From assembly GCA_003223645.1 (NCBI GenBank), contig QHVT01000003.1, positions 558,001-622,000 on the forward strand: DNA of 64,000 bases, read 5' to 3'. Within the stretch, counting starts at the first letter, position 1, and each line of letters starts with the position of its first letter. This stretch comes from Acidobacteriota bacterium (lineage in GTDB: Bacteria; Acidobacteriota; Thermoanaerobaculia; Gp7-AA8). The translations under genes were made by a program, and so were the position numbers. This document shows positions 1 through 64,000 of the stretch, piece after piece. A model generated the notes under the pieces. The model was not told the DNA's origin and did no database searches. It saw only the letters and a list, made by a program, of their open reading frames with translations.

Positions 1-2
1 TC

Positions 3-806
3 GACGCGGGCTATGGCGCCGCGTATCGCATCGCGCCGGCAGTGTTCCGTCGCGCCGGCGCGGACGTCGTCGTCATTCACGACACGCCGAATGGACGCAA
101 TATCAACGAGCAATCGGGCGCGTTGCATCCCGAGCGGCTCGCGCAGGTCGTGGTCGAACAGTCGGCGGACTTCGGAGTCGCGTTCGACGGCGACGCCGAC
201 CGCGCGATCTTCGCCGATGACGCGGGAAAGATTCGCGACGGCGACGAGATCATTTATCTCTGGGCAAAGTACCTCCGCGCGCAGGGGAAGCTGCGCGGCG
301 ACGTCATCGTCACGACGGTGATGTCGAATTTCGGATTCGAGAAACAGTTGCACGCGGACGGCATTGAGCTGCTGCGCGCGCAGGTCGGCGACAAGTACGT
401 GCTCGAGCTCATGCTCGCCCGCGACGCGGTCCTCGGCGGCGAGCAGTCCGGCCACATCATCGACCGCCTCGTGCACACGACCGGCGACGGCATCCACACC
501 GCTCTCGTCTTCGGCCACATCCTCGGCACGATGCACGCGCCGTTCTCCAGGCTGCACGCGTTCGATCCGATGCCGCAGCTGCTGCTCAATCAGAAAGTGG
601 CCGCGAAGCCGCCGCTCGACTCGCTGCCGCGCTTTCAGGCCGCGCACGCGAAGTCCCTCGAAGCATTGCAGGGACGCGGACGCATTCTCGTGCGCTACTC
701 CGGCACGGAGAATCTCGTGCGCGTGATGGTCGAGGGCGAAGACGAGTCGCAGATTCGCGCGATCGCGGAAGAACTGCGGGACGTGTTGAGCGATGAGATT
801 CGATGA
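3..806 (+). CDS. glmM: Phosphoglucosamine mutase, 3' part (GlmM)
   Basis: This converts glucosamine-6-phosphate to glucosamine-1-phosphate for UDP-GlcNAc synthesis in the cytoplasm. The reading frame is open from base 3, so the N-terminal part with the phosphoserine loop lies outside the window. Visible alpha-D-phosphohexomutase motifs are the metal loop DGDADR, the sugar-binding loop GGEQSGH (the form usual for GlmM rather than phosphomannomutases) and the C-terminal phosphate-binding RYSGTEN followed by RVMVEG. It supplies precursor for the wall enzymes encoded further on. The stop codon at 804-806 is followed three bases later by a GTCATCCTGAG palindrome. A related hexose-phosphate mutase is the only real alternative. 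Confidence 0.9.
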   Translation, partial: DAGYGAAYRIAPAVFRRAGADVVVIHDTPNGRNINEQSGALHPERLAQVVVEQSADFGVAFDGDADRAIFADDAGKIRDGDEIIYLWAKYLRAQGKLRGDVIVTTVMSNFGFEKQLHADGIELLRAQVGDKYVLELMLARDAVLGGEQSGHIIDRLVHTTGDGIHTALVFGHILGTMHAPFSRLHAFDPMPQLLLNQKVAAKPPLDSLPRFQAAHAKSLEALQGRGRILVRYSGTENLVRVMVEGEDESQIRAIAEELRDVLSDEIR

Positions 807-809
807 TGT

Positions 810-908
810 GTCATCCTGAGCCGCGAAGACGGCGAAGGATCCCCGGCCGACGAGCGATGAACGTTCTTGCGCGGGGGATTCCTCGCCGTCTTTGCGGCTC
901 GGAATGAC
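810..908. repeat. GTCATCCTGAG-type palindrome, copy 1
   Basis: The left end reads GTCATCCTGAGCCGCGAAGA and the right end is its imperfect reverse complement, ending CTCGGAATGAC. The copy starts three bases after the glmM stop, and its right terminus contains the ATG (904-906) used by the next gene. Similar copies are at 20953, 36006, 45656, 46141, 50590 and 54543. Confidence 0.85.
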
Positions 909-1614
909 ACAACAACGCTGGTCGCTGCGAAACAAGGTCGCGCTCGTCACCGGCGCGACGGCCGGCATCGGACTCGCGGTCGCGGAAGAGCTGACGCGAT
1001 TCGGCGCGAAGGTGATTCGCGTCGCGCGCAAGAACGCCGACATCAACGCGGACGTGTCGATCGCCGAAGATCGCGCGCGCATCTTCCAGTCGATCGAGCA
1101 CCTCGACATCCTCGTCAACAACGCGGGGATGAACATCCGCAAGAAGGCGATCGAGTATTCGTACGACGAGTACGAGCGCATCCGCGCGCTGAACATGGAT
1201 GCGACCTTCGAGATGTGCCGGCTCGCGCATCCGCTCCTGAAAGCCGCGGGCGACGCCAGCGTCGTCAACGTCGCCTCCATCGCCGCCTCCCGTCACCTCG
1301 GCACCGGCGTTCCGTACGCCATGACGAAGGCGGCGGTCGCGCACATGACGCGCGGTCTCGCGGCGGAGTGGGCGAAGGACGGCATTCGCGTGAACGCGGT
1401 CGGCCCGTGGTACATCCGCACGCCGCTCGCGCAGCCGGTGCTCGACGATCCCGTCAGACTTGAGAAAATCCTCTCTGTCACTCCGTTAGGCCGGATCGGC
1501 GAGCCGGAGGAGGTCGCAAGCGTCGTGGCGTTCCTCTGTATGCCCGCGTCCGGTTACATCACCGGCGCATGCATCGACATCGACGGCGGATTCAGTGTCG
1601 CGGGCGTTTTTTAG
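904..1614 (+). CDS. SDR-family NAD(P)-dependent oxidoreductase
   Basis: A classical short-chain dehydrogenase/reductase of 236 residues, the usual length. The N-terminal Rossmann motif is TGATAGIG, followed by the NNAG motif. The catalytic set is a Ser in NVASIAAS and YxxxK in PYAMTKAA, and the C-terminal IDGGFSV is typical of the 3-oxoacyl-ACP reductase/tropinone reductase-like group. The substrate cannot be read from the sequence. I chose ATG 904 because the upstream alternative at 892 (TTG) is deeper inside the repeat; even ATG 904 lies in the last bases of the palindrome, so the repeat forms the whole 5' leader. It probably depends on read-through from glmM or a promoter inside the repeat. 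Confidence 0.88.
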
Positions 1615-1666
1615 AGAACGCTCTGCTATAGTGCGCCATCCATTTTTTCCAGAGAGATGAGGTCGC

Positions 1667-2578
1667 ATGGCGAAGGCGCAGAAGAAACCGGCTGCAAAGG
1701 ACAAGAAACCGGCAGCCAAGAAGGTTGTGTCGAAGGTCAAAAAGGCCGCTAAGTCTCTGAAAACAAGGGTTGCGCCGAAGAAGAAGCCCGCGAAGCCGGC
1801 CAAGCCCGCGAAGAAGCCTCCCGCGAAAAAGCCCGCTCCGAAAAAGGTCGCCGCGAAGGTGAAGCAGGCGGCGAAGGCCATCAAGAAGGTCGTCGCGAAA
1901 GTCGCCGCGCCTGCAAAAAAGCCGGCTACTCCGAAACCGGCACCGGTCGTGGCAAAACCTGTCAAACCGGTCGCCGCCCCCAAACCTCCGGCCCCCGTTC
2001 CTCCAACCCCTCGCCCCGCGGAAGCCGAGAAAAAACGCGGCCGCCGCGCACGTCCGCGCGTGCAGTCGAGCGGCGCGCCGGTCGCGGCGTGGCTGTCGAC
2101 CGAGAAGCCGCGTGCGTCGTCGTTCATCCCCGCGCCTCCGCGCGCGGAAGCGCCGTCCGCGATCGCGGCTCCGCCTGCGTCGTCGGATCGTTTGATCCGT
2201 CCGGAAGACGTCGTGCATCCCGCGGTGCGCACCGTTCCGGTTCGCATCGACATCGAACAGGGCGCGGGTCGTTTCTACGTCATCGCCAGTGCCGAAGTCA
2301 CGGTGCGCGTCGGCGAAGGAATCGAGTGGGACTTCCGCTACGTCGGCGGCGCGGACGTGATGTGCGACGAGATCGTCATCGAGTTCGACAAGCCGTCGCC
2401 GTTTCCGCAGAGCGTGTACCGCTCGCGCAGACCCGGCGGCGCGCGCCCGCATCGTCAGCTCTCCGGCCCCTCGAGCGCGGCGTCGGCAGGCAAGCGCGTT
2501 CAGTACACGGCGCGCGGAATGACGGCGTTCAAGACCGAGCTCGCGTCGACGAAGTTGTGGGTGACGATTACGGCCTGA
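1667..2578 (+). CDS. Histone-H1-like lysine/alanine/proline-rich protein with C-terminal folded domain
   Basis: A 303-residue protein in two parts. Residues 1 to about 140 are almost only Lys, Ala, Pro and Val, with repeated AKKP, KPAKPAKP and KKVAAKV blocks, resembling eukaryotic H1 tails and bacterial H1-like proteins such as AlgP/HupN-type tails. After a Pro/Ala linker, residues about 185-303 form a compositionally normal domain with alternating hydrophobics (FYVIASAEVTVRVGEGIEWDF, then IVIEFDKPSPFP) that looks like a beta-sandwich. It ends with KLWVTITA. The basic part suggests nucleic acid or polyanion binding; the C-terminal domain is unrecognised. The ATG at 1667 follows a GAGG-like ribosome site. 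The neighbours give no functional hint. Confidence 0.75.
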   Translation: MAKAQKKPAAKDKKPAAKKVVSKVKKAAKSLKTRVAPKKKPAKPAKPAKKPPAKKPAPKKVAAKVKQAAKAIKKVVAKVAAPAKKPATPKPAPVVAKPVKPVAAPKPPAPVPPTPRPAEAEKKRGRRARPRVQSSGAPVAAWLSTEKPRASSFIPAPPRAEAPSAIAAPPASSDRLIRPEDVVHPAVRTVPVRIDIEQGAGRFYVIASAEVTVRVGEGIEWDFRYVGGADVMCDEIVIEFDKPSPFPQSVYRSRRPGGARPHRQLSGPSSAASAGKRVQYTARGMTAFKTELASTKLWVTITA

Positions 2579-2583
2579 CGGCC

Positions 2584-2702
2584 GAATTGAGGATTGGGAA
2601 TTGAGGATTGAGGAAGAGAGCGCGTCGGCGTACTTCCCTCAGTCCTCAGTCCTCAGTCCTCAGTCCTCAGTCCTCAATCCTCAATCCTCAATCCTCAATT
2701 CG
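2584..2702. repeat. Heptamer-armed palindrome, ATTGAGG/TCCTCAA type, copy 1
   Basis: The left arm has GAATTGAGG and further ATTGAGG-like units up to about 2614. The right arm, about 2640-2702, has five CAGTCCT-like and then several CAATCCT units, i.e. tandem 7-mers complementary to the left arm. It fills the space between two convergent genes. Its right end supplies the last codon and TGA stop of carB (2695-2700). Confidence 0.9.
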
Positions 2703-5700
2703 CGACGCGCAGCGTCGCGCCATGCTGCTCCTGCAGCGCGGCGAACGAGCTCGCGCCTTCTTTCAGTGAGCGGATGCCTTCGACGCATGCGGTTGCGGCG
2801 GTGAGCGTGGTGATGCAGGGGATGTTCATCTGCAGCGCGGTGCGGCGGATGTAGGTGTCGTCGACGAACGCCGATTTTCCGAACGGCGTGTTGATCGCGA
2901 GCGCGACCTCGCCGTTGATCATGCGGTCGACGATGTTCGGCCGCGCCTCGTGCACTTTCATCACCAGCTCGGACTCGACGCCGTTCTTCATCAGGAACTC
3001 GCGCGTGCCGCCGGTGGCGATGATACGGAAGCCGAGGGAGCCGAGCTCGCGGGCGAGATGCGCAACCATCGGACGCTTGTCGTTGTCGTTGACGGAGATG
3101 AACGCGCACCCTTCGAGCGGCAGCTTCGTCCCCGCGCCTAACAGCGCTTTTGCGTAAGCCTCGCCGAAACTGTACGAACTGCCCATCACTTCGCCGGTCG
3201 ACTTCATTTCCGGTCCGAGGACCGTGTCCTCGCGCGGAAAACGATTGAACGGGAAGACCGGCGCTTTGACGAAGTAGCCGTCGACACGCGGCTCCGTGGT
3301 CAGGCCGAGCGAGCGCAGCGAGTGGCCGGCCATCACTTTCGCCGCGATTTTTGCGAACGGCACGCCCGTCGCCTTCGAGACATACGGCACGGTGCGCGAC
3401 GCGCGCGGATTCACTTCGAGGACGTATAGCTCGCCCTGATAAATCGCGTACTGCACGTTCATCAGGCCGATGACGTTGAGCGCGCGTGCGAGCTCGATCG
3501 TGCGGCGGCGAATCTTGTCCTGTTCGCGCGCGCCGATGATGTACGGCGGAATGACCGTCGTCGAGTCGCCGGAGTGAATGCCGGCTTCTTCGATGTGCTC
3601 CATGACGCCGGCGACGACGACGTCCGTGCCGTCGCCGATCGCGTCGACGTCGATCTCGATCGCGTCTTCCAGAAAGTGATCGACGAGGATCGGATGTCCC
3701 GGCGCGGCTTCGACGGCGCGCGCCATGTATGCGCTGAGCGCGGCGTCGTCGTACACGATCGCCATCGCGCGGCCGCCCAACACGTACGACGGGCGGACGA
3801 CGACCGGATAACCGACGTGCCGCGCGACGTCGAGCGCATCCTTCTCATTGAGCGCGGTGCCGTGCTTCGGAACGAGGATCGAGTGCGTGCGCGCGAGCTC
3901 GCCGAACCGCTCGCGGTCTTCGGCGATGTCGATCGAGTCGACCGACGTTCCCCACATCGGCACACCCGCGTCGGACAATGCCTTCGCGAGCTTCAGCGGC
4001 GTTTGTCCGCCGAACTGCACGATCACGCCTTCCGGCTTTTCGAGATTGACGATCTCCAGCACGTCTTCGAGCGTGAGCGGCTCGAAGTAGAGGCGGTCGG
4101 ACGTGTCGTAGTCCGTCGACACCGTCTCCGGATTGCAATTGACCATGATGGTCTCGAAGCCGATCTCGCGCAGCGCGAACGATGCGTGCACGCAGCAGGT
4201 GTCGAACTCGATGCCCTGGCCGATACGATTCGGACCCGAGCCGAGGATCATCACCTTGCGGCGCGAGGTCGGATCGGCTTCGTTCTCGATCTCGTACGTC
4301 GAGTAGAGATACGGCGTCGTCGCTTCGAACTCGGCCGCGCACGTGTCGACGCGTTTGTAGACCGGACGGATGCCTTTTGCGTGACGCTCGTCGCGCACTT
4401 CCTGCTCCGTCCGTCCCTGCAGCTTCGCGATCTGGCGATCGGAGAAGCCGTTACGCTTCATCGTGCGGATATCGTGAATGCCGAGCTCCATCTCCACGAT
4501 GTCGCGGATCTCGCGGAGGAACCACGGATCGATGTTCGACAGCGCGTAAATCTCGTCGACGTTCAACCCCACGCGGAACGCGTCGCCGACCGCGAAGATG
4601 CGCTCCGGCGTCGGTGTGCGCAAGAGCTCGGACATCCCCTCGCGCGTGTAGTTGCGCGTCTCGAGTCCCGACACGCCGATCTCCAGCGAGCGCAATCCTT
4701 TTTGCAATGCCTCGTTGAACGTGCGGCCGATCGCCATCGACTCACCGACCGACTGCATCGAGAAACTGAGATGTTGCGGCGTGTTCGGAAACTTCTCGAA
4801 CGAGAAGCGCGGGATTTTCACCACCACGTAATCAATGGACGGCTCGAACGACGCCGGCGTTTTCTTCGTGATGTCGTTCGGGATCTCGTCGAGCGTATAG
4901 CCGGCGGCGAGCTTGGCCGCGAATTTCGCGATCGGGAATCCCGTCGCCTTCGACGCGAGCGCGGACGATCGCGACACGCGCGGATTCATCTCGATCGCGA
5001 GTCGCCGTCCGGTCTTCGGATGCACTGCGAACTGGATGTTCGATCCGCCGGTCTCGACGCCGATCGCGCGGATGATGCGCTTTGCTTCGTCGCGCATCGC
5101 CTGGTACTCGTCGTTCGTCAGCGTCTGCTGCGGCGCGACCGTGATCGAGTCGCCGGTGTGCACGCCCATCGGATCGAAGTTCTCGATCGAGCAGACGATG
5201 ATCACGTTGTCCGCCTTGTCGCGCATCACCTCGAGCTCGAACTCTTTCCAGCCGATCACCGACTCTTCGACGAGCACGCGATGCACCGGCGAGAGCTCGA
5301 GTCCGCCCGCGACGATGGCGCGCAGCTCTTCGACGTTGTAGGCGATGCCGCCGCCCGAACCGCCGAGGGTGAACGACGGGCGGACCACGAGCGGATAGCC
5401 GAGGGTCGCCGCGAAATTCTCGGCGTCGTCGACGTTCGCCGCGTACACCGACTGCGGCACTTCGACGCCGATGCGCGTCATGCAGTCTTTGAACAGCTGG
5501 CGGTCTTCCGCGGTCTTGATCGCGTCATAGTTCGCGCCGATCAACTCGACGCCGTGCCGCTGCAGCGCGCCGTTTTCGTACAACGCGGTGGCGAGGTTGA
5601 TGCCGGTCTGTCCGCCGACCGTCGGCAGAATCGCGTCGGGTTTCTCGCGCTCGATGATGCGCTCGAGCACCTCCGGCGTCAGCGGCTCGATGTACGTGCG

Positions 5701-5886
5701 GTCCGCGAATTCCGGGTCGGTCATGATCGTCGCGGGGTTCGAGTTGACGAGGATGATGCGGTATCCCTCGTCCTTCAGCGCTTTGCACGCCTGCGTGCCG
5801 GAGTAGTCGAACTCGACGGCCTGGCCAATGACGATGGGACCCGATCCGATGATGAGAATGGAGTGGAGGTCGGTCCGCTTCGGCAC
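2695..5886 (-). CDS. carB: Carbamoyl-phosphate synthase large subunit
   Basis: This makes carbamoyl phosphate from bicarbonate, ammonia and two ATP, for pyrimidines and arginine. At 1063 residues it has the full family length: first ATP-grasp half (residues 1-400; [17 protein letters not shown] and [11 protein letters not shown]), oligomerisation region (about 400-550), second ATP-grasp half ([25 protein letters not shown]) and a C-terminal MGS-like allosteric domain (about 935-1063) with IATGGT and AINTPFGK. No carA lies next to it. The start is a GTG at 5886; the next gene diverges from a GTG only 21 bases away, so the transcript leader must be very short. The stop codon is supplied by the flanking ATTGAGG repeat. 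Confidence 0.98.
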
Positions 5887-5907
5887 TGGCGCGCATAGTA
5901 TACGGAC

Positions 5908-6405
5908 GTGAAGCGCTTCATCGAGTGGGATTCGATCGACGTTCGCGTCGACGGCGAAAAAATCGCGGCGATGGCTCGCGAGATCGTCGCGGCGGAGCCG
6001 ATGATCGAAAAGCTCGCCCTCAAATTCTCGAACGGGCTGCTGCGCGTCGAAGGAAAGATTCGCAAAGTCATCAGCGTGCCGTTCAGTGTCGAAATCACGC
6101 GATTCGAAGCGAACGGCACGACCGTGAAAGTGCCGCTCGCGCGCGTGTCGGCAGGGCCGATTCCGATTCCGACGCTGCTGATCGGTCTCATGCGCGACCG
6201 CTTTCCGAAAGATCTCGTACGCTATGAAGAGCCGGCGACGCTGGTGATGTCGCTGGATCGATTTTTGCCACCTTTTGTGAGCGCCGACATCCAGAAGATC
6301 TGGATCATTGACGGCGGTCTCGCCGTGACGCTCGGACGAGGCGGCGCCGATTTACCGGCTGGAGGTTTCGATGTCGGAACAGGAACAGGAATCGAGTCTC
6401 GATGA
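5908..6405 (+). CDS. Conserved hypothetical protein, 165 aa
   Basis: I do not recognise the family. It has no signal peptide or membrane segment. The composition is that of a folded protein, with alternating beta-like stretches ([20 protein letters not shown], then [17 protein letters not shown]), an amphipathic Ile/Leu-rich middle ([15 protein letters not shown]), and [15 protein letters not shown] near the end. The pattern vaguely recalls small lipid-binding TULIP or DUF2993-like folds, but that is a weak inference. The start is a GTG at 5908, diverging from carB with a 21-base gap that contains the -10-like TAGTAT. Its last 35 bases overlap the next gene, so the two are probably translationally coupled. 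Confidence 0.7.
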
Positions 6406-6868
6406 AATGACGGAGCTCGCCGCACCGGTGTCGAGCGACCGCGCGCAGCGCTTCTACGATCGCATTCGCCAGCGCATTCAGAATTTTCTCCGCGAGCGCG
6501 CGCACCTGGAGAAATCGGCGCACTATCTCCTGCTCGCGCCCGACGTGTTCATGCTGCTGTGGCGTCTCGTCAACGACGCGCGCGTCAACGCGAAGAACAA
6601 GCTTCTCCTCGGCAGCGGACTCGCCTACTTTTTCTTCCCGCTCGACATCATGCCCGAGGCGTTGTTGGGGCCCATTGGGTACATGGACGACCTCGTGTTC
6701 TCGGTTTACCTCCTAAATAAGATCCTCACCGACACCGATCCGGAAGTCCTGCGCCAGCACTGGAGCGGATCGGAAGACGTGCTCACCACAATCACGAATG
6801 TGCTCAACGCCGCGGACGGCCTGGTCGGAAAGGACCTGTTCGGGCGGCTGAAGAACATTGTGAAATAA
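6371..6868 (+). CDS. YkvA family protein (DUF1232)
   Basis: A 165-residue protein whose centre carries the YkvA/DUF1232 signature: KNKLLLGSGLAYFFFPLDIM, then PEALLGPIGYMDDLVF. This hydrophobic hairpin contains the typical Pro-Asp pair and the D-D that characterise the family. An acidic, helical N-terminal 50 residues precede it (QRFYDRIRQRIQNFLRER). The biochemical function of the family is unknown; a membrane association is likely from the hydrophobic core. It overlaps the upstream unknown gene by 35 bases in another frame. A GCGCAACC-type palindrome starts on the base after its stop codon. Confidence 0.85.
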   Translation: MSEQEQESSLDEMTELAAPVSSDRAQRFYDRIRQRIQNFLRERAHLEKSAHYLLLAPDVFMLLWRLVNDARVNAKNKLLLGSGLAYFFFPLDIMPEALLGPIGYMDDLVFSVYLLNKILTDTDPEVLRQHWSGSEDVLTTITNVLNAADGLVGKDLFGRLKNIVK

Positions 6869-6955
6869 GCGGTTACGCGTTTACGCAGTCGCGCGGTTAC
6901 GCAGCGACTGCCGATCGAACGGCGCGCAACCGCGCAACCGAGAAAGCGCGCAACC
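6869..6955. repeat. Octamer-armed palindrome, GCGGTTAC/GCGCAACC type, copy 1
   Basis: The left part has GCGGTTACGCGTTTACGCAG and a second GCGGTTACGCAG. The right part has the near-complementary GCGCAACCGCGCAACCG and a third GCGCAACC. The unit period is 8 on the right arm. It begins on the base after the YkvA-family stop codon and ends 25 bases before the MraZ operator. Related copies lie at 18235 (inside murG) and 57748. Confidence 0.8.
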
Positions 6956-6980
6956 CCAACAACTAACGGCTGCGTTTGCT

Positions 6981-7015
6981 GTGGATTTTGGTGGACTAAA
7001 GTGGCTAATGGTGGT
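6981..7015 (+). promoter_or_regulatory. MraZ operator: four GTGGN repeats at 10-bp period
   Basis: GTGGA, GTGGA, GTGGC and GTGGT start at 6981, 6991, 7001 and 7011, an exact 10-bp spacing that puts all four on one face of the helix. MraZ of other bacteria is known to bind direct TGGG- or GTGG-like repeats spaced by about 5 nt just upstream of its own gene. The location directly before mraZ makes autoregulation of the whole dcw cluster the obvious reading. I did not find a convincing -35/-10 pair around it. Confidence 0.85.
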
Positions 7016-7044
7016 AGAAACTCTCTTCAAAGCGTAGGAAAACA

Positions 7045-7497
7045 GTGGAACTTAGCGTTTTGATGGGGCACAGCCCCGCGAAGATCGACGAGAAGGGTCG
7101 TCTCAAAGTGCCGTCTTCTTTCCGGAAGATCATCGAAGAGCGGTACGGGGCGGACTGCTTCATCACGTCGACGGACGGCGAGCACGCGCTCGTCTATCCG
7201 CTGCCGGTGTGGTTCGATTTTCAGTCGCGGCTCGCGAAAGTGCCGTCGACGTCGCAGGCGCGCCGCCGGCTGATGGAGCGCGTGAACTACTTCGGGCAGG
7301 TTTCGACGCTCGACGCGCAGGGACGCGTGCTCGTTCCGGCCGTGCTGCGCGACGTGGCCGGCATCACCGAAGACGTGGTCGTTCTCGGCAGTCAGGACCA
7401 CCTGATCGTCTGGAACGAAGAGCGGATGAAGAAGCGGCTCACCGCCGCGCCGCTCACTGAGGAAGATTTCAAGGAGCTCGAGCTTCATGGTGTCTAG
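7045..7497 (+). CDS. mraZ: Transcriptional regulator MraZ
   Basis: MraZ is an AbrB-fold DNA-binding protein that represses its own promoter and the downstream division and cell wall cluster. The 150-residue protein has the duplicated family signature: DEKGRLKVPSSFRKII near residue 15 and LDAQGRVLVPAVLRD near residue 90. I use the GTG at 7045 because an AGGA ribosome site lies about 6 bases upstream; an ATG at 7063 in the same frame is possible. Four operator repeats lie just upstream, and rsmH starts three bases after the stop. It is the first gene of the cluster, as in most bacteria. Confidence 0.97.
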   Translation: MELSVLMGHSPAKIDEKGRLKVPSSFRKIIEERYGADCFITSTDGEHALVYPLPVWFDFQSRLAKVPSTSQARRRLMERVNYFGQVSTLDAQGRVLVPAVLRDVAGITEDVVVLGSQDHLIVWNEERMKKRLTAAPLTEEDFKELELHGV

Positions 7498-7499
7498 CC

Positions 7500-8420
7500 A
7501 TGAAACACGAGCCGGTTCTTTTCAACGAAATTCTCGAGTCCCTGATCCCGAGCCGCACGGACGGAACGATCGTCGATGCGACTCTGGGTCTCGGCGGACA
7601 TGCGGAGGGCGTGCTGGAACGTCATCCGAGTGTGCGGCTGATCGGCATCGATCGCGATCCGGAGGCGCTCGAGCGGTCGCGGCAGCGGCTGGCCCGCTTC
7701 GGCGACCGCGTGACGCTCGTTCGCGGGCTGCACGAATCGCTCATTGACATCCTGAAGCAGTCCGGCACGGAGACGATCAGCGGCCTCCTCGCCGACCTCG
7801 GCGTCTCATCGATGCAGCTCGACGACGCATCGCGCGGATTCTCATTCCGCTACGACGCGCCGCTCGACATGCGCATGGGACCGGAAGGCACGACGGCCGC
7901 CGACCTCGTGAGCTCGCTCGACGAGTACGAGCTGGCGCGCATTCTTCGCGACTACGGGGAAGAGCCGATGGCGCGGCGGATCGCACGAGCGATCGTCGCG
8001 GCGCGAAGCGAAGCGCCGATCGAAACGACGTCGCGTCTCGCGGAGATCATCCGCGGCGTGAAGCGTCCGCGGTTCGGCGACATCGATCCGTCGACGCTCA
8101 CGTTCCAGGCGTTGCGCATCGCAACGAACGAGGAGCTGACGGGGCTCGATCGCTTCCTTGACGACGCGGTGAGCGTCCTCGAGAGCGGCGCGAGGATCGC
8201 GATCATCTCGTTTCACTCGCTCGAGGATCGCATCGTCAAGCGCGCGTTCCGCCGGCTGGAAGGCGAATGTACCTGCCCGCGGAATCTGCCGGTTTGCGGA
8301 TGCGGCGCGAAGGAAATCGTCAACGTGCTGACCCATCGTCCGGTGACTGCTTCAGAAGAAGAAATCGCAAGGAATCCGCGATCGCGCAGTGCGAAGCTGC
8401 GAGTCGCGGAGAAGTTGTGA
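7500..8420 (+). CDS. rsmH: 16S rRNA (cytosine1402-N4)-methyltransferase RsmH (MraW)
   Basis: It N4-methylates C1402 of 16S rRNA with S-adenosylmethionine. The 306-residue protein shows the family start KHEPVLFNEIL, a SAM loop DATLGLGGHAEGVL, GIDRDPEALE, the LLADLGVSSMQLDD block and the C-terminal IISFHSLEDRIVKRAF followed by a CTCPRNLPVCGCG cysteine segment and the typical ending PRSRSAKLRVAEK. It starts three bases after mraZ, so the two are translationally linked. Downstream is an unusually long 178-base gap filled with a G-rich palindrome before ftsL. Confidence 0.98.
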   Translation: MKHEPVLFNEILESLIPSRTDGTIVDATLGLGGHAEGVLERHPSVRLIGIDRDPEALERSRQRLARFGDRVTLVRGLHESLIDILKQSGTETISGLLADLGVSSMQLDDASRGFSFRYDAPLDMRMGPEGTTAADLVSSLDEYELARILRDYGEEPMARRIARAIVAARSEAPIETTSRLAEIIRGVKRPRFGDIDPSTLTFQALRIATNEELTGLDRFLDDAVSVLESGARIAIISFHSLEDRIVKRAFRRLEGECTCPRNLPVCGCGAKEIVNVLTHRPVTASEEEIARNPRSRSAKLRVAEKL

Positions 8421-8440
8421 AGATGTTTGGAGCCCAGGAG

Positions 8441-8566
8441 CAAGGGTGAAGGTTGGGGAAGGGTGGGTGTGTGTGCGGCGGGGGAGCTCGGGAGGGGTGG
8501 AGCGTGGAGCGTGGGTGTGTGTGGATGGCTCGTCACGCCGTGCTTGTAGGCAGATCTTCACCCTTG
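8441..8566. repeat. G-rich palindrome between rsmH and ftsL
   Basis: CAAGGGTGAAG at 8441-8451 is perfectly complementary to CTTCACCCTTG at 8556-8566. The interior of the + strand is very G-rich, with runs GGGG (8455), GGG (8461), GGG (8465) and GGGGG (8480). It also holds two copies of GGGTGTGTGTG and a doubled GTGGAGC. It has the general layout of the other dispersed palindromes but a different unit. No gene is evident in it. Confidence 0.7.
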
Positions 8567-8598
8567 TTCGTTGACTTCGTGCATCTCGGTCCCCGGTC

Positions 8599-8982
8599 AT
8601 GTACACGCAGAAGAAACCGATCGAAAACACGCACATCGTTCGTGAGCGCGACCGACAGCGCTTCCGCGAGCTCCTCGCCGTCCTCTCCCTCGGCATCCCG
8701 ATCGGTCTGTTCCTCCTCCTCTTCACCTGGCAAAACCTCGAAGTCATCCGCCTGGGCCGCGAAGCCACGCGCCTCCAGAAATCGCTGAAGGACATCGAAG
8801 TCGAGCACAAGACCCTGCAGCTGGAGCTGGATCGGATGACGTCTTTCGAGACGGTCGAGACCAAGGCGAAGACGCTGGGCTTCGAAGCGACCGATCCGAA
8901 AGCGATCGTGATTGTCGATACGAAGGCAGAAGGCAGAAGGCAGAAGGCAGAAGGCAGAACCACTGAGGCGAGCGCGCCATGA
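8599..8982 (+). CDS. ftsL: Cell division protein FtsL
   Basis: A small bitopic divisome protein of 127 residues. A basic cytoplasmic N-terminus (RERDRQRFRELL) is followed by one membrane segment (about residues 26-46, LAVLSLGIPIGLFLLLFTW) and a periplasmic coiled coil (LGREATRLQKSLKDIEVEHK) ending in the TKAKTLGFEATDPKAIVIVD block common to FtsL/FtsB proteins. Position between rsmH and ftsI fits ftsL exactly. The last 20 residues, from about 108 on (KAEGRRQKAEGR), are encoded by the left arm of a GCAGAAG palindrome, so its natural C-terminus has been replaced or extended by repeat DNA. Confidence 0.88.
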   Translation: MYTQKKPIENTHIVRERDRQRFRELLAVLSLGIPIGLFLLLFTWQNLEVIRLGREATRLQKSLKDIEVEHKTLQLELDRMTSFETVETKAKTLGFEATDPKAIVIVDTKAEGRRQKAEGRTTEASAP

Positions 8983-9023
8983 ATCACTTCTGCCCTCTGC
9001 CTTCTGCCTTCTGCCTTCTGCCC
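8922..9023. repeat. Heptamer-armed palindrome, GCAGAAG type, copy 1 (ftsL/ftsI junction)
   Basis: Five tandem GAAGGCA-type heptamers (8922-8958) face four to five CTTCTGC heptamers (about 8986-9023) across a 27-base loop. The arms are almost perfectly complementary. The left arm is translated as the FtsL tail, the FtsL stop lies in the loop, and the right arm ends 17 bases before the ftsI start. Confidence 0.95.
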
Positions 9024-9040
9024 TCATCGGGGCAGGCGTG

Positions 9041-10957
9041 ATGGCCCTCCAACAAAAGCGCCTCCTCCAGCTCTTCGCAGTGCTCGCGGCGTGGGCGCTC
9101 ATCGTCGGCGCGCGTCTCGTTCAGGTCCAGCTCGTCCGCCATCAGCACTACGTTGCGCGTGCGAGAGCGCAGCAGGAGCGGACGCTCGCGCTCAACCCCG
9201 TGCGCGGCTCGATTTACGACGCGCGGCATCGCGTTCTCGCGGAAAGCGTCGCCGCGGAGTCGATCTACGCCGATCCGCAGGCGATCACCGACAAGGGCGG
9301 CGTCTCGAAAAAACTCGCGAACGTCACCGGTGTCAACGCGCGTGAGATCGAAGCGAAGCTGCGCGCCAGTGGGAGCTTCGCGTGGATCGCGCGGCAGCTG
9401 CCGCTCGAAACGACGCGCGCAGTGCGCGCGCTGAATCTGCCCGGTATCTACTTCCTCGAGGCGCATCGCCGCTCGTATCCCCGCGCGATGCTCGCCGCGA
9501 ATGTCATCGGCATGGTCGGCGTCGACGGCGACGGACTCGCTGGCATCGAGCATTCGTTCGATCGCGACATCCACGGCACGCCCGGAAAAGTCACGCTGCT
9601 GAAAGACGCGCGCAAGGGGATGTATCTCGTCGGCGGCGAAGGCGCGAACGCGCCGAAGGACGGGCACCACGTCGTTCTCACGATCGACTCGGTCATCCAA
9701 TTCATCGCCGAGCGCGCGCTGCAGAGCGCGGTGACGAAATATCGCGCGGCCGGCGGCTCGGTGATCGTCATGGATCCGAACGACGGCGCGATCCTGGCGA
9801 TGGCGTCGGCGCCCACGTTCGATCCGAATCACTTCGCCGATTTTTCGCCCGCCGCGTGGCGCAATCGCAACCTGCAGGACAACTACGAGCCGGGATCGAC
9901 GTTCAAGATCATCACCGCCACGGCCGGACTCGAAGAGCGCGTCGTCACGCCGTCGCAGATTCTCGACTGCGGCAACGGCGAGATCACCGTCGCAAACGTC
10001 ACGATTCACGAGCACGACGGACATCGCTACGGTCTCCTTTCGTTCGAAGACGTGATCGTCAACTCGTCGAACGTCGGCGCCGCGCGCGTCGGACTCGCGC
10101 TCGGCGAGCAACGCTTCTACGGCTGGATTCGCCGCTTCGGATTCGGCGAGCGCACCGGCATCCCGCTGCCCGGCGAAGCGAGCGGCCTCTTGCGCCGCGC
10201 GGAGAAGTGGACGCAGGTCTCGCCGGCGAGCATCTCGATCGGACAGGAGATCGGCGTGACGCCGTTGCAGGTCGTCCGTGCCGTCGCGGCCGTCGCGACC
10301 GGCGGCCTGCGTGTTGATCCGCGCATCGTCGAGCGCGTCGTCGACGACGACGGCCTGACCATCTCCGAGCCGCCGCGTCATCCGCCGGTGCGCGTGATGT
10401 CGGAGAAAACAGCGGCGGTGATGAACGAGATTTTGAAGAACGTCGTCGCGCGCGGAACCGGAACGCAGGCCGCGCTCGCCGATCACGTCGTCGCCGGAAA
10501 AACGGGAACGGCGCAGAAGGCCGGGCGCGGCGGATATTCTGCCGACCGCTACGTCGGATCGTTCGCCGGATACGTTCCCGCCGATCGTCCGCGCCTCGCG
10601 ATCCTCGTCGTGATCGACGAGCCGCGCGGCGAATATTACGGCGGCACCGTTGCCGCGCCCGCGTTCCGCGAGATTGCCGAAGCGACGCTGCGCTACCTCG
10701 GCGTTCCGCCGTCGCTGCCGTCGCGATCGATCGGAATTGCGCCGCCGGTGCTGGCCGCCTTTTCGCAACATGCACCGGCAGGCACGGCCGCGGGCGTTCC
10801 CGACCTGCACGGCCTCGATGCGCGCGCGGCGATCGCGCGCGCGGTCGCCAGCGGCCTCACGGTCGAGGCCACGGGAAGCGGAGTGGTGACTTCACAACAA
10901 CCCGTCGCCGGCGGAGCTTTGCCGCGCGACGGCAAAGTGCGATTGACCTTGTCATGA
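9041..10957 (+). CDS. ftsI: Peptidoglycan transpeptidase FtsI (PBP3) with C-terminal PASTA domain
   Basis: This is the divisome class B penicillin-binding protein that cross-links septal peptidoglycan. The 638-residue product has an N-terminal membrane anchor (LLQLFAVLAAWALIVGARLV), a dimerisation module from about residue 55 (LNPVRGSIYDARHR) and the transpeptidase domain with SxxK in GSTFK (Ser about 286), SSN (about 341) and KTG in AGKTGTAQK (about 487). A single PASTA repeat follows from about 584 (GVPDLHGLDARAAI). The open frame extends up to 8912, but that part is only repeat DNA; I chose ATG 9041 after the repeat. The stop overlaps the murE start by 4 bases. Confidence 0.96.
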   Translation: MALQQKRLLQLFAVLAAWALIVGARLVQVQLVRHQHYVARARAQQERTLALNPVRGSIYDARHRVLAESVAAESIYADPQAITDKGGVSKKLANVTGVNAREIEAKLRASGSFAWIARQLPLETTRAVRALNLPGIYFLEAHRRSYPRAMLAANVIGMVGVDGDGLAGIEHSFDRDIHGTPGKVTLLKDARKGMYLVGGEGANAPKDGHHVVLTIDSVIQFIAERALQSAVTKYRAAGGSVIVMDPNDGAILAMASAPTFDPNHFADFSPAAWRNRNLQDNYEPGSTFKIITATAGLEERVVTPSQILDCGNGEITVANVTIHEHDGHRYGLLSFEDVIVNSSNVGAARVGLALGEQRFYGWIRRFGFGERTGIPLPGEASGLLRRAEKWTQVSPASISIGQEIGVTPLQVVRAVAAVATGGLRVDPRIVERVVDDDGLTISEPPRHPPVRVMSEKTAAVMNEILKNVVARGTGTQAALADHVVAGKTGTAQKAGRGGYSADRYVGSFAGYVPADRPRLAILVVIDEPRGEYYGGTVAAPAFREIAEATLRYLGVPPSLPSRSIGIAPPVLAAFSQHAPAGTAAGVPDLHGLDARAAIARAVASGLTVEATGSGVVTSQQPVAGGALPRDGKVRLTLS

Positions 10958-12411
10958 AACTGCGCGATCTCTTACGCGATGTTCCGCTGCGCTCGACGCG
11001 CGACGATCTCAATGCCGAGATCACGAGCGTCACGCCGGACTCGCGCCTTGTAAAGCCGGGCGCCCTCTTCGTGGCGATTCCCGGCACGGCGAAAGACGGC
11101 GCGCAGTTCATTCCGCAGGCGCGCGAGAAAGGCGCGGCTGCCATTCTTACGGATTCCGACGTCGACGATCCGCGCGCCGCGCTCGCGCTCATGGCCGCGA
11201 ACTTCTATAGCCGTCCCGCGGAGAAGCTCTCGCTCGTCGGCGTCACCGGTACGTCAGGGAAGACGACGACGACGCGCATGATCGAGTCCGTCTTCGATGC
11301 CAGCGGAGAACCGGTTGGATTGATCGGAACGATCGAGTATCGCGCGGGCGAGGAAAAGTTGACGGCCGACCGCACGACGCCGGACGCGGTCGTGCTGCAC
11401 GAATGGTTCGCGAAGATGGTCGACGCCGGCGTGCATCACGCCGTAATGGAAGTCTCGTCGCACGCGCTCGCGCTCAAGCGGACGTACGGCATCCACTTCG
11501 CCGCGGCCGTGTTCACGAACCTCTCACGCGAGCACTTCGATTTTCACAAAGACTTCGAGGACTACTTCGCCGCGAAACGAATCCTCTTCGATCAGATCGA
11601 CCGCACGCACAAGACCGCGATCGTGAACATCGACGACGAATACGGACGCCGCCTCGCGAACGAGCTCGGCGACGCCGCGATCACGTTCGGCAAGAGCGAC
11701 AACGCGCACATCCATCCGGCGTCCGACGTGTCGATCGACGTCGAAGGATTGCGCGGCACCGTGATCACACCGCTCGGCAAAGTCCGCGTCGAGTCCTCAC
11801 TCCTCGGCTTGCCGAATCTGTACAACTGGCTCGGCGCGATCGGCGCGTCGATCTCCGTCGACATACCGGTCGCGACGATCGAAGCCGGCATTCGCAATTT
11901 GAAATCCGTGCGCGGCCGCTTCGAGCGCGTCGGTGTGGCGCAGGCTTTCCAGCCTGCGTCCCCTACAGTGATCGTCGACTACGCGCACAAGCCCGACGCG
12001 CTCGAGAAACTGCTGCACGCGGTGCGCGACATCGCACAGCAGCGCAAGGTCACGATCGTCTTCGGCTGCGGCGGCGATCGCGATCGCGGCAAGCGTCCGG
12101 AGATGGGCCAGATCGCCGCGCGGCTCGCCGACCGCATCGTAGTCACGAGCGATAACCCGCGCAGCGAAGACCCGCGCGCGATCATCGACGAGATCACGAA
12201 CGGCATCAACGGCAAGGAGTACGCGGCGATCACCGACCGCCGCGAGGCGATCGCGCGCGCGATCGCCGAGGCGTCGAACGACGACGTGATCGTGATCGCC
12301 GGCAAGGGACACGAGACCTACCAGGTAGCGGGCGATCAGGTGATTCACTTCGACGACCGTGAAGAAGCGGAATTGGCGTTACAGAAAAAGACATCGAGAA
12401 ATCGTACTTGA
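10954..12411 (+). CDS. murE: UDP-MurNAc-tripeptide synthetase MurE (meso-DAP adding)
   Basis: It adds the third amino acid to UDP-MurNAc-L-Ala-D-Glu. The 485-residue protein has the N-terminal Mur domain, the ATP loop GTSGKTTTT at residues 99-107, the central YGIHFAAAVFTNLSREHFDFH block and the C-terminal VVTSDNPRSEDP. DNPR in this position is the known marker for meso-diaminopimelate specificity. The 4-base overlap with ftsI implies coupling. Oddity: residues about 328-338, just before the conserved VDYAHKPDAL, read VAQAFQPASPT and are encoded by the GCAGGCTTTCCAGCCTGC palindrome also seen at 50515; related MurE proteins have no such peptide there. Confidence 0.97.
   Translation: MKLRDLLRDVPLRSTRDDLNAEITSVTPDSRLVKPGALFVAIPGTAKDGAQFIPQAREKGAAAILTDSDVDDPRAALALMAANFYSRPAEKLSLVGVTGTSGKTTTTRMIESVFDASGEPVGLIGTIEYRAGEEKLTADRTTPDAVVLHEWFAKMVDAGVHHAVMEVSSHALALKRTYGIHFAAAVFTNLSREHFDFHKDFEDYFAAKRILFDQIDRTHKTAIVNIDDEYGRRLANELGDAAITFGKSDNAHIHPASDVSIDVEGLRGTVITPLGKVRVESSLLGLPNLYNWLGAIGASISVDIPVATIEAGIRNLKSVRGRFERVGVAQAFQPASPTVIVDYAHKPDALEKLLHAVRDIAQQRKVTIVFGCGGDRDRGKRPEMGQIAARLADRIVVTSDNPRSEDPRAIIDEITNGINGKEYAAITDRREAIARAIAEASNDDVIVIAGKGHETYQVAGDQVIHFDDREEAELALQKKTSRNRT
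11934..11970. repeat. In-frame palindromic insert inside murE (GCAGGCTTTCCAGCCTGC)
   Basis: The perfect 7-bp-arm palindrome GCAGGCT-TTCC-AGCCTGC spans 11940-11957, flanked by GTGTGGC and GTCCCCTACAGTG. The same core occurs in the intergenic element at 50515 and again inverted at about 50544. It is translated as VAQAFQPASPT within MurE without breaking the frame. Confidence 0.8.
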
Positions 12412-12685
12412 TATCAGCGATGAAATTGCCGTACTCTAAATTGGCCCCGATCAGGTGCCGCGTTCCGGCTCCGTCGGTCGGTTTCAGCGTGGGTGGATGG
12501 ATGGGGTTCGCCAGGCAGTCTCTGGGGAAGGGGACGAGCACAGGCGACGAAACGCGGCGGAGCCGGGAGGCGGCGCCTGTGGCGCTGCGCGCGATGGCAG
12601 ATGGCAGATGGCAGATGGCGAAGCACGCCACGTTCTCGGCCATCCGCCATCGGCCATCCGCCATCCGGGCGGGCGGAGGTGCATC
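12412..12685 (+). other. murE-murF spacer with heptamer-armed palindrome (GATGGCA/GCCATCC), copy a1
   Basis: There is no real gene in these 274 bases, although frames stay open through them. The palindrome proper is at 12593-12667: four GATGGCA-type heptamers, a 25-base loop, then GCCATCC/GCCATCG heptamers. Upstream of it lies CACAGGCGACGAAACGC and a weaker GGAGGCGGCGCCTGT hairpin. A GGCGGAGG ribosome site at 12671-12679 then leads to the murF start. Confidence 0.85.
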
Positions 12686-14041
12686 GTGCCAACGCTGACC
12701 TTCGCGCAGTTGGCCGAATACGTTGGCGGCACAGTTCTGCAAGGCGACGCGATCGAGACCTCCTCCGTCGTCATCGACTCGCGCGAGGTCAAGCCGGACT
12801 CCGTCTTCTTCGCCATCAAAGGCGAGCGTCTCGACGGACATCAATTTCTTGCGCAGGCGCTGCAGACTGCGCGCGGCGCGGTCGTCTCGCAAGTACCCGA
12901 GAACCTGCCGGCGGACAAAGGCATCGTGCAGGTCGCGGACACCACGGCCGCGCTGCAGCAGCTCGCGCGCTCGATTCGCGAGCGGCAGCCGATGACGCTC
13001 ATCGGCATCACCGGCTCGGCCGGCAAGACGACGACGAAGGAAATGATCGCGACTCTCGTCGCGACCGAGCGCCGCACGCATCGCTCGTGGGGCAACTTCA
13101 ACAACCAGATCGGCGCGCCGCTCTGTCTCGACAACGTTCCCGACGACGCCGAAGTCGTCGTGAGCGAGATGGGCATGAACCACAAAGGCGAGATCGCGCA
13201 GATCGCGGGTCTCATGCGTCCCGACGTCGGCGTCTACACGAACATCGGGCCGGTGCACATCGAGTTCTTCGGGACGATCGAGAAGATCGCAGAGGCGAAG
13301 CGCGAGCTGCTCGAGAACCTGCGCGAAGGCGGTACGGTCGTCGTCAACAACGACAACGAGCACGTCGTCCGCATCAGCCGCGACTACGCCGGTCCGAAAG
13401 TGACGTACGGCATCGATCACGACGCCGACTTCCGCGCGACGAACATTCGCGAGCGCGGCCTCCTCGGCACGCACTTCAATGTCGGGAACCGCGAGTTCGA
13501 GCTCGCGCTCCCGGGTCGCCATAACCTCGAGAATCTTCTCGCCGCGATCACCACCGCGCGCACGATCGGCATTTCGTGGGAAGGAATCGCGCGCGGCGTA
13601 CGCGACGTAAAGCCGGCGTATCACCGGGGAGTGATCGTCGAGTGGAGAGGCGCGACGATTTATGACGACACGTACAACTCGAATCCGTACGCGCTGAGAC
13701 GCGCGCTCGAGTTGATGACGCGGGCGGATGTCGGTGGGCGAAGAATCGCCGTCATCGGAGACATGCTGGAGCTCGGCGAGCACGAACTGAAATTCCATCG
13801 CGAAGCGGGCGAGACGATCCCGAAATCGATCGACATGGTGATCGGCGTCGGCAAGCGCACGAACGCGCTGCTCGAAGCGGCGCGCGAAGCGGGACACGCG
13901 AACACGCATCACTTCGATGACGCGCAATCCGCCGGCGAATTTTTGAAGAGCGAGATTCGCGACGGCGATCTCGTGCTGATCAAGGGCTCGCGCGGTGTGG
14001 GCCTCGACAAGATCGTGACGATGCTGGAGGCGAATCGATAA
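12686..14041 (+). CDS. murF: UDP-MurNAc-pentapeptide synthetase MurF
   Basis: It ligates D-Ala-D-Ala to the UDP-MurNAc-tripeptide. The 451-residue product starts VPTLTFAQLAEYVGG and shows the ATP loop GITGSAGKTTTKEMI, the NFNNQIGAPL block typical of MurF, HRGVIVEWRGATIYDDTYNS and GDMLELGEHE. I chose the GTG at 12686 because a GGAGG ribosome site lies 7 bases upstream and the Mur N-domain begins there; the frame is open further upstream only because the repeat arms lack stops. The last base overlaps the mraY ATG (ATAATG arrangement). Confidence 0.97.
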   Translation: MPTLTFAQLAEYVGGTVLQGDAIETSSVVIDSREVKPDSVFFAIKGERLDGHQFLAQALQTARGAVVSQVPENLPADKGIVQVADTTAALQQLARSIRERQPMTLIGITGSAGKTTTKEMIATLVATERRTHRSWGNFNNQIGAPLCLDNVPDDAEVVVSEMGMNHKGEIAQIAGLMRPDVGVYTNIGPVHIEFFGTIEKIAEAKRELLENLREGGTVVVNNDNEHVVRISRDYAGPKVTYGIDHDADFRATNIRERGLLGTHFNVGNREFELALPGRHNLENLLAAITTARTIGISWEGIARGVRDVKPAYHRGVIVEWRGATIYDDTYNSNPYALRRALELMTRADVGGRRIAVIGDMLELGEHELKFHREAGETIPKSIDMVIGVGKRTNALLEAAREAGHANTHHFDDAQSAGEFLKSEIRDGDLVLIKGSRGVGLDKIVTMLEANR

Positions 14042-15129
14042 TGCTTTACCACCTCCTCTTCCGACTGCGGGGCGTAGTCGTCGGATTCAACGTCTTCCGC
14101 TACATCACCTTCCGCACCGCCTTCGCCGCGCTGACCGCGCTCATGATCTCGTTCATCCTCGGTCCGTGGCTGATCGAGCGCATGCGCAAGATCAAGCTCG
14201 GGCAGTACATTCGCGAGGAAGGTCCGAAGTCGCACCAGGTCAAGGCCGGCACGCCGACGATGGGCGGCATCCTCATCAACGTCGCGATCATCATTCCGAC
14301 GATCCTCTGGGCCGACATCCTCAACCCCTACATCTGGATCGTCCTCTTCGTCACCGCGTCGTACGCGGCGATCGGTTTCGTCGACGACTATCGCAAGCTC
14401 GCGAAGAAGCAGAACCTCGGCCTCACCGCGAAAGAAAAATTCGGCGCGCAGTTCGTCGTCGCGCTGTTCGCGGCGCTCGCGATCGCGTACCTGCCGATGC
14501 TGAAGAACAACTACTCGACGGCGATCACGTTCCCGTTCATCAAGAACGTCGCGCTGAATCTCGGCATCCTCTACATCCCGTTCGTGATGGTCGTGCTCGT
14601 CGGGGCGTCGAACGCCGTCAATCTGACGGACGGCCTCGACGGACTCGCGATCGGCTCGACGCTCATCGCCGCGGTGACGTACACCGTGCTCACGTACGCC
14701 GCCGGCCATGCGCGCATCGCCGACTACCTGCGCATCGCATGGGTCCCGCAGACCGGCGAGCTCGCGGTCTTCTGCGGCGCGATGGTCGGCGCATCGCTCG
14801 GCTTCTTGTGGTTCAACGCGCATCCCGCCGAGATTTTCATGGGGGACGTCGGATCGCTTGCGTTAGGCGGATCGATCGGATGCCTCGCGGTGATGATCAA
14901 ACAGGAGATCCTGCTCGTCCTTGTCGGCGGTTTGTTCGTGCTCGAGGCGATGTCGGTGATCCTGCAGGTCGCCTCGTTCAAGATCACGGGCCGGCGCATC
15001 TTCAAGATGTCGCCGCTGCATCACCACTTCGAGCTCGCGGGCTGGAAGGAGACCAAAGTCGTCGTCCGCTTCTGGATCATCGCGATCATCTTCGCGATGA
15101 TCTCGCTGGCGACGCTGAAACTGCGATGA
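14041..15129 (+). CDS. mraY: Phospho-MurNAc-pentapeptide transferase MraY
   Basis: An integral membrane enzyme that transfers phospho-MurNAc-pentapeptide to undecaprenyl phosphate, forming lipid I. The 362-residue protein has about ten hydrophobic segments and all family motifs: KAGTPTMGG, GFVDDYRKLAKKQNLGL, NAVNLTDGLDGLAIG, NAHPAEIFMGDVGSLALGG and the C-terminal PLHHHFELAGWKE. The Asp pair and the later NLTDGLDG motif are the catalytic magnesium sites. It overlaps murF by one base and murD by four. Confidence 0.98.
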   Translation: MLYHLLFRLRGVVVGFNVFRYITFRTAFAALTALMISFILGPWLIERMRKIKLGQYIREEGPKSHQVKAGTPTMGGILINVAIIIPTILWADILNPYIWIVLFVTASYAAIGFVDDYRKLAKKQNLGLTAKEKFGAQFVVALFAALAIAYLPMLKNNYSTAITFPFIKNVALNLGILYIPFVMVVLVGASNAVNLTDGLDGLAIGSTLIAAVTYTVLTYAAGHARIADYLRIAWVPQTGELAVFCGAMVGASLGFLWFNAHPAEIFMGDVGSLALGGSIGCLAVMIKQEILLVLVGGLFVLEAMSVILQVASFKITGRRIFKMSPLHHHFELAGWKETKVVVRFWIIAIIFAMISLATLKLR

Positions 15130-16487
15130 GCCGGACTCTCGTCATCGGAGCCGGCAAGTCCGGCGTTGCGTCGGCGAACTTCCTCGCCCGACGCGGTGCG
15201 TCCGTCGTGCTCGCGGACGCGAACGCGAATCCGTCGCTGCCGTTCACGCTCGACGAACGTGTCGTGCGCGCATTCGGCACGGAGGATGAGGGGCTGCTCG
15301 ATGGCGTCGAGCTGATCGTCATCAGTCCGGGCGTGCCGATGACGATCCCGCTGCTGCAGCGCGCAAACGCGCTCGCGTTGCCGGTGATCGGCGAGATCGA
15401 GCTCGCGTATCGCTATTTGAAGGGAACGGTCATCGCGATCACCGGATCGAACGGCAAGTCGACGACGACCGCGCTGATCGGCGAGATTTTGAAAATCGCC
15501 GGACGACGACCGATCGTCGCCGGCAACATCGGCAATCCCCTCATCGCTGCGATCGATTTCGAGCAGCCGCGCACATACGTGCTCGAGCTGTCGTCGTTTC
15601 AACTCGAAGCGGTCGAGTCGTTCCACGCGAACGTCGCGCTGCTCCTCAACATCACGCCCGATCACATGGACCGCTATCCGAACTTCGCGGCGTATGCGGC
15701 GGCGAAGCATCGTATTTTTCGCAATCAGGATGCGCGCGACGCCGCGATCCTCAATGCGTCGGTGACAGATGGCAGATGGCAGATGGCAGATGGCGAGCCT
15801 CTCACAGCGCCATCCGCCATCCGCCATCCGCCATCCGTGGGACGGGTGCTCCGTTTCTCCGCGAACGAGCGCGTCGAAGAAGGCGCGTGGCTCGACGGCG
15901 AGGAGATGGTGCTGTGCGTTGGCGGCGAAGAGCGCCGCATTCCGCGCGCGTCGCTGAAACTGCAGGGCAACGCGAACGTGGAGAACGCGCTCGCCTCGTG
16001 GCTCGCGGCACGCACGGTCGGAGTGAACGACGTCGACATGCAGATCGCGTTCGGCACATTCACCGGACTGCCGCATCGCATGGTGCTCGTGCGCGAGCTC
16101 GACGGCGTGCGCTGGATCAACGACTCGAAAGGAACCAACGTCGACGCGACGCTGAAGTCGCTCGAAGGCTTTGCGCCGTCGAGCGTGATCCTGATCCTCG
16201 GTGGGAAAGACAAAGCCGGCGAGTTCGAGCGGATGCGCGAGCTCGTGCAATCGAAAACGCGTGCCGTGCTTACGATCGGCAAGGCCGCGGACCGCATCAG
16301 CGACGCGCTCGAAGGCGCAGCCGCGATCGTTCCCGCGCACGACATGCAACGCGCGGTCGACTGGGCGCGCGCGAACGCGAAGTCGGGCGAAGTCGTCCTG
16401 CTCTCGCCGGCGTGCGCGAGCTTCGATCAATACAGAAACTTCGAACATCGCGGCGAACACTTCGAAGAGTTGGTGAGAGCGCTGTGA
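15126..16487 (+). CDS. murD: UDP-MurNAc-L-alanine:D-glutamate ligase MurD
   Basis: It adds D-glutamate to UDP-MurNAc-L-Ala. The 453-residue product opens with the Rossmann-like VIGAGKSGVASANFLARRG and has the ATP loop AITGSNGKSTTTALIG, AGNIGNPLI, VLELSSFQLE, LLNITPDHMDRY and WINDSKGTNVDAT. The start is the ATG overlapping the mraY stop by 4 bases. Residues about 214-238 (beginning TDGRWQMADGEP) have no counterpart in MurD families: they are the translation of a complete GATGGCA palindrome inserted in frame between RNQDARDAAILNAS and RVLRFS, i.e. in the central domain after the metal-binding block. Confidence 0.96.
   Translation: MSRTLVIGAGKSGVASANFLARRGASVVLADANANPSLPFTLDERVVRAFGTEDEGLLDGVELIVISPGVPMTIPLLQRANALALPVIGEIELAYRYLKGTVIAITGSNGKSTTTALIGEILKIAGRRPIVAGNIGNPLIAAIDFEQPRTYVLELSSFQLEAVESFHANVALLLNITPDHMDRYPNFAAYAAAKHRIFRNQDARDAAILNASVTDGRWQMADGEPLTAPSAIRHPPSVGRVLRFSANERVEEGAWLDGEEMVLCVGGEERRIPRASLKLQGNANVENALASWLAARTVGVNDVDMQIAFGTFTGLPHRMVLVRELDGVRWINDSKGTNVDATLKSLEGFAPSSVILILGGKDKAGEFERMRELVQSKTRAVLTIGKAADRISDALEGAAAIVPAHDMQRAVDWARANAKSGEVVLLSPACASFDQYRNFEHRGEHFEELVRAL
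15768..15837. repeat. Heptamer-armed palindrome inside murD (GATGGCA/GCCATCC), copy a2
   Basis: Four perfect tandem heptamers (GATGGCA three times, then GATGGCG; 15768-15795) are followed by a 13-base loop and four perfect GCCATCC heptamers (15809-15836). The arms pair at six of seven positions per unit. The whole element is in frame inside murD and contains no stop in that frame. Confidence 0.95.
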
Positions 16488-16582
16488 GAAAGCAGAAAGA
16501 AGAAAGCAGAAAACAGAAAGGATTTGGGCACACGAGCGTGCCGAAGCGGAGCATTTCTGCTTTCTGCCTTCTGCTTTCTGAT
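16488..16582. repeat. Heptamer-armed palindrome, GCAGAAA variant, copy 2 (murD/ftsW gap)
   Basis: The left arm GCAGAAAGAAGAAAGCAGAA plus ACAGAAAG is followed by a loop holding GGGCACACGAGCGTGCC (a small hairpin). The right arm is TTTCTGCTTTCTGCCTTCTG plus CTTTCTG. It starts at the murD stop and lies about 25 bases before ftsW. It is a degenerate relative of the GCAGAAG element at 8922. Confidence 0.88.
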
Positions 16583-16605
16583 TTCCCGAAGCCCGAGGAT
16601 GCCCA

Positions 16606-17697
16606 ATGAGCCGGAAGCTGACTTACGACTCGTGGCTGTTCGGCTCGGCGATGCTCATCCTCGTCGTCGGGATGGTGATGATCTACAGCGCGTCGGCGAT
16701 CATCGCGACGCAGCGCTTCGGTCACGGTCCTTATTACTTCCTCGCGCGGCAGGTCGCGTTTCTCGCGGGCGGTGCGATCGCGATGGTCGTGCTGATGCAC
16801 ATGAATCCCGCGCTGCTGAAAGACAAGCGCGTCGTGTACGGCGCGCTCGCGGCGGTCGGGCTCGCGCTCATCCTCGCGCTCTTCCAGTCGCCGATCAACG
16901 GCACGCATCGCTGGATCGTGTTCCCGTTTTTCCAGCTGCAGCCGTCGGAGCTGGCGAAGCCCGCGATCGTGCTCTTCTTCGCGTCGTATCTCACGCGCCG
17001 CGAGGAGCGCATCAACGAGCTGACGACGCTCCTGCCGCTCGGCTTCATCCTCGCGCTCTTCGCCGGACTGATTCTTCTCGGCCGCGACTTCGGCACCGCG
17101 ACGGTCATCATCGTCGTCGTCTCCGGAATGGTCTTCGCGGCGGGACTCGCGTGGCGCTACGTCGCGATGTTCGCGATGGCGCTCATTCCGATCGGCGGCT
17201 ACTTCGCGCTCAGCGCCGCGTATCGACGCGAGCGACTGCTGACGTTTCTCAATCCCGAAGCCGACTCGCAGGGCGCCGGCTTTCAGGCGTTGCAGTCGCT
17301 CATCGCGCTCGGCACCGGCGGCGTCCGCGGCCTCGGCATCGGCAACGGCCGGCAGAAACTCTTCTTCCTTCCCGAGCCGCACACCGATTTCATTTTCTCG
17401 ATCATCGGTGAAGAGCTCGGATTCGTCGGCGCGATCATGCTCGTCGGCGCGTTCGCGTTTCTCGTCTGGCGCGCGTTCCGCGTCGTCCGCTACAGCCAGG
17501 ATCGCTTCGCGTTCTACGCGGCGCTCGGCTGCACGCTAATGATTGCGATCCAGGCGCTGATCAACGTCAGCGTGGCGCTCTGCCTTCTTCCGACGAAAGG
17601 ACTGCCGCTGCCGCTGGTCAGCTACGGAGGCTCATCGCTGATCGCGAGTCTCATCGCGGTCGGGCTGCTGCTGAATTTTTCACAACAAGCGAGTTGA
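16606..17697 (+). CDS. ftsW: Peptidoglycan glycosyltransferase FtsW (SEDS)
   Basis: A SEDS-family polymerase that extends septal glycan strands with FtsI. The 363-residue protein has ten predicted membrane helices and the signature blocks GTHRWIVFPFFQLQPSELAK, GRDFGTATVII, NPEADSQGAGFQALQSLIA and FLPEPHTDFIFSIIGEELGF, ending LPLVSYGGSSLI. Its position between murD and murG distinguishes it from the RodA paralogue encoded at 36108. It is preceded by a palindrome, and murG begins 7 bases after its stop. Confidence 0.97.
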   Translation: MSRKLTYDSWLFGSAMLILVVGMVMIYSASAIIATQRFGHGPYYFLARQVAFLAGGAIAMVVLMHMNPALLKDKRVVYGALAAVGLALILALFQSPINGTHRWIVFPFFQLQPSELAKPAIVLFFASYLTRREERINELTTLLPLGFILALFAGLILLGRDFGTATVIIVVVSGMVFAAGLAWRYVAMFAMALIPIGGYFALSAAYRRERLLTFLNPEADSQGAGFQALQSLIALGTGGVRGLGIGNGRQKLFFLPEPHTDFIFSIIGEELGFVGAIMLVGAFAFLVWRAFRVVRYSQDRFAFYAALGCTLMIAIQALINVSVALCLLPTKGLPLPLVSYGGSSLIASLIAVGLLLNFSQQAS

Positions 17698-17704
17698 CAT
17701 CGAA

Positions 17705-18802
17705 ATGGGCGAGACGGGCGTGAAGACATTGATGATCGCGGGGGGCGGCACCGGCGGCCACATTTATCCCGCGATCGCGATTGCGCGCGAGTACATGGCG
17801 CGCGACTCTTCGCGTCGCGTCGTCTTCGTCGGAACGGAAAGAGGACTCGAGAAGCAGATCGTGCCGAAGGCCGGCTTCCCGCTCGAGTTCATCGACGTCG
17901 GCGGGCTCAAAGGAAAAGGGGGAGCCGATCTGATTCGCAACATGCTGCGGCTCCCGCGCGGATTCGCGCAGGCCGCGCGCATCGTGAAGCAGCACAACCC
18001 GAACATCGTCCTCGGCGTCGGCGGATATTCGTCCGCGCCGGTGATGGCAGCCGCGCGGATGCGCGGCATTCCGACGCTCATTCACGAGTCGAACGCGTTC
18101 CCCGGCGTCGCGAACCGCCTCTCCGCGAAATTCGCGACCGGCGTCGCCGTCGCGTTCGCGGAGGCCGGCGCGCGGATGAAGCGCAGCGACGCGATCGTCA
18201 CCGGCAACCCGATTCGCGCCGAATTTTTCACCTCGCGCGACCGCGCAACTGCGCGACCGCGCAACCGGCTTCTGATTTTCGGCGGCTCTCAAGGCTCGCG
18301 GATTTTGAACAACACGATGTCCGAGGCGCTGCTGTTCCTCGCGCATCTCGCGGAGCAACTCGAGGTCGTTCATCAGACGGGACCGGGCGATCTCGACAAA
18401 GTGAACGCCGCGTACGTCGGGACCGCGTTCGCGAATGCGCGCGTCGTTCCGTATCTCGATCCGATGGCCGACGAGATCGCGTCCGCCGATCTCGTCGTCT
18501 CACGCGCCGGCGCGATGACGATCGGCGAGCTTGCGGCATCGGGACGCGCGGCGATCCTCATCCCGTTCGCTGCGGCGACGAACAACCATCAGGAGCTCAA
18601 CGCGCGCGTTGTGGAAAGAGCCGGCGGCGCGATCGTCATCACCGAAAAACAACTGACCGCGAAGCGACTCGCGGACGCGATTGCGGAAGTGATCGCGGAT
18701 CCGCAGCGCATCGAGCGGATGGGCGCCGCGGCGAAGACACTGGCGATGCCGGATGCCACAAAAAAGATTGTTGATTTCGTCGAGAGAATTCAGAGAGATT
18801 AA
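17705..18802 (+). CDS. murG: UDP-GlcNAc:lipid I GlcNAc transferase MurG
   Basis: A GT-B peripheral membrane enzyme that converts lipid I to lipid II. The 365-residue protein carries MIAGGGTGGHIYPAIAIA, GGYSSAPVMAAARMRGIPT, HESNAFPGVANR, GNPIRAEFF, FGGSQGSRILNN and SRAGAMTIGELAASGRAAIL. The N-terminal G loop and the HESN block are the lipid and nucleotide sites. Residues about 177-188, in the interdomain linker (SRDRATARPRN), are encoded by one arm of a GCGCAACC repeat, in frame. An alternative start at the second Met (KTLMIAGGG) is possible but less likely. Confidence 0.97.
   Translation: MGETGVKTLMIAGGGTGGHIYPAIAIAREYMARDSSRRVVFVGTERGLEKQIVPKAGFPLEFIDVGGLKGKGGADLIRNMLRLPRGFAQAARIVKQHNPNIVLGVGGYSSAPVMAAARMRGIPTLIHESNAFPGVANRLSAKFATGVAVAFAEAGARMKRSDAIVTGNPIRAEFFTSRDRATARPRNRLLIFGGSQGSRILNNTMSEALLFLAHLAEQLEVVHQTGPGDLDKVNAAYVGTAFANARVVPYLDPMADEIASADLVVSRAGAMTIGELAASGRAAILIPFAAATNNHQELNARVVERAGGAIVITEKQLTAKRLADAIAEVIADPQRIERMGAAAKTLAMPDATKKIVDFVERIQRD
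18235..18267. repeat. GCGCAACC octamer array inside murG (single arm)
   Basis: GCGCGACC, GCGCAACT, GCGCGACC and GCGCAACC follow each other directly. They match the right arms of the palindromes at 6869 and 57790. No complementary arm is present, so this is a solo arm or a remnant. It is translated as part of the MurG linker. Confidence 0.8.
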
Positions 18803-18828
18803 TTTACAATTTCAGAGACTACTTCAGG

Positions 18829-20181
18829 ATGAATTTCGATCACATTAGGCGCATTCATTTCGTCGGCATCGGCGGAATCGGAATGAGCGGGCTGGCGGAG
18901 ATCCTGGCGGGCGAAGGAATCGCCGTTTCCGGATGCGACCTCAAACACTCAGCCGCCACCGAACTGCTGGGAGAGCGGGGGATTCCCGTCACGATTGGGC
19001 ACGACGCGAAACATGTCGATGACGCGGATCTCGTCGTGATGACGTCCGCGGTGAAAGGCGATCATCCCGAGATCGACGCCGCGCGCGCCAAAGGCGTGCG
19101 CGTGATGAAGCGCGCGGAAATGCTCGGCGCCGTCGCGAACGACAAGCGCGCGGTCGGAATCTCCGGCACGCACGGCAAGACGACGACGTCGGCGATGATC
19201 ACGCTCGTCCTCGAAGAGGCCGGACTCGATCCGACGATGCTCGTCGGCGGCGTCGTCGGCAATTTCGAAACGAACGCGAAGCGCGGCAGCGGCGACTTCA
19301 TCGTCGTCGAAGCCGATGAGTACGACCGCTCGTTCCATCAGCTGAAACCCGAAGTCGCCGTCGTCACGAACATCGAAGCGGACCACCTCGAGTACTACGG
19401 CAGCTTCGAGGCGATCATCGAGTCGTTCCGCATCTTCGTCGGCGGCGTGAAGCGCACCGGCGTGGTCGTCGGCTGCGTCGACGACGAAAACGTCGCGCGT
19501 CTCCTCCGCCACTCCGAAGTGCGCGCGATCAGCTACGGCCTGTCCGAAGACGCCGAGCTCCGCGCGACCAAAATCGAGTACGCCGGGCGCAGCACGTCAT
19601 TCGAAGTGCCGGGCGCAGGATCCTTCAAGCTCTTCGTGCCGGGCGAGCACAACGTCCTCAACGCGCTCGCCGCGATCGGCGTCGGCCGCGCCCTCGGCAT
19701 CGATGTCGAAACGATCTCCTCGGCGCTCGCAAAGTTCAGCGGCGTCGATCGCCGCTTCCAGATTCTCGGCGAGTACCTCGGCGCGATCATCGTCGACGAC
19801 TATGCGCATCATCCGACCGAAATTCGCGCGACGCTCAATGCCGCACGCGCCGGCTATCCCGGCCGCCGCGTCGTCGCGCTCTTCCAGCCGCACCTCTACT
19901 CGCGCACGATCGACTTCGCGAAAGAGTTCGCGCAGGCGCTGCGCGTCGCCGACGTGCCGCTCGTCGCCCCGATCTACGCCGCGCGCGAGCATCCCGTCGA
20001 GGGCATCTCCGCGCGCATCATCGCCGACGCCGAGCCGGGCATCGAGTTCATCGATCGCAGCAACGCGCAGCTCGTCAATGAGATGCGGCGGCGCCTCAAG
20101 CCGAACGACATCTTCATCACCATGGGCGCGGGCGACGTGCACCAGGTTGCCGAACAGCTCGTGCGGGAGGAAGCGCGATGA
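18829..20181 (+). CDS. murC: UDP-MurNAc:L-alanine ligase MurC
   Basis: It adds the first amino acid, L-alanine, to UDP-MurNAc. The 450-residue protein begins HIHFVGIGGIGMSG after a short leader and shows the ATP loop GISGTHGKTTTSAMI, VEADEYDRSFHQL, VTNIEADHLEYYG and DDYAHHPTEIRATL. The C-terminal domain (residues about 320-450) carries LFQPHLYSRT. Unlike its mur neighbours it contains no visible repeat insert. It overlaps ftsQ by 4 bases; in many genomes murB and ddl stand here, and both are absent. Confidence 0.98.
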   Translation: MNFDHIRRIHFVGIGGIGMSGLAEILAGEGIAVSGCDLKHSAATELLGERGIPVTIGHDAKHVDDADLVVMTSAVKGDHPEIDAARAKGVRVMKRAEMLGAVANDKRAVGISGTHGKTTTSAMITLVLEEAGLDPTMLVGGVVGNFETNAKRGSGDFIVVEADEYDRSFHQLKPEVAVVTNIEADHLEYYGSFEAIIESFRIFVGGVKRTGVVVGCVDDENVARLLRHSEVRAISYGLSEDAELRATKIEYAGRSTSFEVPGAGSFKLFVPGEHNVLNALAAIGVGRALGIDVETISSALAKFSGVDRRFQILGEYLGAIIVDDYAHHPTEIRATLNAARAGYPGRRVVALFQPHLYSRTIDFAKEFAQALRVADVPLVAPIYAAREHPVEGISARIIADAEPGIEFIDRSNAQLVNEMRRRLKPNDIFITMGAGDVHQVAEQLVREEAR

Positions 20182-21047
20182 GCGGCGTCGACATCCGCTT
20201 CTTCCGTCCGACCGACGTCGCGCGCCTGCGCCGCAATCAGCGGCAGATTCAGATCGGGCGTCTGCTCGTGCTGCTGCGCAATGTCGCGGTGCTGGCGATC
20301 GTCGTCGCCGGCGGCGTCTGGATCTGGGAGCACGCGCAGTCCGACGCGCGCTTCGCGGTCAAGCACATCGAGATCGCCGGCGAAGTGCACACGCCGCGGG
20401 CGGCCATTGACGGCGTCGCGCAGCGCTACGTCGGCGTCAATCTCTTTCAGATCGACATCGCCCGCGTGCAGCGCGACCTCGGCGGCGTCGGCTGGATCAG
20501 CCACATCAACATCGAGAAGAAGCTGCCGGACACGCTGCGCATCAAAATCACCGAGCGCACGCCGGTTGCGCTCGTGCGCATCAACGGCGCGCTCCGCTAC
20601 GCCGACGAAACCGGCGTCGCGTTCGCGGACCTCACGTCCGCCGCCGGCGACAACGATCTGCCGATCATCACCGACGCGAGCGGCGCCGAGCTCACGCGCG
20701 CGGTCGCGTTGCTGCGCGAGCTGCGCGCGCACGATCGCGAGATCTACTCGCGCATCTCCGAGGTGCGGCCAATCGCGCCGCGCGGCTTCGCGATCTTCGA
20801 TCGCCAGCTCGGCGCGTTCGTTTACGCCGATGCGGACAACGTCTCCGCGAAATGGCGCAGCCTCTACGCGATCCTCGGCGCCGAGAACCAACCACGCATC
20901 GAATACGCCGATCTGCGTTTTGCGGATCGGGTCATTGTGAAAGTCAGCGATGTCATCCCGAGCGTGAGCGAGGGACCCGGGCGGGTGGCGCAACGCAGCG
21001 CGCTCCCACCCGCCCAGGTCCCTCGCTCCGCTCGGGATGACACGTGA
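20178..21047 (+). CDS. ftsQ: Cell division protein FtsQ
   Basis: A bitopic divisome protein. A cytoplasmic basic N-terminus (RLRRNQRQIQIG) is followed by one membrane segment (about residues 29-50, LVLLRNVAVLAIVVAGGVWIW) and a POTRA domain beginning FAVKHIEIAGEVHTPRAAI, with NLFQIDIARVQRDL and the KKLPDTLRIKITERTPVALV block. The FtsQ domain ends near residue 257 (FADRVIVKVS). The remaining 31 residues (from DVIPSVSEGPG) are the translation of a GTCATCCCGAG palindrome, so the natural C-terminus has been lost or extended. It sits directly between murC and ftsA, as expected. Confidence 0.94.
   Translation: MSGVDIRFFRPTDVARLRRNQRQIQIGRLLVLLRNVAVLAIVVAGGVWIWEHAQSDARFAVKHIEIAGEVHTPRAAIDGVAQRYVGVNLFQIDIARVQRDLGGVGWISHINIEKKLPDTLRIKITERTPVALVRINGALRYADETGVAFADLTSAAGDNDLPIITDASGAELTRAVALLRELRAHDREIYSRISEVRPIAPRGFAIFDRQLGAFVYADADNVSAKWRSLYAILGAENQPRIEYADLRFADRVIVKVSDVIPSVSEGPGRVAQRSALPPAQVPRSARDDT
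20953..21041. repeat. GTCATCCTGAG-type palindrome, copy 2 (ftsQ 3' end)
   Basis: GTCATCCCGAGCGTGAGCGA at the left and TCGCTCCGCTCGGGATGAC at the right form the outer arms; GGGTGGC-like and GCCACCC-like inner arms complete the hairpin. It is translated as the C-terminus of FtsQ and ends 20 bases before the ftsA start. Confidence 0.9.
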
Positions 21048-21060
21048 GGGTGGAGGCATC

Positions 21061-22293
21061 ATGCCGAGAACTGAAGAAAAGTACGTAGTGGCGCTCGACA
21101 TCGGGACCTCGAAAGTCTGCGCGCTCGTCGGAGAGATCAGCGACCGCGGGCAGCTCGAGATCATCGGCAAGGGAACGTCGCCGATGAAAGGGACGCGCCG
21201 CGGCAACATCATCAACCTCGACCAGGCAATTGAAGCGGTGAAGAAAGCCGTCGATGAGGCCGAGGTCATGGCGGGGCTGCAGATCGAATCGGTGTATGCG
21301 GGGATCTCGGGCGATCACATTCGATCCGTGAATTCGCGCGGCGTCGTGTCGGTGATGGGGAAACACAAGACCATCGCACGCGAGGACATCGACCGCGTGA
21401 TCGAAGCGTCGAAGTCGATCAACATCCCGGCCGAGCTCGAGCTCTTGCACGTGATTCCGCGCGAGTTCGTCGTCGATGGGCAGGACGGCATCGACGATCC
21501 GATCGGCATGACGGCGACGCGCCTCGAAGCGAACGTGCACATCGTCACCGGCGCGCGCACGCACAACCAGAACATCCTCGCGTGCGTGAACAAGGCCGGC
21601 ATCGCGGTGCAGGAGCTCGTCCTCGAGCAACTCGCGGCCGCGGAAGCAGTGCTCACGCAGGACGAGCGCGAGATGGGCGTGCTGCTGATGGACATCGGCG
21701 GCGGCACGACCGACTACGCAGTGTTCCTCGAAGGCAACGTCATTCACACGAACGTGCTGCCGGTCGGCGCGGGACACTTCACCAGCGACATCTCGGTCGT
21801 GCTGCGCACGCCGATGGAAGACGCGGAGCGGATCAAGAGGCGGTACGGCTGCGCGCTCGCGTCGCTCATCACCGATGACGATCCGATCGAAGTGCCGACC
21901 GTAGGCGGACGCGCACCGAAGATTCTTTCAAAGCAGGAGCTGACCGGAATCCTCGAACCGCGTGCGGCGGAGATCGCGAAGCTCGTCTATCGCGACCTCG
22001 AGAAAGTCGGACTGGAAAAAGAAATCCGCTCCGGCGTCGTGCTCGTCGGCGGCGGCGCGGAGATGGAGGGCATGGTCGAGATGGTCGAGCAGGTGTTCGA
22101 CCAGCAGGCGCGCAAAGGCGTGCCGCGCGGACTCGGCGGACTCGCCGACACCGTCAGCGGCCCCGAATGGGCCGCGGCGACGGGCCTCCTGCTGTGGGGA
22201 CTGAAGGATCAAAGCACGCGCGTGCGCAAGCGCCCGCGTAAGGGATTGGCAAAAGTCGCGGACTCGGTGAAGCAGTGGTTCGCATGGAGCTGA
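21061..22293 (+). CDS. ftsA: Cell division protein FtsA
   Basis: An actin-like ATPase that tethers FtsZ to the membrane and recruits the divisome. The 410-residue protein has the phosphate 1 motif VALDIGTSKVCALVGE, phosphate 2 in [14 protein letters not shown] and the adenosine loop VVLVGGGAEMEGM, plus the SHS2 (1C) insertion around residues 80-165. The C-terminal amphipathic membrane-targeting helix is clear (KVADSVKQWFAWS). I chose ATG 21061, which has GGAGG four bases upstream; an in-frame ATG at 21037 lies inside the repeat. An 87-base AT-rich gap separates it from ftsZ. Confidence 0.97.
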   Translation: MPRTEEKYVVALDIGTSKVCALVGEISDRGQLEIIGKGTSPMKGTRRGNIINLDQAIEAVKKAVDEAEVMAGLQIESVYAGISGDHIRSVNSRGVVSVMGKHKTIAREDIDRVIEASKSINIPAELELLHVIPREFVVDGQDGIDDPIGMTATRLEANVHIVTGARTHNQNILACVNKAGIAVQELVLEQLAAAEAVLTQDEREMGVLLMDIGGGTTDYAVFLEGNVIHTNVLPVGAGHFTSDISVVLRTPMEDAERIKRRYGCALASLITDDDPIEVPTVGGRAPKILSKQELTGILEPRAAEIAKLVYRDLEKVGLEKEIRSGVVLVGGGAEMEGMVEMVEQVFDQQARKGVPRGLGGLADTVSGPEWAAATGLLLWGLKDQSTRVRKRPRKGLAKVADSVKQWFAWS

Positions 22294-22337
22294 GGTGGCC
22301 TTGAGGCTGTGAGGCTAACGCAACACGAAAAAAGAAA

Positions 22338-22366
22338 TTGAAACGACACATTAAAATACGTAATAT
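22338..22366 (+). promoter_or_regulatory. Candidate sigma-70 promoter of ftsZ
   Basis: TTGAAA at 22338-22343 and TAATAT at 22361-22366 are separated by exactly 17 bases in the only AT-rich stretch of the cluster. Initiation would fall near 22373, leaving a leader of about 8 nt, so either the ftsZ mRNA is almost leaderless or the true -10 lies a little upstream. A dedicated ftsZ promoter is common in other bacteria. Confidence 0.5.
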
Positions 22367-22380
22367 CTGAGGACAATTAA

Positions 22381-23679
22381 ATGATCACGTTTGACGAGAG
22401 GCCTGGCGACGGAACGCTCGCGGTGACACTCGAAGAAGAGCAGCTTCCGGCGAAGATCAAGGTCATCGGGGTTGGTGGGGGTGGTGGGAACGCCGTCAAT
22501 CGAATGATTCAGGCGGGCATCCGAGGAGTCGAGTTCCTCGTCGCCAATACCGATTTGCAGGCGATGCGCACGTCGCTGGCGCCGGTGAAGCTGCAGATCG
22601 GCGGAAAGCTCACGAAGGGCCTCGGCGCGGGCGCGAATCCGGAGATCGGAAAGCAGGCCGCGCTCGAAGATACGGACCGCATCCTCGAGGCGCTGCACGG
22701 CGCCGACATGATTTTCATCACGACAGGAATGGGCGGCGGCACGGGCACCGGCGCGGCGCCGATCATCGCGTCGCTCGCCGCGGAGCTGGGATCGCTCACC
22801 GTTGCCGTCGTCACGAAGCCGTTCGGCTTCGAAGGCAAGCGGCGGCGCGTGCAGGCGGAGCAGGGCATCCGCGCGCTGCGCGACACCGTCGACACGCTGA
22901 TCACGATTCCGAACGAGCGCCTGCTCAACTTCGTCGAGCGCGGCACGTCGCTCAATGAAGCATTCAAGATCGCCGACGATATCCTGCGCCAGGCGGTGCA
23001 GGGCATCTCCGATCTCATCACCGTTCCGGGCGAGATCAATCTCGACTTCGCGGACGTGAGGACGATCATGCACGGCATGGGCATGGCGCTGATGGGCACG
23101 GGCGTATCGACGGGCGAGCATCGCGCCGTCGAGGCCGCGCAGCGCGCGATCTCGTCCCCGCTGCTCGAAGAAGCGTCGATCGAAGGCGCGAAGGGCGTGC
23201 TGATCAACATCACCGGCGGCGCCGACATGACGCTGTTCGAAGTGCACGAAGCGGCGTCGATCATCCAGGAAGCGGCGGACGAAGAAGCGAACATCATCTT
23301 CGGCACGGTCATCGATCCGAAGATGAAGGACGAGATCAAGGTGACGGTGATCGCGACCGGCTTCGACGCGGCGACGAAGGGCTTGCTCAACGCGCGCGGC
23401 GAAGCGTTGTCCGCGCCTGCGGCGCGCGCACACACGCAGGAGCGCTCCGGCCCCGCGCCGTCGCCGTATCGCCCGTTTGCGCCGAGGGAAAAAGAAATCG
23501 CGGCGCATCACGAAGAGCCACCGCAGCAGATCGGCGCCGAAGGGGAGATTTACGATCCACCCTTTTTTCGCAGAGGCTTCACGCGACCCGACGGCTCCGG
23601 CGGATTCGGCCCGATGGCGTCGAGTGATTTCGGCAATGACCTCGATATTCCGACAGTGATACGCAACTTGAGCGACTGA
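22381..23679 (+). CDS. ftsZ: Cell division GTPase FtsZ
   Basis: The tubulin homologue that forms the Z ring. The 432-residue protein has the usual GTPase core: [21 protein letters not shown], the tubulin signature [11 protein letters not shown], and the T7 synergy-loop region around [14 protein letters not shown], followed by the C-terminal domain to about residue 335. A Pro-rich linker and the conserved C-terminal peptide ([12 protein letters not shown]), which binds FtsA, complete it. A GAGGA site lies 7 bases before the ATG, and a promoter-like TTGAAA-N17-TAATAT lies just upstream. It is the last gene of the cluster. Confidence 0.99.
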
Positions 23680-23788
23680 ACGATTGATCTTTGTGCATGA
23701 CATGCCGGGACCATCGCCCCCGGCACGGCGTACCCCTCATGTACGCCACTGATCTCGGGGGGAGGGACCCGCGATCAATCTGCTCCTC

Positions 23789-23822
23789 GGGGCGCGGTCT
23801 TCCGACCGCGCCCCGATTTTTT
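23789..23822 (+). terminator. Rho-independent terminator after ftsZ
   Basis: An 11-bp perfect stem, GGGGCGCGGTC/GACCGCGCCCC with a 4-base loop (23789-23814), is followed by GATTTTTT. A second, similar hairpin without a good T-run (CGGTCTTCCGGCCGCGCCCC) begins near 23831 and runs up to the stop codon of the convergent gene. The shared sequence suggests that this too is a dispersed repeat family used as terminator. Confidence 0.88.
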
Positions 23823-23856
23823 ACGTCGCGCCGGTCTTCCGGCCGCGCCCCGAATT

Positions 23857-25512
23857 TTATGACTCGTGCAAATCCCTTAACTGCTGTTCGAGATGCTGGA
23901 CGTACGCTTCGTAGTCGCGAATGATGAGGCTCTGCTCGCCGATGAATGCGGCGAGGCCGCTCGTATCCGCGAGCCACGCTTCGTCGCCGGGAAACGTCAG
24001 CGGGGCGCCGATATTCAACTCCGCGCGATGCCAGTTGAGCAGCACGCGCAGAGGCTCCGGCGCGGAGTAGAGACGGCGGAGATAGCGATCGAGATCGTCC
24101 GGTCGTCGATCGCGCAGTGAACCGTGCGGAACGATGCCGCTCGCATCACGCTGCTGTTTCCGCTGCGCGGCGAATTCGTAAATGCCGTTCAGTTTCGCCG
24201 CCCATGCGGGGCCGGTCAGAAACTCGGAGATCGTCTCCGCCGCTTTCCTGCCGTATCGCTCGCGTTTCTTTGGATCGCGGTAAAGGACGTCGAGCCAGCC
24301 CGCGAGCGTTCTCTCGTCCGCGAACGGCAGGATGACGTCGTCGATCGAGCTTCCCCATGCGCCGAGAATTGCGGCGTCGGGAGAATGCCACCGCGGTGCG
24401 AGCAGCGGCCGGCCGACGGCTCCGGCATCGAGCATCGCCGTGCGCGACGCGAACGGATAGCTGTCGACGAAGACGTCGCTCGCCGCGTAAAGATCTTCAT
24501 CCGATCGCGTTCCGACCGCGCGCACTCTCCCGTCTGTCCTCTCCGCGAGCTCGGCCCATCGTCCTTCGGGCGGACATCCCACGATGCGCCAGACGATGTT
24601 CGGCCGATCCGCGAGCACGCGGACGACCGTCTCGACAAGATCGCGGCTTCCGGCGTGGCGAAACTTGTATTCGGAAGCAACGGTGAGGAGAAAGAGATCG
24701 TTCGGCGCGACGCCGAGCTCGGCGCGAATCGCATCGCGCGCCTCCGGCGTGGTCTCGCGCGGCGGATCGACAGGAACCTGCAAACCGAAACATGTCTCCG
24801 GCAGGATGCCTCTGCGTTCGACGGAAATCGTTTTGGAATACTCGCGTCCGTACGTCACGACGTCGGCGATCGGACCACCGAGCCAGAACACCTGCGGCGC
24901 GTGATTGCAGAGAATCGTGGGCGGGCGGCCGGGCCACGCCAACGCGAGAATCGGAATCGGATCATGCGGGTGCGCGTGCAGAACGACGGCATCGAATTGC
25001 GATGCGAACTGCCGGAGATCGCGCGCTCGCTCGACGAACGACGAGGTGCCGGGTGCCAATCGCACTTTCCCGCCGGACGCGTCGACCGTGTCGCGCAAGA
25101 ACTGCGCGGCATCATGTCCCGGCCTCGTGATCGCGAGCGAGTGCGTGCTCGATGTATCGGAGCGGATCCAGCGGTCGACGAGCCTCCCATGCCCGCCTTC
25201 GGGGTAAGCAACCGCGCTCGCGATGTGCAAGACGCGACGTAAATTTGTCGCCTGCTGTGGTTCCTCGCCAACAGGCGTCTCGATGCGCGTGGCTGCGCGC
25301 GCGAGTGCAGCTTCGATCGCCGGGCTGGCGAAAACGCCGGTGTGACTGAGCCATGCGCGATACGCGACCACCTGCGCGTACAGCGCGGCATGTGAAATCG
25401 ATCCCATATCGACGAGCGCTTCGACGACAGACTCGCCGCGCCGCAGCGCGTCGAGACTTGCGGCGATCTCGTCGTCGATCGCCTGTCTCTCATGTTCATT
25501 CAACTCATCCAT
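23857..25512 (-). CDS. GT-B type glycosyltransferase with N-terminal helical extension
   Basis: A 551-residue protein. Residues 1 to about 120 are helical and unrecognised. From about 125 the first GT-B half begins (RRVLHIASAVAYPEGGHGRL). LTVASEYKFRH marks the start of the second half (about 300), and ASDVFVDSYPFASRTAMLDAGAVGRPLLAP is the nucleotide-sugar binding region of family 4/41-like enzymes. No signal peptide or membrane segment is seen. It is the last of five co-oriented genes with 3-14 base gaps or 4-base overlaps, so it probably adds a sugar to a surface glycan made by this operon. Donor and acceptor are unknown. Confidence 0.82.
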   Translation of the reverse strand: MDELNEHERQAIDDEIAASLDALRRGESVVEALVDMGSISHAALYAQVVAYRAWLSHTGVFASPAIEAALARAATRIETPVGEEPQQATNLRRVLHIASAVAYPEGGHGRLVDRWIRSDTSSTHSLAITRPGHDAAQFLRDTVDASGGKVRLAPGTSSFVERARDLRQFASQFDAVVLHAHPHDPIPILALAWPGRPPTILCNHAPQVFWLGGPIADVVTYGREYSKTISVERRGILPETCFGLQVPVDPPRETTPEARDAIRAELGVAPNDLFLLTVASEYKFRHAGSRDLVETVVRVLADRPNIVWRIVGCPPEGRWAELAERTDGRVRAVGTRSDEDLYAASDVFVDSYPFASRTAMLDAGAVGRPLLAPRWHSPDAAILGAWGSSIDDVILPFADERTLAGWLDVLYRDPKKRERYGRKAAETISEFLTGPAWAAKLNGIYEFAAQRKQQRDASGIVPHGSLRDRRPDDLDRYLRRLYSAPEPLRVLLNWHRAELNIGAPLTFPGDEAWLADTSGLAAFIGEQSLIIRDYEAYVQHLEQQLRDLHES

Positions 25513-25515
25513 GCA

Positions 25516-26364
25516 TCATCCATTGAATCGCACCACGACCTCCGCGGCGCGCCGCGCCTGCTCGGCGGAGAAGTAGTGGTCATTAAAGAGATTCACGATT
25601 TGCGCGTGCAGCTTTGCCGCGACGGGGAATTCGCCGTGCGGAGGATAATGCCGTCCGGCGAATAAGCCGCATGCGAACAATTCGGCGATGAGACTATCGG
25701 GGTCGGGCACGCGAATGTTGAAGCGCCATTGTTGAAAATCAAACGGCAACTGCAAGGGTGCAGGGATCGTGGACGAATAGATCGCATTCAATTCTTTTTT
25801 GTGTGCAGTCATAGCGCGCGCTTCGCTGAAAACCTGTTCGCGATATTCATCCCACGATTCGTCCGGCGGCCGCAGATCGAGCCAGTCGGGCGCGTTCTTG
25901 GCACGCCGATACACGACTCGCTCGTCGAGATGCGCGAACCCACCGCCGCCGACATCGACCGATTTCCGGGGTCCGGTGCTGAACAATGTCACGTGGGCCT
26001 GCGGTGAAGGCGATTCATTGTCGCAGTCGGGCATACAAAGACATTTGTCGTCGATGATCAGAAGGTCGGGCCGCGCGCTGCGAAGCTCGACAAAGAATGG
26101 CGATAAATCGCGTTCACTTCCGTACGGACGCGCGAACAACAGGCCAGCGAAGCCGCCGGATCGAATGTGCTCGAGACACTGTACGGCGTCGATCTCGAGC
26201 GACGGCTCGGAAATGTCGACGAGCACGAACGACTGCCCGGCCGCTTTGAATGTCTGTAGAACGATGGGACAAACATTCGCGGGGACAAGAAAGGGACGCG
26301 GGTCCCTCAAAGCGCGGAGCAGGTTGAACAGAATCGCCGACGCGCGCCGCTCGAAGACGATCAT
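25516..26364 (-). CDS. Small DegT/DnrJ-like PLP-dependent protein
   Basis: A 282-residue protein with a fold-type I aminotransferase pattern: a PANVCPIVLQTFKAAG region like the phosphate-cup segment, the Asp of LLIIDDKC (aspartate contacting the PLP ring) and the lysine block FSTGPRKSVDVGGGGF, comparable with the internal-aldimine lysine followed by Gly-rich strand in DegT enzymes. It is about 100 residues shorter than usual family members and its C-terminal domain is reduced. I chose the ATG that overlaps the upstream stop by 4 bases (26361-26364) rather than the longer frame at 26415. Substrate unknown; an amino-sugar role is suggested by the operon. Confidence 0.7.
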   Translation of the reverse strand: MIVFERRASAILFNLLRALRDPRPFLVPANVCPIVLQTFKAAGQSFVLVDISEPSLEIDAVQCLEHIRSGGFAGLLFARPYGSERDLSPFFVELRSARPDLLIIDDKCLCMPDCDNESPSPQAHVTLFSTGPRKSVDVGGGGFAHLDERVVYRRAKNAPDWLDLRPPDESWDEYREQVFSEARAMTAHKKELNAIYSSTIPAPLQLPFDFQQWRFNIRVPDPDSLIAELFACGLFAGRHYPPHGEFPVAAKLHAQIVNLFNDHYFSAEQARRAAEVVVRFNG

Positions 26365-27485
26365 GGACGGAATCCTTCCCGCAGCTGCGTGTGTGTTTGC
26401 GGAAAGAGAAACCATCGCCTTGACTCATCATCGATCGACGCAGGGACACGCTCGAGACGCCGAATTTCGAAATCGATGTTTTCCGGCGTAATAGTGTCCT
26501 GCTCCATGCCGCCGCGAATGCCGGAGTACGGCTCGGTGAACGCTTGCAGAACGCGAATCGCGCCGGTGCGCGTTTGTGACGTTGGATATCCGAGGAATTG
26601 CAGCTCGGGAAGACAAGCGGCTTCGACGAACTCCGCGACGGTCGCATGCAGAATTTCCCGATAGATGCCCACGGACGCAGGGCTGATGCCCTCGTAGTCA
26701 GCGTGTGATGAATTTCCGCGCCAGGGGTTGCCGCTTGCGTCTCGCACTTCGCTCGGAACCGTCATCGCTTCCAGTCCGAACGCTGCAGCAAGTCGCTCGA
26801 GCTCCGGTGCGGTATCGGTCACGAGATCTTCGTAACGGCAATGATGAAAACGCGGGTGGCCCTTCATCGCCAACGCGATAGCCACACTTTTCCGCCAAGT
26901 GCGGATGTTGAAAAGCGTTGGCTTCCGCGCTCCACCGTATTGATTTCCTCGGCCGTGATTCAGCGACGTCACGAAGTCGCGCGGATCGCGAAGGATGATC
27001 GTACAGTGGAAGCCGCGATCGAGCAGCGGCGGCACATACTCTTCACAAATCGTTTCTTTGCTTCCGAACCAGTTCGCGTCCTTGTGCGCGAGCGCGCGAT
27101 CGAGTGTGCTCACGACTGCTGCGAAATCATCGGTGGAGGCAATCTGCGAAAAAGCCTTGCGACGCTCGTCGGCGCTGAATCGCGTGCACTGCCCTGAATA
27201 ATGCTCCATGCGCGCGAAGATCGGCTCGAGCTCTTCGGCGGTCGTGCGCCAATTGCCGAGAAAGGCGGCGAATTGTTCGGGTTCGTAGCGCGACTCCAGA
27301 AAGAGGTGGCCGAGCGGGTACGCATCGTCTCCGCCAAGAAAGTCGCGCTTCACGTCGGTGAAGAGAAGAGGGAACGGCTGCGACAGCATCGAGATACTTT
27401 TCTGCGCGCCGAGAAGTTTCTCCAGAAGCGTCGTGCCCGAGCGCTGCACACCGGTCACGAACAGCGCACGCTCGATCATCGCCAT
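26361..27485 (-). CDS. Sulfotransferase family protein
   Basis: A 374-residue PAPS-dependent sulfotransferase-like protein. The 5'-phosphosulfate binding loop TGVQRSGTTLLEKLL lies at residues about 10-25, and the 3'-phosphate motif is seen in ILRDPRDFVTSLNHGRG at about 160. The rest is mixed alpha/beta, as in the P-loop sulfotransferase fold. Its stop overlaps the next start by 4 bases, and its own ATG at 27479 would overlap the upstream stop likewise (an ATG at 27485 is the alternative). In this operon it probably sulfates a sugar of the surface glycan; lipid or protein targets cannot be excluded. Confidence 0.85.
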   Translation of the reverse strand: MAMIERALFVTGVQRSGTTLLEKLLGAQKSISMLSQPFPLLFTDVKRDFLGGDDAYPLGHLFLESRYEPEQFAAFLGNWRTTAEELEPIFARMEHYSGQCTRFSADERRKAFSQIASTDDFAAVVSTLDRALAHKDANWFGSKETICEEYVPPLLDRGFHCTIILRDPRDFVTSLNHGRGNQYGGARKPTLFNIRTWRKSVAIALAMKGHPRFHHCRYEDLVTDTAPELERLAAAFGLEAMTVPSEVRDASGNPWRGNSSHADYEGISPASVGIYREILHATVAEFVEAACLPELQFLGYPTSQTRTGAIRVLQAFTEPYSGIRGGMEQDTITPENIDFEIRRLERVPASIDDESRRWFLFPQTHTQLREGFRP

Positions 27486-28165
27486 CCCCAGATGTAATAC
27501 GGCGCTTCAGGACCAGTGTGGAACAGCAGATCGAGCACGGTAACTTCATGAACGAATGGCGGATAAAACTGCGGATATTCAGGATATCCGCTGTAATCCT
27601 TCCAGTGCAGCTCGATCCCGGCTCTCGCAAAGCGCTGCGGCTCGATATACGCTCGGGCGGCGGGACCGGAAACGTAAACGTCCGCACCTGCCCGGCCGAC
27701 AAGATCGAGCACGCGATCCTGCGCTTGCCCGCGCGTGCCGAGAACGCGGGAATCGCGAAAACGCGTGGTGATCCCGAGCCATTCTGAGATCGTGCGAATC
27801 AATTGTTGATTGAAATCAGCGAGCCGTGTCCACTTCCGATCGCGATAGATTTCTTCGAGTACGGCTCGATACCTGCCGAAGTGCGGCGCCGCAGCATAGG
27901 AGAGCTCGATGCGCCGCCAGTGATCGTCTGCCCACTCGCCAGCAGGCAATTTCACGTCGCAGATTCTGCGATGCAGGCTGGTGCCGACGGGAATCGTCAG
28001 CCAGCGCACGCCATGGGCGGTTTTGATCCGATTGCGATTGCGCCAGTCCTGGCGCGTGTACTGCACGTCGTCGAGAAAAATGAACTCATCCACATCATGG
28101 ATGATGTCGAAGTAGCCTTTCCATGGGATGTAATTCGATTGCAGGACCGCGACGCGCTTTGGCAT
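27476..28165 (-). CDS. WbqC-like family protein
   Basis: A 229-residue protein with the WbqC family signature near the N-terminus (AVLQSNYIPWKGYFDII), followed by FIFLDDVQYTRQDWRNRN, WLTIPV and further on ISEWLGI and YVSGPAARAYI. The family occurs in O-antigen and capsule clusters next to DegT aminotransferases; its chemistry has not been firmly established. The protein looks cytoplasmic. It lies 14 bases after the WecE-like gene and overlaps the sulfotransferase gene, so it is likely to act on the aminosugar made by the upstream transaminase. Confidence 0.88.
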   Translation of the reverse strand: MPKRVAVLQSNYIPWKGYFDIIHDVDEFIFLDDVQYTRQDWRNRNRIKTAHGVRWLTIPVGTSLHRRICDVKLPAGEWADDHWRRIELSYAAAPHFGRYRAVLEEIYRDRKWTRLADFNQQLIRTISEWLGITTRFRDSRVLGTRGQAQDRVLDLVGRAGADVYVSGPAARAYIEPQRFARAGIELHWKDYSGYPEYPQFYPPFVHEVTVLDLLFHTGPEAPYYIWGWR

Positions 28166-28179
28166 TGAAATCGATATCG

Positions 28180-29346
28180 CTAGAAGCTCCGCACCGCTTC
28201 GATGACGCGTGTCTGCTCGCTTACGCTCATCGATGTGTAAAACGGCAGCCGTACGATGCGGTCGCTGACTGATTCCGCAACGGGGCAGTCACCCGGACGA
28301 CCTCCAAACTTCTCACCCATCGCCGAACGATGCAGCGGCACATAATGAAAAATCGCCTGGACTCCGCGGCTTCGAAGATGCGCAATCATCGCCTGCCGCT
28401 CGTCGAGCGACGTCATGAGCAGATGGAAGAGGTGGTGCGCGGAACTCGATCCTTCGGGCACGTTCGGCAATTGCACCCCGCGCGCGTGCGCCCAATCAGC
28501 GACCTCATCGCGGTAGCGGTGCCAGAGACGCTGTCTTGCCGCCTGAATTCGTTCGCGTTGTTCGAGCTGCGCAAACAGAAACGCGGCCAGCATGTCGGAT
28601 AGGACATAGCTCGAACCTAGATCGACCCAGGTGTATTTATCCACTTCGCCGCGAAAGAAACGGCTTCGATCCGTACCTTTCTCGCGCAGGATCTCGGCCC
28701 GGGCAATCAAGTCACGATCGTTCACGACCAAGGCCCCGCCTTCGCCGCAGAATACGTTTTTCGTCTCGTGAAAACTGAGCGTGCTCAACGCGCCAAACGT
28801 ACCGAGAGGCCGACCGCGGTAGCGGCCGAAGAGTCCATGGGCGTTATCTTCCACCACCGCTACGCCGGCCGCTTCTGCCGCCGCAAGGATTGGCTCGATC
28901 GCGCAGGCGACGCCGCCATAATGCACGGGGACGACCGCTTTCGTCCGAGGTGTGATCAACGACGGGAGAAGCGCCTCGTTCAGATTGAACGTGTCCGGCT
29001 GAATGTCGATGAACACGATGCGCGCCCCTCGCAGCGCGAATGCGTTCGCGGTGGAAACGAACGTGAACGACGGCACGATGACCTCGTCGCCTTCGCGAAT
29101 GTCGAGCAGAAGGGCGGCCATCTCGAGCGCGTGCGTGCATGACGTGGTCAGCAGGACGCGCGCGCCCTCCATCTCGCCGGAGAGCACGGCTTCGCATTTT
29201 CGCGTCCAGGCGCCGTCGCCGGAGAGGCGTCCGCGTTCGACGGCATCACGGATGTAGGCGAACTCGTTCCCGACCACTCTCGGACGATTAAATGGGATCC
29301 ATGCCTCGACGTCTGGTTTCGGGACCGTTTCCGGCGTGTTCTTCAT
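28180..29346 (-). CDS. Sugar-nucleotide aminotransferase, WecE/RffA-like (DegT family)
   Basis: A PLP-dependent transaminase expected to convert a dTDP-4-keto-6-deoxyhexose into the 4-amino sugar. The protein shows PFNRPRVVGNEFAYI, TTSCTHALEMAALLL, VIVPSFTFVSTANAFALRGA, the PLP-contacting VVEDNAHGLFG and the lysine block SFHETKNVFCGEGGALV, which is close to WecE, then WVDLGSSYVLSDMLAAFL. Length (388 aa) is normal. I use the ATG at 29346; the frame is open to 29379. It is the first gene of the five-gene operon and sets the pathway: an aminated, probably acylated and sulfated sugar. Confidence 0.9.
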   Translation of the reverse strand: MKNTPETVPKPDVEAWIPFNRPRVVGNEFAYIRDAVERGRLSGDGAWTRKCEAVLSGEMEGARVLLTTSCTHALEMAALLLDIREGDEVIVPSFTFVSTANAFALRGARIVFIDIQPDTFNLNEALLPSLITPRTKAVVPVHYGGVACAIEPILAAAEAAGVAVVEDNAHGLFGRYRGRPLGTFGALSTLSFHETKNVFCGEGGALVVNDRDLIARAEILREKGTDRSRFFRGEVDKYTWVDLGSSYVLSDMLAAFLFAQLEQRERIQAARQRLWHRYRDEVADWAHARGVQLPNVPEGSSSAHHLFHLLMTSLDERQAMIAHLRSRGVQAIFHYVPLHRSAMGEKFGGRPGDCPVAESVSDRIVRLPFYTSMSVSEQTRVIEAVRSF

Positions 29347-29632
29347 CGACTGATGAAGAGCATACCGCGTCGCGCCCAAAAAAGCCCGGTAGGATCCGCC
29401 TCTTCCGCAATATCGTGCGTGGCGTCACCGATGCGGACGTCTCACGGTCCGCGCGAATGACGAGCGAGCTCGCCGCCGCTCCCGTGACACGACCCTGGCA
29501 GGAGACGCAGCGCTCTTCGTTTCCGCTAACGCCGCCCCCTTCCCTCATCGCCACTCGTTTTTGACATATTCTTTATGAAGAGGCCGAGCTCAAACATTTG
29601 TATTTTTGGAGCCGTCCGAGGAGTAGGTACAC
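29347..29632 (+). other. Intergenic region between glycan operon and methyltransferase
   Basis: I see no gene and no repeat element in these 286 bases. GC content falls toward the right end (TTTTTGACATATTCTTTATG near 29558-29577), which includes a TTGACA hexamer at 29561 but no good -10 at the proper distance. The divergent promoters of the glycan operon and the methyltransferase must lie here. Confidence 0.5.
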
Positions 29633-30277
29633 ATGTCCAACGAATTGAGTCGCGTTCGAACGAAATTAAATCAGTATTTCACGGAAAAACTGGAGCAGTT
29701 TGGCGCGACGGCAAAGGGCGTTGACTATAGCGGCGAGCTTGCACAACAAACCCGATTCGCCGAACTTGCAAAGATTATCACGAATCCTGCAGAGCGATTC
29801 TCCGTACTCGATTACGGTTGTGGGTATGGCGCTCTATTCGATTTTTTAAATGCTTATGGTTGGCGGTTTGATTATTACGGTGTCGACTTGATCGAAGAGA
29901 TGATCGTCGCGGCAAAAGAAACCCACAGGCAGTTTCCGGACATGACTCTTACGACCGACGAAAAAGAGATTCCAACTGTGGATTATCTGATGGCGGGCAG
30001 TATATTCAACAACAAATTGGATGTTCCGGCTGCCGATTGGTGCGGATTTGTAGTGAAGTCATTGCATCACATGAACAGTCTCTGTTTGAAGGGTTTTTCA
30101 TTCAACATGCTCTCGGCGTATTCCGATCAGGATCGCATGGAACAGCGTCCGGACTTGTTTTTCGGGGATCCGCTTTTCTTCTTTGATTTGTGCAAGCGTA
30201 GTTTTTCGCGCAATGTGGCCCTGCTTCATGACTACGGCCTGTACGATTTCACGATTCTCGTGCGCAAAGGCCTCTAG
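29633..30277 (+). CDS. Class I SAM-dependent methyltransferase, low-GC
   Basis: A 214-residue methyltransferase-like protein. Motif I is VLDYGCGYGALFDFL (about residues 60-75), the acidic residue after strand 2 is in YYGVDLIEEMIVAA, and PTVDYLMAGSIFNN is the motif IV region. Substrate unknown. Its base composition is clearly lower in GC than that of every neighbour: bases 29641-29700 contain 24 G or C of 60 (40 percent), with codons such as TTT, AAT and AAA common. That, and its place at the edge of the glycan operon, suggest recent horizontal acquisition. It is transcribed away from the operon. Confidence 0.82.
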   Translation: MSNELSRVRTKLNQYFTEKLEQFGATAKGVDYSGELAQQTRFAELAKIITNPAERFSVLDYGCGYGALFDFLNAYGWRFDYYGVDLIEEMIVAAKETHRQFPDMTLTTDEKEIPTVDYLMAGSIFNNKLDVPAADWCGFVVKSLHHMNSLCLKGFSFNMLSAYSDQDRMEQRPDLFFGDPLFFFDLCKRSFSRNVALLHDYGLYDFTILVRKGL

Positions 30278-30281
30278 CGTC

Positions 30282-30312
30282 AAAAAAAGGACCGGCGAGA
30301 ATCCGCCGGTCC
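30282..30312 (-). terminator. Rho-independent terminator of the fibre-like gene
   Basis: Read on the minus strand, GGACCGGCG/CGCCGGTCC form a 9-bp perfect stem (30289-30297 and 30304-30312) with a 6-base loop, followed by seven T. It ends the transcript of the gene at 30340-32142. On the plus strand it lies just after the methyltransferase stop but has no T-run. Confidence 0.9.
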
Positions 30313-30339
30313 CTGAACCTGACGCTGCGAGGATGGAAG

Positions 30340-32142
30340 CTACTTCGGTAGTGTGTTCTCCCGCTCCACCTCGAAGTCAAGGTATCCCTTGCGAACGCCC
30401 TGGACGAGGAAGTCGAACTCGATGTCCGACGATCCGTCGGTCTTCACGACGATCTTCTCCGGGCTGCGGGACGCGACGTACAACTGTCCCGGAGCGCCGA
30501 TCGGAGTGAGCTGCACGGTCATGCGCTCTTTCTCCGTAATGCGCGCGAACGCGCCCGGCATCGTGATCGTCACTTCGCCGTTTATGGTCTTCGCGGTGCC
30601 GCGATAATAGGTACCGGCTTCCGGACCTTCGAGCGCGGAGAAGTAGATCGCCTTAGTGGCGTCGGCCGGATCGGGCACGCCGAAGTTCTTCGTGCCGGTC
30701 ACGGTAAAGTTACCGCTGACCGTCACCGCGCCGGTAGTGCCGTTGATCTGGAGGCGGTTCACATTGTTCGTGCCGATGATGACGTCATCGGCTTCGAGTG
30801 TGCCGATCAGGAGTCCATTGCCGCCGGTGGCGAGAAGCTCCTGACGATTGCCGACCGACACGCCGTATCTCAGGGTCGTCCTGCCGCTTCCGTGGGAGAT
30901 CAACTGCCCCAAGGCGCCGGCGTCATTCTTGGCGCGAAAACCTGCCAGCGCAGACGTCCCTGTGCTGGTGTCTTCTATCTGGATGAACTTGTTTGCGTCT
31001 GCGCTTGAGAATACGTGAAGTAGCTCGCTCGGGCTGGCGGTTCCGACACCGACGTCACCGCTCGCATTGATATCGATCGAGCTCGTCGGCGCTCCGGGGC
31101 GAATGCGGAACGGAAGGCGCGAGCCGCCGGTCACGTCGCGGACGAAGAAGTTCGCTTCGTTGCCGGCGACGTCCCACGTCTGCGCGGTGAAGCCGCCGGC
31201 GTTGGTCTGCTCGAGGCGAATTGCCGGAGTATTGCTGGTGCTGACGTGCAGGTCGAGAACGGGGGTCGACGTGCGGAAGCCGACGCGGCCCGTGCTGTCG
31301 ACGAAGATCGAGTTCGTCGCCGCGCCCGCGGTGACGGTGAATGGGACCTTCGATCCCGTGATGTCTTCGATCGAGAACTTGCTGGAGCCACCGCACGAAT
31401 CGTTCGCGGTGAGCTGCCAATCGTTCGCGGGGCAACCCGACGTCGTGGACGTGTCGTCGAACTTGATGCGGGTGTTGTTCTCTTTGAGGCGAATCGTGTC
31501 GAAGCCGAACGACTCGTTGTTCACGCAGTCGAGACCGACGCATGCGCTGCCCTGCACGATCAGATCGTCAGCAATGACCTGGTCGTTCACGACGGGTGTG
31601 CCCGGACGCGGAGTCGCGGACGCGGACGTTCCTTCTTTTCCTGCACCCGGCTCGCGTGCGACGCCGGTGGAGATCGCGCCGCCCGGACGCTCGGCTCCCT
31701 CGCGATCTGAAAGGATCGCGCCGTTGGCGACGACGAATGCGCCCGTCTGCGAGATCGGCTCGATGCCTGCTTTCTTCATCATCGCGCGCGCGCCGGCTTC
31801 GTCGCCGGAATTGCGCGCCGCGGCCAACTGCTCCTTCAGGCCGGACGAGATGCGCGGGACTACCGTCAACTGATAGGTGTATTCACCGTCGACCAGCGCG
31901 GGAAGATCTTTCGCGCTGAACGTGACCGGCGTGCCGGCTGCGAATTCCTTCGAGTACACCTCGCCGTCCGGCGCGGAGACCGTGAGGACGATTTTTTCGT
32001 GCCCGCTGATCGACAACTGCCATTCGATCTGCGAACCGCCGCCGATCGCTTTCCCGACCGGCGCGGCGAACATCGCAACCGGCATCGCGATCACGAGCGC
32101 CGTCAGAATGAAACGGAGAATAGGGGATCGATTTACCACCAT
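30340..32142 (-). CDS. Secreted fibre-like repeat protein, 600 aa
   Basis: A Sec signal peptide (FILTALVIAMPVAMFA, cleaved near residue 27) is followed by an immunoglobulin-like domain of about 100 residues. Then comes a long central region of repeated short beta elements of the type GRVGFRTSTPVLDLHVS, GDVGVGTASPSELLHV and FAGTNNVNRLQINGTTGAVT-like units, as in phage tail fibre or endosialidase-type passengers. The last 120 residues (from KNFGVPDP) form a separate domain containing ALEGPEAGTYYRGTA and DFLVQGVRKGYLDFE, seen in surface proteins of other soil bacteria. A strong AAGGAGGAG ribosome site lies 8 bases before the ATG. Likely surface-exposed; function unknown. Confidence 0.72.
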   Translation of the reverse strand: MVVNRSPILRFILTALVIAMPVAMFAAPVGKAIGGGSQIEWQLSISGHEKIVLTVSAPDGEVYSKEFAAGTPVTFSAKDLPALVDGEYTYQLTVVPRISSGLKEQLAAARNSGDEAGARAMMKKAGIEPISQTGAFVVANGAILSDREGAERPGGAISTGVAREPGAGKEGTSASATPRPGTPVVNDQVIADDLIVQGSACVGLDCVNNESFGFDTIRLKENNTRIKFDDTSTTSGCPANDWQLTANDSCGGSSKFSIEDITGSKVPFTVTAGAATNSIFVDSTGRVGFRTSTPVLDLHVSTSNTPAIRLEQTNAGGFTAQTWDVAGNEANFFVRDVTGGSRLPFRIRPGAPTSSIDINASGDVGVGTASPSELLHVFSSADANKFIQIEDTSTGTSALAGFRAKNDAGALGQLISHGSGRTTLRYGVSVGNRQELLATGGNGLLIGTLEADDVIIGTNNVNRLQINGTTGAVTVSGNFTVTGTKNFGVPDPADATKAIYFSALEGPEAGTYYRGTAKTINGEVTITMPGAFARITEKERMTVQLTPIGAPGQLYVASRSPEKIVVKTDGSSDIEFDFLVQGVRKGYLDFEVERENTLPK

Positions 32143-32327
32143 ATCGTTGCCTCCTCCTTGGAGTTTTGTGTAAAACGCTTCCGATGATGGGATGCGAATC
32201 TCTCTGGCGTCTGGTTACGCCGTCGTACTTTTTGGGACAAGGGGCTTAGACGCGGATACGTAACTATAAGTCGGGATTTTCAGAAGTGCACGCGATTTCT
32301 GAAGAGGAGAGGGCCAATTAGGGAAAG

Positions 32328-33863
32328 TCACTCCCACTCGATCGTGCTGGGCGGCTTCGACGAGATGTCGTAGACGACGCGATTCACTCCGCGCACTTCG
32401 TTCACGATCCGCCGCGCCATCCGATCGAGGACGTCATGCGGCATCCGGAACCAGTCCGCGGTCATGAAGTCCGTGGTCGTCACCGCCCTGATGGCAAGGA
32501 CGTTCTCGTACGTCCGCTCGTCGCCCATCACCCCCACGCTCCGCACAGGGAGTAGAACCGCGAAGGCCTGCGACGTCTCGCGATAGAGATCCGCTTTGCG
32601 GATCTCGTCGATCACGATCTCGTCGGCGTTCTGCAGGATCTCGACGCGTGCGGCGTTCACTTCGCCGAGGATGCGGACGGCGAGGCCGGGACCGGGGAAG
32701 GGATGACGCCAGACGAATTCCTCTTCGAGACCGAGCTCGAGGCCGAGGCGGCGCACTTCATCCTTAAACAGCTCCCGCACCGGCTCGATGAGCTTCAGCC
32801 CCATTTTCTCCGGCAGCCCGCCGACGTTGTGATGCGTCTTGATGATCGACGACGGACCTTTGATGGAGACCGACTCGATGACGTCGGGGTAGAGCGTGCC
32901 CTGCACGAGGAACTCGACGTTCGGAATGCGCTTCGCTTCCTCTTCGAAGACGGCGATGAACTCGTTGCCGATGCGCTTGCGCTTCACCTCGGGGTCTTCG
33001 ATGCCCGCGAGTTTTTCGTAGAAGCGCTCGCGCGCGTCGACGGCGACGATGTGCATCCCGAGGCCCTCGGACAAACGCGAGACGACCTGCATCGCTTCGT
33101 GTTTTCGCAGCACGCCGTTGTCGACGAAGATCGCCGTGAGTTGATCGCCGATCGCTTCGGCGACGAGGAGCGCAGCGACGGAGGAGTCGACGCCGCCGCT
33201 GACCGCGGCGATGACGTGGCGATCGCCGACTTGCGCGCGGATCTCTTCAACCTTGCGTCGACGGTAATCTCCGAGGTCCCACGAAGGCTGGCATTTCGCG
33301 ATGTCGAACAGAAAGTTCTTCAGGATCTGCGTGCCCGCCTCGGTGTGCGTGACCTCGGGATGAAACTGGATGCAGTAGCACGCGCGCTCGCGATTCTCGA
33401 ACGCCGCGATCGGCGCGCTCGGTGACGACGCGGTGACCTCGAATCCGGGTGGGGCGGCGAGGATGTTATCGCCGTGGCTCGCCCACACCCGTTGATGTGC
33501 GGGCGTGTTGCGGAAGAGCGGCGAGTCGCGGATGACGTCGACCTCTGCGCGGCCATATTCGCGCTCCGCTGCCGCCTCGACTCTTCCGCCGAGGAGAAAC
33601 GCGGCGAGTTGCATGCTGTAGCAGATGCCGAGGATCGGGATGCCGAGGTCGAAGATCTCGCGCGAACAATGCGGCGCGGCTTCGGCGTACACCGATTGCG
33701 GTCCGCCGCTGAGGACGATCGCCGTCGGCGCGAGCTCGCGGATTTTGTCGAGCGCGAGATCGAACGGATGGACGAAGGAGTACACGCGATGCTCGCGAAT
33801 CCGCCTTGCAATCAGTTGTGTGTATTGCGATCCGAAGTCGAGAACGAGGACCGTTTGCGTCAT
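32328..33863 (-). CDS. guaA: GMP synthase (glutamine-hydrolysing)
   Basis: It converts XMP to GMP. The 511-residue protein has the class I glutamine amidotransferase domain (residues 1-195: VLDFGSQYTQLIARRIRE, catalytic Cys in ILGICYSMQL, His/Glu in QFHPEVTHTE), the PP-loop ATP pyrophosphatase domain (AVSGGVDSSVAALL) and the C-terminal dimerisation domain ending VVYDISSKPPSTIEWE. I chose the ATG at 33863; the frame continues 48 codons upstream only through a GATGGCG repeat. No guaB is adjacent. Confidence 0.98.
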   Translation of the reverse strand: MTQTVLVLDFGSQYTQLIARRIREHRVYSFVHPFDLALDKIRELAPTAIVLSGGPQSVYAEAAPHCSREIFDLGIPILGICYSMQLAAFLLGGRVEAAAEREYGRAEVDVIRDSPLFRNTPAHQRVWASHGDNILAAPPGFEVTASSPSAPIAAFENRERACYCIQFHPEVTHTEAGTQILKNFLFDIAKCQPSWDLGDYRRRKVEEIRAQVGDRHVIAAVSGGVDSSVAALLVAEAIGDQLTAIFVDNGVLRKHEAMQVVSRLSEGLGMHIVAVDARERFYEKLAGIEDPEVKRKRIGNEFIAVFEEEAKRIPNVEFLVQGTLYPDVIESVSIKGPSSIIKTHHNVGGLPEKMGLKLIEPVRELFKDEVRRLGLELGLEEEFVWRHPFPGPGLAVRILGEVNAARVEILQNADEIVIDEIRKADLYRETSQAFAVLLPVRSVGVMGDERTYENVLAIRAVTTTDFMTADWFRMPHDVLDRMARRIVNEVRGVNRVVYDISSKPPSTIEWE

Positions 33864-33879
33864 TGCGCGCAGTTTACGT

Positions 33880-34010
33880 GATGGCTGCGCTGATGGCGGA
33901 TGGCGGATGGCAGATGGCAGCTTCGCTGATGGGCGGTGCAAATGGCGGAAGCCGTTGCCATCATCCGCCATCCGCCATCCGCCATCTGCCATCGGCGAAG
34001 CCGCCATCGG
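33880..34010. repeat. Heptamer-armed palindrome, GATGGCR type, copy a3
   Basis: GATGGCT, then GATGGCG, GATGGCG and GATGGCA heptamers (about 33880-33920) with GCTTCGCTGATGGGC lie on the left. CATCCGC/CATCTGC heptamers, GGCGAAGCC and GCCATCGG lie on the right (about 33960-34010). It lies 17 bases upstream of the guaA start. The region to the HU gene (34011-34263) shows only further GC-rich hairpins, e.g. GGCGCCCGAGGCGGGCGCC near 34240, and no gene. Confidence 0.85.
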
Positions 34011-34263
34011 TCGGGTGGGTGGGCAGCAAGGCGGGAGGGGCCGCCGGCGCGCAGCCTGTGCGCCGGCGACCGGAGGGAGATTAGGCGGGCAAGTGCATCG
34101 CTGGGGTTGTGCAATGCGGCGTGTTCATACTCTCTATGACGTTGCCGCGGGCCTGCTGTTTCTCGCTTCGCGGAGGCGTTGCCGGTTGTTTGCTGATTTG
34201 TGGCGCGGCGGCCGTCCTCGGCCGCCGGGCTGATTCGGCGCCCGAGGCGGGCGCCGTTCCACG

Positions 34264-34533
34264 TCAGAGAAGGTTCCGGAGCTCTTTACCCGGCTTGAAG
34301 CGGATGGTGTTTCCGGGCGGGATCTTCACTTCGACGCCGGTCTTCGGATTGCGTCCGATTCCCTTTTTGCGCTGCTTGACCTGGAACACGCCGAAGCCGC
34401 GCAGCTCGATGCGCTGGCCGCGCGCGAGCGCGTTGCGCAGTCCCTCGATGACCGTGTCCACGGCCTGGGCGGCCTTGACCCGCGCGATGTCCGAAGTCTC
34501 GGCGACCTTGTTGACGATGTCGGCCTTGATCAT
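34264..34533 (-). CDS. HU/IHF-family nucleoid protein
   Basis: An 89-residue DNA-architectural protein that bends DNA as a dimer. It has the normal length and landmarks: KADIVNKVAETSDIARVKA, the IELRGFGVFQVKQRKKG strand and the beta-arm GRNPKTGVEVKIPPGN, where the intercalating Pro lies, ending FKPGKELRN. I chose the ATG at 34533 because a GGAGG site is 6 bases upstream. It diverges from the S4-protein gene with 42 bases between their starts, which must contain both promoters. Confidence 0.95.
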   Translation of the reverse strand: MIKADIVNKVAETSDIARVKAAQAVDTVIEGLRNALARGQRIELRGFGVFQVKQRKKGIGRNPKTGVEVKIPPGNTIRFKPGKELRNLL

Positions 34534-34575
34534 GGTTCCTCCGCGAAGATGCTGAGTATACGATGTTTGCGGCTG

Positions 34576-34932
34576 ATGGAAAGACATCGCGTCGACAGCT
34601 GGCTGAAGCTCGTCTGCCTCTTCAGGCATCGCGCGGACGCGACGGAGGCGTGCAAGGGCGGGCTCGTGAAGGTGAACGGCTCTCGCGTCAAGCCCTCCGC
34701 TGCATTGAAGGAAGGCGACGTCGTCGAGTTCTACCAGGGCGATCGATTTCGCCGCGTGATCGTGCAGCAGCTTCCGGAAACGAACGTGTCGAAGGAAGCG
34801 GCGCGCACGATGTACATCGACGAGTCGCCGGTGCCGCAGAAGCCCGACGCCGTCACGCAGATCCTGCGCGAGCGCGGAGCGGGACGGCCGACGAAGAAGG
34901 ATCGTCGCGAGATCGAGAAATGGAGAGGCTGA
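34576..34932 (+). CDS. S4-domain RNA-binding protein (Hsp15-like)
   Basis: A 118-residue protein with an N-terminal S4 domain: RHRVDSWLKLVCLFRHRADA, then CKGGLVKVNGSRVKPSAALKEGD, and a basic C-terminal tail (GRPTKKDRREIEKWRG). This layout matches Hsp15 (HslR), which binds stalled 50S subunits carrying nascent chains; other S4 proteins are possible. The codon at 34576 gives MERHRVD, the usual start for the family; an upstream ATG at 34549 is possible. A degenerate palindrome follows the stop. Confidence 0.87.
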   Translation: MERHRVDSWLKLVCLFRHRADATEACKGGLVKVNGSRVKPSAALKEGDVVEFYQGDRFRRVIVQQLPETNVSKEAARTMYIDESPVPQKPDAVTQILRERGAGRPTKKDRREIEKWRG

Positions 34933-34934
34933 CG

Positions 34935-35003
34935 GCGTGTCCTTCCGAACCGCGCAGACGGTGAGGAATCCCCAGAATCAGGGGATCCCTGTCACGAAGG
35001 CCA
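34935..35003. repeat. Degenerate GTCATCCTGAG-type palindrome
   Basis: GTGTCCTTCCGAACCGCGCA, GACGGTGAGGAATCCCC, and AGGGGATCCCTGTCACGAAGG resemble the left end and centre of copies at 810 and 46141, but the right arm is decayed. It fills the 59 bases between two convergent genes and contains the phosphatase stop codon (34992-34994). Confidence 0.5.
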
Positions 35004-35531
35004 TAGTCGCTGGACTGTGAATGGCTGAGTCAAGACAACGCGGTAAACATCAGGATTGGACAAAGCACACCACTCGGCAAAGCCGATGGAATCATCAAAA
35101 TACTTCAGAAGGATCGCCATCAAATTGCCATGCGTAACCAGCAGCGTCCTTTGAGCAGGATGCCTTTGGATGTCCGTGACCACCGCAACTGCCCTGCGCA
35201 TCGCCTCGCGGCTGGACTCGCCGCCTTCAAAGGACAGATCTAAATCCAGAAACGAGGCACGGAGACAGTCTTGCCAATCTGGGCGAGAGCCGGAACACAA
35301 TGCCCGCTCCACTAATCTCGTGTCGATTTCAACGGCGAGACCGAGCCGCCGGGCCAATGGTGCGATCGATTGCGTCGCTCGCATGTACGGGCTGGAGATG
35401 ATCCGCTCAATGTTTGCAGTGGCAAGGGAATCGGCCAAACTGCTCGCCTGAGCAACTCCTTCCGGCGTGAGCCGCGCGTCAGCCTCCTGGCCTTCAGCCT
35501 TGCAGTGCCGGACGACATAAAGCGTTTTCAC
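34992..35531 (-). CDS. Histidine phosphatase family protein (SixA-like)
   Basis: A 179-residue cytoplasmic phosphatase-like protein. VKTLYVVRHCKAEGQ carries the catalytic RH motif (R-H-x-x-x-E) at the N-terminus, ISSPYMRATQSIAPLARRLG the second Arg, ERAL the catalytic acid region and LLVTHGNLMAILL the second His. SixA removes phosphate from phosphohistidine, and the family also contains phosphoglycerate mutases, so the substrate is open. I use GTG 35531, which gives the canonical N-terminus; an upstream ATG at 35573 adds 14 residues. Base usage is slightly less GC-rich than surrounding genes. Confidence 0.83.
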   Translation of the reverse strand: MKTLYVVRHCKAEGQEADARLTPEGVAQASSLADSLATANIERIISSPYMRATQSIAPLARRLGLAVEIDTRLVERALCSGSRPDWQDCLRASFLDLDLSFEGGESSREAMRRAVAVVTDIQRHPAQRTLLVTHGNLMAILLKYFDDSIGFAEWCALSNPDVYRVVLTQPFTVQRLWPS

Positions 35532-35626
35532 CGTTTGAAGTCTGGCACACAAGCGGGTTCGACAAACGGGCAAGCCCGCGCGCTGCGAGCGAGTCCCGAG
35601 CTGGAGTTCGTGGCTTAACGACCGGC

Positions 35627-35880
35627 ATTGATCCCATCGACGATGGCATCCATCCCATCGATCCTGGCATTCATCCCATCGGCGATGGCATCGATCCCAT
35701 CGATTCTGGCATTCATCCCATCGACGATGGCATCGATCCCATCGATTCTGGCATTCATCCCATCGGCGATGGCATCGATCCCATCGATTCTGGCATTCAT
35801 CCCATCGGCGATGGCATCGATCCCACGATTCTGGTATTCATCCCATCGGCGATGGCATCGATCCCACGATTCTGGTATTT
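35627..35880. repeat. Minisatellite of 21/42-bp units
   Basis: About twelve tandem 21-bp units, alternating two versions (ATCGATCCCATCGATTCTGGC and ATTCATCCCATCGGCGATGGC, each 21 bases) so that the true period is 42. The last units toward 35880 have a one-base deletion (ATCGATCCCACGATTCTGGT, 20 bases). Both strands stay open, giving 14-residue repeats such as MNARIDGIDAIADG on the minus strand, but the single-base deletions break the repeat register, and no ribosome site was seen, so I do not call a gene. Confidence 0.95.
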
Positions 35881-35929
35881 CATCCTTGGCTCCGAAGGAC
35901 ACACCAGCTTCGTAAGAGCCTGCAATTTC

Positions 35930-36112
35930 GCGATCCTTCGCCGTCTGCGCGGCTCAGGATGACCATTGTTTGACTAAGTACTTCATTCGCCAAGTTCAGT
36001 CACACGTCATCTTGAGCCGCGTAGACGGCGAAAGATCTCAATCTACGTAACTTGAGATCCTTCGCTGCGCTCAGGATGACGTGTGCTCGAACTTGGCGAA
36101 TGAAGTACTAAG
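35930..36112. repeat. Nested palindrome upstream of rodA 3' end (copy 3)
   Basis: A lone half element (GATCCTTCGCCGTCTGCGCG, 35930-35962) is followed by a full GTCATCTTGAG palindrome at 36006-36080. That palindrome is enclosed in an outer pair of perfect 21-base inverted arms, 35977-35997 and 36089-36109 (AGTACTTCATTCGCC and its complement at the tips). The outer right arm contains the TAG stop of rodA. Confidence 0.9.
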
Positions 36113-37208
36113 CGTTGACGAATCGCCGCATGTCGACGTTGAGGATCAACCCCACCGCGATGAAGAACATCATCGTCGATGATCCGCCGTACGAGATGAG
36201 CGGCAGCGGGATGCCGGTCGTCGGCAGCACGCCGATCTGCATGGAGACGTTGATCGACACGTGATACAGGAAGTATGAGATCAGGCAGATGATGAGGAAC
36301 GTTCCTCCGCGGTCGCGCGCGTGTTTGGCGAAGAGCAGGGCTTGCACCATCAAATACAAGTACAGCCCGAGGACGATGACGACGCCGATGAATCCCCACT
36401 CTTCGCCCAGCACCGCGAAGATGAAATCGGTGTGACGCGCGGGGAGGAACTCGAGCTTCGCCTGCGTGCCGTGCTTGAAGCCTTTGCCGTGGATGCCGCC
36501 CGATCCGATGGCGATCTTGGCCTGCATCATCTGATAGCCCTTGCCGAGCGGATCGCGCTCGGGATTGAGCCAGGTGACGACGCGCGCGCGCTGATAGGGC
36601 TTTAGGAAAAAGATGTAGCCGGCCGGCACGGTAATGGCGACGACGAGGATCATCGCGATCCAGATGCGCGCGCGGATGCCGCCGAAGAACATCGTCACGG
36701 CGATGAGCGGGAAGAACGCCGCGGCGGTGCCGAAGTCGGGCTGGATGATGATCAGCCCGACCGGCGCGCCGATGATCCCCATCGCGATCAGGAACGAACG
36801 GAAATCGAGATACGCACGGTCGTTGGAGTCGAAGAAGCGCGCCAGCATCAGCGCGGTGAAGATCTTCATGAACTCCGACGGCTGAAACTGAAATCCTCCG
36901 AAGCGGATCCACGATTTCACGTTCGCGGTGAGCTTGCCGAAGACCACCAGGTACAACAGCAGCAGCAATCCGATGGCGTAGAGGATCGGCGCGATGTCGA
37001 AGAGGACGTGGTAGTCGACGACCATGAAGATGATCATCAGCACGATGCCGATGACGGCCCAGAGCATCTGGCGCTTGAACAGGCCGAGTCCGGGATCGCT
37101 GTAGTACGTGGCGCTGTAGACGAGGAGGCAGCCGACGATCGCCAGCACCAGCGCCGTGCCGAGGAAATTCAGATCGATGTTCGGCGTGGTGCGGTCGCGA
37201 AAAATCAT
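36108..37208 (-). CDS. rodA: Rod-shape peptidoglycan glycosyltransferase RodA (SEDS)
   Basis: A 366-residue SEDS polymerase that works with PBP2 in cylindrical wall growth. It has about ten membrane helices and the motifs SWIRFGGFQFQPSEFMK, IQPDFGTAAAF, NPERDPLGKGYQMMQAKIAI and FLPARHTDFIFAVLGEEWGF, ending LPLISYGGSSTM. The ATG at 37208 overlaps the mrdA stop by one base (TAATG), indicating coupling. The stop codon lies in the outer arm of a nested palindrome. The paralogue FtsW is encoded at 16606. Confidence 0.97.
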   Translation of the reverse strand: MIFRDRTTPNIDLNFLGTALVLAIVGCLLVYSATYYSDPGLGLFKRQMLWAVIGIVLMIIFMVVDYHVLFDIAPILYAIGLLLLLYLVVFGKLTANVKSWIRFGGFQFQPSEFMKIFTALMLARFFDSNDRAYLDFRSFLIAMGIIGAPVGLIIIQPDFGTAAAFFPLIAVTMFFGGIRARIWIAMILVVAITVPAGYIFFLKPYQRARVVTWLNPERDPLGKGYQMMQAKIAIGSGGIHGKGFKHGTQAKLEFLPARHTDFIFAVLGEEWGFIGVVIVLGLYLYLMVQALLFAKHARDRGGTFLIICLISYFLYHVSINVSMQIGVLPTTGIPLPLISYGGSSTMMFFIAVGLILNVDMRRFVNA

Positions 37209-39142
37209 TATCGGGTCGTGGGGAGCGGGAGCTCGCCTTCCTTGATCTGCTGCAGGGTCTCCGGATCGCTGAGATCGAGCGTCGAGCCGGCGACCTGCGA
37301 GCGGAAGCGCGACTCGTAGAGCAGCTTCGCCAGCGGCGCCGCGTCCGTGCCGCCGTGTCCGCCGTGCTCGATGAAGACCACGACCACCATCTGCGGACTG
37401 TTGAGCGTCGCGAACGATGCGAACCAGGCGTGGTCCTTGTACTTGAACGGCAGACCTTCCGTCTTGACCCAGCCGTGCTGCGCGATGACCTGCACCGTGC
37501 CGGTCTTGCCGGAGATGTCGAGCCCCTCGATGCGCGCGTTGCCGCCGGTGCCGCCTTCTTCGTTGACGACCTTCCAGAGTCCTTCTTTCACTGCCTGGAT
37601 GGCAGCCGGCGCGAGGTCGACCTGGTGGATCACGCGGTTCGGCACGCGGAAGCGTTTGTACGATCCGTCTTTCTGCACGCGATCGACGAAGCGGACGACG
37701 TGCGGCTGAAACACTTTCCCGCCGTTCGCGACGGCCGCGATCATGTTCGCCACCTGCAGCGGCGTGACGATGAGCGGGCCTTGTCCGATGGAGACGGAGA
37801 TCGTTTCGCTGGGATACCACTTGCGATGCTGTTTCTCCGTCGCCCACTTCGTCGACGGCACGAGTCCCGCGCGCTCGCCGTCGAGATCGATGTGCGAGAT
37901 CTCGCCGAACGTGAGCTTGTTTGCGTAGTCGTGGATCTTGTCGACGCCGAGGCGGTCGCCGGTGTTGTAGAAGAAGATGTCGCACGACTTCTTCATCGCC
38001 TCTTCGACGTTCACCGTGCCGTGTCCCTCGCGGCGCCAGCAGCGGAAGCGGCGTCCGCGGAAGATCGCGCTGCCGCCGCAGTTGAACACGGTGCCGGGAC
38101 CGATCGCGCCTTCCGACAGTCCGGCCATGGCCATGACGACTTTGAAGACCGATCCCGGCGAGTAGAGGCCCTGGATCGCGCGATTCAACTCGATCTTGAA
38201 AGGATTGCTGGTGATGAGCTTGTAGACGTCGGGCGTGAAGCGTTTCGAGTAGACGTTGGGATTGAATGTGGGCGATGAGGCCATCGCCAGCACTTCGCCG
38301 TTCCGCGGATCGAGGGCGACCGCTGCGCCGACCATTTCGTTTTCGGCGAAGTACTGCTCGGCGCGCCGCTGCAACTCGAAGTCGAGCGTCAGATAGATGT
38401 TGTCGCCGGGCACCGGCGTCTTGCGCGCGGGAGCGTATTCGCTGAGGCGCCGTCCGTCGGCGTCGTACTCCCAATACTCCGCGCCGCTCTGGCCGCGCAG
38501 GAAGTTGTCGTACATCAGCTCCACGCCGCGCTTGCCGATGAGATCGCCCTGCTTCAGCGCGTGGTTCTGCTCGAGCTCTTTCTCGCTCACCTCGCCGATG
38601 AAGCCGAGGACGTGCGCGGCCATCGTGCTGTACGGATAGTTGCGCCGCTGCTTCGGCACGACGTTGATCTCCGGAAAGGCGATCGACTCCGCCTGCAGCG
38701 ATGCGACCTGCCCCATCTCCAGTTCTTCCGCGAGGATGAACGGCTGCGCGTGCGACGTGGTGTTGGACTGTTTGTTCCAGCGCGCCTCGAGCTCCTGCGG
38801 CGGAATCGCCAGCACGGACGAGAGGAACTCGAAAAGGCGCGCGCGATGATTCGGATCGGCTTTCGTCAGCGGCTTGAGAACGACCTTGTCGATCTCGAGC
38901 GAATACGCGGGCCGGTTGTCGGCGAGGATTTTTCCGCGCCGGTCCATGATGAGACCGCGCTTGGCCGGCACTTCGATCTCGCGCAGCGCGTTCGCTTCCG
39001 AAAGGCCGCGGTATTTCTCCGCCTGCACGCCCTGCACGAACCAGAACGAGCCGGCGAGAAAGACGAACATCGCGACGATCGCCCAGAGGACGGCGTTGAT
39101 GCGGAACTGCAGAAATTTTTGGTCGTCTCGATAGACACGCAT
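37208..39142 (-). CDS. mrdA: Penicillin-binding protein 2 (elongasome transpeptidase)
   Basis: The class B PBP of the rod complex, 644 residues. N-terminal anchor NAVLWAIVAMFVFLAGSFWFV, pedestal domain starting IEVPAKRGLIMDRRGK, transpeptidase domain with SxxK in YSPGSVFKVV (Ser about 328), the SxN-like KSCDIFFYNTGDRLG and KTG in SGKTGTVQV (about 543). I chose the ATG at 39142 (MRVYRDD); the frame extends 59 codons upstream through a palindrome. It is followed without gap by rodA. Confidence 0.97.
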   Translation of the reverse strand: MRVYRDDQKFLQFRINAVLWAIVAMFVFLAGSFWFVQGVQAEKYRGLSEANALREIEVPAKRGLIMDRRGKILADNRPAYSLEIDKVVLKPLTKADPNHRARLFEFLSSVLAIPPQELEARWNKQSNTTSHAQPFILAEELEMGQVASLQAESIAFPEINVVPKQRRNYPYSTMAAHVLGFIGEVSEKELEQNHALKQGDLIGKRGVELMYDNFLRGQSGAEYWEYDADGRRLSEYAPARKTPVPGDNIYLTLDFELQRRAEQYFAENEMVGAAVALDPRNGEVLAMASSPTFNPNVYSKRFTPDVYKLITSNPFKIELNRAIQGLYSPGSVFKVVMAMAGLSEGAIGPGTVFNCGGSAIFRGRRFRCWRREGHGTVNVEEAMKKSCDIFFYNTGDRLGVDKIHDYANKLTFGEISHIDLDGERAGLVPSTKWATEKQHRKWYPSETISVSIGQGPLIVTPLQVANMIAAVANGGKVFQPHVVRFVDRVQKDGSYKRFRVPNRVIHQVDLAPAAIQAVKEGLWKVVNEEGGTGGNARIEGLDISGKTGTVQVIAQHGWVKTEGLPFKYKDHAWFASFATLNSPQMVVVVFIEHGGHGGTDAAPLAKLLYESRFRSQVAGSTLDLSDPETLQQIKEGELPLPTTR

Positions 39143-39146
39143 TTTT

Positions 39147-39258
39147 AGTTTATCCCGCGCGCAGACGCGGGATCTCCGGTGGCACCGCATGGGGCATGCC
39201 TGTGGTGTAGATCGCTCCGGGATGACCGGAGATCCCGCGTCTTCGCGCGGGATAAACT
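39147..39258. repeat. 34-bp-arm palindrome between mreD and mrdA
   Basis: The left arm 39147-39180 begins AGTTTATCCCGCGCGCAGAC, and the right arm 39225-39258 ends GCGCGGGATAAACT. The arms match with a single mismatch over 34 bases. The 44-base loop contains GGCACCGCATGGGGCATGCC. It occupies nearly the whole mreD-mrdA gap, so mrdA must be read through a strong hairpin or from a promoter inside it. Confidence 0.95.
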
Positions 39259-39275
39259 GACTGAACGCGCATCGG

Positions 39276-39782
39276 TTACCAGGCCGCCGGCCGTCGAGTC
39301 GCCTCGATCGGCTCCTCACGTAAAAACAGCGTCAACAGCTGATACACCAGCATTCCGAACAGCAGCGTAAAGATCGTTTTCACGAGCAGCGCCTGTTCGA
39401 ACATCTCGATCCGTTGCTTCACGAGAATGTTCACCAGGATGTAGATGACGAGCTCGTTGACGATGACGGCGCCGCCGAGGCAGGCGCCGAAGGCCAGCGT
39501 GCCGCGCAGCATCAGCCGCGCGTTGATCGACGCGACGATGTAGGCGCAGAACGTCAGCGAGAACGCGTGCAGTCCGAACATCGCGTTCGAGAACGCGTCC
39601 TGCACGAAGCCGGCGGCCACCCCGGCGAAGATCGCGCCGACGATGTTGCCGCCCATCGAGTAATAGATGACGAGGATGATGTACGGATTGAAGAACGCCA
39701 GCGCGTTCGGATAGAAGCTGTCGAGCAGCGAGTGCAGCGTGAGCGCGAGGAGCAGTCCGATCGCGAAGCGAAGCCACCTCAC
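39276..39782 (-). CDS. mreD: Rod shape-determining protein MreD
   Basis: A 168-residue integral membrane protein of the elongasome with five to six hydrophobic segments (FAIGLLLALTLHSLL, PYIILVIYYSMG, GAIFAGVAAGFVQDAFS, AFSLTFCAYIVASI, GAVIVNELVIYILVNIL, TIFTLLFGMLVYQLL). GNIVGAIFAGVAAGFVQDA is the typical MreD core. It overlaps mreC by 4 bases, and the order mreB-mreC-mreD-mrdA-rodA is canonical. Downstream is a 34-bp-arm palindrome. Confidence 0.94.
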   Translation of the reverse strand: MRWLRFAIGLLLALTLHSLLDSFYPNALAFFNPYIILVIYYSMGGNIVGAIFAGVAAGFVQDAFSNAMFGLHAFSLTFCAYIVASINARLMLRGTLAFGACLGGAVIVNELVIYILVNILVKQRIEMFEQALLVKTIFTLLFGMLVYQLLTLFLREEPIEATRRPAAW

Positions 39783-40639
39783 GGCGCGTACCTCACGATT
39801 CCCGGCGGCACTTTGCGCGTGTGGATGACGATCACTTCTTCGATCGCGCCGAAGTCGACCGACGGCTTGACGGTGATGGTCTTGAACAGCGACTGTCCCG
39901 GCTCCGCCTTCGTCACCAAGCCGATCGGGATGCCGCGCGGATAGACGCCGTCGATGCCGGCGGTGAGGACCTTGTCTCCCGGCTGCACGTCGGCCAGCGA
40001 AGGAATGTCGCCCATCTGCAGGTTCGTCGATCCGTTTCCGCGCACGACGCCCTGCCGCCGCGTCCGCTCCACGAGCGAGCCGACGGAGCAGTTGTTGTCG
40101 GTGACGAGCTGCACTTTGGCGAGGTCTTTCGTCGTGAGGACGACGCGGCCGATGAGTCCGTTGGCGTTGGCGATCACGTCGTTGACTTCGACGCCGCCCG
40201 AGGAGCCGCGATCGATGATGATCGATTTGAAGCGGCCGGCGGTGTCGAGCATGATCGTCTGCGCCATCGACGTCGACATCGTGAACTGTTCGGAGTACGC
40301 GAGGAGGCTGCGCAGTCTGCGCAGATCGCCTTCCGACTGGCGGAGTTTCAGATTGTCCGTCGTGAGCGACGCGACTTTGCGCCGCAGCTCGAGGTTCTCG
40401 TTGATCGCGCCGCGCATGTCGATATAACCGTGATACATGTCCTGCAGCGCGCCGCCCACCCAGTGCACGAGCTTCGGCACGGGGGAGAAGATCGTCATCA
40501 CCGTTCGCTCGAACATCGTGCGCGTCTCGCCGAGGTACCGCGTCTGGCTGCTGACGCTCATGAGGAGGAACAGAAGCGCCAGCACGACGATGAACAGGAG
40601 CGTCGGGCGGCGGGGGATGACGTCGGTCGGTACTGCCAT
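39779..40639 (-). CDS. mreC: Rod shape-determining protein MreC
   Basis: A bitopic periplasmic scaffold that links MreB to the wall enzymes. In this 286-residue protein one membrane segment (LLFIVVLALLFLLMSVSS, residues 13-31) is followed by a coiled coil (ENLELRRKVASLTTDNLKLR) and the two-barrel MreC domain with SIIIDRGSSGGVEVNDVIA, GLIGRVV, VVRGNGSTNLQM and YPRGIPIGLVTK. Normal family length. It follows mreB after a 107-base gap that holds a GTGCCGG palindrome. Confidence 0.97.
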   Translation of the reverse strand: MAVPTDVIPRRPTLLFIVVLALLFLLMSVSSQTRYLGETRTMFERTVMTIFSPVPKLVHWVGGALQDMYHGYIDMRGAINENLELRRKVASLTTDNLKLRQSEGDLRRLRSLLAYSEQFTMSTSMAQTIMLDTAGRFKSIIIDRGSSGGVEVNDVIANANGLIGRVVLTTKDLAKVQLVTDNNCSVGSLVERTRRQGVVRGNGSTNLQMGDIPSLADVQPGDKVLTAGIDGVYPRGIPIGLVTKAEPGQSLFKTITVKPSVDFGAIEEVIVIHTRKVPPGIVRYAP

Positions 40640-40683
40640 GTTTTTCGCGAGACGGATCAGCAGGTTTCAGGCCATCGGAAATG

Positions 40684-40746
40684 GTGCTGAGTGCCGGGTG
40701 CAGAGTGCCGGGTTCTGCTCAGCACCGGGCACTCTGCACCCGGCAC
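40684..40746. repeat. Heptamer-armed palindrome, GTGCCGG type (mreC/mreB gap)
   Basis: GTGCCGGGTGCAGAGTGCC at 40691-40709 is perfectly complementary to 40728-40746, with an 18-base loop. Internally the arm is GTGCCGG-GTGCAGA-GTGCCGG, three 7-mers. The right arm ends on the base next to the mreB TAG stop (40747-40749). Confidence 0.93.
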
Positions 40747-41844
<1,098 letters not shown>

Positions 41845-43275
41845 CTATTCTTGCACAATGACGGTTTGATTCTGCACGTTCGTCGCGCCGGCGGCATTGA
41901 CGGCTTTGATGACGATCGTGTTTTGTCCGAGCTTGTCGAGACTGACGAGTTTCTGGAAGCCGCCTTTCGAGTCGACGTCCGCCTCTTCATCGTTGACGAA
42001 AACCGTCGCTCCGGGATCGGTCGTGCCGGAGATGATGTAGAACTGGCTGCCGATCAGAAACGGCTTCTTCATGACGAGTTTCGGCGGTTTCGTGTCCTGC
42101 GTGTTGACGCGGCCGCCGCCGGCGACGCGGAAGCGGCGGAACGCGGCAAACGGACCCGGCTCGCCGTCCGGACCGATCGACGCCACGCGCCAGTAGAACG
42201 CGCCTTCGGCCGTGACTTTCGTCGAGGCGCCGGTGCGCGTGCGGCGCGCGTTGATCTCCAGCGTCGAGAAGAGCCGCGAGCGCGAGACCTGCAGGATGTA
42301 CCCGTTCGCCCCGGTCTCGGGCGGATTCCAGAGCAGCTGTACGTTGAGCTCCGGCGAGAGCTGGAACACCTGATTGTCCGCGGGTGAGAGCAGCGCCGGC
42401 GAGGGCGTGACTTTCTTCACCGCCGACACGGCGCCGACCGGCGTCGCCGTGACTTTCTCGCCCGACGACAGCCGCACGCCCGCGCCGCCGGCCTCCGGCG
42501 CGACGGACGCGCTGCCGCGCGTCGCCATGACCGACGTCGCCTGCTGTTCGTTGACGCCGACCTGCGTCGTCGAGTCCGACTCGACGATGACTTGCGTTCC
42601 CGGCGTGCGCACGGTCGACGTGTCTTTCGACGTCGCGACTTCCACCGGTCCGACCTTCACCGTCACCGAATTCGTTTTCTTCGTCGAGCCGGGATTGAGC
42701 GTCGCGTAAATCTCGAGCAGCGCATTCGAGCCGATGGTGTAGAGCGATCCGTTCGACGAGAAGATCAACTCGGCCGACGAGCGGTCGCCGGTCTTCACCC
42801 AATCGCCATTGAAGAGCGGCGTGCGCATGTCGGCGTCGCGCCATTCACTCGACGATCCTTTTTGCACTTTCACGTCGCCTTCGACGGCGAGGAACTGCGC
42901 GTCGTTGTCGACCGCGCCTCCGCCGGTGCGCGCGGTGTTGCTGATCGTCGCCGACTCGACCGCGGCCGTTTGCGCTTCGCCGTAGCGCGCTCCATTGAAA
43001 TGCGTTCGCGCTTCATCGAGCTTCTGCTGCGCCCGGTTGAACTCGGCGTGATGCGCGTTGTATTCGCTCGACGCCGCAAGCGAGTTCAGCGCCTGCCGCG
43101 CTTCTCCGATGGCGCGCTCCGCGTTCTCTTTCGGATTTCCCTTCTGCTGCTGCCAGAACCAGTAACCCGCGCCGGCGAGCAGAAGAATGACCACGACCAG
43201 ACCGATCTGTTTGAGACGATCGATCGAGATCAAATACCAGTCGATGTTCGCGGCGGTCGGATTGCGCTTGGCCAT
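41845..43275 (-). CDS. FecR-domain membrane-anchored protein with C-terminal Ig-like domains
   Basis: A 476-residue bitopic protein. One membrane helix (residues 25-42, IGLVVVILLLAGAGYWFW) precedes a periplasmic helical segment (AERAIGEARQALNSLAASSEYNA region). A FecR domain follows (residues about 125-270: AVEGDVKVQKGSSSEW, DWVKTGDRSSAELIF, VRTPGTQVIVE), then a fibronectin-like domain (VQLLWNPPETGANGYILQVS, FYWRVASIGPDGE) and a final Ig-like domain (ISGTTDPGATVFVNDEEADV). FecR domains otherwise sit in iron-signalling anti-sigma factors or LysM/FecR wall proteins; no sigma factor is adjacent here. The position before mreB suggests a cell-envelope role, by inference. Confidence 0.83.
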   Translation of the reverse strand: MAKRNPTAANIDWYLISIDRLKQIGLVVVILLLAGAGYWFWQQQKGNPKENAERAIGEARQALNSLAASSEYNAHHAEFNRAQQKLDEARTHFNGARYGEAQTAAVESATISNTARTGGGAVDNDAQFLAVEGDVKVQKGSSSEWRDADMRTPLFNGDWVKTGDRSSAELIFSSNGSLYTIGSNALLEIYATLNPGSTKKTNSVTVKVGPVEVATSKDTSTVRTPGTQVIVESDSTTQVGVNEQQATSVMATRGSASVAPEAGGAGVRLSSGEKVTATPVGAVSAVKKVTPSPALLSPADNQVFQLSPELNVQLLWNPPETGANGYILQVSRSRLFSTLEINARRTRTGASTKVTAEGAFYWRVASIGPDGEPGPFAAFRRFRVAGGGRVNTQDTKPPKLVMKKPFLIGSQFYIISGTTDPGATVFVNDEEADVDSKGGFQKLVSLDKLGQNTIVIKAVNAAGATNVQNQTVIVQE

Positions 43276-43305
43276 GAGACGGCGCGAGAGAGTGTATCAG
43301 CGCGC

Positions 43306-43603
43306 GGATGGCAGATGGCGGATGGCGGATGGCGGATGGCGAGCGCGGCTGCGCCGATGGCGGATGGCGGATGGCAGATGGCGGAGCGCGGCTGCGCCGA
43401 TGGCGGCTTTCGCTGATGGCGGCTTCGCTAATGGCCTCGCCCACCCTCGCGAGTCTTGTTGCCTGCCGGATTGGGCGGTGGGGCCATCCGCCATCTGCCA
43501 TCCGCCATCTGCCATCCGCCATCTGCCATCAGCCATCAGCCATCCGCCATCCGCCATCAGCGAAGCCGCCATCAGCGAGCTCCGCTGGCGGCGGCGCGCG
43601 GGA
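43306..43603. repeat. Large compound heptamer-armed palindrome, GATGGCR type, copy a4
   Basis: The left half has five GATGGCR units, GAGCGCGGCTGCGCC, five more units, the same GAGCGCGGCTGCGCC again, then GATGGCGGCTTTCGCT-like units to about 43435. The right half (43478-43603) has about eleven GCCATCY/GCCATCA units and GCGAAGCC/GCGAGCTCCGC inversions of the left spacers. It is the longest repeat of the window and occupies most of the 410-base gap between two divergent genes; no gene is seen in it. Confidence 0.93.
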
Positions 43604-43685
43604 ATAGGTAAACTGCGCCGCTTTTTCTGCACGAGGTGTCACCTGCGCCTCAGGATGACGCCCAATCTCGAAAGGTCGTTTTTCA

Positions 43686-45650
43686 ATGCTCAAGTTGATG
43701 CGGGACAGTTTCAATCAGTTGAAATGGATTCTCATCGCCATCGTGGCGGCGTTCGTGTTCGGTTTCGTGTTCCTCGACATGGGACTCGGCGGTGCGCTGC
43801 GCGGGAAGCGCGACACCTCCAACTTCGCCGCGCGCGTGAACGGAGAGACCATTTCCTATAACGCTTATTACCGGCAGCTCAAGAATTACGAAGACATGTA
43901 TCGCCAGATGTACGGAGCGCAGTACACGCCGGAGATGGCGGCGATGCTGAAGCTGCCGGCGCAGGCGATGGACTCGCTGATCGAACAGCGCCTGCTCACG
44001 CAGGAAGCGAGGCGGCTCAATCTCGCCGCGACGCAGGAAGAAGTGCGCAAGAAGCTGCTCACGCTGCCGCTCTTCAATCCCGAGGGCAAGTTCGTCGGCA
44101 TGGAGTACTACAACCGCTACGTCACCGGCCCTCTCGGATACGCGAGTGCCGCCGACTTCGAGGACGATCTCGCGCGCGACATCGCCTTGGGCAAGATGGA
44201 GGGTTTGCTGCAGAACTCCGTGGTGATCTCCGCGAAAGCCGCCGACTCCGAATACCGGCGGATGAACGAGAACGCGAAGATCCGCTACGTCCTCGTGCCC
44301 GCGTCGCAGCAGGCCGCGTCGGTTGTCGTCAATGACGCCGACATCACCGCGTACTACAACAACCATCAGTCGCAGTACACGCACGGCGAACAGCGGCTCA
44401 TGCACTATCTCCTCGCCGACTACGCGAAGCTGCGCGCGCAGATCACGCCGAGCGAAGCGGAGCTGCGCAAGCGCTACGAAGAGAACAAGGCGTCGTACCA
44501 GATGCCGGAAGCCGCGCACGTGCTGCACATCCTCGTGAAGGTGGAGCCGAACGCGGCGCCGGCGGTCGATGCAGCCGCGAAAGCAAAGGCCCAGTCGCTC
44601 GTCGCGCAGCTGCGCGCCGGCGCCGACTTCGCGGCGCTCGCGAAGAACAACTCGCAGGATCCGTCGTCGGCGGGACGCGGCGGCGACATGGATTGGGTCG
44701 AGCGCGGCGCGACCGTCGAGCCGTTCGACAAAGCGATCTTCTCGCTTCCGCTGAACACGATCAGCGATCCGATCCGATCGACCGATTTCGGCTATCACAT
44801 CGTCAAAGTCCTCGGCCGCCGTCCGGCCGGCATCCGTCCGTTCGAAGAAGTGCGCGGCGAGCTCGCGGCGAAAGCCGTGACGCAGATGGCGCAGGAACAG
44901 GCGCAGAGCGAGATCAATCGTCTCGCCGCGATCATGAGCAGCAACAAGCCCAAAGACGTCGGCGGGTTCAGCGCATATGCGAATGACAAGGTGACGTCGA
45001 ACGACAGCGGCTGGATTCAGAAGAGCGATCCGATCGGAAAGCTCGGACAGCACGAGCCGCTGCAGGAGTGGATCTTCTCGGCGAAGAAGGGCGACGTCAG
45101 CCCGTCGATCGGAACGCCGCAGGGTCCGGTGATCGTCTACCTCGACAACATGCGCCCGGCCGGCGTTTCGCCGCTCGCGGAGATCAAGGCGAAAGTCGAA
45201 GAAGACGTGCGCATGGCGAAAGCAGGTGAAGCCGCGAAGGCGACGCTCGCGCAGATGATGCTCGGCGCGACCTCGGTCGACCAGATCGCGCAGAAGGCGG
45301 GACTCGCCGCGCAGGAAGCGAGCGCGAATCATCAGGGAGCGATCGCCGGCATCACCGGCGACATCACGTCGCTCGTCGACGCCGCGATGGCCGCGCCGGT
45401 CGGCGTGGTGAAGGGACCGATCAGCGTGAAGGAAGGCGCGGTCGCGTTCCAGGTGGTCGAACAGAAAAAGGTGACGCCGCAGGATCTCGCGCAGAACCGC
45501 GACGCGTTCATCAATCAGCTGCGCCAGACCCAGGCGCGCAGCCTGCGCCAGTCGCTGATGAAGCGCCTCCGCTCGGCCGCGAAGATCGAAGTCAACGAGC
45601 AGCTTCTGAATCCGACGCAACAGCAGCAGCAACAGCAAGCGGGGTTGTGA
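43686..45650 (+). CDS. PpiD/SurA-like periplasmic peptidyl-prolyl isomerase
   Basis: A 654-residue membrane-anchored foldase. N-terminal cytoplasmic end and one membrane segment (residues about 14-33, WILIAIVAAFVFGFVFLDMG), then a SurA_N/PpiD-like chaperone region (ARVNGETISYNAYYRQLKNY, LIEQRLLTQEARRLNL). A parvulin domain lies around residues 275-380 (AAHVLHILVKVEP, AKNNSQDPSSAGRGGDMDW, SDFGYHIVKVLGR-type end). A second, degenerate PPIase-like region follows (FSAYANDKVTSNDSGWIQ) before a Gln-rich tail (QQQQQQQ). It helps fold outer-membrane and secreted proteins. It diverges from the FecR gene across a very long palindrome. Confidence 0.92.
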   Translation: MLKLMRDSFNQLKWILIAIVAAFVFGFVFLDMGLGGALRGKRDTSNFAARVNGETISYNAYYRQLKNYEDMYRQMYGAQYTPEMAAMLKLPAQAMDSLIEQRLLTQEARRLNLAATQEEVRKKLLTLPLFNPEGKFVGMEYYNRYVTGPLGYASAADFEDDLARDIALGKMEGLLQNSVVISAKAADSEYRRMNENAKIRYVLVPASQQAASVVVNDADITAYYNNHQSQYTHGEQRLMHYLLADYAKLRAQITPSEAELRKRYEENKASYQMPEAAHVLHILVKVEPNAAPAVDAAAKAKAQSLVAQLRAGADFAALAKNNSQDPSSAGRGGDMDWVERGATVEPFDKAIFSLPLNTISDPIRSTDFGYHIVKVLGRRPAGIRPFEEVRGELAAKAVTQMAQEQAQSEINRLAAIMSSNKPKDVGGFSAYANDKVTSNDSGWIQKSDPIGKLGQHEPLQEWIFSAKKGDVSPSIGTPQGPVIVYLDNMRPAGVSPLAEIKAKVEEDVRMAKAGEAAKATLAQMMLGATSVDQIAQKAGLAAQEASANHQGAIAGITGDITSLVDAAMAAPVGVVKGPISVKEGAVAFQVVEQKKVTPQDLAQNRDAFINQLRQTQARSLRQSLMKRLRSAAKIEVNEQLLNPTQQQQQQQAGL

Positions 45651-45655
45651 TCCTC

Positions 45656-45741
45656 GTCATCCTGAGCCGCAAAGACGGCGAAGGATCTCGAAATGCGCAC
45701 GATTTGCGTAGATCGAGATCCTTCGCTCCGCTCAGGATGAC
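45656..45741. repeat. GTCATCCTGAG-type palindrome, copy 4
   Basis: GTCATCCTGAGCCGCAAAGA at the left and CCGCTCAGGATGAC at the right, with GATCTCGAAATGCG and its near complement around the loop. It lies 5 bases after the PpiD-like stop and 14 bases before the next start, so the thioesterase has no independent Shine-Dalgarno outside it. Confidence 0.92.
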
Positions 45742-45755
45742 GACGTGGTGCCTTC

Positions 45756-46136
45756 ATGCCGGCTGAGATTCTGCCGAAGTGGAATGAGCCCGCGATCCGC
45801 GTGCTCATGATGCCGCGCGACACCAACGCGCACGGCACCATCTTCGGCGGAGTCATCCTCTCCTACATCGACCAGGCCGGCGCGATCGAAGCGCGCCGGC
45901 AGGGTTGCTCGCTCATGGTCACGGTGTCGATGGACAAGGTCGTGTTTCACGAGCCGGTGTTCGTCGGCGACCTCGTCTCGTTCTGGACCGAGACGCTGCG
46001 CATCGGCAACACGTCCATCACGACGAAGGTCGTCTGCGAAGTGATTCGCGACTCGCACAAGCGCGTGATCGTGACGGAAGCGAACGTCGTCTACGTCAAC
46101 GTCGGGCAGGATCGGAAACCGAAGCCGATTCGTTGA
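45756..46136 (+). CDS. Acyl-CoA thioesterase, hotdog fold (YciA-like)
   Basis: A 126-residue hotdog-fold thioesterase expected to hydrolyse acyl-CoA. MMPRDTNAHGTIFGGVILSYIDQAGAI contains the typical N-x-x-G-x-x-F-G-G-x-x-x-x-x-x-D catalytic segment of the YciA/BACH group, followed by VTVSMDKVVFHEPVFVGD and TEANVVYVNVGQD. The length is that of a single-domain subunit acting as a hexamer. The ATG at 45756 gives the expected N-terminus. It lies between two GTCATCCTGAG palindromes, 14 bases after one and 4 before the next. Confidence 0.92.
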   Translation: MPAEILPKWNEPAIRVLMMPRDTNAHGTIFGGVILSYIDQAGAIEARRQGCSLMVTVSMDKVVFHEPVFVGDLVSFWTETLRIGNTSITTKVVCEVIRDSHKRVIVTEANVVYVNVGQDRKPKPIR

Positions 46137-46140
46137 TAGT

Positions 46141-46240
46141 GTCATTCCGAGCCGCGCAGACGGCGAGGAATCCCCGGTGCAAGAACGTTACTCGCTCCGT
46201 CGGCGAGGGATCCTTCGCCGTCTTCGCGGCTCAGGATGAC
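46141..46240. repeat. GTCATCCTGAG-type palindrome, copy 5
   Basis: GTCATTCCGAGCCGCGCAGA at the left and TCTTCGCGGCTCAGGATGAC at the right. It begins 4 bases after the thioesterase stop. Its right end contains the TGA stop of rarA (minus strand, 46231-46233) and encodes the last three residues of RarA. Confidence 0.92.
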
Positions 46241-47568
46241 ACTTTGTTTCGCGCCGCTCGCATCTTCTCCAACCTCTCCTTCATCGCGCTCTCCGCGCCG
46301 GCGTCTTTCGGCTCGTAGAACCGTCGTCCTGCGAGCGCGTCCGGCAGGCAATCCATCGCCGCCGTCTGATCTTCAAAGTCGTGCGCGTATTGATAGCCGC
46401 GGCCGTAGCCAAGGTCCTTCATCAGGCGCGTCGGGGCATTGCGGATGTGCAGCGGAACTCCCGGATTGTCGCCTTGCCGCACTTCGCGGACGGCTTCGCC
46501 GTAGCCGGCGTAGGCGGCGTTCGACTTCGGCGCGGCGGCGAGATAGGTGACGAGTTGTCCGAGCGCGACGCCTGCTTCGGGCATGCCGATGAAGTGCACG
46601 GCTTCTTTCACCGCGACCGCGAGCACCAGCGCCTGCGGATCGGCGTTGCCGATGTCTTCCGACGCTGCGCGTACCATGCGCCGCGCGATGTACATCGGAT
46701 CTTCGCCCCCTTCGAGCATGCGCACGAGCCAGTACATCGCCGCGTCCGCGTCGCCGTTGCGCAGCGATTTGTGGAGCGCGGAGATGATGTTGTAGTGCTC
46801 TTCCCCCGATTTGTCGTACATCAGCGAGCGGCGCTGCAGGATCTCTTTCACTTTCGCGACGTCGACCGGACTGTCTTCCTTCGACGCCGTCTCGATCACG
46901 AGCTGCAGACTCGTGAGTGCCTGACGCGCGTCGCCCGCTGACGTCGCGGCGATGAAGTCGAGCGCCTCTTCCGTCAGCGCGACGTCGAAGTTCTGCACCG
47001 ACGGCTCTTCGACCGCGCGATGAAGAATTGTCACCACCTGCTCGCGCTCGAGCGCGGGGATCACGACCACTTTCGATCGCGACAACAGCGCGGAGTTCAC
47101 TTCGAACGACGGGTTCTCCGTCGTCGCGCCGATGAGAACGATGTCGCCCGCCTCGACGTACGGCAGAAACGCGTCCTGCTGCGCCTTGTTGAAGCGATGG
47201 ATCTCGTCGATGAAGACGATCGTCTTCGATCCCCGCGCGCGCCGCCCTTTGCGCGCTTCTTCCATGAGCGTCTTGATGTCCTTGATCGAGGTGCTCGTCG
47301 CGGAGAACGGCACGAACCGCGCGCGCGTCGTGCGCGCGATGATCCGCGCGAGCGTCGTCTTTCCGGAGCCGGGCGGCCCCCAGAAAATCATCGACGGGAT
47401 GCGATCGGTCTCGATCGCATTGCGCAGGAACTTTCCTTTGCCGAGGAGATCTTCGAGACCGACGACTTCATCGAGCGAACGCGGGCGAAGGCGCTCCGCG
47501 AGAGGAGCGTCAGCCGGTGTCGGCGACTCGGAGGAGGAAGGGGCGTCGTCGAAGAGGGAGCCGGTCAT
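46231..47568 (-). CDS. rarA: Replication-associated recombination protein RarA (MgsA)
   Basis: An AAA+ ATPase of the clamp-loader clade that acts at stalled replication forks. The 445-residue protein carries Walker A GPPGSGKTTLARII (about 64-77), Walker B IVFIDEIHRF, sensor 1 LIGATTENPSFEVN, the C-terminal tetramerisation region with LVRMLEGGEDPMYIARRMVR and the characteristic NAPTRLMKDLGYG and GYQYAHDFE. The stop codon and last residues come from a palindrome, so the natural C-terminal tail may have been altered. Length is normal. Confidence 0.97.
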   Translation of the reverse strand: MTGSLFDDAPSSSESPTPADAPLAERLRPRSLDEVVGLEDLLGKGKFLRNAIETDRIPSMIFWGPPGSGKTTLARIIARTTRARFVPFSATSTSIKDIKTLMEEARKGRRARGSKTIVFIDEIHRFNKAQQDAFLPYVEAGDIVLIGATTENPSFEVNSALLSRSKVVVIPALEREQVVTILHRAVEEPSVQNFDVALTEEALDFIAATSAGDARQALTSLQLVIETASKEDSPVDVAKVKEILQRRSLMYDKSGEEHYNIISALHKSLRNGDADAAMYWLVRMLEGGEDPMYIARRMVRAASEDIGNADPQALVLAVAVKEAVHFIGMPEAGVALGQLVTYLAAAPKSNAAYAGYGEAVREVRQGDNPGVPLHIRNAPTRLMKDLGYGRGYQYAHDFEDQTAAMDCLPDALAGRRFYEPKDAGAESAMKERLEKMRAARNKVSS

Positions 47569-47576
47569 GGGCGAAT

Positions 47577-47748
47577 GAAGGCAGAAGGCAGAAGGCAGTG
47601 ACGAACGAAGGCAGAAGGCAGAAGGCAGTGGCGAATGAAGGCAGAAGGCAGAAGGCAGAAGGCAGAACTAAGAAAACGTCTTAGCCACAAGCAGATCTCA
47701 GTTCTCACTTCTGCCTTCTGCCTTCTGCCTTCTGCCTTCTGCTTTCAT
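47577..47748. repeat. Heptamer-armed palindrome, GCAGAAG type, copy 3
   Basis: The left half has three blocks of GAAGGCA/GCAGAAG heptamers (three, three and four units) separated by GTGACGAAC and GTGGCGAAT. The right half (about 47710-47748) has five CTTCTGC-type heptamers. A loop of about 45 bases lies between. It fills the gap between rarA and the threonine-dehydratase-like gene and reaches the stop codon of the latter. Confidence 0.93.
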
Positions 47749-48695
47749 TCACACAGCAACTTGAAATCCAGGTTCCCGCCGCTGATTAGCACCGCGATCT
47801 TCCCCCTCGCCGCAATCTTCCCCGCAAACAGCGCCGCCAGTCCCAGCGCGGACGTCGCTTCGATCACGAGCTTGGTGCGGTACATCGTCCACTTCAGCGT
47901 GTCGAGGAGCGTCGCGTCGTCGACGCTTACGACGTCGCGGACGTGCTCGCGGATGATCGGGAAGTTGCGCGTGCCGAGTGCGAGCGTGCGCGCGCCGTCG
48001 GCGATCGTGTTCGGCGCGTCGATGCGCACGATCTCGCCTTTGCGGAACGACTGCTCGCCGTCGTTTCCGGCCGCCGGCTCGACGCCGTAGACGGCTCTTC
48101 CTTGTGCCGCAATGGACGTTCCGGAAAGCAATCCGCCGCCGCCGAGGGGCGTGATGATCGTTTCGACGTCAGGCCACTCTTCGACGATCTCGAGGCACGC
48201 CGTTCCCGCGCCGGCGATGATGCGCTCGTCATCGAACGGCGGAATCACGGCGGCGCCTTTCGACTCCGCGATCTCCCGCGCGATCTTGTCGCGGGTCGCC
48301 TGCGTCACTCCCTGCTGCACGACTTCCGCGCCGTACGCTTTCGTCGCGATCACTTTGCTCTCGACCGAGTTCTCCGGCATGACGATCGTCGCCGGCATGC
48401 CGAGGAGCTTCGCTGCGAGAGCGACGGCCTGCCCGTGATTGCCGGACGAGAACGCGACGACTCCGCGGGTGCGCTGCGCATCATCTAATTGCAGCAGCGC
48501 ATTCATCGCGCCGCGGATCTTGAACGAGCCGGAGCGCTGCAGGTTCTCGCACTTGAGACGCACTTCGCAGCCGGCGCGCTCGGAGATCGAGCGGCTGGCG
48601 AGCAGGGGAGTGCGATGAACGTACGGGCGAACGCGCCCGGCCGCGGCGCGGATGTCAGCTAAGTCGATGCCGGTGCTGATGGTTGGCGAACTCAC
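47745..48695 (-). CDS. Threonine/serine dehydratase-like PLP enzyme
   Basis: A fold-type II PLP enzyme of 316 residues, without the C-terminal ACT-like regulatory domain of biosynthetic IlvA, hence closer to catabolic threonine dehydratase (TdcB) or serine racemase. Motifs: HRTPLLASRSIS, PLP lysine in GSFKIRGAMN, SSGNHGQAVALAA, the phosphate-binding GGGGLLSG and the final LISGGNLDF. It would deaminate threonine or serine to the 2-oxoacid. Its stop lies at the edge of a GCAGAAG palindrome. Confidence 0.92.
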   Translation of the reverse strand: MSSPTISTGIDLADIRAAAGRVRPYVHRTPLLASRSISERAGCEVRLKCENLQRSGSFKIRGAMNALLQLDDAQRTRGVVAFSSGNHGQAVALAAKLLGMPATIVMPENSVESKVIATKAYGAEVVQQGVTQATRDKIAREIAESKGAAVIPPFDDERIIAGAGTACLEIVEEWPDVETIITPLGGGGLLSGTSIAAQGRAVYGVEPAAGNDGEQSFRKGEIVRIDAPNTIADGARTLALGTRNFPIIREHVRDVVSVDDATLLDTLKWTMYRTKLVIEATSALGLAALFAGKIAARGKIAVLISGGNLDFKLLCE

Positions 48696-48726
48696 CCGCG
48701 TAGTATAAACTCGCCGGCAACAACCA

Positions 48727-48793
48727 GATGGCAGACCGCCGATGGCAGATGGCGAAAATCAGCCATCCGTCATCGGCCATCCAGCATCGCCGA
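48727..48793. repeat. Heptamer-armed palindrome, GATGGCR type, copy a5 (short)
   Basis: GATGGCAGACC, GATGGCA and GATGGCG on the left and GCCATCC, GTCATCG, GCCATCC and AGCATCG on the right, with a very short AAAATCA loop. Units are more degenerate than in other copies. It lies between two divergent genes. Confidence 0.75.
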
Positions 48794-48888
48794 TTATTTG
48801 ATTTTGGCAATCCAGCGGAGTACAGTCGGCGCTGTCGGACTTTCTGGCAACATAACCAAGGGCATACTCGGGGTTGGAGGTTGGGGTT

Positions 48889-50472
48889 ATGTGGAGATGG
48901 GTTACCCGCGGATTTGTGCTCGCCTTGCTGGGCGCGCTTCTCGCGCCTGCGCTCACCGCACAAGTAACATTCGTCGGTGATGTCGAAAAACCGGACCCTG
49001 CGGTCACGCAGTCCGGGATGATCCTGGTGCAAGGCTGGGCGCTCGATCAGGCCACCATCAGCAAGATCGAGCTCTACGTCGATGATCAGTATCAGCACAA
49101 TCTCGTGCTGAATCTCGCGCGCATCGACATCGTGAAAGCGTTCCCGACCTTCCCCGGCATCCAGATCTCGCGCCCGGGCTTCCTTACCGGCTTCAGTGCG
49201 AGCCGCTTCACGAACGGACAGCACACGGTCGAGCTGCGCGTCTACACGAGCGACGGACAGGTTCACTTCCTCGGCCGGCGCACGATCACGATCAACAACT
49301 CGATCAACCAGTCGCCGTTCGGCTTCATCGACATCCCGAACCAGGCCGGCGTCACGAACGCGTCGACGTCGTTCCCGGTCAACGGCTGGGCGGCCGACAC
49401 TGACGGCATCGCCCGCGTCGAAGTGCTCATGGACGGCGGCATCGTGCAGGCCGCGATGTACGGCGATCCGCGTCCCGACGTCGGCGCGAGCTATCCCGAT
49501 ATGGCGGCGGCGCTGTTCAGCGGATGGGTGGCGAACATCGACACGACGCTGTTCGAGAACGGCGTGCATCTGCTCGAAGTCCGCGCGGTCGACAAGCTCG
49601 GCATGTCGCGCATGATCGGGCGGCGGCAGGTGCAGGTCATCAACAACGACTCATTCCTCACGCCGTTCGGCTATCTCGATGAGCCGCTGCGCGACGCGGT
49701 GTTGTACGGCACCTGCTCGAACACGCCGATCGTCGTCTCGCCGATCGCGCGCCCGCAGGGCGCACACCTCACCGCCGTTCGCGGATGGGCGCTCGATCTC
49801 GGCACGCGCAAGGACACCGGACGCGTTTCTTACGTCGAGCTTCTCATCGACGGCGTGCGCTGGTACTCGACCGACGACTGCGGCATCATCCTCGGCCGCT
49901 TCGCGAATTGCTACGGACTGCCGCGCTATGACGTCGCGCGTTATTACCCGACGTATCCCGACGCGCCGCGCGCCGGCTTCCTCTTCACGCTCGACGTCGG
50001 CGCGCTCATGAGCAACGGCGTGCGTCCCGGCAATCACACGATGCACGTGCGCGTCGGCGATCGCGAAGGAACGTTCGCCGATCTGCCGAACCACGACGGC
50101 ATCCCGGTCTTCTTCCAGTGCGCGCCCGGCGACATCAGCTTCCCGTCGATCGGCTTCATCGAGTTCCCGCAGACCGTCGACTACATCGGCGGCACCGTCA
50201 CGTTCCGCGGCTGGGCGATCAACGAACAGAACGTGTCCTACGTCGACGTGATCGTCGACGGCAACTTCGTCGGCCGAGCGGCATACGGATTCCCGCGTCC
50301 CGACATTCAGGACCAGTACCCGTTCATCATCAACTCGAAATTCTCCGGCTGGACGTTCTCGATGGACACGCGCCAGCTCGCCAACTCGCAGCACCGCCTC
50401 ACCGTGCGCGCGACGAGTAACCTCGGCGTGACCTCGGAGATCGGATCCGTCGACTTCTACGTAGCCAATTGA
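48889..50472 (+). CDS. Secreted protein with four tandem Ig-like repeats
   Basis: A 527-residue exported protein. Signal peptide WVTRGFVLALLGALLAPALTA, cleaved near residue 24. The rest is four repeats of about 110-120 residues, each with GWA-D (VQGWALDQATISKIELYVDD, VNGWAADTDGIARVEVLMDG, VRGWALDLG, FRGWAINEQNVSYVDVIVDG), a PRPDV/YP turn, SGW or AGF and a closing NGxHxLxVRA strand. Such domains are common in acidobacterial surface proteins; function unknown, perhaps adhesion. I chose ATG 48889 with GGAGG eight bases upstream. A perfect terminator follows the stop. Confidence 0.85.
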   Translation: MWRWVTRGFVLALLGALLAPALTAQVTFVGDVEKPDPAVTQSGMILVQGWALDQATISKIELYVDDQYQHNLVLNLARIDIVKAFPTFPGIQISRPGFLTGFSASRFTNGQHTVELRVYTSDGQVHFLGRRTITINNSINQSPFGFIDIPNQAGVTNASTSFPVNGWAADTDGIARVEVLMDGGIVQAAMYGDPRPDVGASYPDMAAALFSGWVANIDTTLFENGVHLLEVRAVDKLGMSRMIGRRQVQVINNDSFLTPFGYLDEPLRDAVLYGTCSNTPIVVSPIARPQGAHLTAVRGWALDLGTRKDTGRVSYVELLIDGVRWYSTDDCGIILGRFANCYGLPRYDVARYYPTYPDAPRAGFLFTLDVGALMSNGVRPGNHTMHVRVGDREGTFADLPNHDGIPVFFQCAPGDISFPSIGFIEFPQTVDYIGGTVTFRGWAINEQNVSYVDVIVDGNFVGRAAYGFPRPDIQDQYPFIINSKFSGWTFSMDTRQLANSQHRLTVRATSNLGVTSEIGSVDFYVAN

Positions 50473-50477
50473 AGTGG

Positions 50478-50506
50478 AGCGGCGGGCTCTTAGCCCGCCG
50501 CTTTTT
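50478..50506 (+). terminator. Rho-independent terminator after Ig-repeat gene
   Basis: AGCGGCGGGCT/AGCCCGCCGCT form an 11-bp perfect stem with a 3-base loop (50478-50502), followed by TTTT. It stands 6 bases after the stop codon. Confidence 0.9.
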
Positions 50507-50510
50507 CGTG

Positions 50511-50573
50511 TAGCGCAGGCTTTCCAGCCTGCGCCCCGGGAGGCAGGCTGGAAAGCCTGCCCCACACCAGAGC
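50511..50573. repeat. GCAGGCTTTCCAGCCTGC double palindrome
   Basis: GCAGGCTTTCCAGCCTGC (from 50515) and the inverted GCAGGCTGGAAAGCCTGC (from about 50544) face each other across CGCCCCGGGAG, so each half is itself a palindrome. GTAGCG and CCCACAC flank it. The first half is identical to the core inserted in murE at 11940. Confidence 0.9.
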
Positions 50574-50589
50574 GGGCTAACACCTTATC

Positions 50590-50673
50590 GTCATCTTGAG
50601 CCGCGTAGACGGCGAAAGATCTCAATCTACGTAACTTGAGATCCTTCGCCGCGCTTCGCCGGCTCAGGATGAC
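50590..50673. repeat. GTCATCCTGAG-type palindrome, copy 6
   Basis: GTCATCTTGAGCCGCGTAGA at the left and CCGGCTCAGGATGAC at the right. The central part (GATCTCAATCTACGTAACTT) is identical to the copy at 36006, so these two are close relatives. It lies between convergent genes. Confidence 0.92.
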
Positions 50674-50719
50674 GTTTGACACTTGCTCCACGCCTTTTCA
50701 GATGCTGTGAGAAATGCGG

Positions 50720-53560
50720 CTAGAACAACTTCAAGAACACCACGTTCGCAACAAAGCCGTCCTGCGCGTTGCGTCCGATCGTCTTTCCGATGTCGAGACG
50801 CAGCAGCGTTCCGAACGGGCCCACCGTTTGTCCGGCGATGCCGAGTCCCTGGAACGGCTCGCGTTTGAATCCCGCGTTCGCGTCGTCGATCAGCGCGTGA
50901 TCGTAGAACGCCTCGAGGCGGAACTGCTGCGAGAAAACGAAGCCGTACGAGAGGTGTCCGAGGATCGCGCGCTCGGCGCGAACGGAGCCGGAGCGCACGC
51001 CGTGCACGCGCTGCGCGCCGAAGAAGCCGAGCTCGTATTTCGAGAAGCGATCGAGATGCGTGCCGTCGAGGTAATTCACGTCGACGCTGAAGCGCTGGAA
51101 CGCCGGCAGGAAAAACGTCTTGCCGACCGATCCGCCGAAGCGCGAGTAGCTCTTCTGATTCTCGTCGTACTCCGCGAGATTGCCCCACGGCTCCCATGAC
51201 GTGCGCGTCGCGTGCTCGTAATACGCGGCGAGCGAGTAGCCGCGGCGCGTGTACGTGCCGCTGACTCCCGGCTGGATCGTGAACGTGTCGGTCGGAATGA
51301 CGTAGTCGTCGGGCGTGTCGTCGCCGCGCTTGTAGAACGCGTGGCCGATGCCGAGGGAGAAATCGATCTTGCCGAATCCGAGGACCGGGTGTCCGACGCG
51401 CAGCGTCAGGTTGGTCGGAATCGACTTCACGGCTTCATCGATGCGCTCTTCGCCGTTGCGATACATCGAGTTCGTGACCGGCAGCGCGATGCCGAAGAAA
51501 TCGGCGCCGATGTTCGTGCGTGTGCCGAAGACGCTCGGCTTCGTCGCGTTCGCCGCGACGACGACGCCCGCGAAAAAGACGTTCGTCTGAATGCCCTTGT
51601 TCCAGAGATTGAAATTGAAATAGTCGATGCCGCCGAGGGGGACGACCGGATAGTCGAGACCCGCGTCGTGATGCACGCCGCCGAGCATGAACAGCTGCGA
51701 GGTGTCGAATCCTTCTTTGACGACGCGCTCGCCGTCGCCGCGCTTTTCGAGATAGCGAAGACCGGTCTGCGTCTCGCGCACCATGCGCGCGTCCGACGCC
51801 GAGGCCTGCGCGAGCATCGTGTCGAACTCCTGTGGCTCGATGCGGAAGTTGCTGAACGTCGTCGCGCGCTGCACGACATTGGCGCGTCCGGCCGCGGAGA
51901 CCACCTGCTGCGCGCCGACTTCGTACGGCAGCCAGATCAGCTCGCGCGGATCCGTCTTCGCGGCATCGGCGGCGGTCAGCGGCTGCTTCGTCTCGCGCGC
52001 GAACGGCGTGAAGTCGACGCGCTCTTCGTTCGACAGCACTTCGCCGGAGAGATGCAGCTGGATCATCGAGATGCGGATGCGCGCGAACGTGCGCGTGTCG
52101 ATCCACACCGTGCCGCGGTAGAGCGGCAGATTCTCCGGCGCGTTCGGCGGCGGCTCGAACCGCACTTCATACGTGCGATATCCGTCGACGTCCGTCTGGC
52201 GAACGAGCTCGTAGCGATATTCGTTCGTGAGGTGAATGTCGAGCGGAAGCTGCGTGACTTTTTCCGGCTGGATCAGCGGCAGCTCGGGGATGCGTCCGTA
52301 CTTCCACTTCACGCCGTTGATCAGGAACTCCGACCACACCCAGTCCGCGCGTCCTTTCGGATCGGAGAAGTAATCTCCGGCGATCGTCGCCTCCAAAGAA
52401 TCGCTGCCGGTCCCGATGTCGAAGCGCAGCTTGGTCGTGTTGCGCGCGACGTAGCGCGGCTGAATCGACTCCTGGTACGCGTCGTACGCCTGCTGATTGC
52501 GGATGATCTCCTCGACCGAGATCCCGCGCTCCGTCGCGACGCTGATCGTTTCCTTCGTCACGTTGCGGTTCGGCTTCTCCGTGTAGTCGACGACGACCGC
52601 GTACGGCTGCGTCGTCTTGGGCGAGCCGACGAGGAGGCGATTGCCTTTCTTGCCGGTGTCCGTGATGTCGCGCTCGCCCGCGGCGTCGACGCGGCGCGGC
52701 TTCTGAAAACGATCGGCGGGCAGCGAGAGGATCGACGGCGCGTTTGCATCGCCGCGCGGAATCAGCATCGTCCGCAAGTCTTCGCCGCGGACGAAGCTCA
52801 GCACCGGCATCTCGACGGCGTTGCCTTTCGCGTCGAGCACGCTGATCTTCGCCGTCGAGTCGAACGCCCAGTCGCCGGTCATCGAGCGATTGAATTGCGC
52901 GAGCGAATTCGCGTCGACCGGCGCATTCGCGTACGCGCGCGTCGCGCCGGCGCTCAGCGCCTTCGCGAGATCGAACGTCGCATTCGGCGACTCGATCGGA
53001 ACGACGGCGAAGATTTTCTTGGATGGATCTTTTTCCGCGAGCAGCGCGACCGTTTCCGCGATCGGAGTGGTGCGCGCCTCCGGCGCGCCTTCGACGAGCA
53101 CGGCGTCGAAGTACCCGCCCGCGCCGTTGTCGAAGAGCTCTTTGACGCCGCCGCTCACGACGATGCGCTTCGCGACGTCGAGTCCCTGCGCCGTTACCGC
53201 GAGGCGCTTCACCGCGTACGCGGCGATCGCCGGATCGTTGGTCGCGATCGAGACGCCGAGGGCGTCGAAGGGGCCGTGTGAGCGCGCCCAGTCGATGATC
53301 GTCTTCGTGTGCTCCTCGACCTGCAGCAGCGCGTCTTTGCTGTCGTCGAGCGTGTAGGAGACGACGAGCGCGATGTCAGACGGATGCGCCGGTGCGTACG
53401 ACGCGAGATCCGATTCCGCGACGCGCGAGAGCGTCGGAACGCCCGCGCCGTCGGCAGCGACGACGCCGACGCAGAGGGTGCATTCCTTCGGAGCATCGGC
53501 CCCGAAAAGAGGAAGGACGAAGATTTGCAGTAGGAGCAGCGACAGCGTCAGTTTTCTCAT
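50720..53560 (-). CDS. Large outer-membrane protein: alpha/beta N-domain, LolA-like middle, C-terminal beta-barrel
   Basis: A protein of 946 residues. Signal peptide LTLSLLLLQIFVLPLFGA. Residues about 25-300 look like an alpha/beta domain with IALVVSYTLDD, GPFDALGVSIAT and KIFAVVPIESPN. Residues about 350-620 resemble outer-membrane lipoprotein-sorting (LolA/DUF4292-like) folds, with RFDIGTGSDSLEATIAGDY, YRYELVRQTDVDGYRTYEV and GTVWIDTRTFARIRI. Residues about 640-946 are alternating aromatic beta strands (GYSLAAYYEHATRT, FSVDVNYLDGTH) ending in the typical terminal Phe (VVFLKLF), i.e. an outer-membrane barrel. I chose ATG 53560 over TTG 53566. I do not know the family as a whole. Confidence 0.72.
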   Translation of the reverse strand: MRKLTLSLLLLQIFVLPLFGADAPKECTLCVGVVAADGAGVPTLSRVAESDLASYAPAHPSDIALVVSYTLDDSKDALLQVEEHTKTIIDWARSHGPFDALGVSIATNDPAIAAYAVKRLAVTAQGLDVAKRIVVSGGVKELFDNGAGGYFDAVLVEGAPEARTTPIAETVALLAEKDPSKKIFAVVPIESPNATFDLAKALSAGATRAYANAPVDANSLAQFNRSMTGDWAFDSTAKISVLDAKGNAVEMPVLSFVRGEDLRTMLIPRGDANAPSILSLPADRFQKPRRVDAAGERDITDTGKKGNRLLVGSPKTTQPYAVVVDYTEKPNRNVTKETISVATERGISVEEIIRNQQAYDAYQESIQPRYVARNTTKLRFDIGTGSDSLEATIAGDYFSDPKGRADWVWSEFLINGVKWKYGRIPELPLIQPEKVTQLPLDIHLTNEYRYELVRQTDVDGYRTYEVRFEPPPNAPENLPLYRGTVWIDTRTFARIRISMIQLHLSGEVLSNEERVDFTPFARETKQPLTAADAAKTDPRELIWLPYEVGAQQVVSAAGRANVVQRATTFSNFRIEPQEFDTMLAQASASDARMVRETQTGLRYLEKRGDGERVVKEGFDTSQLFMLGGVHHDAGLDYPVVPLGGIDYFNFNLWNKGIQTNVFFAGVVVAANATKPSVFGTRTNIGADFFGIALPVTNSMYRNGEERIDEAVKSIPTNLTLRVGHPVLGFGKIDFSLGIGHAFYKRGDDTPDDYVIPTDTFTIQPGVSGTYTRRGYSLAAYYEHATRTSWEPWGNLAEYDENQKSYSRFGGSVGKTFFLPAFQRFSVDVNYLDGTHLDRFSKYELGFFGAQRVHGVRSGSVRAERAILGHLSYGFVFSQQFRLEAFYDHALIDDANAGFKREPFQGLGIAGQTVGPFGTLLRLDIGKTIGRNAQDGFVANVVFLKLF

Positions 53561-53599
53561 GGACAATCGGCGCTCTTAACGCCGCGCGGACGGACGAAA

Positions 53600-54490
53600 T
53601 TGCCAGCAAAAGGAGTGGTTTTCCTGAATCGCGGCGCGGGCGTGAAGCTCGCGCCCGCTGAGGTCGAGGCACTGCGCGAGGCCGCGCGCGATGCGTCGCT
53701 CGATGTCATCGATCTGTCACGCGAGCTCGACGTCGCGGGAATTTGCCGCGATCACCTTCGCCGCGACACGAAGCTCTTCATCGCTGCCGGCGGCGACGGC
53801 ACCGTGCATCACGTCATGCAGGCCGTCGTCCACACCGACGCATCCCTCGGCGTCATTCCGATCGGCACCTACAACCACTTCGCGCGCGACCTCAACATCC
53901 CGCTCGATTGGCGCGCCGCGCTGCAAGTGGCGCTCACCGGCGAGCACCGGCAAATCGACACCGCGCGCATCAACGAGCGCTTCTTCGTCAACAACGTGGC
54001 GATGGGTTTGTACCCCGAGCTCGTCGCGAAACGCGAAGAGCGCGGACGCGACTACCCGCGCTGGAAAGCGCGCCTTTACGCGTCGTACGTCACGCTCCGC
54101 AAATACCCGCACGTCACCGTCATGGTCGAATCCGAACACCACCACGAAGTCATCCGCACGCACGTCTTCATGGTGTCGAACAACTCGTACGACCTCTCGC
54201 GCATCGGCATCGAAGCGCCGCGAACGAATCTCGAAGAAGGCCGCCTCTCCGTCTACTGGCTCCCCCACACCCCGCGCCTGCGCCTCATGAAATTCGTCGC
54301 CCGCTACCTCGCCGGCCGCGTCCGCGAAGTCCCCGGCTTCCGCTCCTTCCGCACCCAACGCATGCGCGTGCAGTCGACGCACGCGCACGTAAAGGTCGGC
54401 GTCGACGGCGAGGTTTTCACGATGACGACGCCACTCGCGATCACGATCGTGCCGCAGTCGCTCGTGGTGAAAGTGCCGCGGGTTGCGTGA
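53600..54490 (+). CDS. Diacylglycerol kinase-type lipid kinase
   Basis: A 296-residue soluble lipid kinase of the DAGK catalytic-domain (YegS/BmrU-like) family. FIAAGGDGTVHHVMQAV contains the invariant GGDGT, followed by GVIPIGTYNHFARDLNIP and later FFVNNVAMGLYP and VGVDGEVF. Such enzymes phosphorylate diacylglycerol, sphingosine-like lipids or phosphatidylglycerol; the substrate is open. The start is uncertain: TTG at 53600 is the longest, GTG at 53615 is the alternative. It diverges from the large outer-membrane protein gene. Confidence 0.9.
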   Translation: MPAKGVVFLNRGAGVKLAPAEVEALREAARDASLDVIDLSRELDVAGICRDHLRRDTKLFIAAGGDGTVHHVMQAVVHTDASLGVIPIGTYNHFARDLNIPLDWRAALQVALTGEHRQIDTARINERFFVNNVAMGLYPELVAKREERGRDYPRWKARLYASYVTLRKYPHVTVMVESEHHHEVIRTHVFMVSNNSYDLSRIGIEAPRTNLEEGRLSVYWLPHTPRLRLMKFVARYLAGRVREVPGFRSFRTQRMRVQSTHAHVKVGVDGEVFTMTTPLAITIVPQSLVVKVPRVA

Positions 54491-54492
54491 TC

Positions 54493-54690
54493 TTTGGACT
54501 GCGGCAGCTGCTCTGCCGCTTTACGATACCAATCACAACACCGTCATCCTGAGGCGCGGAGACGCCGAAGAATCTCTAAATGCGAAACGTTTGCGTATTC
54601 AGAGATCCTTCGCTGTCTCACGCAGCTCAGGATGACGGTTTCATGAGCCGCGAGTTTTGACGATCTGCGGCGCAGCCGCCGCAGTCCAAA
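54493..54690. repeat. Nested palindromes upstream of asnS (copy 7 inside a second element)
   Basis: The inner GTCATCCTGAG palindrome at 54543-54636 lies inside an outer inverted repeat whose arms are TTTGGACTGCGGC (54493-54505) and GCCGCAGTCCAAA (54678-54690), each perfect over 13 bases. GCAGCTGCTCTGCC and GGCGCAGCC extend the outer arms loosely. The outer right arm ends 16 bases before the asnS ATG, next to TATAAT-like TATAATCC. Confidence 0.92.
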
Positions 54691-54706
54691 TATAATCCGC
54701 CGCCTC

Positions 54707-55999
54707 ATGACTACGGTCCGTATCAAGGAATTACCGCAACACGTTGGCGAGAAGGTCACGGTCAACGGCTGGCTGTACAACAAGCGCACCTCGGGGAAGC
54801 TGCAGTTTCCGATCGTCCGCGACGGCAGCGGCTATCTGCAGTGCGTCGTCTTCAAGAAGGAAGTCGACGAAGCGACATGGAACAGTGTGGAACAGGTGAC
54901 GCAGGAGTCGTCGGTGCGCGTCACCGGCAGCGTCCGCGCGGAGCCGCGCGCGCCGGGCGGCGTGGAGCTCGGCGTCGAGTCGTTCGAGGTCACGCAGCTC
55001 ACGCAGGACTATCCGATCACGCCGAAGGAGCACGGCACGGCGTTCCTCATGGACCTGCGCCACCTTTGGCTGCGCTCGTCGAAGCAGCACTCCGTGCTGC
55101 GCATTCGCAATGAGATCGAGAAATCGATCCGTGATTTTTTCTACGACCGCGACTTCGTGCTGATCGACTCGCCGATCCTGACGGCCAATGCGGCCGAAGG
55201 GACGTCGACGCTGTTCGAGACCGACTACTTCGGCGAGAAGGCGTATCTGTCGCAGTCGGGCCAGTTGTATCTCGAGCCCGCGGCCGCGGCGTTCGGACGC
55301 GTGTACTGCTTCGGTCCGACGTTCCGCGCGGAGAAGTCGAAGACGCGACGCCATCTGATGGAGTTCTGGATGGTGGAGCCGGAGGTCGCGTTCCTCGAGT
55401 TCGAGGGATTGCAGGATCTCGCCGAAGAGTACGTCGAGTACATCGTCGGACGCGTGCTCGAGCGCTGTCAGGAAGAGTTGAAGACGCTCGAACGCGACGT
55501 GTCGAAGCTCGAGAACGTGAAGCGTCCGTTCCCGCGCATCACCTATCGCGACGCGATCGAGGTGCTGAAGAAGAACGGCATCGAAGCGAAGTTCGGCGAC
55601 GACTTCGGCGGCGACGAAGAGACGGTGATCGCCAACTCCTTCGACAAGCCGGTGATGATTTCGCGCTATCCCGTCGAGATCAAAGCGTTCTACATGCAGC
55701 CCGATCCGCAGGACCCGCAAGTCGCCCTCGGACTCGACATGATCGCGCCCGAAGGCTACGGCGAGATCATCGGTGGCTCACAGCGCATCCACGATCACGA
55801 TCTGCTGCTGCAGCGCATCAAAGAGCACAACCTGCCGGTCGAGGCGTTCCAGTGGTACCTCGACGTCCGCAAGTACGGCACGTTCCCGCACTCCGGTTTC
55901 GGCATGGGAGTTGAGAGAGTCGTGGCGTGGCTATCCGGCGTACCGCATTTGCGGGAGACCATTCCCTATCCGCGCATGTTGAACCGGATCTATCCGTAG
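54707..55999 (+). CDS. asnS: Asparaginyl-tRNA synthetase
   Basis: A class IIb aminoacyl-tRNA synthetase that charges tRNA-Asn. In this 430-residue protein the N-terminal OB-fold anticodon-binding domain ([18 protein letters not shown]) is followed by the catalytic domain with motif 1 around [11 protein letters not shown], motif 2 [17 protein letters not shown] and motif 3 [13 protein letters not shown]. Its presence suggests direct charging of tRNA-Asn. A hairpin TCCGTAG/CTACGGA straddles the stop codon (55997-55999), and a repeat follows. Confidence 0.97.
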
Positions 56000-56010
56000 C
56001 TTCGCTACGG

Positions 56011-56095
56011 AATTGAGGATTGAGAATTGAGGATTGAGGAAATGGATCACGAAGACCAACCCTCTTCCTCAATCCTCAATCCTCAATCCTCAATC
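56011..56095. repeat. Heptamer-armed palindrome, ATTGAGG/TCCTCAA type, copy 2
   Basis: AATTGAGG, ATTGAGA, ATTGAGG and ATTGAGG units on the left (56011-56040) and four TCCTCAA heptamers on the right (56066-56095), with a 25-base loop. The left arm provides the Shine-Dalgarno-like GAGG, the loop the ATG and the right arm the first codons of the RNase J gene. Confidence 0.95.
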
Positions 56096-57742
56096 CGCAG
56101 CGAAGCTGCGTCGACCCTCCGAGTCATTCCCTTGGGAGGACTCGGAGAGATCGGCATGAACCTGATGGTCTACGAGTGCGGCGACGACGCCATCGTCGTC
56201 GACTGCGGGATGATGTTTCCCGACGCCACGACGATGGGCGTCGACGTGATCGTCCCCGACATGACGTACCTCTTCGACAACGCGTCGAAGATCCGCGCGC
56301 TGTTTCTCACGCACGGCCACGAAGATCACATCGGCGCGGTGCCGTTTCTCGTCGAGCGATTGCCGCTGCCGATTTACGGAATGCCGCTGACGCTCGGCTT
56401 CGTCGCCGACAAGTTCGAAGAATTCGGCATCGACAATATCGAGCTGCGCGCGGTGATGCCGCGCGACGTGGTCGAAGTCGGCTCGTTCCGCATTGAGGCC
56501 ATTCGCGTCACGCATTCGATCGTCGACGCCCTCGGCTACGCGATCACGACGCCCGCCGGCACGATCATTCACACCGGCGACTTCAAGATCGATCACACGC
56601 CGATCGATGCGAAGCCGACCGACCTCGCGCGCTTCGCGCATCACGGCGAGCAGGGCGTGCTGCTGCTCGTCAGCGACTCGACGAACGCGCTCGTGCCCGG
56701 CCACTGCCCCTCGGAGCGCACGGTCGGCAGCGCGCTCGATCGCATCTTCGCGAACGCGAACGGACGCATCCTCGTCACGACCTTCGCGTCGCACATCCAT
56801 CGCGTGCAGCAGATCATCGACCTCGCGAAAAAGTTCCGCCGCAAAGTGCTGCTCGTCGGCCGCTCGCTCGTCGACAACGTCGAGACCGCGGAGCGACTCG
56901 GATACCTCCGCATTCCGCGCGAGGTCCGCGCGCCGTCCGCCGATTTGCCTGCACGTGATTTGGTGATCCTCACGACCGGCACGCAGGGCGAGCCGTCGTC
57001 CGCTCTGTCGCGCATGGCGATCGGCGAGCACAAACAGGTCGAGATCGAGCGTGGCGACGTCGTCGTCATTTCCGCGCGCACGATTCCCGGCAACGAGCGC
57101 GCGGTCGCGCACGTGATCGATCATCTCTATCGACGCGGCGCGGACGTCGTACATCACGAGCAGCCCGACGTGCACGTCTCCGGTCATGCATGTCAGGAAG
57201 AGCTGAAGCTGATGCTCAACGTGACGCGGCCGAAGTTTTTCATCCCGATGCACGGCACGCTACGGCATCTCATCTATCACGCGCGGCTCGCCAAGGAAGT
57301 CGGAGTGCCGCACGGCGTCGTGATCACGAACGGCCAGGTCGTCGAGATCGGAGGCGACTCGGTCCGCGTGCTCGAAGAGCGCGTGACGCAGGGGAAAGTG
57401 TTCATCGACTCGGAGGCGGAGGAGGTGCCGGAGGTGGTCGTGCGCGACCGGCAACATCTCGCCGAGGATGGGTTTGTGATCGCGGTGGTCGCGGTCGACA
57501 GCAACGGACGACTGATTCGCGATCCGGAGATCATCACGCGCGGACTCGTGCACGTCGACGAGAGCCAGGAGATCCTCGCCGACGTGCAGAAGACGATCGC
57601 CGACATGTTCGCGGCGAGTCCGGCAGAAGAGTTGCGTGATCCCGATCTGCTGCAGGAGAAAATGCGCGCGATGCTGAAGCGGTATTTCCGGAAGAGCATG
57701 GGAGCGCGGCCGATGATTCTTCCGGTGATTTGGGAGATGTGA
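56042..57742 (+). CDS. rnj: Ribonuclease J
   Basis: A metallo-beta-lactamase/beta-CASP ribonuclease with 5'-3' exonuclease and endonuclease activity in mRNA decay. The 566-residue protein has LRVIPLGGLGEIGMN, the zinc ligands THGHEDHIGAVPFL, FKIDHTPIDA, LLVSDSTNA, the beta-CASP motif ISARTIPGNE and HVSGHACQEEL, then the C-terminal region with HVDESQEILADV. The start lies in a repeat: ATG 56042 has GAGG nine bases upstream, both repeat-derived; TTG 56027 is the other option. Residues 1-18 ([16 protein letters not shown]) are repeat translation. No downstream start in front of the first beta strand is visible. Confidence 0.95.
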   Translation: MDHEDQPSSSILNPQSSIRSEAASTLRVIPLGGLGEIGMNLMVYECGDDAIVVDCGMMFPDATTMGVDVIVPDMTYLFDNASKIRALFLTHGHEDHIGAVPFLVERLPLPIYGMPLTLGFVADKFEEFGIDNIELRAVMPRDVVEVGSFRIEAIRVTHSIVDALGYAITTPAGTIIHTGDFKIDHTPIDAKPTDLARFAHHGEQGVLLLVSDSTNALVPGHCPSERTVGSALDRIFANANGRILVTTFASHIHRVQQIIDLAKKFRRKVLLVGRSLVDNVETAERLGYLRIPREVRAPSADLPARDLVILTTGTQGEPSSALSRMAIGEHKQVEIERGDVVVISARTIPGNERAVAHVIDHLYRRGADVVHHEQPDVHVSGHACQEELKLMLNVTRPKFFIPMHGTLRHLIYHARLAKEVGVPHGVVITNGQVVEIGGDSVRVLEERVTQGKVFIDSEAEEVPEVVVRDRQHLAEDGFVIAVVAVDSNGRLIRDPEIITRGLVHVDESQEILADVQKTIADMFAASPAEELRDPDLLQEKMRAMLKRYFRKSMGARPMILPVIWEM

Positions 57743-57747
57743 TTTTC

Positions 57748-57817
57748 CGGTTGCGCAGTTGCGCGGTCGCGCGGTGGTTTTGCCGCGCAACCGCGTGACC
57801 GCGCAACCGCGCAACCG
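57748..57817. repeat. Octamer-armed palindrome, GCGCAACC type, copy 3
   Basis: The left arm 57748-57775 begins CGGTTGCGCAGTTGCGCGGT, and the right arm 57790-57817 ends GCGCAACCGCGCAACCG. They are complementary with two mismatches in 28. It starts 5 bases after the RNase J stop and ends two bases before the uppP ATG, so uppP has no Shine-Dalgarno outside the repeat. Confidence 0.93.
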
Positions 57818-57819
57818 AT

Positions 57820-59235
57820 ATGTCAACCATCGAAGCCATCGTCCTCGGCCTCATTCAAGGCCTCACCGAATTCATCCCGATCTCCTCGACCGGCCACCTC
57901 AAGCTCGTCCCCGAGCTTCTCGGCTGGGGCGATCCCGGCGCGGCGGCGTCGGCGGTCATTCAGTTCGGAACGATCCTCGCCGTCATCATTTATTTCGCGC
58001 GCGACATCCTGCGACTGCTGATCGGATTCTTTCGCGGCCTCCGCCATCCCTTCCGGGATCCCGACTCGCGCGAGGCGTGGTACGTCATCTTCGCGACGAT
58101 CCCGATCCTCGTCCTCGGCGTATTGCTGAAAGACTTCATTCACGGCGTGTTTCGCAGCACCTGGGTCGTGATCTTTCAGCTCGTGTTCATCGCCTTTCTG
58201 ATGCAGGTGTCGGAGGCGTACGCGCGACGAAAGGGATTTCGCGATCGCGACGACTTCAACGCCAAGGACGCGTTGGCGATCGGATTCGGACAATGCATCG
58301 CGCTGATTCCCGGATCGTCGCGCAGCGGCTCGACGATCATGGTCGCGCTGTTCCGCCGTATCCCGCACGAATACGCCGCGCGCTTCTCCTTCATCATGAG
58401 CATCCCCGCGATCACGGCCGCGGGCTTGTACGAGCTTTTCTCCGAGCGCAAACATCTCGCCGCGATCGGCACGCAGCCGATCGTCATCGCCATCGCCGTC
58501 GCGTTCGTCTCCGGCTGGGCGTCGATCTGGTTCCTGCTGCGCTACCTCCGCACGCACACCACGCACATCTTCATCTACTACCGCTACGTCCTCGGCGCGA
58601 TCCTGGCGGTGCTTCTTCTGACATCATGGTCGCCGATGCACGCGGATGGAGTGGTGCACCACTCGTATCTCGCCCTCGGCGATTCCTACACGATCGGCGA
58701 GAGCGTCGACGCATCCGAGCGCTTCCCCGTGCAACTCGCGAAGCAGTTGAAGCTCGGTACGCCGCAGATCATCGCGAAGACCGGCTGGACGACGGACGAG
58801 CTGGACGCCGCGATCGACGCGGCAAAACCGACAGGTCCGTACGAGCTCGTCACGCTGCTGATCGGCGTCAACAATCAATATCGCGGCCGCAGTGCGGATG
58901 AGTACCGCACGCAGTTCGTCGCGCTGCTGAAACGCGCGATCGGATTCGCCGGCGGCAACGCCAGGCACGTCATCGTCGTGTCGATTCCGGATTGGGGAGT
59001 GACGCCGTTCGCGGAAGGACGCGATCGCGTGAAGATCGCGCGCGAGATCGACCAGTTCAACGCGATCAATCGCGAAGAAGCAGCGCGCGCGGGCGCGAAG
59101 TGGGTCGACATTACCGCGATCTCGCGACGCAGCGATCCGTCGCTCGTGGCGGGTGATGGACTGCATCCATCAGCGACAATGTACGCACAATGGGTGCAGG
59201 CGATTCTCCCGGAGGCGCGCGCAGCGCTCCGTTAA
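57820..59235 (+). CDS. uppP: Undecaprenyl-diphosphatase fused to an SGNH hydrolase
   Basis: A 471-residue fusion. Residues 1 to about 270 are UppP (BacA), the membrane enzyme that recycles undecaprenyl pyrophosphate: QGLTEFIPISSTGHL with the catalytic glutamate, then PGSSRSGSTIM near 163-173, and seven or eight hydrophobic segments. Residues about 280-471 form an SGNH/GDSL hydrolase: block I LALGDSYTIGES (Ser about 288), LIGVNNQYRG (GxN block), and GDGLHPS (Asp/His of block V). The frame is continuous; the join LLLTSWSPMHADGVVHH is just after the last membrane helix. An internal ATG at 58636 could give the SGNH domain alone. The SGNH part may deacylate a lipid-linked glycan. Confidence 0.9.
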   Translation: MSTIEAIVLGLIQGLTEFIPISSTGHLKLVPELLGWGDPGAAASAVIQFGTILAVIIYFARDILRLLIGFFRGLRHPFRDPDSREAWYVIFATIPILVLGVLLKDFIHGVFRSTWVVIFQLVFIAFLMQVSEAYARRKGFRDRDDFNAKDALAIGFGQCIALIPGSSRSGSTIMVALFRRIPHEYAARFSFIMSIPAITAAGLYELFSERKHLAAIGTQPIVIAIAVAFVSGWASIWFLLRYLRTHTTHIFIYYRYVLGAILAVLLLTSWSPMHADGVVHHSYLALGDSYTIGESVDASERFPVQLAKQLKLGTPQIIAKTGWTTDELDAAIDAAKPTGPYELVTLLIGVNNQYRGRSADEYRTQFVALLKRAIGFAGGNARHVIVVSIPDWGVTPFAEGRDRVKIAREIDQFNAINREEAARAGAKWVDITAISRRSDPSLVAGDGLHPSATMYAQWVQAILPEARAALR

Positions 59236-59591
59236 CGCACGCCGGCGCGGTGGCCGTACGCAACGGCCGCGAAGTGCTGCTCGTTCGCAGCACCGCGCGC
59301 GACGCCGTCGAGTGGGTGCTCCCGAAAGGGCACATCGAGCGGGGCGAGAGCGCGGAGCAGGCCGCGCTGCGCGAATTGCGCGAAGAAGCAGGCGTGATCG
59401 GACGCATCGTGCGGCCGGTTCACACGCAGCAGCTCCCCAACGGCGCGGTCATCGCGTTCTTCTTCGTCGAGGCGCACTCGCAAGTTGCACCCGAGGAATC
59501 GCGGGAATCGCGATGGCTGACATTCGATGACGCGATGCGGCTGGCGACCTTCGACGAGACGCGCGCGACTCTGGAGGCAGCATGGAAGTAA
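59190..59591 (+). CDS. Nudix hydrolase
   Basis: A 133-residue Nudix protein that hydrolyses a nucleoside diphosphate linked to another moiety. The Nudix box is complete: GHIERGESAEQAALRELREEAGV (residues about 47-69), with the REEAG glutamates binding the metal. It starts 46 bases inside the 3' end of the uppP fusion gene; a GTG near 59250 would shorten it without harming the domain. Substrate unknown; diadenosine polyphosphate hydrolases have similar size. It overlaps the next gene by 10 bases. Confidence 0.92.
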   Translation: MGAGDSPGGARSAPLTHAGAVAVRNGREVLLVRSTARDAVEWVLPKGHIERGESAEQAALRELREEAGVIGRIVRPVHTQQLPNGAVIAFFFVEAHSQVAPEESRESRWLTFDDAMRLATFDETRATLEAAWK

Positions 59592-60340
59592 CCCAGGTGT
59601 ACGTCGAGCAGGTGATCATCGGCGCGCTCGTGATTCTCACGGTGTGGGTGCTCGCGGCCGGCGTGCTTCCGGTGATTCCGAAAGAGTTAAACGAGATCGC
59701 CGGCGGCGTGATGTTCATCGGCGGCGCGTATGTCGCCGGCATCCTCTATGACCGCTGCGCGGACTCGCTCCTCGAGCGCATCGAGCGGCGTCGTCGGCTC
59801 CGATTCGCGATGAAACGGTTCGACCTCGAATGGCCGCTGAAACGGGATCCATTCCCGCAGTTCGGCCACAAGCAGCGGATCGAGTCGTCCGTCTTCGGAT
59901 ACATCAACTCGCGCATGCGCATTTTGCGCGCGCTGACGACGCTGCTGCCCGCGATGACCGTCGCGGCGCTCATCCTCAACGATCCGGGGAACCGATTCTT
60001 TGCCGCGCCTGCGACCGGTGTGATCTACGTGCTGTACGGCGTTCTCGCCTGCCTCGTGGAGTATCCGACGACCCATCACTGGAAAGAACTGAACACGCAT
60101 CGAGCACCGCCGTTCGTGCTCGAGCCGATCGTGCTCGGCTTCATCGCGATGACCGTACTGGCCTTTGAGGTTGCGAGACTCGATTGCGAGCATTGTGTGC
60201 GCGCACTCGAGATCGCGATCGCCGGTACGACGCTCACGCTGATCTCCGCGTGGGCATGGCAGCGCGTAAACGTGACGCTGATGCAGCTGATCATCACACT
60301 CCACTCGAAGACACCTGATACGCTGAAGGAATCAGCGTGA
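59582..60340 (+). CDS. Hypothetical membrane protein, six predicted helices
   Basis: I do not recognise this 252-residue protein. It has about six hydrophobic segments: VIIGALVILTVWVLAAGV, IAGGVMFIGGAYVAGILY, LTTLLPAMTVAALIL, ATGVIYVLYGVLACLV, VLGFIAMTVLAFEVA and AIAGTTLTLISAWAW. A 60-residue basic cytoplasmic loop between helices 2 and 3 contains RIERRRRLRFAMKRFDL. A Cys pair (DCEHC) lies before the last helix. It overlaps the Nudix gene by 10 bases and is followed closely by another small membrane protein, so the genes 57820-60780 form one transcription unit. Confidence 0.75.
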   Translation: MEVTQVYVEQVIIGALVILTVWVLAAGVLPVIPKELNEIAGGVMFIGGAYVAGILYDRCADSLLERIERRRRLRFAMKRFDLEWPLKRDPFPQFGHKQRIESSVFGYINSRMRILRALTTLLPAMTVAALILNDPGNRFFAAPATGVIYVLYGVLACLVEYPTTHHWKELNTHRAPPFVLEPIVLGFIAMTVLAFEVARLDCEHCVRALEIAIAGTTLTLISAWAWQRVNVTLMQLIITLHSKTPDTLKESA

Positions 60341-60357
60341 ACGCGGAGGTCGTCCCG

Positions 60358-60780
60358 ATGGCTGAAGAAACGCAGAGCTACGAGAATCACAAACGCTATT
60401 ACTGGCCTTACCACTTCGTCGCCATGCCGGTGCTCATCCTTAACCTGCTGGTGCGCATCGCCTTCGTCGTGCGCTGGTGGTCGTGGCCGAATCTGTGGGA
60501 AGTCGTCGTCGCCGTCGCGTTAGTCGCGCTGACGGCCTCCGCGCGCGTCTTCGCGCTGACGGTACAGAATCGATTGATCCGTTTCGAAGAGCGCGCGCGT
60601 TTGCGCGAGCTCGGCATCGACGCATCGCGCTACTCGACGAGCCAGTTGATCGCGATGCGCTTCTGCTCCGACGCCGAACTGCCGGAGCTCGCGCGCACGA
60701 TCGCGGACGAGAACCTGCGCAGCGGCGACGCGATCAAACGCCGCATCCGCAGCTGGCGGCCCGATTACCTGCGCGCGTGA
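60358..60780 (+). CDS. DUF6526-like two-helix membrane protein
   Basis: A 140-residue protein with two N-terminal membrane helices (HFVAMPVLILNLLVRIAFVV and VVVAVALVALTASARVFAL) and a C-terminal helical tail (RFEERARLRELGIDASRYS, IADENLRSGDAIKRRIRSW). The start ENHKRYYWPYHFVAMPVLI matches the DUF6526 pattern as I remember it. I chose ATG 60358 because GGAGG lies 8 bases upstream; GTG 60337 overlaps the previous stop. Function unknown. The stop overlaps a GTG of the next gene. Confidence 0.75.
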   Translation: MAEETQSYENHKRYYWPYHFVAMPVLILNLLVRIAFVVRWWSWPNLWEVVVAVALVALTASARVFALTVQNRLIRFEERARLRELGIDASRYSTSQLIAMRFCSDAELPELARTIADENLRSGDAIKRRIRSWRPDYLRA

Positions 60781-60782
60781 GA

Positions 60783-61238
60783 ATGCGTTGCATCGCCGGC
60801 CTGCTCCTGTTCGCAGCGGCGTGTGCGCAAACACCTGACACGCCGCCGTCGCAGCCCGTGAAGAATGCCGCGGCCGCTCCGCCGCCGGCACCCGCACCGG
60901 CTCCGCGTGCCGAACATCCGCTCGATCGTATTCCGACCGCGCAATCACCGAACGATCCGTGGCGCTTTCCGCCGATCCGTCCGGTCTTGGTCCATTCCGT
61001 GCCGGCGCGTTACACCGAGGTCGCGCGAAAGGCGCGTCTTCAGGGCGACGTCATCCTCGAGTTGTTGATCGAGCGCGATGGTCGGGTGAGTAACGCGAAG
61101 GTCCTCAAGTCGCTGCCGATGGCGTTGGACATGTCGGCGCTGACCGCCGTGAGGGAATGGCGCTACACGCCCGGCAAGGATCGAAACGGCGCGCCCGTGC
61201 GAACGCTGTGGAACGTCACCGTGCCGTTCCGCCTCTAA
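60783..61238 (+). CDS. TonB C-terminal domain protein, possible lipoprotein
   Basis: A 151-residue exported protein. MRCIAGLLLFAAACAQTPD looks like a lipoprotein signal with the acceptor Cys near residue 14, although the lipobox is not strict. A Pro/Ala-rich spacer (AAAPPPAPAPAPRAEHP) follows, then a TonB C-terminal domain: PARYTEVARKARLQGDVILE, LIERDGRVSNAKVLKSLPM, LTAVREWRYTPGKDRNGAPV, ending VTVPFRL. Unlike real TonB it has no membrane-spanning N-terminus, as in other orphan TonB-domain proteins of acidobacteria. It is the end of the run of plus-strand genes and converges with hpt. Confidence 0.85.
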   Translation: MRCIAGLLLFAAACAQTPDTPPSQPVKNAAAAPPPAPAPAPRAEHPLDRIPTAQSPNDPWRFPPIRPVLVHSVPARYTEVARKARLQGDVILELLIERDGRVSNAKVLKSLPMALDMSALTAVREWRYTPGKDRNGAPVRTLWNVTVPFRL

Positions 61239-61246
61239 GACGCCCG

Positions 61247-61762
61247 TCAGTCCGACAGCACCTGCACTTCCGGAATGTTGCGGTACTTCTCCGCGAAGTC
61301 GAGTCCGTACCCGATCACGAACTGCGGGTCGATGCTGAAGCCGACGTACGTCGGCGTGAACGGCACTTTGCGCGCCTTCGGCTTGTCGAGGAACGCCGCC
61401 GTCTTCACCATCGCCGCGCCGCGGCTCTCGATGTAGTTGTTCACTTCGCGGATGGAGAGCCCGCTGTCGATGATGTCCTCGACGATCAGCACGGCCTTGC
61501 CGCGCATGTCGAGCTGCGGCTCTTTGAGGATCGTCACCACGCCCGACGAATATTTTTCGTTGCCGTAGCTGCTGATCTGAATGAAGTCGAGCGCGACGTC
61601 CATCGTCATGTTGCGCACGAGGTCCGCGCAGAAAAACACGGCGCCTTTCAGCACGCAGAGCGCGATCATGTCCTGCCCCGCGAAGTCCGCGCTGATCTGC
61701 TTCCCCATTTCCGCGACGCGGCGGTCGATCTGTTCGCGATTGATTAACGTCGTCTGTGCCAT
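61247..61762 (-). CDS. hpt: Hypoxanthine phosphoribosyltransferase
   Basis: A purine salvage enzyme that converts hypoxanthine or guanine plus PRPP to IMP or GMP. The 171-residue product has the flexible-loop region SSYGNEKYSSGVV and the PRPP-binding motif VLIVEDIIDSGLSI, followed by PTYVGFSIDPQFVIGYGLDFAE. I use ATG 61762; an ATG at 61777 is possible. Its start region overlaps the start of the divergent gene at 61756, so the two genes share a promoter zone inside each other's 5' ends. Confidence 0.96.
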   Translation of the reverse strand: MAQTTLINREQIDRRVAEMGKQISADFAGQDMIALCVLKGAVFFCADLVRNMTMDVALDFIQISSYGNEKYSSGVVTILKEPQLDMRGKAVLIVEDIIDSGLSIREVNNYIESRGAAMVKTAAFLDKPKARKVPFTPTYVGFSIDPQFVIGYGLDFAEKYRNIPEVQVLSD

Positions 61763-63312
61763 TCGTGCCAGAATCATACATCGAGGTCTTGAGGGTGACG
61801 GTCGCTGAGAGTCTGCCTCTGCAGAAGCGATACGAGCGTATTTCCGACCGCCTGAAAGCGGCCTGGACGTCGCATCAATTCGTCACCGGCACCTATCATC
61901 ACTTCCTTGCAGCGCCGCTTCCGTACAACGTCGATTTCACGCGCATCTATCACCGCCTGCGCGATCTCGCGACGACGATGGAGCAGGGAAAGCTCATCGC
62001 CACGATCGCTGCCGTCACCGATCTCGAAGACGCGCTCGATCGCGTGACGCGTTACCTCCTCGCCGCCGATGACGCGATCAGTCCGTCGCTGCTGCGACGC
62101 TTTTTCGAAAGGCTCAAGCGTCAGGACGACACGATCATCGAGTACCTGATCCGCTTCTATCTTTACGCCGACGCGGTCGAAGCCGATCGCCGCGACAAGC
62201 TCGACTTCCTCTTCACGCGCCTCGGCGAAGACTTCGATGCGCGCCGCGGCGAGTACGTGACGCGCGAGTCGCTCGAGCTGCGCCCGCGCGTGATGGAACT
62301 GGTGTCGCTGCTCAACGTCGCGTCCGCGCCGCGCGAAGAAGTCGTGCGCGTCACCCGCGCCGTGCGCTCGATGCGCGACGACATCTCGACTGCATCGAAG
62401 TTCGACGACCTCGCCGAGCGCAATCTGCTGAAGGACGCGCGCACGTTCAAACATCGCGTCGGCGATCTCTTCTTCGATCCCGACGTGCTCTTGGCGATCA
62501 TCGAGCTGAACGTCGCCGCGAAGAATCACTTCCTCCGCCTCTATCGCGGCGAGGAGCAGCGCATCCTCGAGGACTCCGCGAAGCTGATGGAGCACGGCGA
62601 CGCGATCGAGCGCAACTTCGGCGACGCGAATCCCGCGCTCATCGAAGAGATCGCGCGCTTCCGCGAGTTCAAGGAGCGCTTCGACTCGCTGCGCGCACAG
62701 TCGAACATCAAGTACGACGTCGTCTCGCGGTTGAAGACGAGCATGAACAACATCCTCGCGCAGCTCGATCGCGGGCTGGACGTCGAAGAAGAAGCACCCG
62801 AGGAATTGCCGGCGCAGTTTTTCGACGACGCGCAACATGTCGAAGACGTCACGTCGCGGTTCGGACGCGGCGAGCCGCTGCTCGATTTTCTCGTGCGCAT
62901 CGGGGTGGCGATCGAATCCGGCCAGAGGGACACGCTGCTGCTGCGCCTCGAGCCATGGGAAGTCGCGGCCTACGAGAAACTCCTCGGCCGCCGCGACGCG
63001 GAGTCGGAAAACGACACGGAAGAGTTGTGGATGCTGCACGTGCGCGCGGCGGCGTTGCGCGTGAAGGTGGATGAAGAGGCGACGATCCTCGCGACGGCGA
63101 TCGCCGCGGGCGTGCACCCCGAGGCGACGCTGTTCACGCGCGCGAAACAGAGCCTGGATCTCGCGAAAGAGCTCGACGCGCTGTTCGCGGACTTCCTGCA
63201 GGAGGCGGTGTACTACTCGAATCGCCAGATCCTGCATCAACTCTATCGATCGAGATTTCGCTTACTCCGAGGGTTTTCCGGCCTCTGGTTGATTTACGAT
63301 CGCGGCGCATGA
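61756..63312 (+). CDS. Conserved hypothetical all-helical protein, 518 aa
   Basis: I do not recognise the family. No signal peptide or membrane helix is present. The protein is predicted almost entirely helical, rich in Arg, Glu, Asp and Leu (LEDALDRVTRYLLAADDAIS, DRRDKLDFLFTRLGEDFDAR, DGDAIERNFGDANPALIEEI-like stretches) with an acidic patch (DVEEEAPEELPAQFFDD) near residue 335. It could be a scaffold or regulatory protein. The start is uncertain: GTG 61756 overlaps the divergent hpt start by 7 bases, and GTG 61765 or 61792 would also serve. It ends in IYDRGA just before a fumarylacetoacetase-family gene. Confidence 0.7.
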   Translation: MPFVPESYIEVLRVTVAESLPLQKRYERISDRLKAAWTSHQFVTGTYHHFLAAPLPYNVDFTRIYHRLRDLATTMEQGKLIATIAAVTDLEDALDRVTRYLLAADDAISPSLLRRFFERLKRQDDTIIEYLIRFYLYADAVEADRRDKLDFLFTRLGEDFDARRGEYVTRESLELRPRVMELVSLLNVASAPREEVVRVTRAVRSMRDDISTASKFDDLAERNLLKDARTFKHRVGDLFFDPDVLLAIIELNVAAKNHFLRLYRGEEQRILEDSAKLMEHGDAIERNFGDANPALIEEIARFREFKERFDSLRAQSNIKYDVVSRLKTSMNNILAQLDRGLDVEEEAPEELPAQFFDDAQHVEDVTSRFGRGEPLLDFLVRIGVAIESGQRDTLLLRLEPWEVAAYEKLLGRRDAESENDTEELWMLHVRAAALRVKVDEEATILATAIAAGVHPEATLFTRAKQSLDLAKELDALFADFLQEAVYYSNRQILHQLYRSRFRLLRGFSGLWLIYDRGA

Positions 63313-63367
63313 GCCGGCACGGCCGGCTGCGTAGGTTGGCCTAGCCCTTCGGCACACGGAAGGTGAA

Positions 63368-64000
63368 ATGAAGCTTTACCGGTATCTACATGATGGTCGT
63401 GTCTTGGAGTCGTCCGAAGTTCCAGCCGGCGCGAAGCTCGTCGCGCCGGTGACGCCGACGAAGATCGTTTGCGTCGGCCGCAACTACGCCGAGCATGCGA
63501 AAGAGCTCGGCAACGAAGCGCCGTCCGAGCCGCTGCTTTTTCTGAAGCCGCCGAGCGCGATTCTCGATCCCGACGGAACGATCGTTCGTCCGCCGGTCTC
63601 GCAGAGTGTGCAGCACGAAGGCGAGCTCGCGATCGTGGTCGGCAAGGAAGCGAAGAATGTGAAAGCGGACAACTGGCGCAACTACGTTCTCGGCTTCGCC
63701 TGCGCCAACGACGTCACCGCGCGCGATCTGCAGAAGAAGGACGTGCAGTTCACGCGCGGTAAAGGCTTCGACACGTTTTGCCCGATCGGGCCGTGCATCG
63801 AGACGGAGCTCGACGTGTCGAGCTTGCGCGTGCAGGTGCGCGTGAACGGCGAGACGCGGCAGAACGGCTCGACGTCGCAGATGATTTTCTCGTGCGCGTT
63901 CCTCGTCGAGTACATCAGCGCGATCATGACGCTGATGCCGGGCGACGTGATTCTCACCGGCACGCCTTCCGGCGTCGGCCCGCTCAATGCCGGCGACACC
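63368..64000 (+). CDS. Fumarylacetoacetate hydrolase family protein, 5' part
   Basis: A hydrolase/isomerase of the FAH superfamily, which cleaves carbon-carbon bonds of or decarboxylates 2,4-dioxo acids with Mg2+. The first 211 residues are present; the frame is open at the window end. [19 protein letters not shown] is followed by FLKPPSAI, the metal ligands in [36 protein letters not shown] and [14 protein letters not shown]. The ATG at 63368 has a GGAAGG ribosome site nearby. The exact substrate cannot be deduced. Confidence 0.94.

Follow-up and report, generated by a model that had tools for sequence, protein, structure and literature searches.

Why should an undecaprenyl-diphosphatase (UppP, BacA) and a hydrolase of the SGNH type be encoded in one reading frame, and does their union link two reactions or does it only place one enzyme beside the other? 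The question is raised by a locus in a 64,000-nt stretch of contig QHVT01000003.1 from an Acidobacteriota bacterium (hereafter the window), in which the first-pass annotation had described a complete UppP joined to a complete SGNH hydrolase within 471 codons, and had suggested that lipid-carrier recycling is thereby coupled with the deacylation or O-deacetylation of a substrate that is linked to a lipid or belongs to the wall. The features considered below are as follows, where "congener" denotes G001, the only further member of the genus among the genomes returned by our searches.

56027..57742, + strand: RNase J gene (rnj), the upstream and conserved neighbour of uppP
57743..57819, no strand: palindromic repeat element reaching from the rnj stop to the uppP start; hairpin of -59.3 kcal/mol, z -8.3
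57820..59235, + strand: fused UppP-SGNH ORF, 471 aa; open frame with Pfam BacA and Lipase_GDSL_2
57820..58608, + strand: UppP-derived part, residues 1-263; Pfam BacA, 80% identical to UppP of the congener
58564..58620, + strand: last helix of UppP as modelled by AF2, residues 249-267; the DNA alignment with the congener traces its end to the hydrolase signal peptide
58609..58662, + strand: junction and linker, residues 264-281; former h/c-region of the signal peptide, pLDDT <50 at residues 271-279
58666..59232, + strand: SGNH hydrolase domain, residues 283-471; Pfam, catalytic blocks, AF2 fold like that of TesA-type chains
59190..61238, + strand: block of genes that separates the fusion from hpt (Nudix protein, 252-aa protein, DUF6526 protein, TonB_C protein) and is missing there in the congener

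The structural part of the earlier description is confirmed by the open frame, by two Pfam domains and by the full set of catalytic motifs. All 471 codons are open, the sole stop being terminal; BacA matches residues 6-261 (E 1.5e-80, 271 bits vs a cut-off of 33.4) and Lipase_GDSL_2 residues 285-456 (E 1.2e-21, above its cut-off). The UppP half also yields a full-length match to the NCBIfam model TIGR00753 (239.1 bits vs a cut-off of 217.5), and it matches the narrower PRK00281 models with scores below their cut-offs. It contains Q13-xxx-E17, SSTGH (S22, S23 and H26) and PGSSRSG from position 164, corresponding to (E/Q)xxxE, SSTGH and PGxSRSG, which we take to be the UppP/BacA motifs. In the hydrolase half all SGNH blocks are present, namely the GDS of block I (S289), G322 of block II, the GxN of block III (N351) and the DxxH of block V (D446 and H449), and these five residues are invariant across an alignment of 34 sequences. 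The open frame taken by itself is weak evidence, because this G+C-rich DNA leaves another forward frame with only 2 stops over the same interval (the third has 12). However, comparison with the congener reveals that each half has been under purifying selection since the two genomes split: dN is 0.131 and dS 0.556 over 263 codons of the UppP half, and dN is 0.146 and dS 0.599 over 187 codons of the SGNH half, i.e. dN/dS of ~0.24 for each, values that span the whole time since that split and thus do not show selection on both halves after the fusion. A chance ORF in G+C-rich DNA is ruled out by the two full-length conserved families and these ratios. The fusion, known from one assembly only, is the only BacA-family match in its host genome (G000; 51 contigs, 6.38 Mb, 96.7% complete), where it lies on a 714-kb contig and is matched without a gap over residues 1-471.

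The origin of the join is revealed by the congener, in which the gene order is rnj, uppP, SGNH gene, hpt, and in which the two genes are separate: uppP occupies L031:7860-8684 and the SGNH gene starts from the ATG at 8681, so that they overlap by four bases (ATGA), with the SGNH start codon inside the uppP end ATGAAATGA. The N-terminus of the congener's SGNH protein is MKRATAILVLLACCTPMPAA, and its start MKRATAILVLLACCTPMPAAPHARYLALGDS is presumably a lipoprotein-like signal, as judged by the lipobox rule rather than by a predictor. Alignment of the window with this DNA shows a 47-nt gap at the join, with a 6-nt difference in the opposite direction shortly 3' of it; after the gap, homology to the signal core starts again at TTCTTCTG. 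The missing ~47 nt took the uppP stop together with the start and the signal n-region of the hydrolase. Beyond the gap, the codons for LLLTSWSPM in the window align with those for VLLACCTPM in the congener, from which it follows that what was once the signal core now forms the end of the last UppP helix. The Cys-Cys pair of the congener corresponds to Ser269-Trp270, so that both lipobox cysteines are gone, and with the n-region missing as well the hydrolase half carries no lipoprotein signal with a lipobox Cys. A frameshift artefact as the sole cause is ruled out, since the stop and the signal n-region found in the congener are missing from the window DNA.

The separate genes are probably the older state, because the genes are separate in the family. 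A gene for the SGNH hydrolase occurs in 10 of the 17 other family genomes (in G003 it is cut by the contig end): it adjoins uppP in the congener, lies 410 kb away on the same contig in G011, and is found on a different contig in the other eight. The uppP-hpt interval lacks the SGNH gene in all nine other family genomes that show both genes, and in eight of these nine rnj also precedes uppP; the nine do not include five genomes without hpt in the stretch seen (G004, G008, G010, G013 and G015) or two with divergent uppP genes (G009 and G016). Thus, among the family genomes examined, an SGNH gene stands between uppP and hpt only in this genus. The same domain pair was searched for in other genomes, and the window's own protein was the only one found to span both halves: among the matches listed, the fusion is absent from 147 other genomes of the class (140 of 148 matched) and from 296 other sampled genomes of the phylum (153 of 297 matched at E <= 1e-30), the two samples sharing some genomes and a fusion with a distant hydrolase half being liable to be missed in both. 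None of 295 matching plasmid records covers 80% of the fusion query, no relative of the fusion was confirmed on viral contigs, and the fusion was not found in 80 loci of 484 relatives on genome contigs, where only the congener's contig (L044) has both genes, separately. Among the papers listed in a literature search for BacA/UppP fusions, none describes a UppP-SGNH fusion by title and the start of the abstract. It had been anticipated that separate genes in all close relatives would speak against the fusion; they are indeed separate in the relatives examined, which refutes the generality of the arrangement but not the fusion itself. Within the genomes and papers searched, the domain pairing appears to be new, seen in one genome so far and apparently of plain origin.

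The surroundings of the fused gene also differ from those in the congener, which lacks the palindromic element of 57743-57819 at the same spot. This element has at least 76 matches in its own genome, both strands of the same places being counted and 40 of 239 candidates scored, and is REP/MITE-like. An inverted-repeat element of a different, CCTGAGCGAAGCGAAGG type was noticed by eye between uppP and hpt in G003 (L046:6826-6990). On the 3' side, the Nudix gene, from its ATG at 59190, shares 46 nt with the end of the fusion, and an in-frame GTG is present at 59250. A Nudix gene and two small membrane proteins had been described here: the Nudix gene stands, and what follows it is to be corrected to a 252-aa protein without a Pfam match, a 147-aa DUF6526 protein and a TonB_C protein. 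The DUF6526 protein gave no match in G001, G012, G003 or G011, in a search run without a positive control.

A structural model of the fusion was calculated with AF2 from an alignment of 38 rows, with 6 UppP and 31 trimmed SGNH rows picked for correct register. The mean pLDDT is 87.1 and the pTM 0.65. The last UppP helix comprises 19 residues, residues 271-279 form a low-confidence linker, and from residue 281 on the SGNH fold is confident (block means of pLDDT 92-98). Residues 11-40 of UppP, for which few rows were in the alignment, are weak (block means 56-68); because of this and of the pTM value, the placement of the domains relative to each other is not fixed. The top Foldseek matches are BacA (5OON and 6FMT), followed by TesA, EstA, Axe2 and other SGNH chains, with a TM-score of 0.78 to 5OON by target length. 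As regards topology, the BacA structure paper proposes that both termini are periplasmic (PMC5852022). In a study of E. coli, joining beta-lactamase at Phe273 to the full-length BacA is reported to have given a protein that increased C55-PP phosphatase activity ~30-fold, complemented a strain with thermosensitive bacA and conferred resistance to ampicillin; a fusion without the last helix is reported to have been inactive (PMC4641660). From the former result, BacA can function in E. coli with a periplasmic hydrolase at its C-terminus; from the latter, the hybrid last helix of the window protein could be harmful to UppP. We infer that this hybrid helix would serve as well.

We propose, with a probability of roughly 60%, that the fusion is a change of anchor, by which the hydrolase became tethered through UppP while the two activities stayed independent. 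The ancestor would have resembled the congener in that its uppP overlapped by four bases with the next gene, that of an SGNH hydrolase which was exported and probably anchored by a lipid. A ~47-nt deletion would then have created the single frame, and the last helix of UppP, running from the cytoplasm to the periplasm, would have taken over the part of the signal peptide in exporting the hydrolase, leaving it tethered to the outer face of the inner membrane by a flexible linker of ~15 residues. The lipobox cysteines could have been lost once the new anchor existed. Expression as one chain, periplasmic placement and lack of cleavage are presumed here, and each enzyme would keep its own task, i.e. 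dephosphorylation of C55-PP on the one hand and esterase- or lysophospholipase-like hydrolysis on the other, without catalytic coupling. The genome contains 8 PAP2 matches above the cut-off, which may represent other C55-PP phosphatases; survival with the fusion is therefore not compelling evidence of its UppP activity. In the sequence the join is real, and it looks like a local accident that changed the anchor of an esterase rather than like a new pathway.

The substrate of the hydrolase bears on the question of coupling, and the family offers some hints. The hydrolase has profile matches to the solved structures of, among others, a carboxylesterase, acetyl xylan esterases, a sialate O-acetylesterase and TesA, and no NCBIfam equivalog scored over its cut-off. 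Similarity to the hydrolase was used to select 82 loci for a scan, and its ORF was recognised in 76 of them. A kynureninase-like ORF occurs in 15 loci, and in 13 of these (L055, L059, L061, L065, L076, L079, L084, L085, L087, L088, L101, L108 and L119) it lies directly downstream of the SGNH gene on the same strand, with a spacing from a 48-nt overlap to a 62-nt gap; in the other two it is convergent (L122) or ~2.5 kb away (L075). The hosts of the 13 are Bacteroidota (including three Lacihabitans, which are not independent), two members of Ignavibacteria lineages and one unclassified bacterium. Against the TIGR01814 cut-off of 246.4 bits, four of the six kynureninase candidates tested score higher and the other two lower, with 234.5 and 220.5 bits. 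In L061 a tryptophanase lies ~3 kb upstream, and in L088 the ORF just upstream has an N-terminus nearly the same as that tryptophanase. Puzzlingly, many of the kynureninase-linked SGNH copies seem, by eye, to be exported. A kynureninase-like neighbour is absent from all 11 loci (L031-L041) that come from relatives of the window, and in the host genome itself the best kynureninase match reaches 20.9 bits against the same cut-off, so that a kynurenine role there is unsupported. The repeated adjacency is an argument against wall polymers as the dedicated substrates of the family, although it assigns no substrate here; a part of the hydrolase in tryptophan/kynurenine breakdown is worth a test.

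Several other explanations have to be weighed against the change of anchor. One of them, which we consider unlikely, is that the protein is made fused and then cut by signal peptidase after the hybrid last helix (e.g. after ADG or MHA), freeing the hydrolase into the periplasm. The join does descend from a signal peptide and retains Pro-Met and small residues (LLLTSWSPMHADG), but the n-region is gone and the hydrophobic stretch is now a UppP helix in the model. Also rather improbable is the coupling put forward in the first-pass annotation, whereby both halves would share a lipid-linked substrate or handle consecutive ones, and selection would have favoured the fusion for that reason. In its favour, both active sites would face the periplasm, and both halves show purifying selection over the time since the split from the congener; however, a pair that is linked only in this genus, separate in its congener and not adjacent elsewhere in the family, with SGNH relatives upstream of kynureninase and PAP2 proteins as other possible phosphatases, does not bear the claim out. 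Its stronger version, in which the periplasmic pocket of UppP presents a membrane lipid to the tethered hydrolase so that recycling and acyl-ester hydrolysis are coupled in a selected bifunctional enzyme, is in our opinion less probable still.

A sequence or assembly error, or a stop at W270 lost by one base error, with a leaderless hydrolase starting from the ATG at 58636, would explain the open frame in a more trivial way, and we find it about as improbable as coupling in its general form. The sequence comes from a single assembly, the TGG codon of W270 is one base from a stop, and apparently leaderless members do exist in the family (L038 and L039). Yet the loss of ~47 nt with the signal n-region is beyond what one base error produces, all but one of the six neighbouring proteins tested match their families over almost the full length (the exception lacks a Pfam match), and by eye no purine-rich ribosome site precedes 58636. 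That the fusion and a separate hydrolase are both made is the least probable of these alternatives: in-frame start codons exist at GTG 58609 and ATG 58636, but the sequence preceding them looks unfavourable, and a complete signal peptide would be lacking from the product.

The anchor change can be set beside known systems. Integral membrane enzymes with a fused SGNH domain, as in the window protein, are known among the AT3-SGNH acyltransferases. In these, the membrane part is an acyltransferase-3 rather than UppP, and the two domains reportedly act together (PMC7448272). TesA-type hydrolases (thioesterase I/lysophospholipase L1; PF13472) share the SGNH blocks and fold, and the congener's copy bears a signal, whereas the window hydrolase has <20% identity to the TesA chains among the matches listed. 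In the YbbAP-TesA complex (9ge8), a partner embedded in the inner membrane reportedly keeps a TesA-type hydrolase there in a similar way, but the chains are separate and the partner is an ABC transporter rather than UppP (PMC12646458). To BacA/UppP (TIGR00753, PF02673; 5OON) the protein is linked by its full-length match above the cut-off, motifs and predicted fold, and it differs by ~200 C-terminal residues of hydrolase and by the replaced end of the last helix. The artificial BacA-beta-lactamase of E. coli combines a complete BacA with a C-terminal periplasmic hydrolase and is reported active, but it is a laboratory-made topology probe (PMC4641660).

The fusion may thus be regarded as the natural counterpart of that probe. 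Together, the window and its congener document almost step by step how an exported protein can lose its anchor and take over the last transmembrane helix of its neighbour. Coupling of the two activities, if demonstrated, would make the fusion more important, and the repeated link with kynureninase makes the function of the hydrolase family testable.
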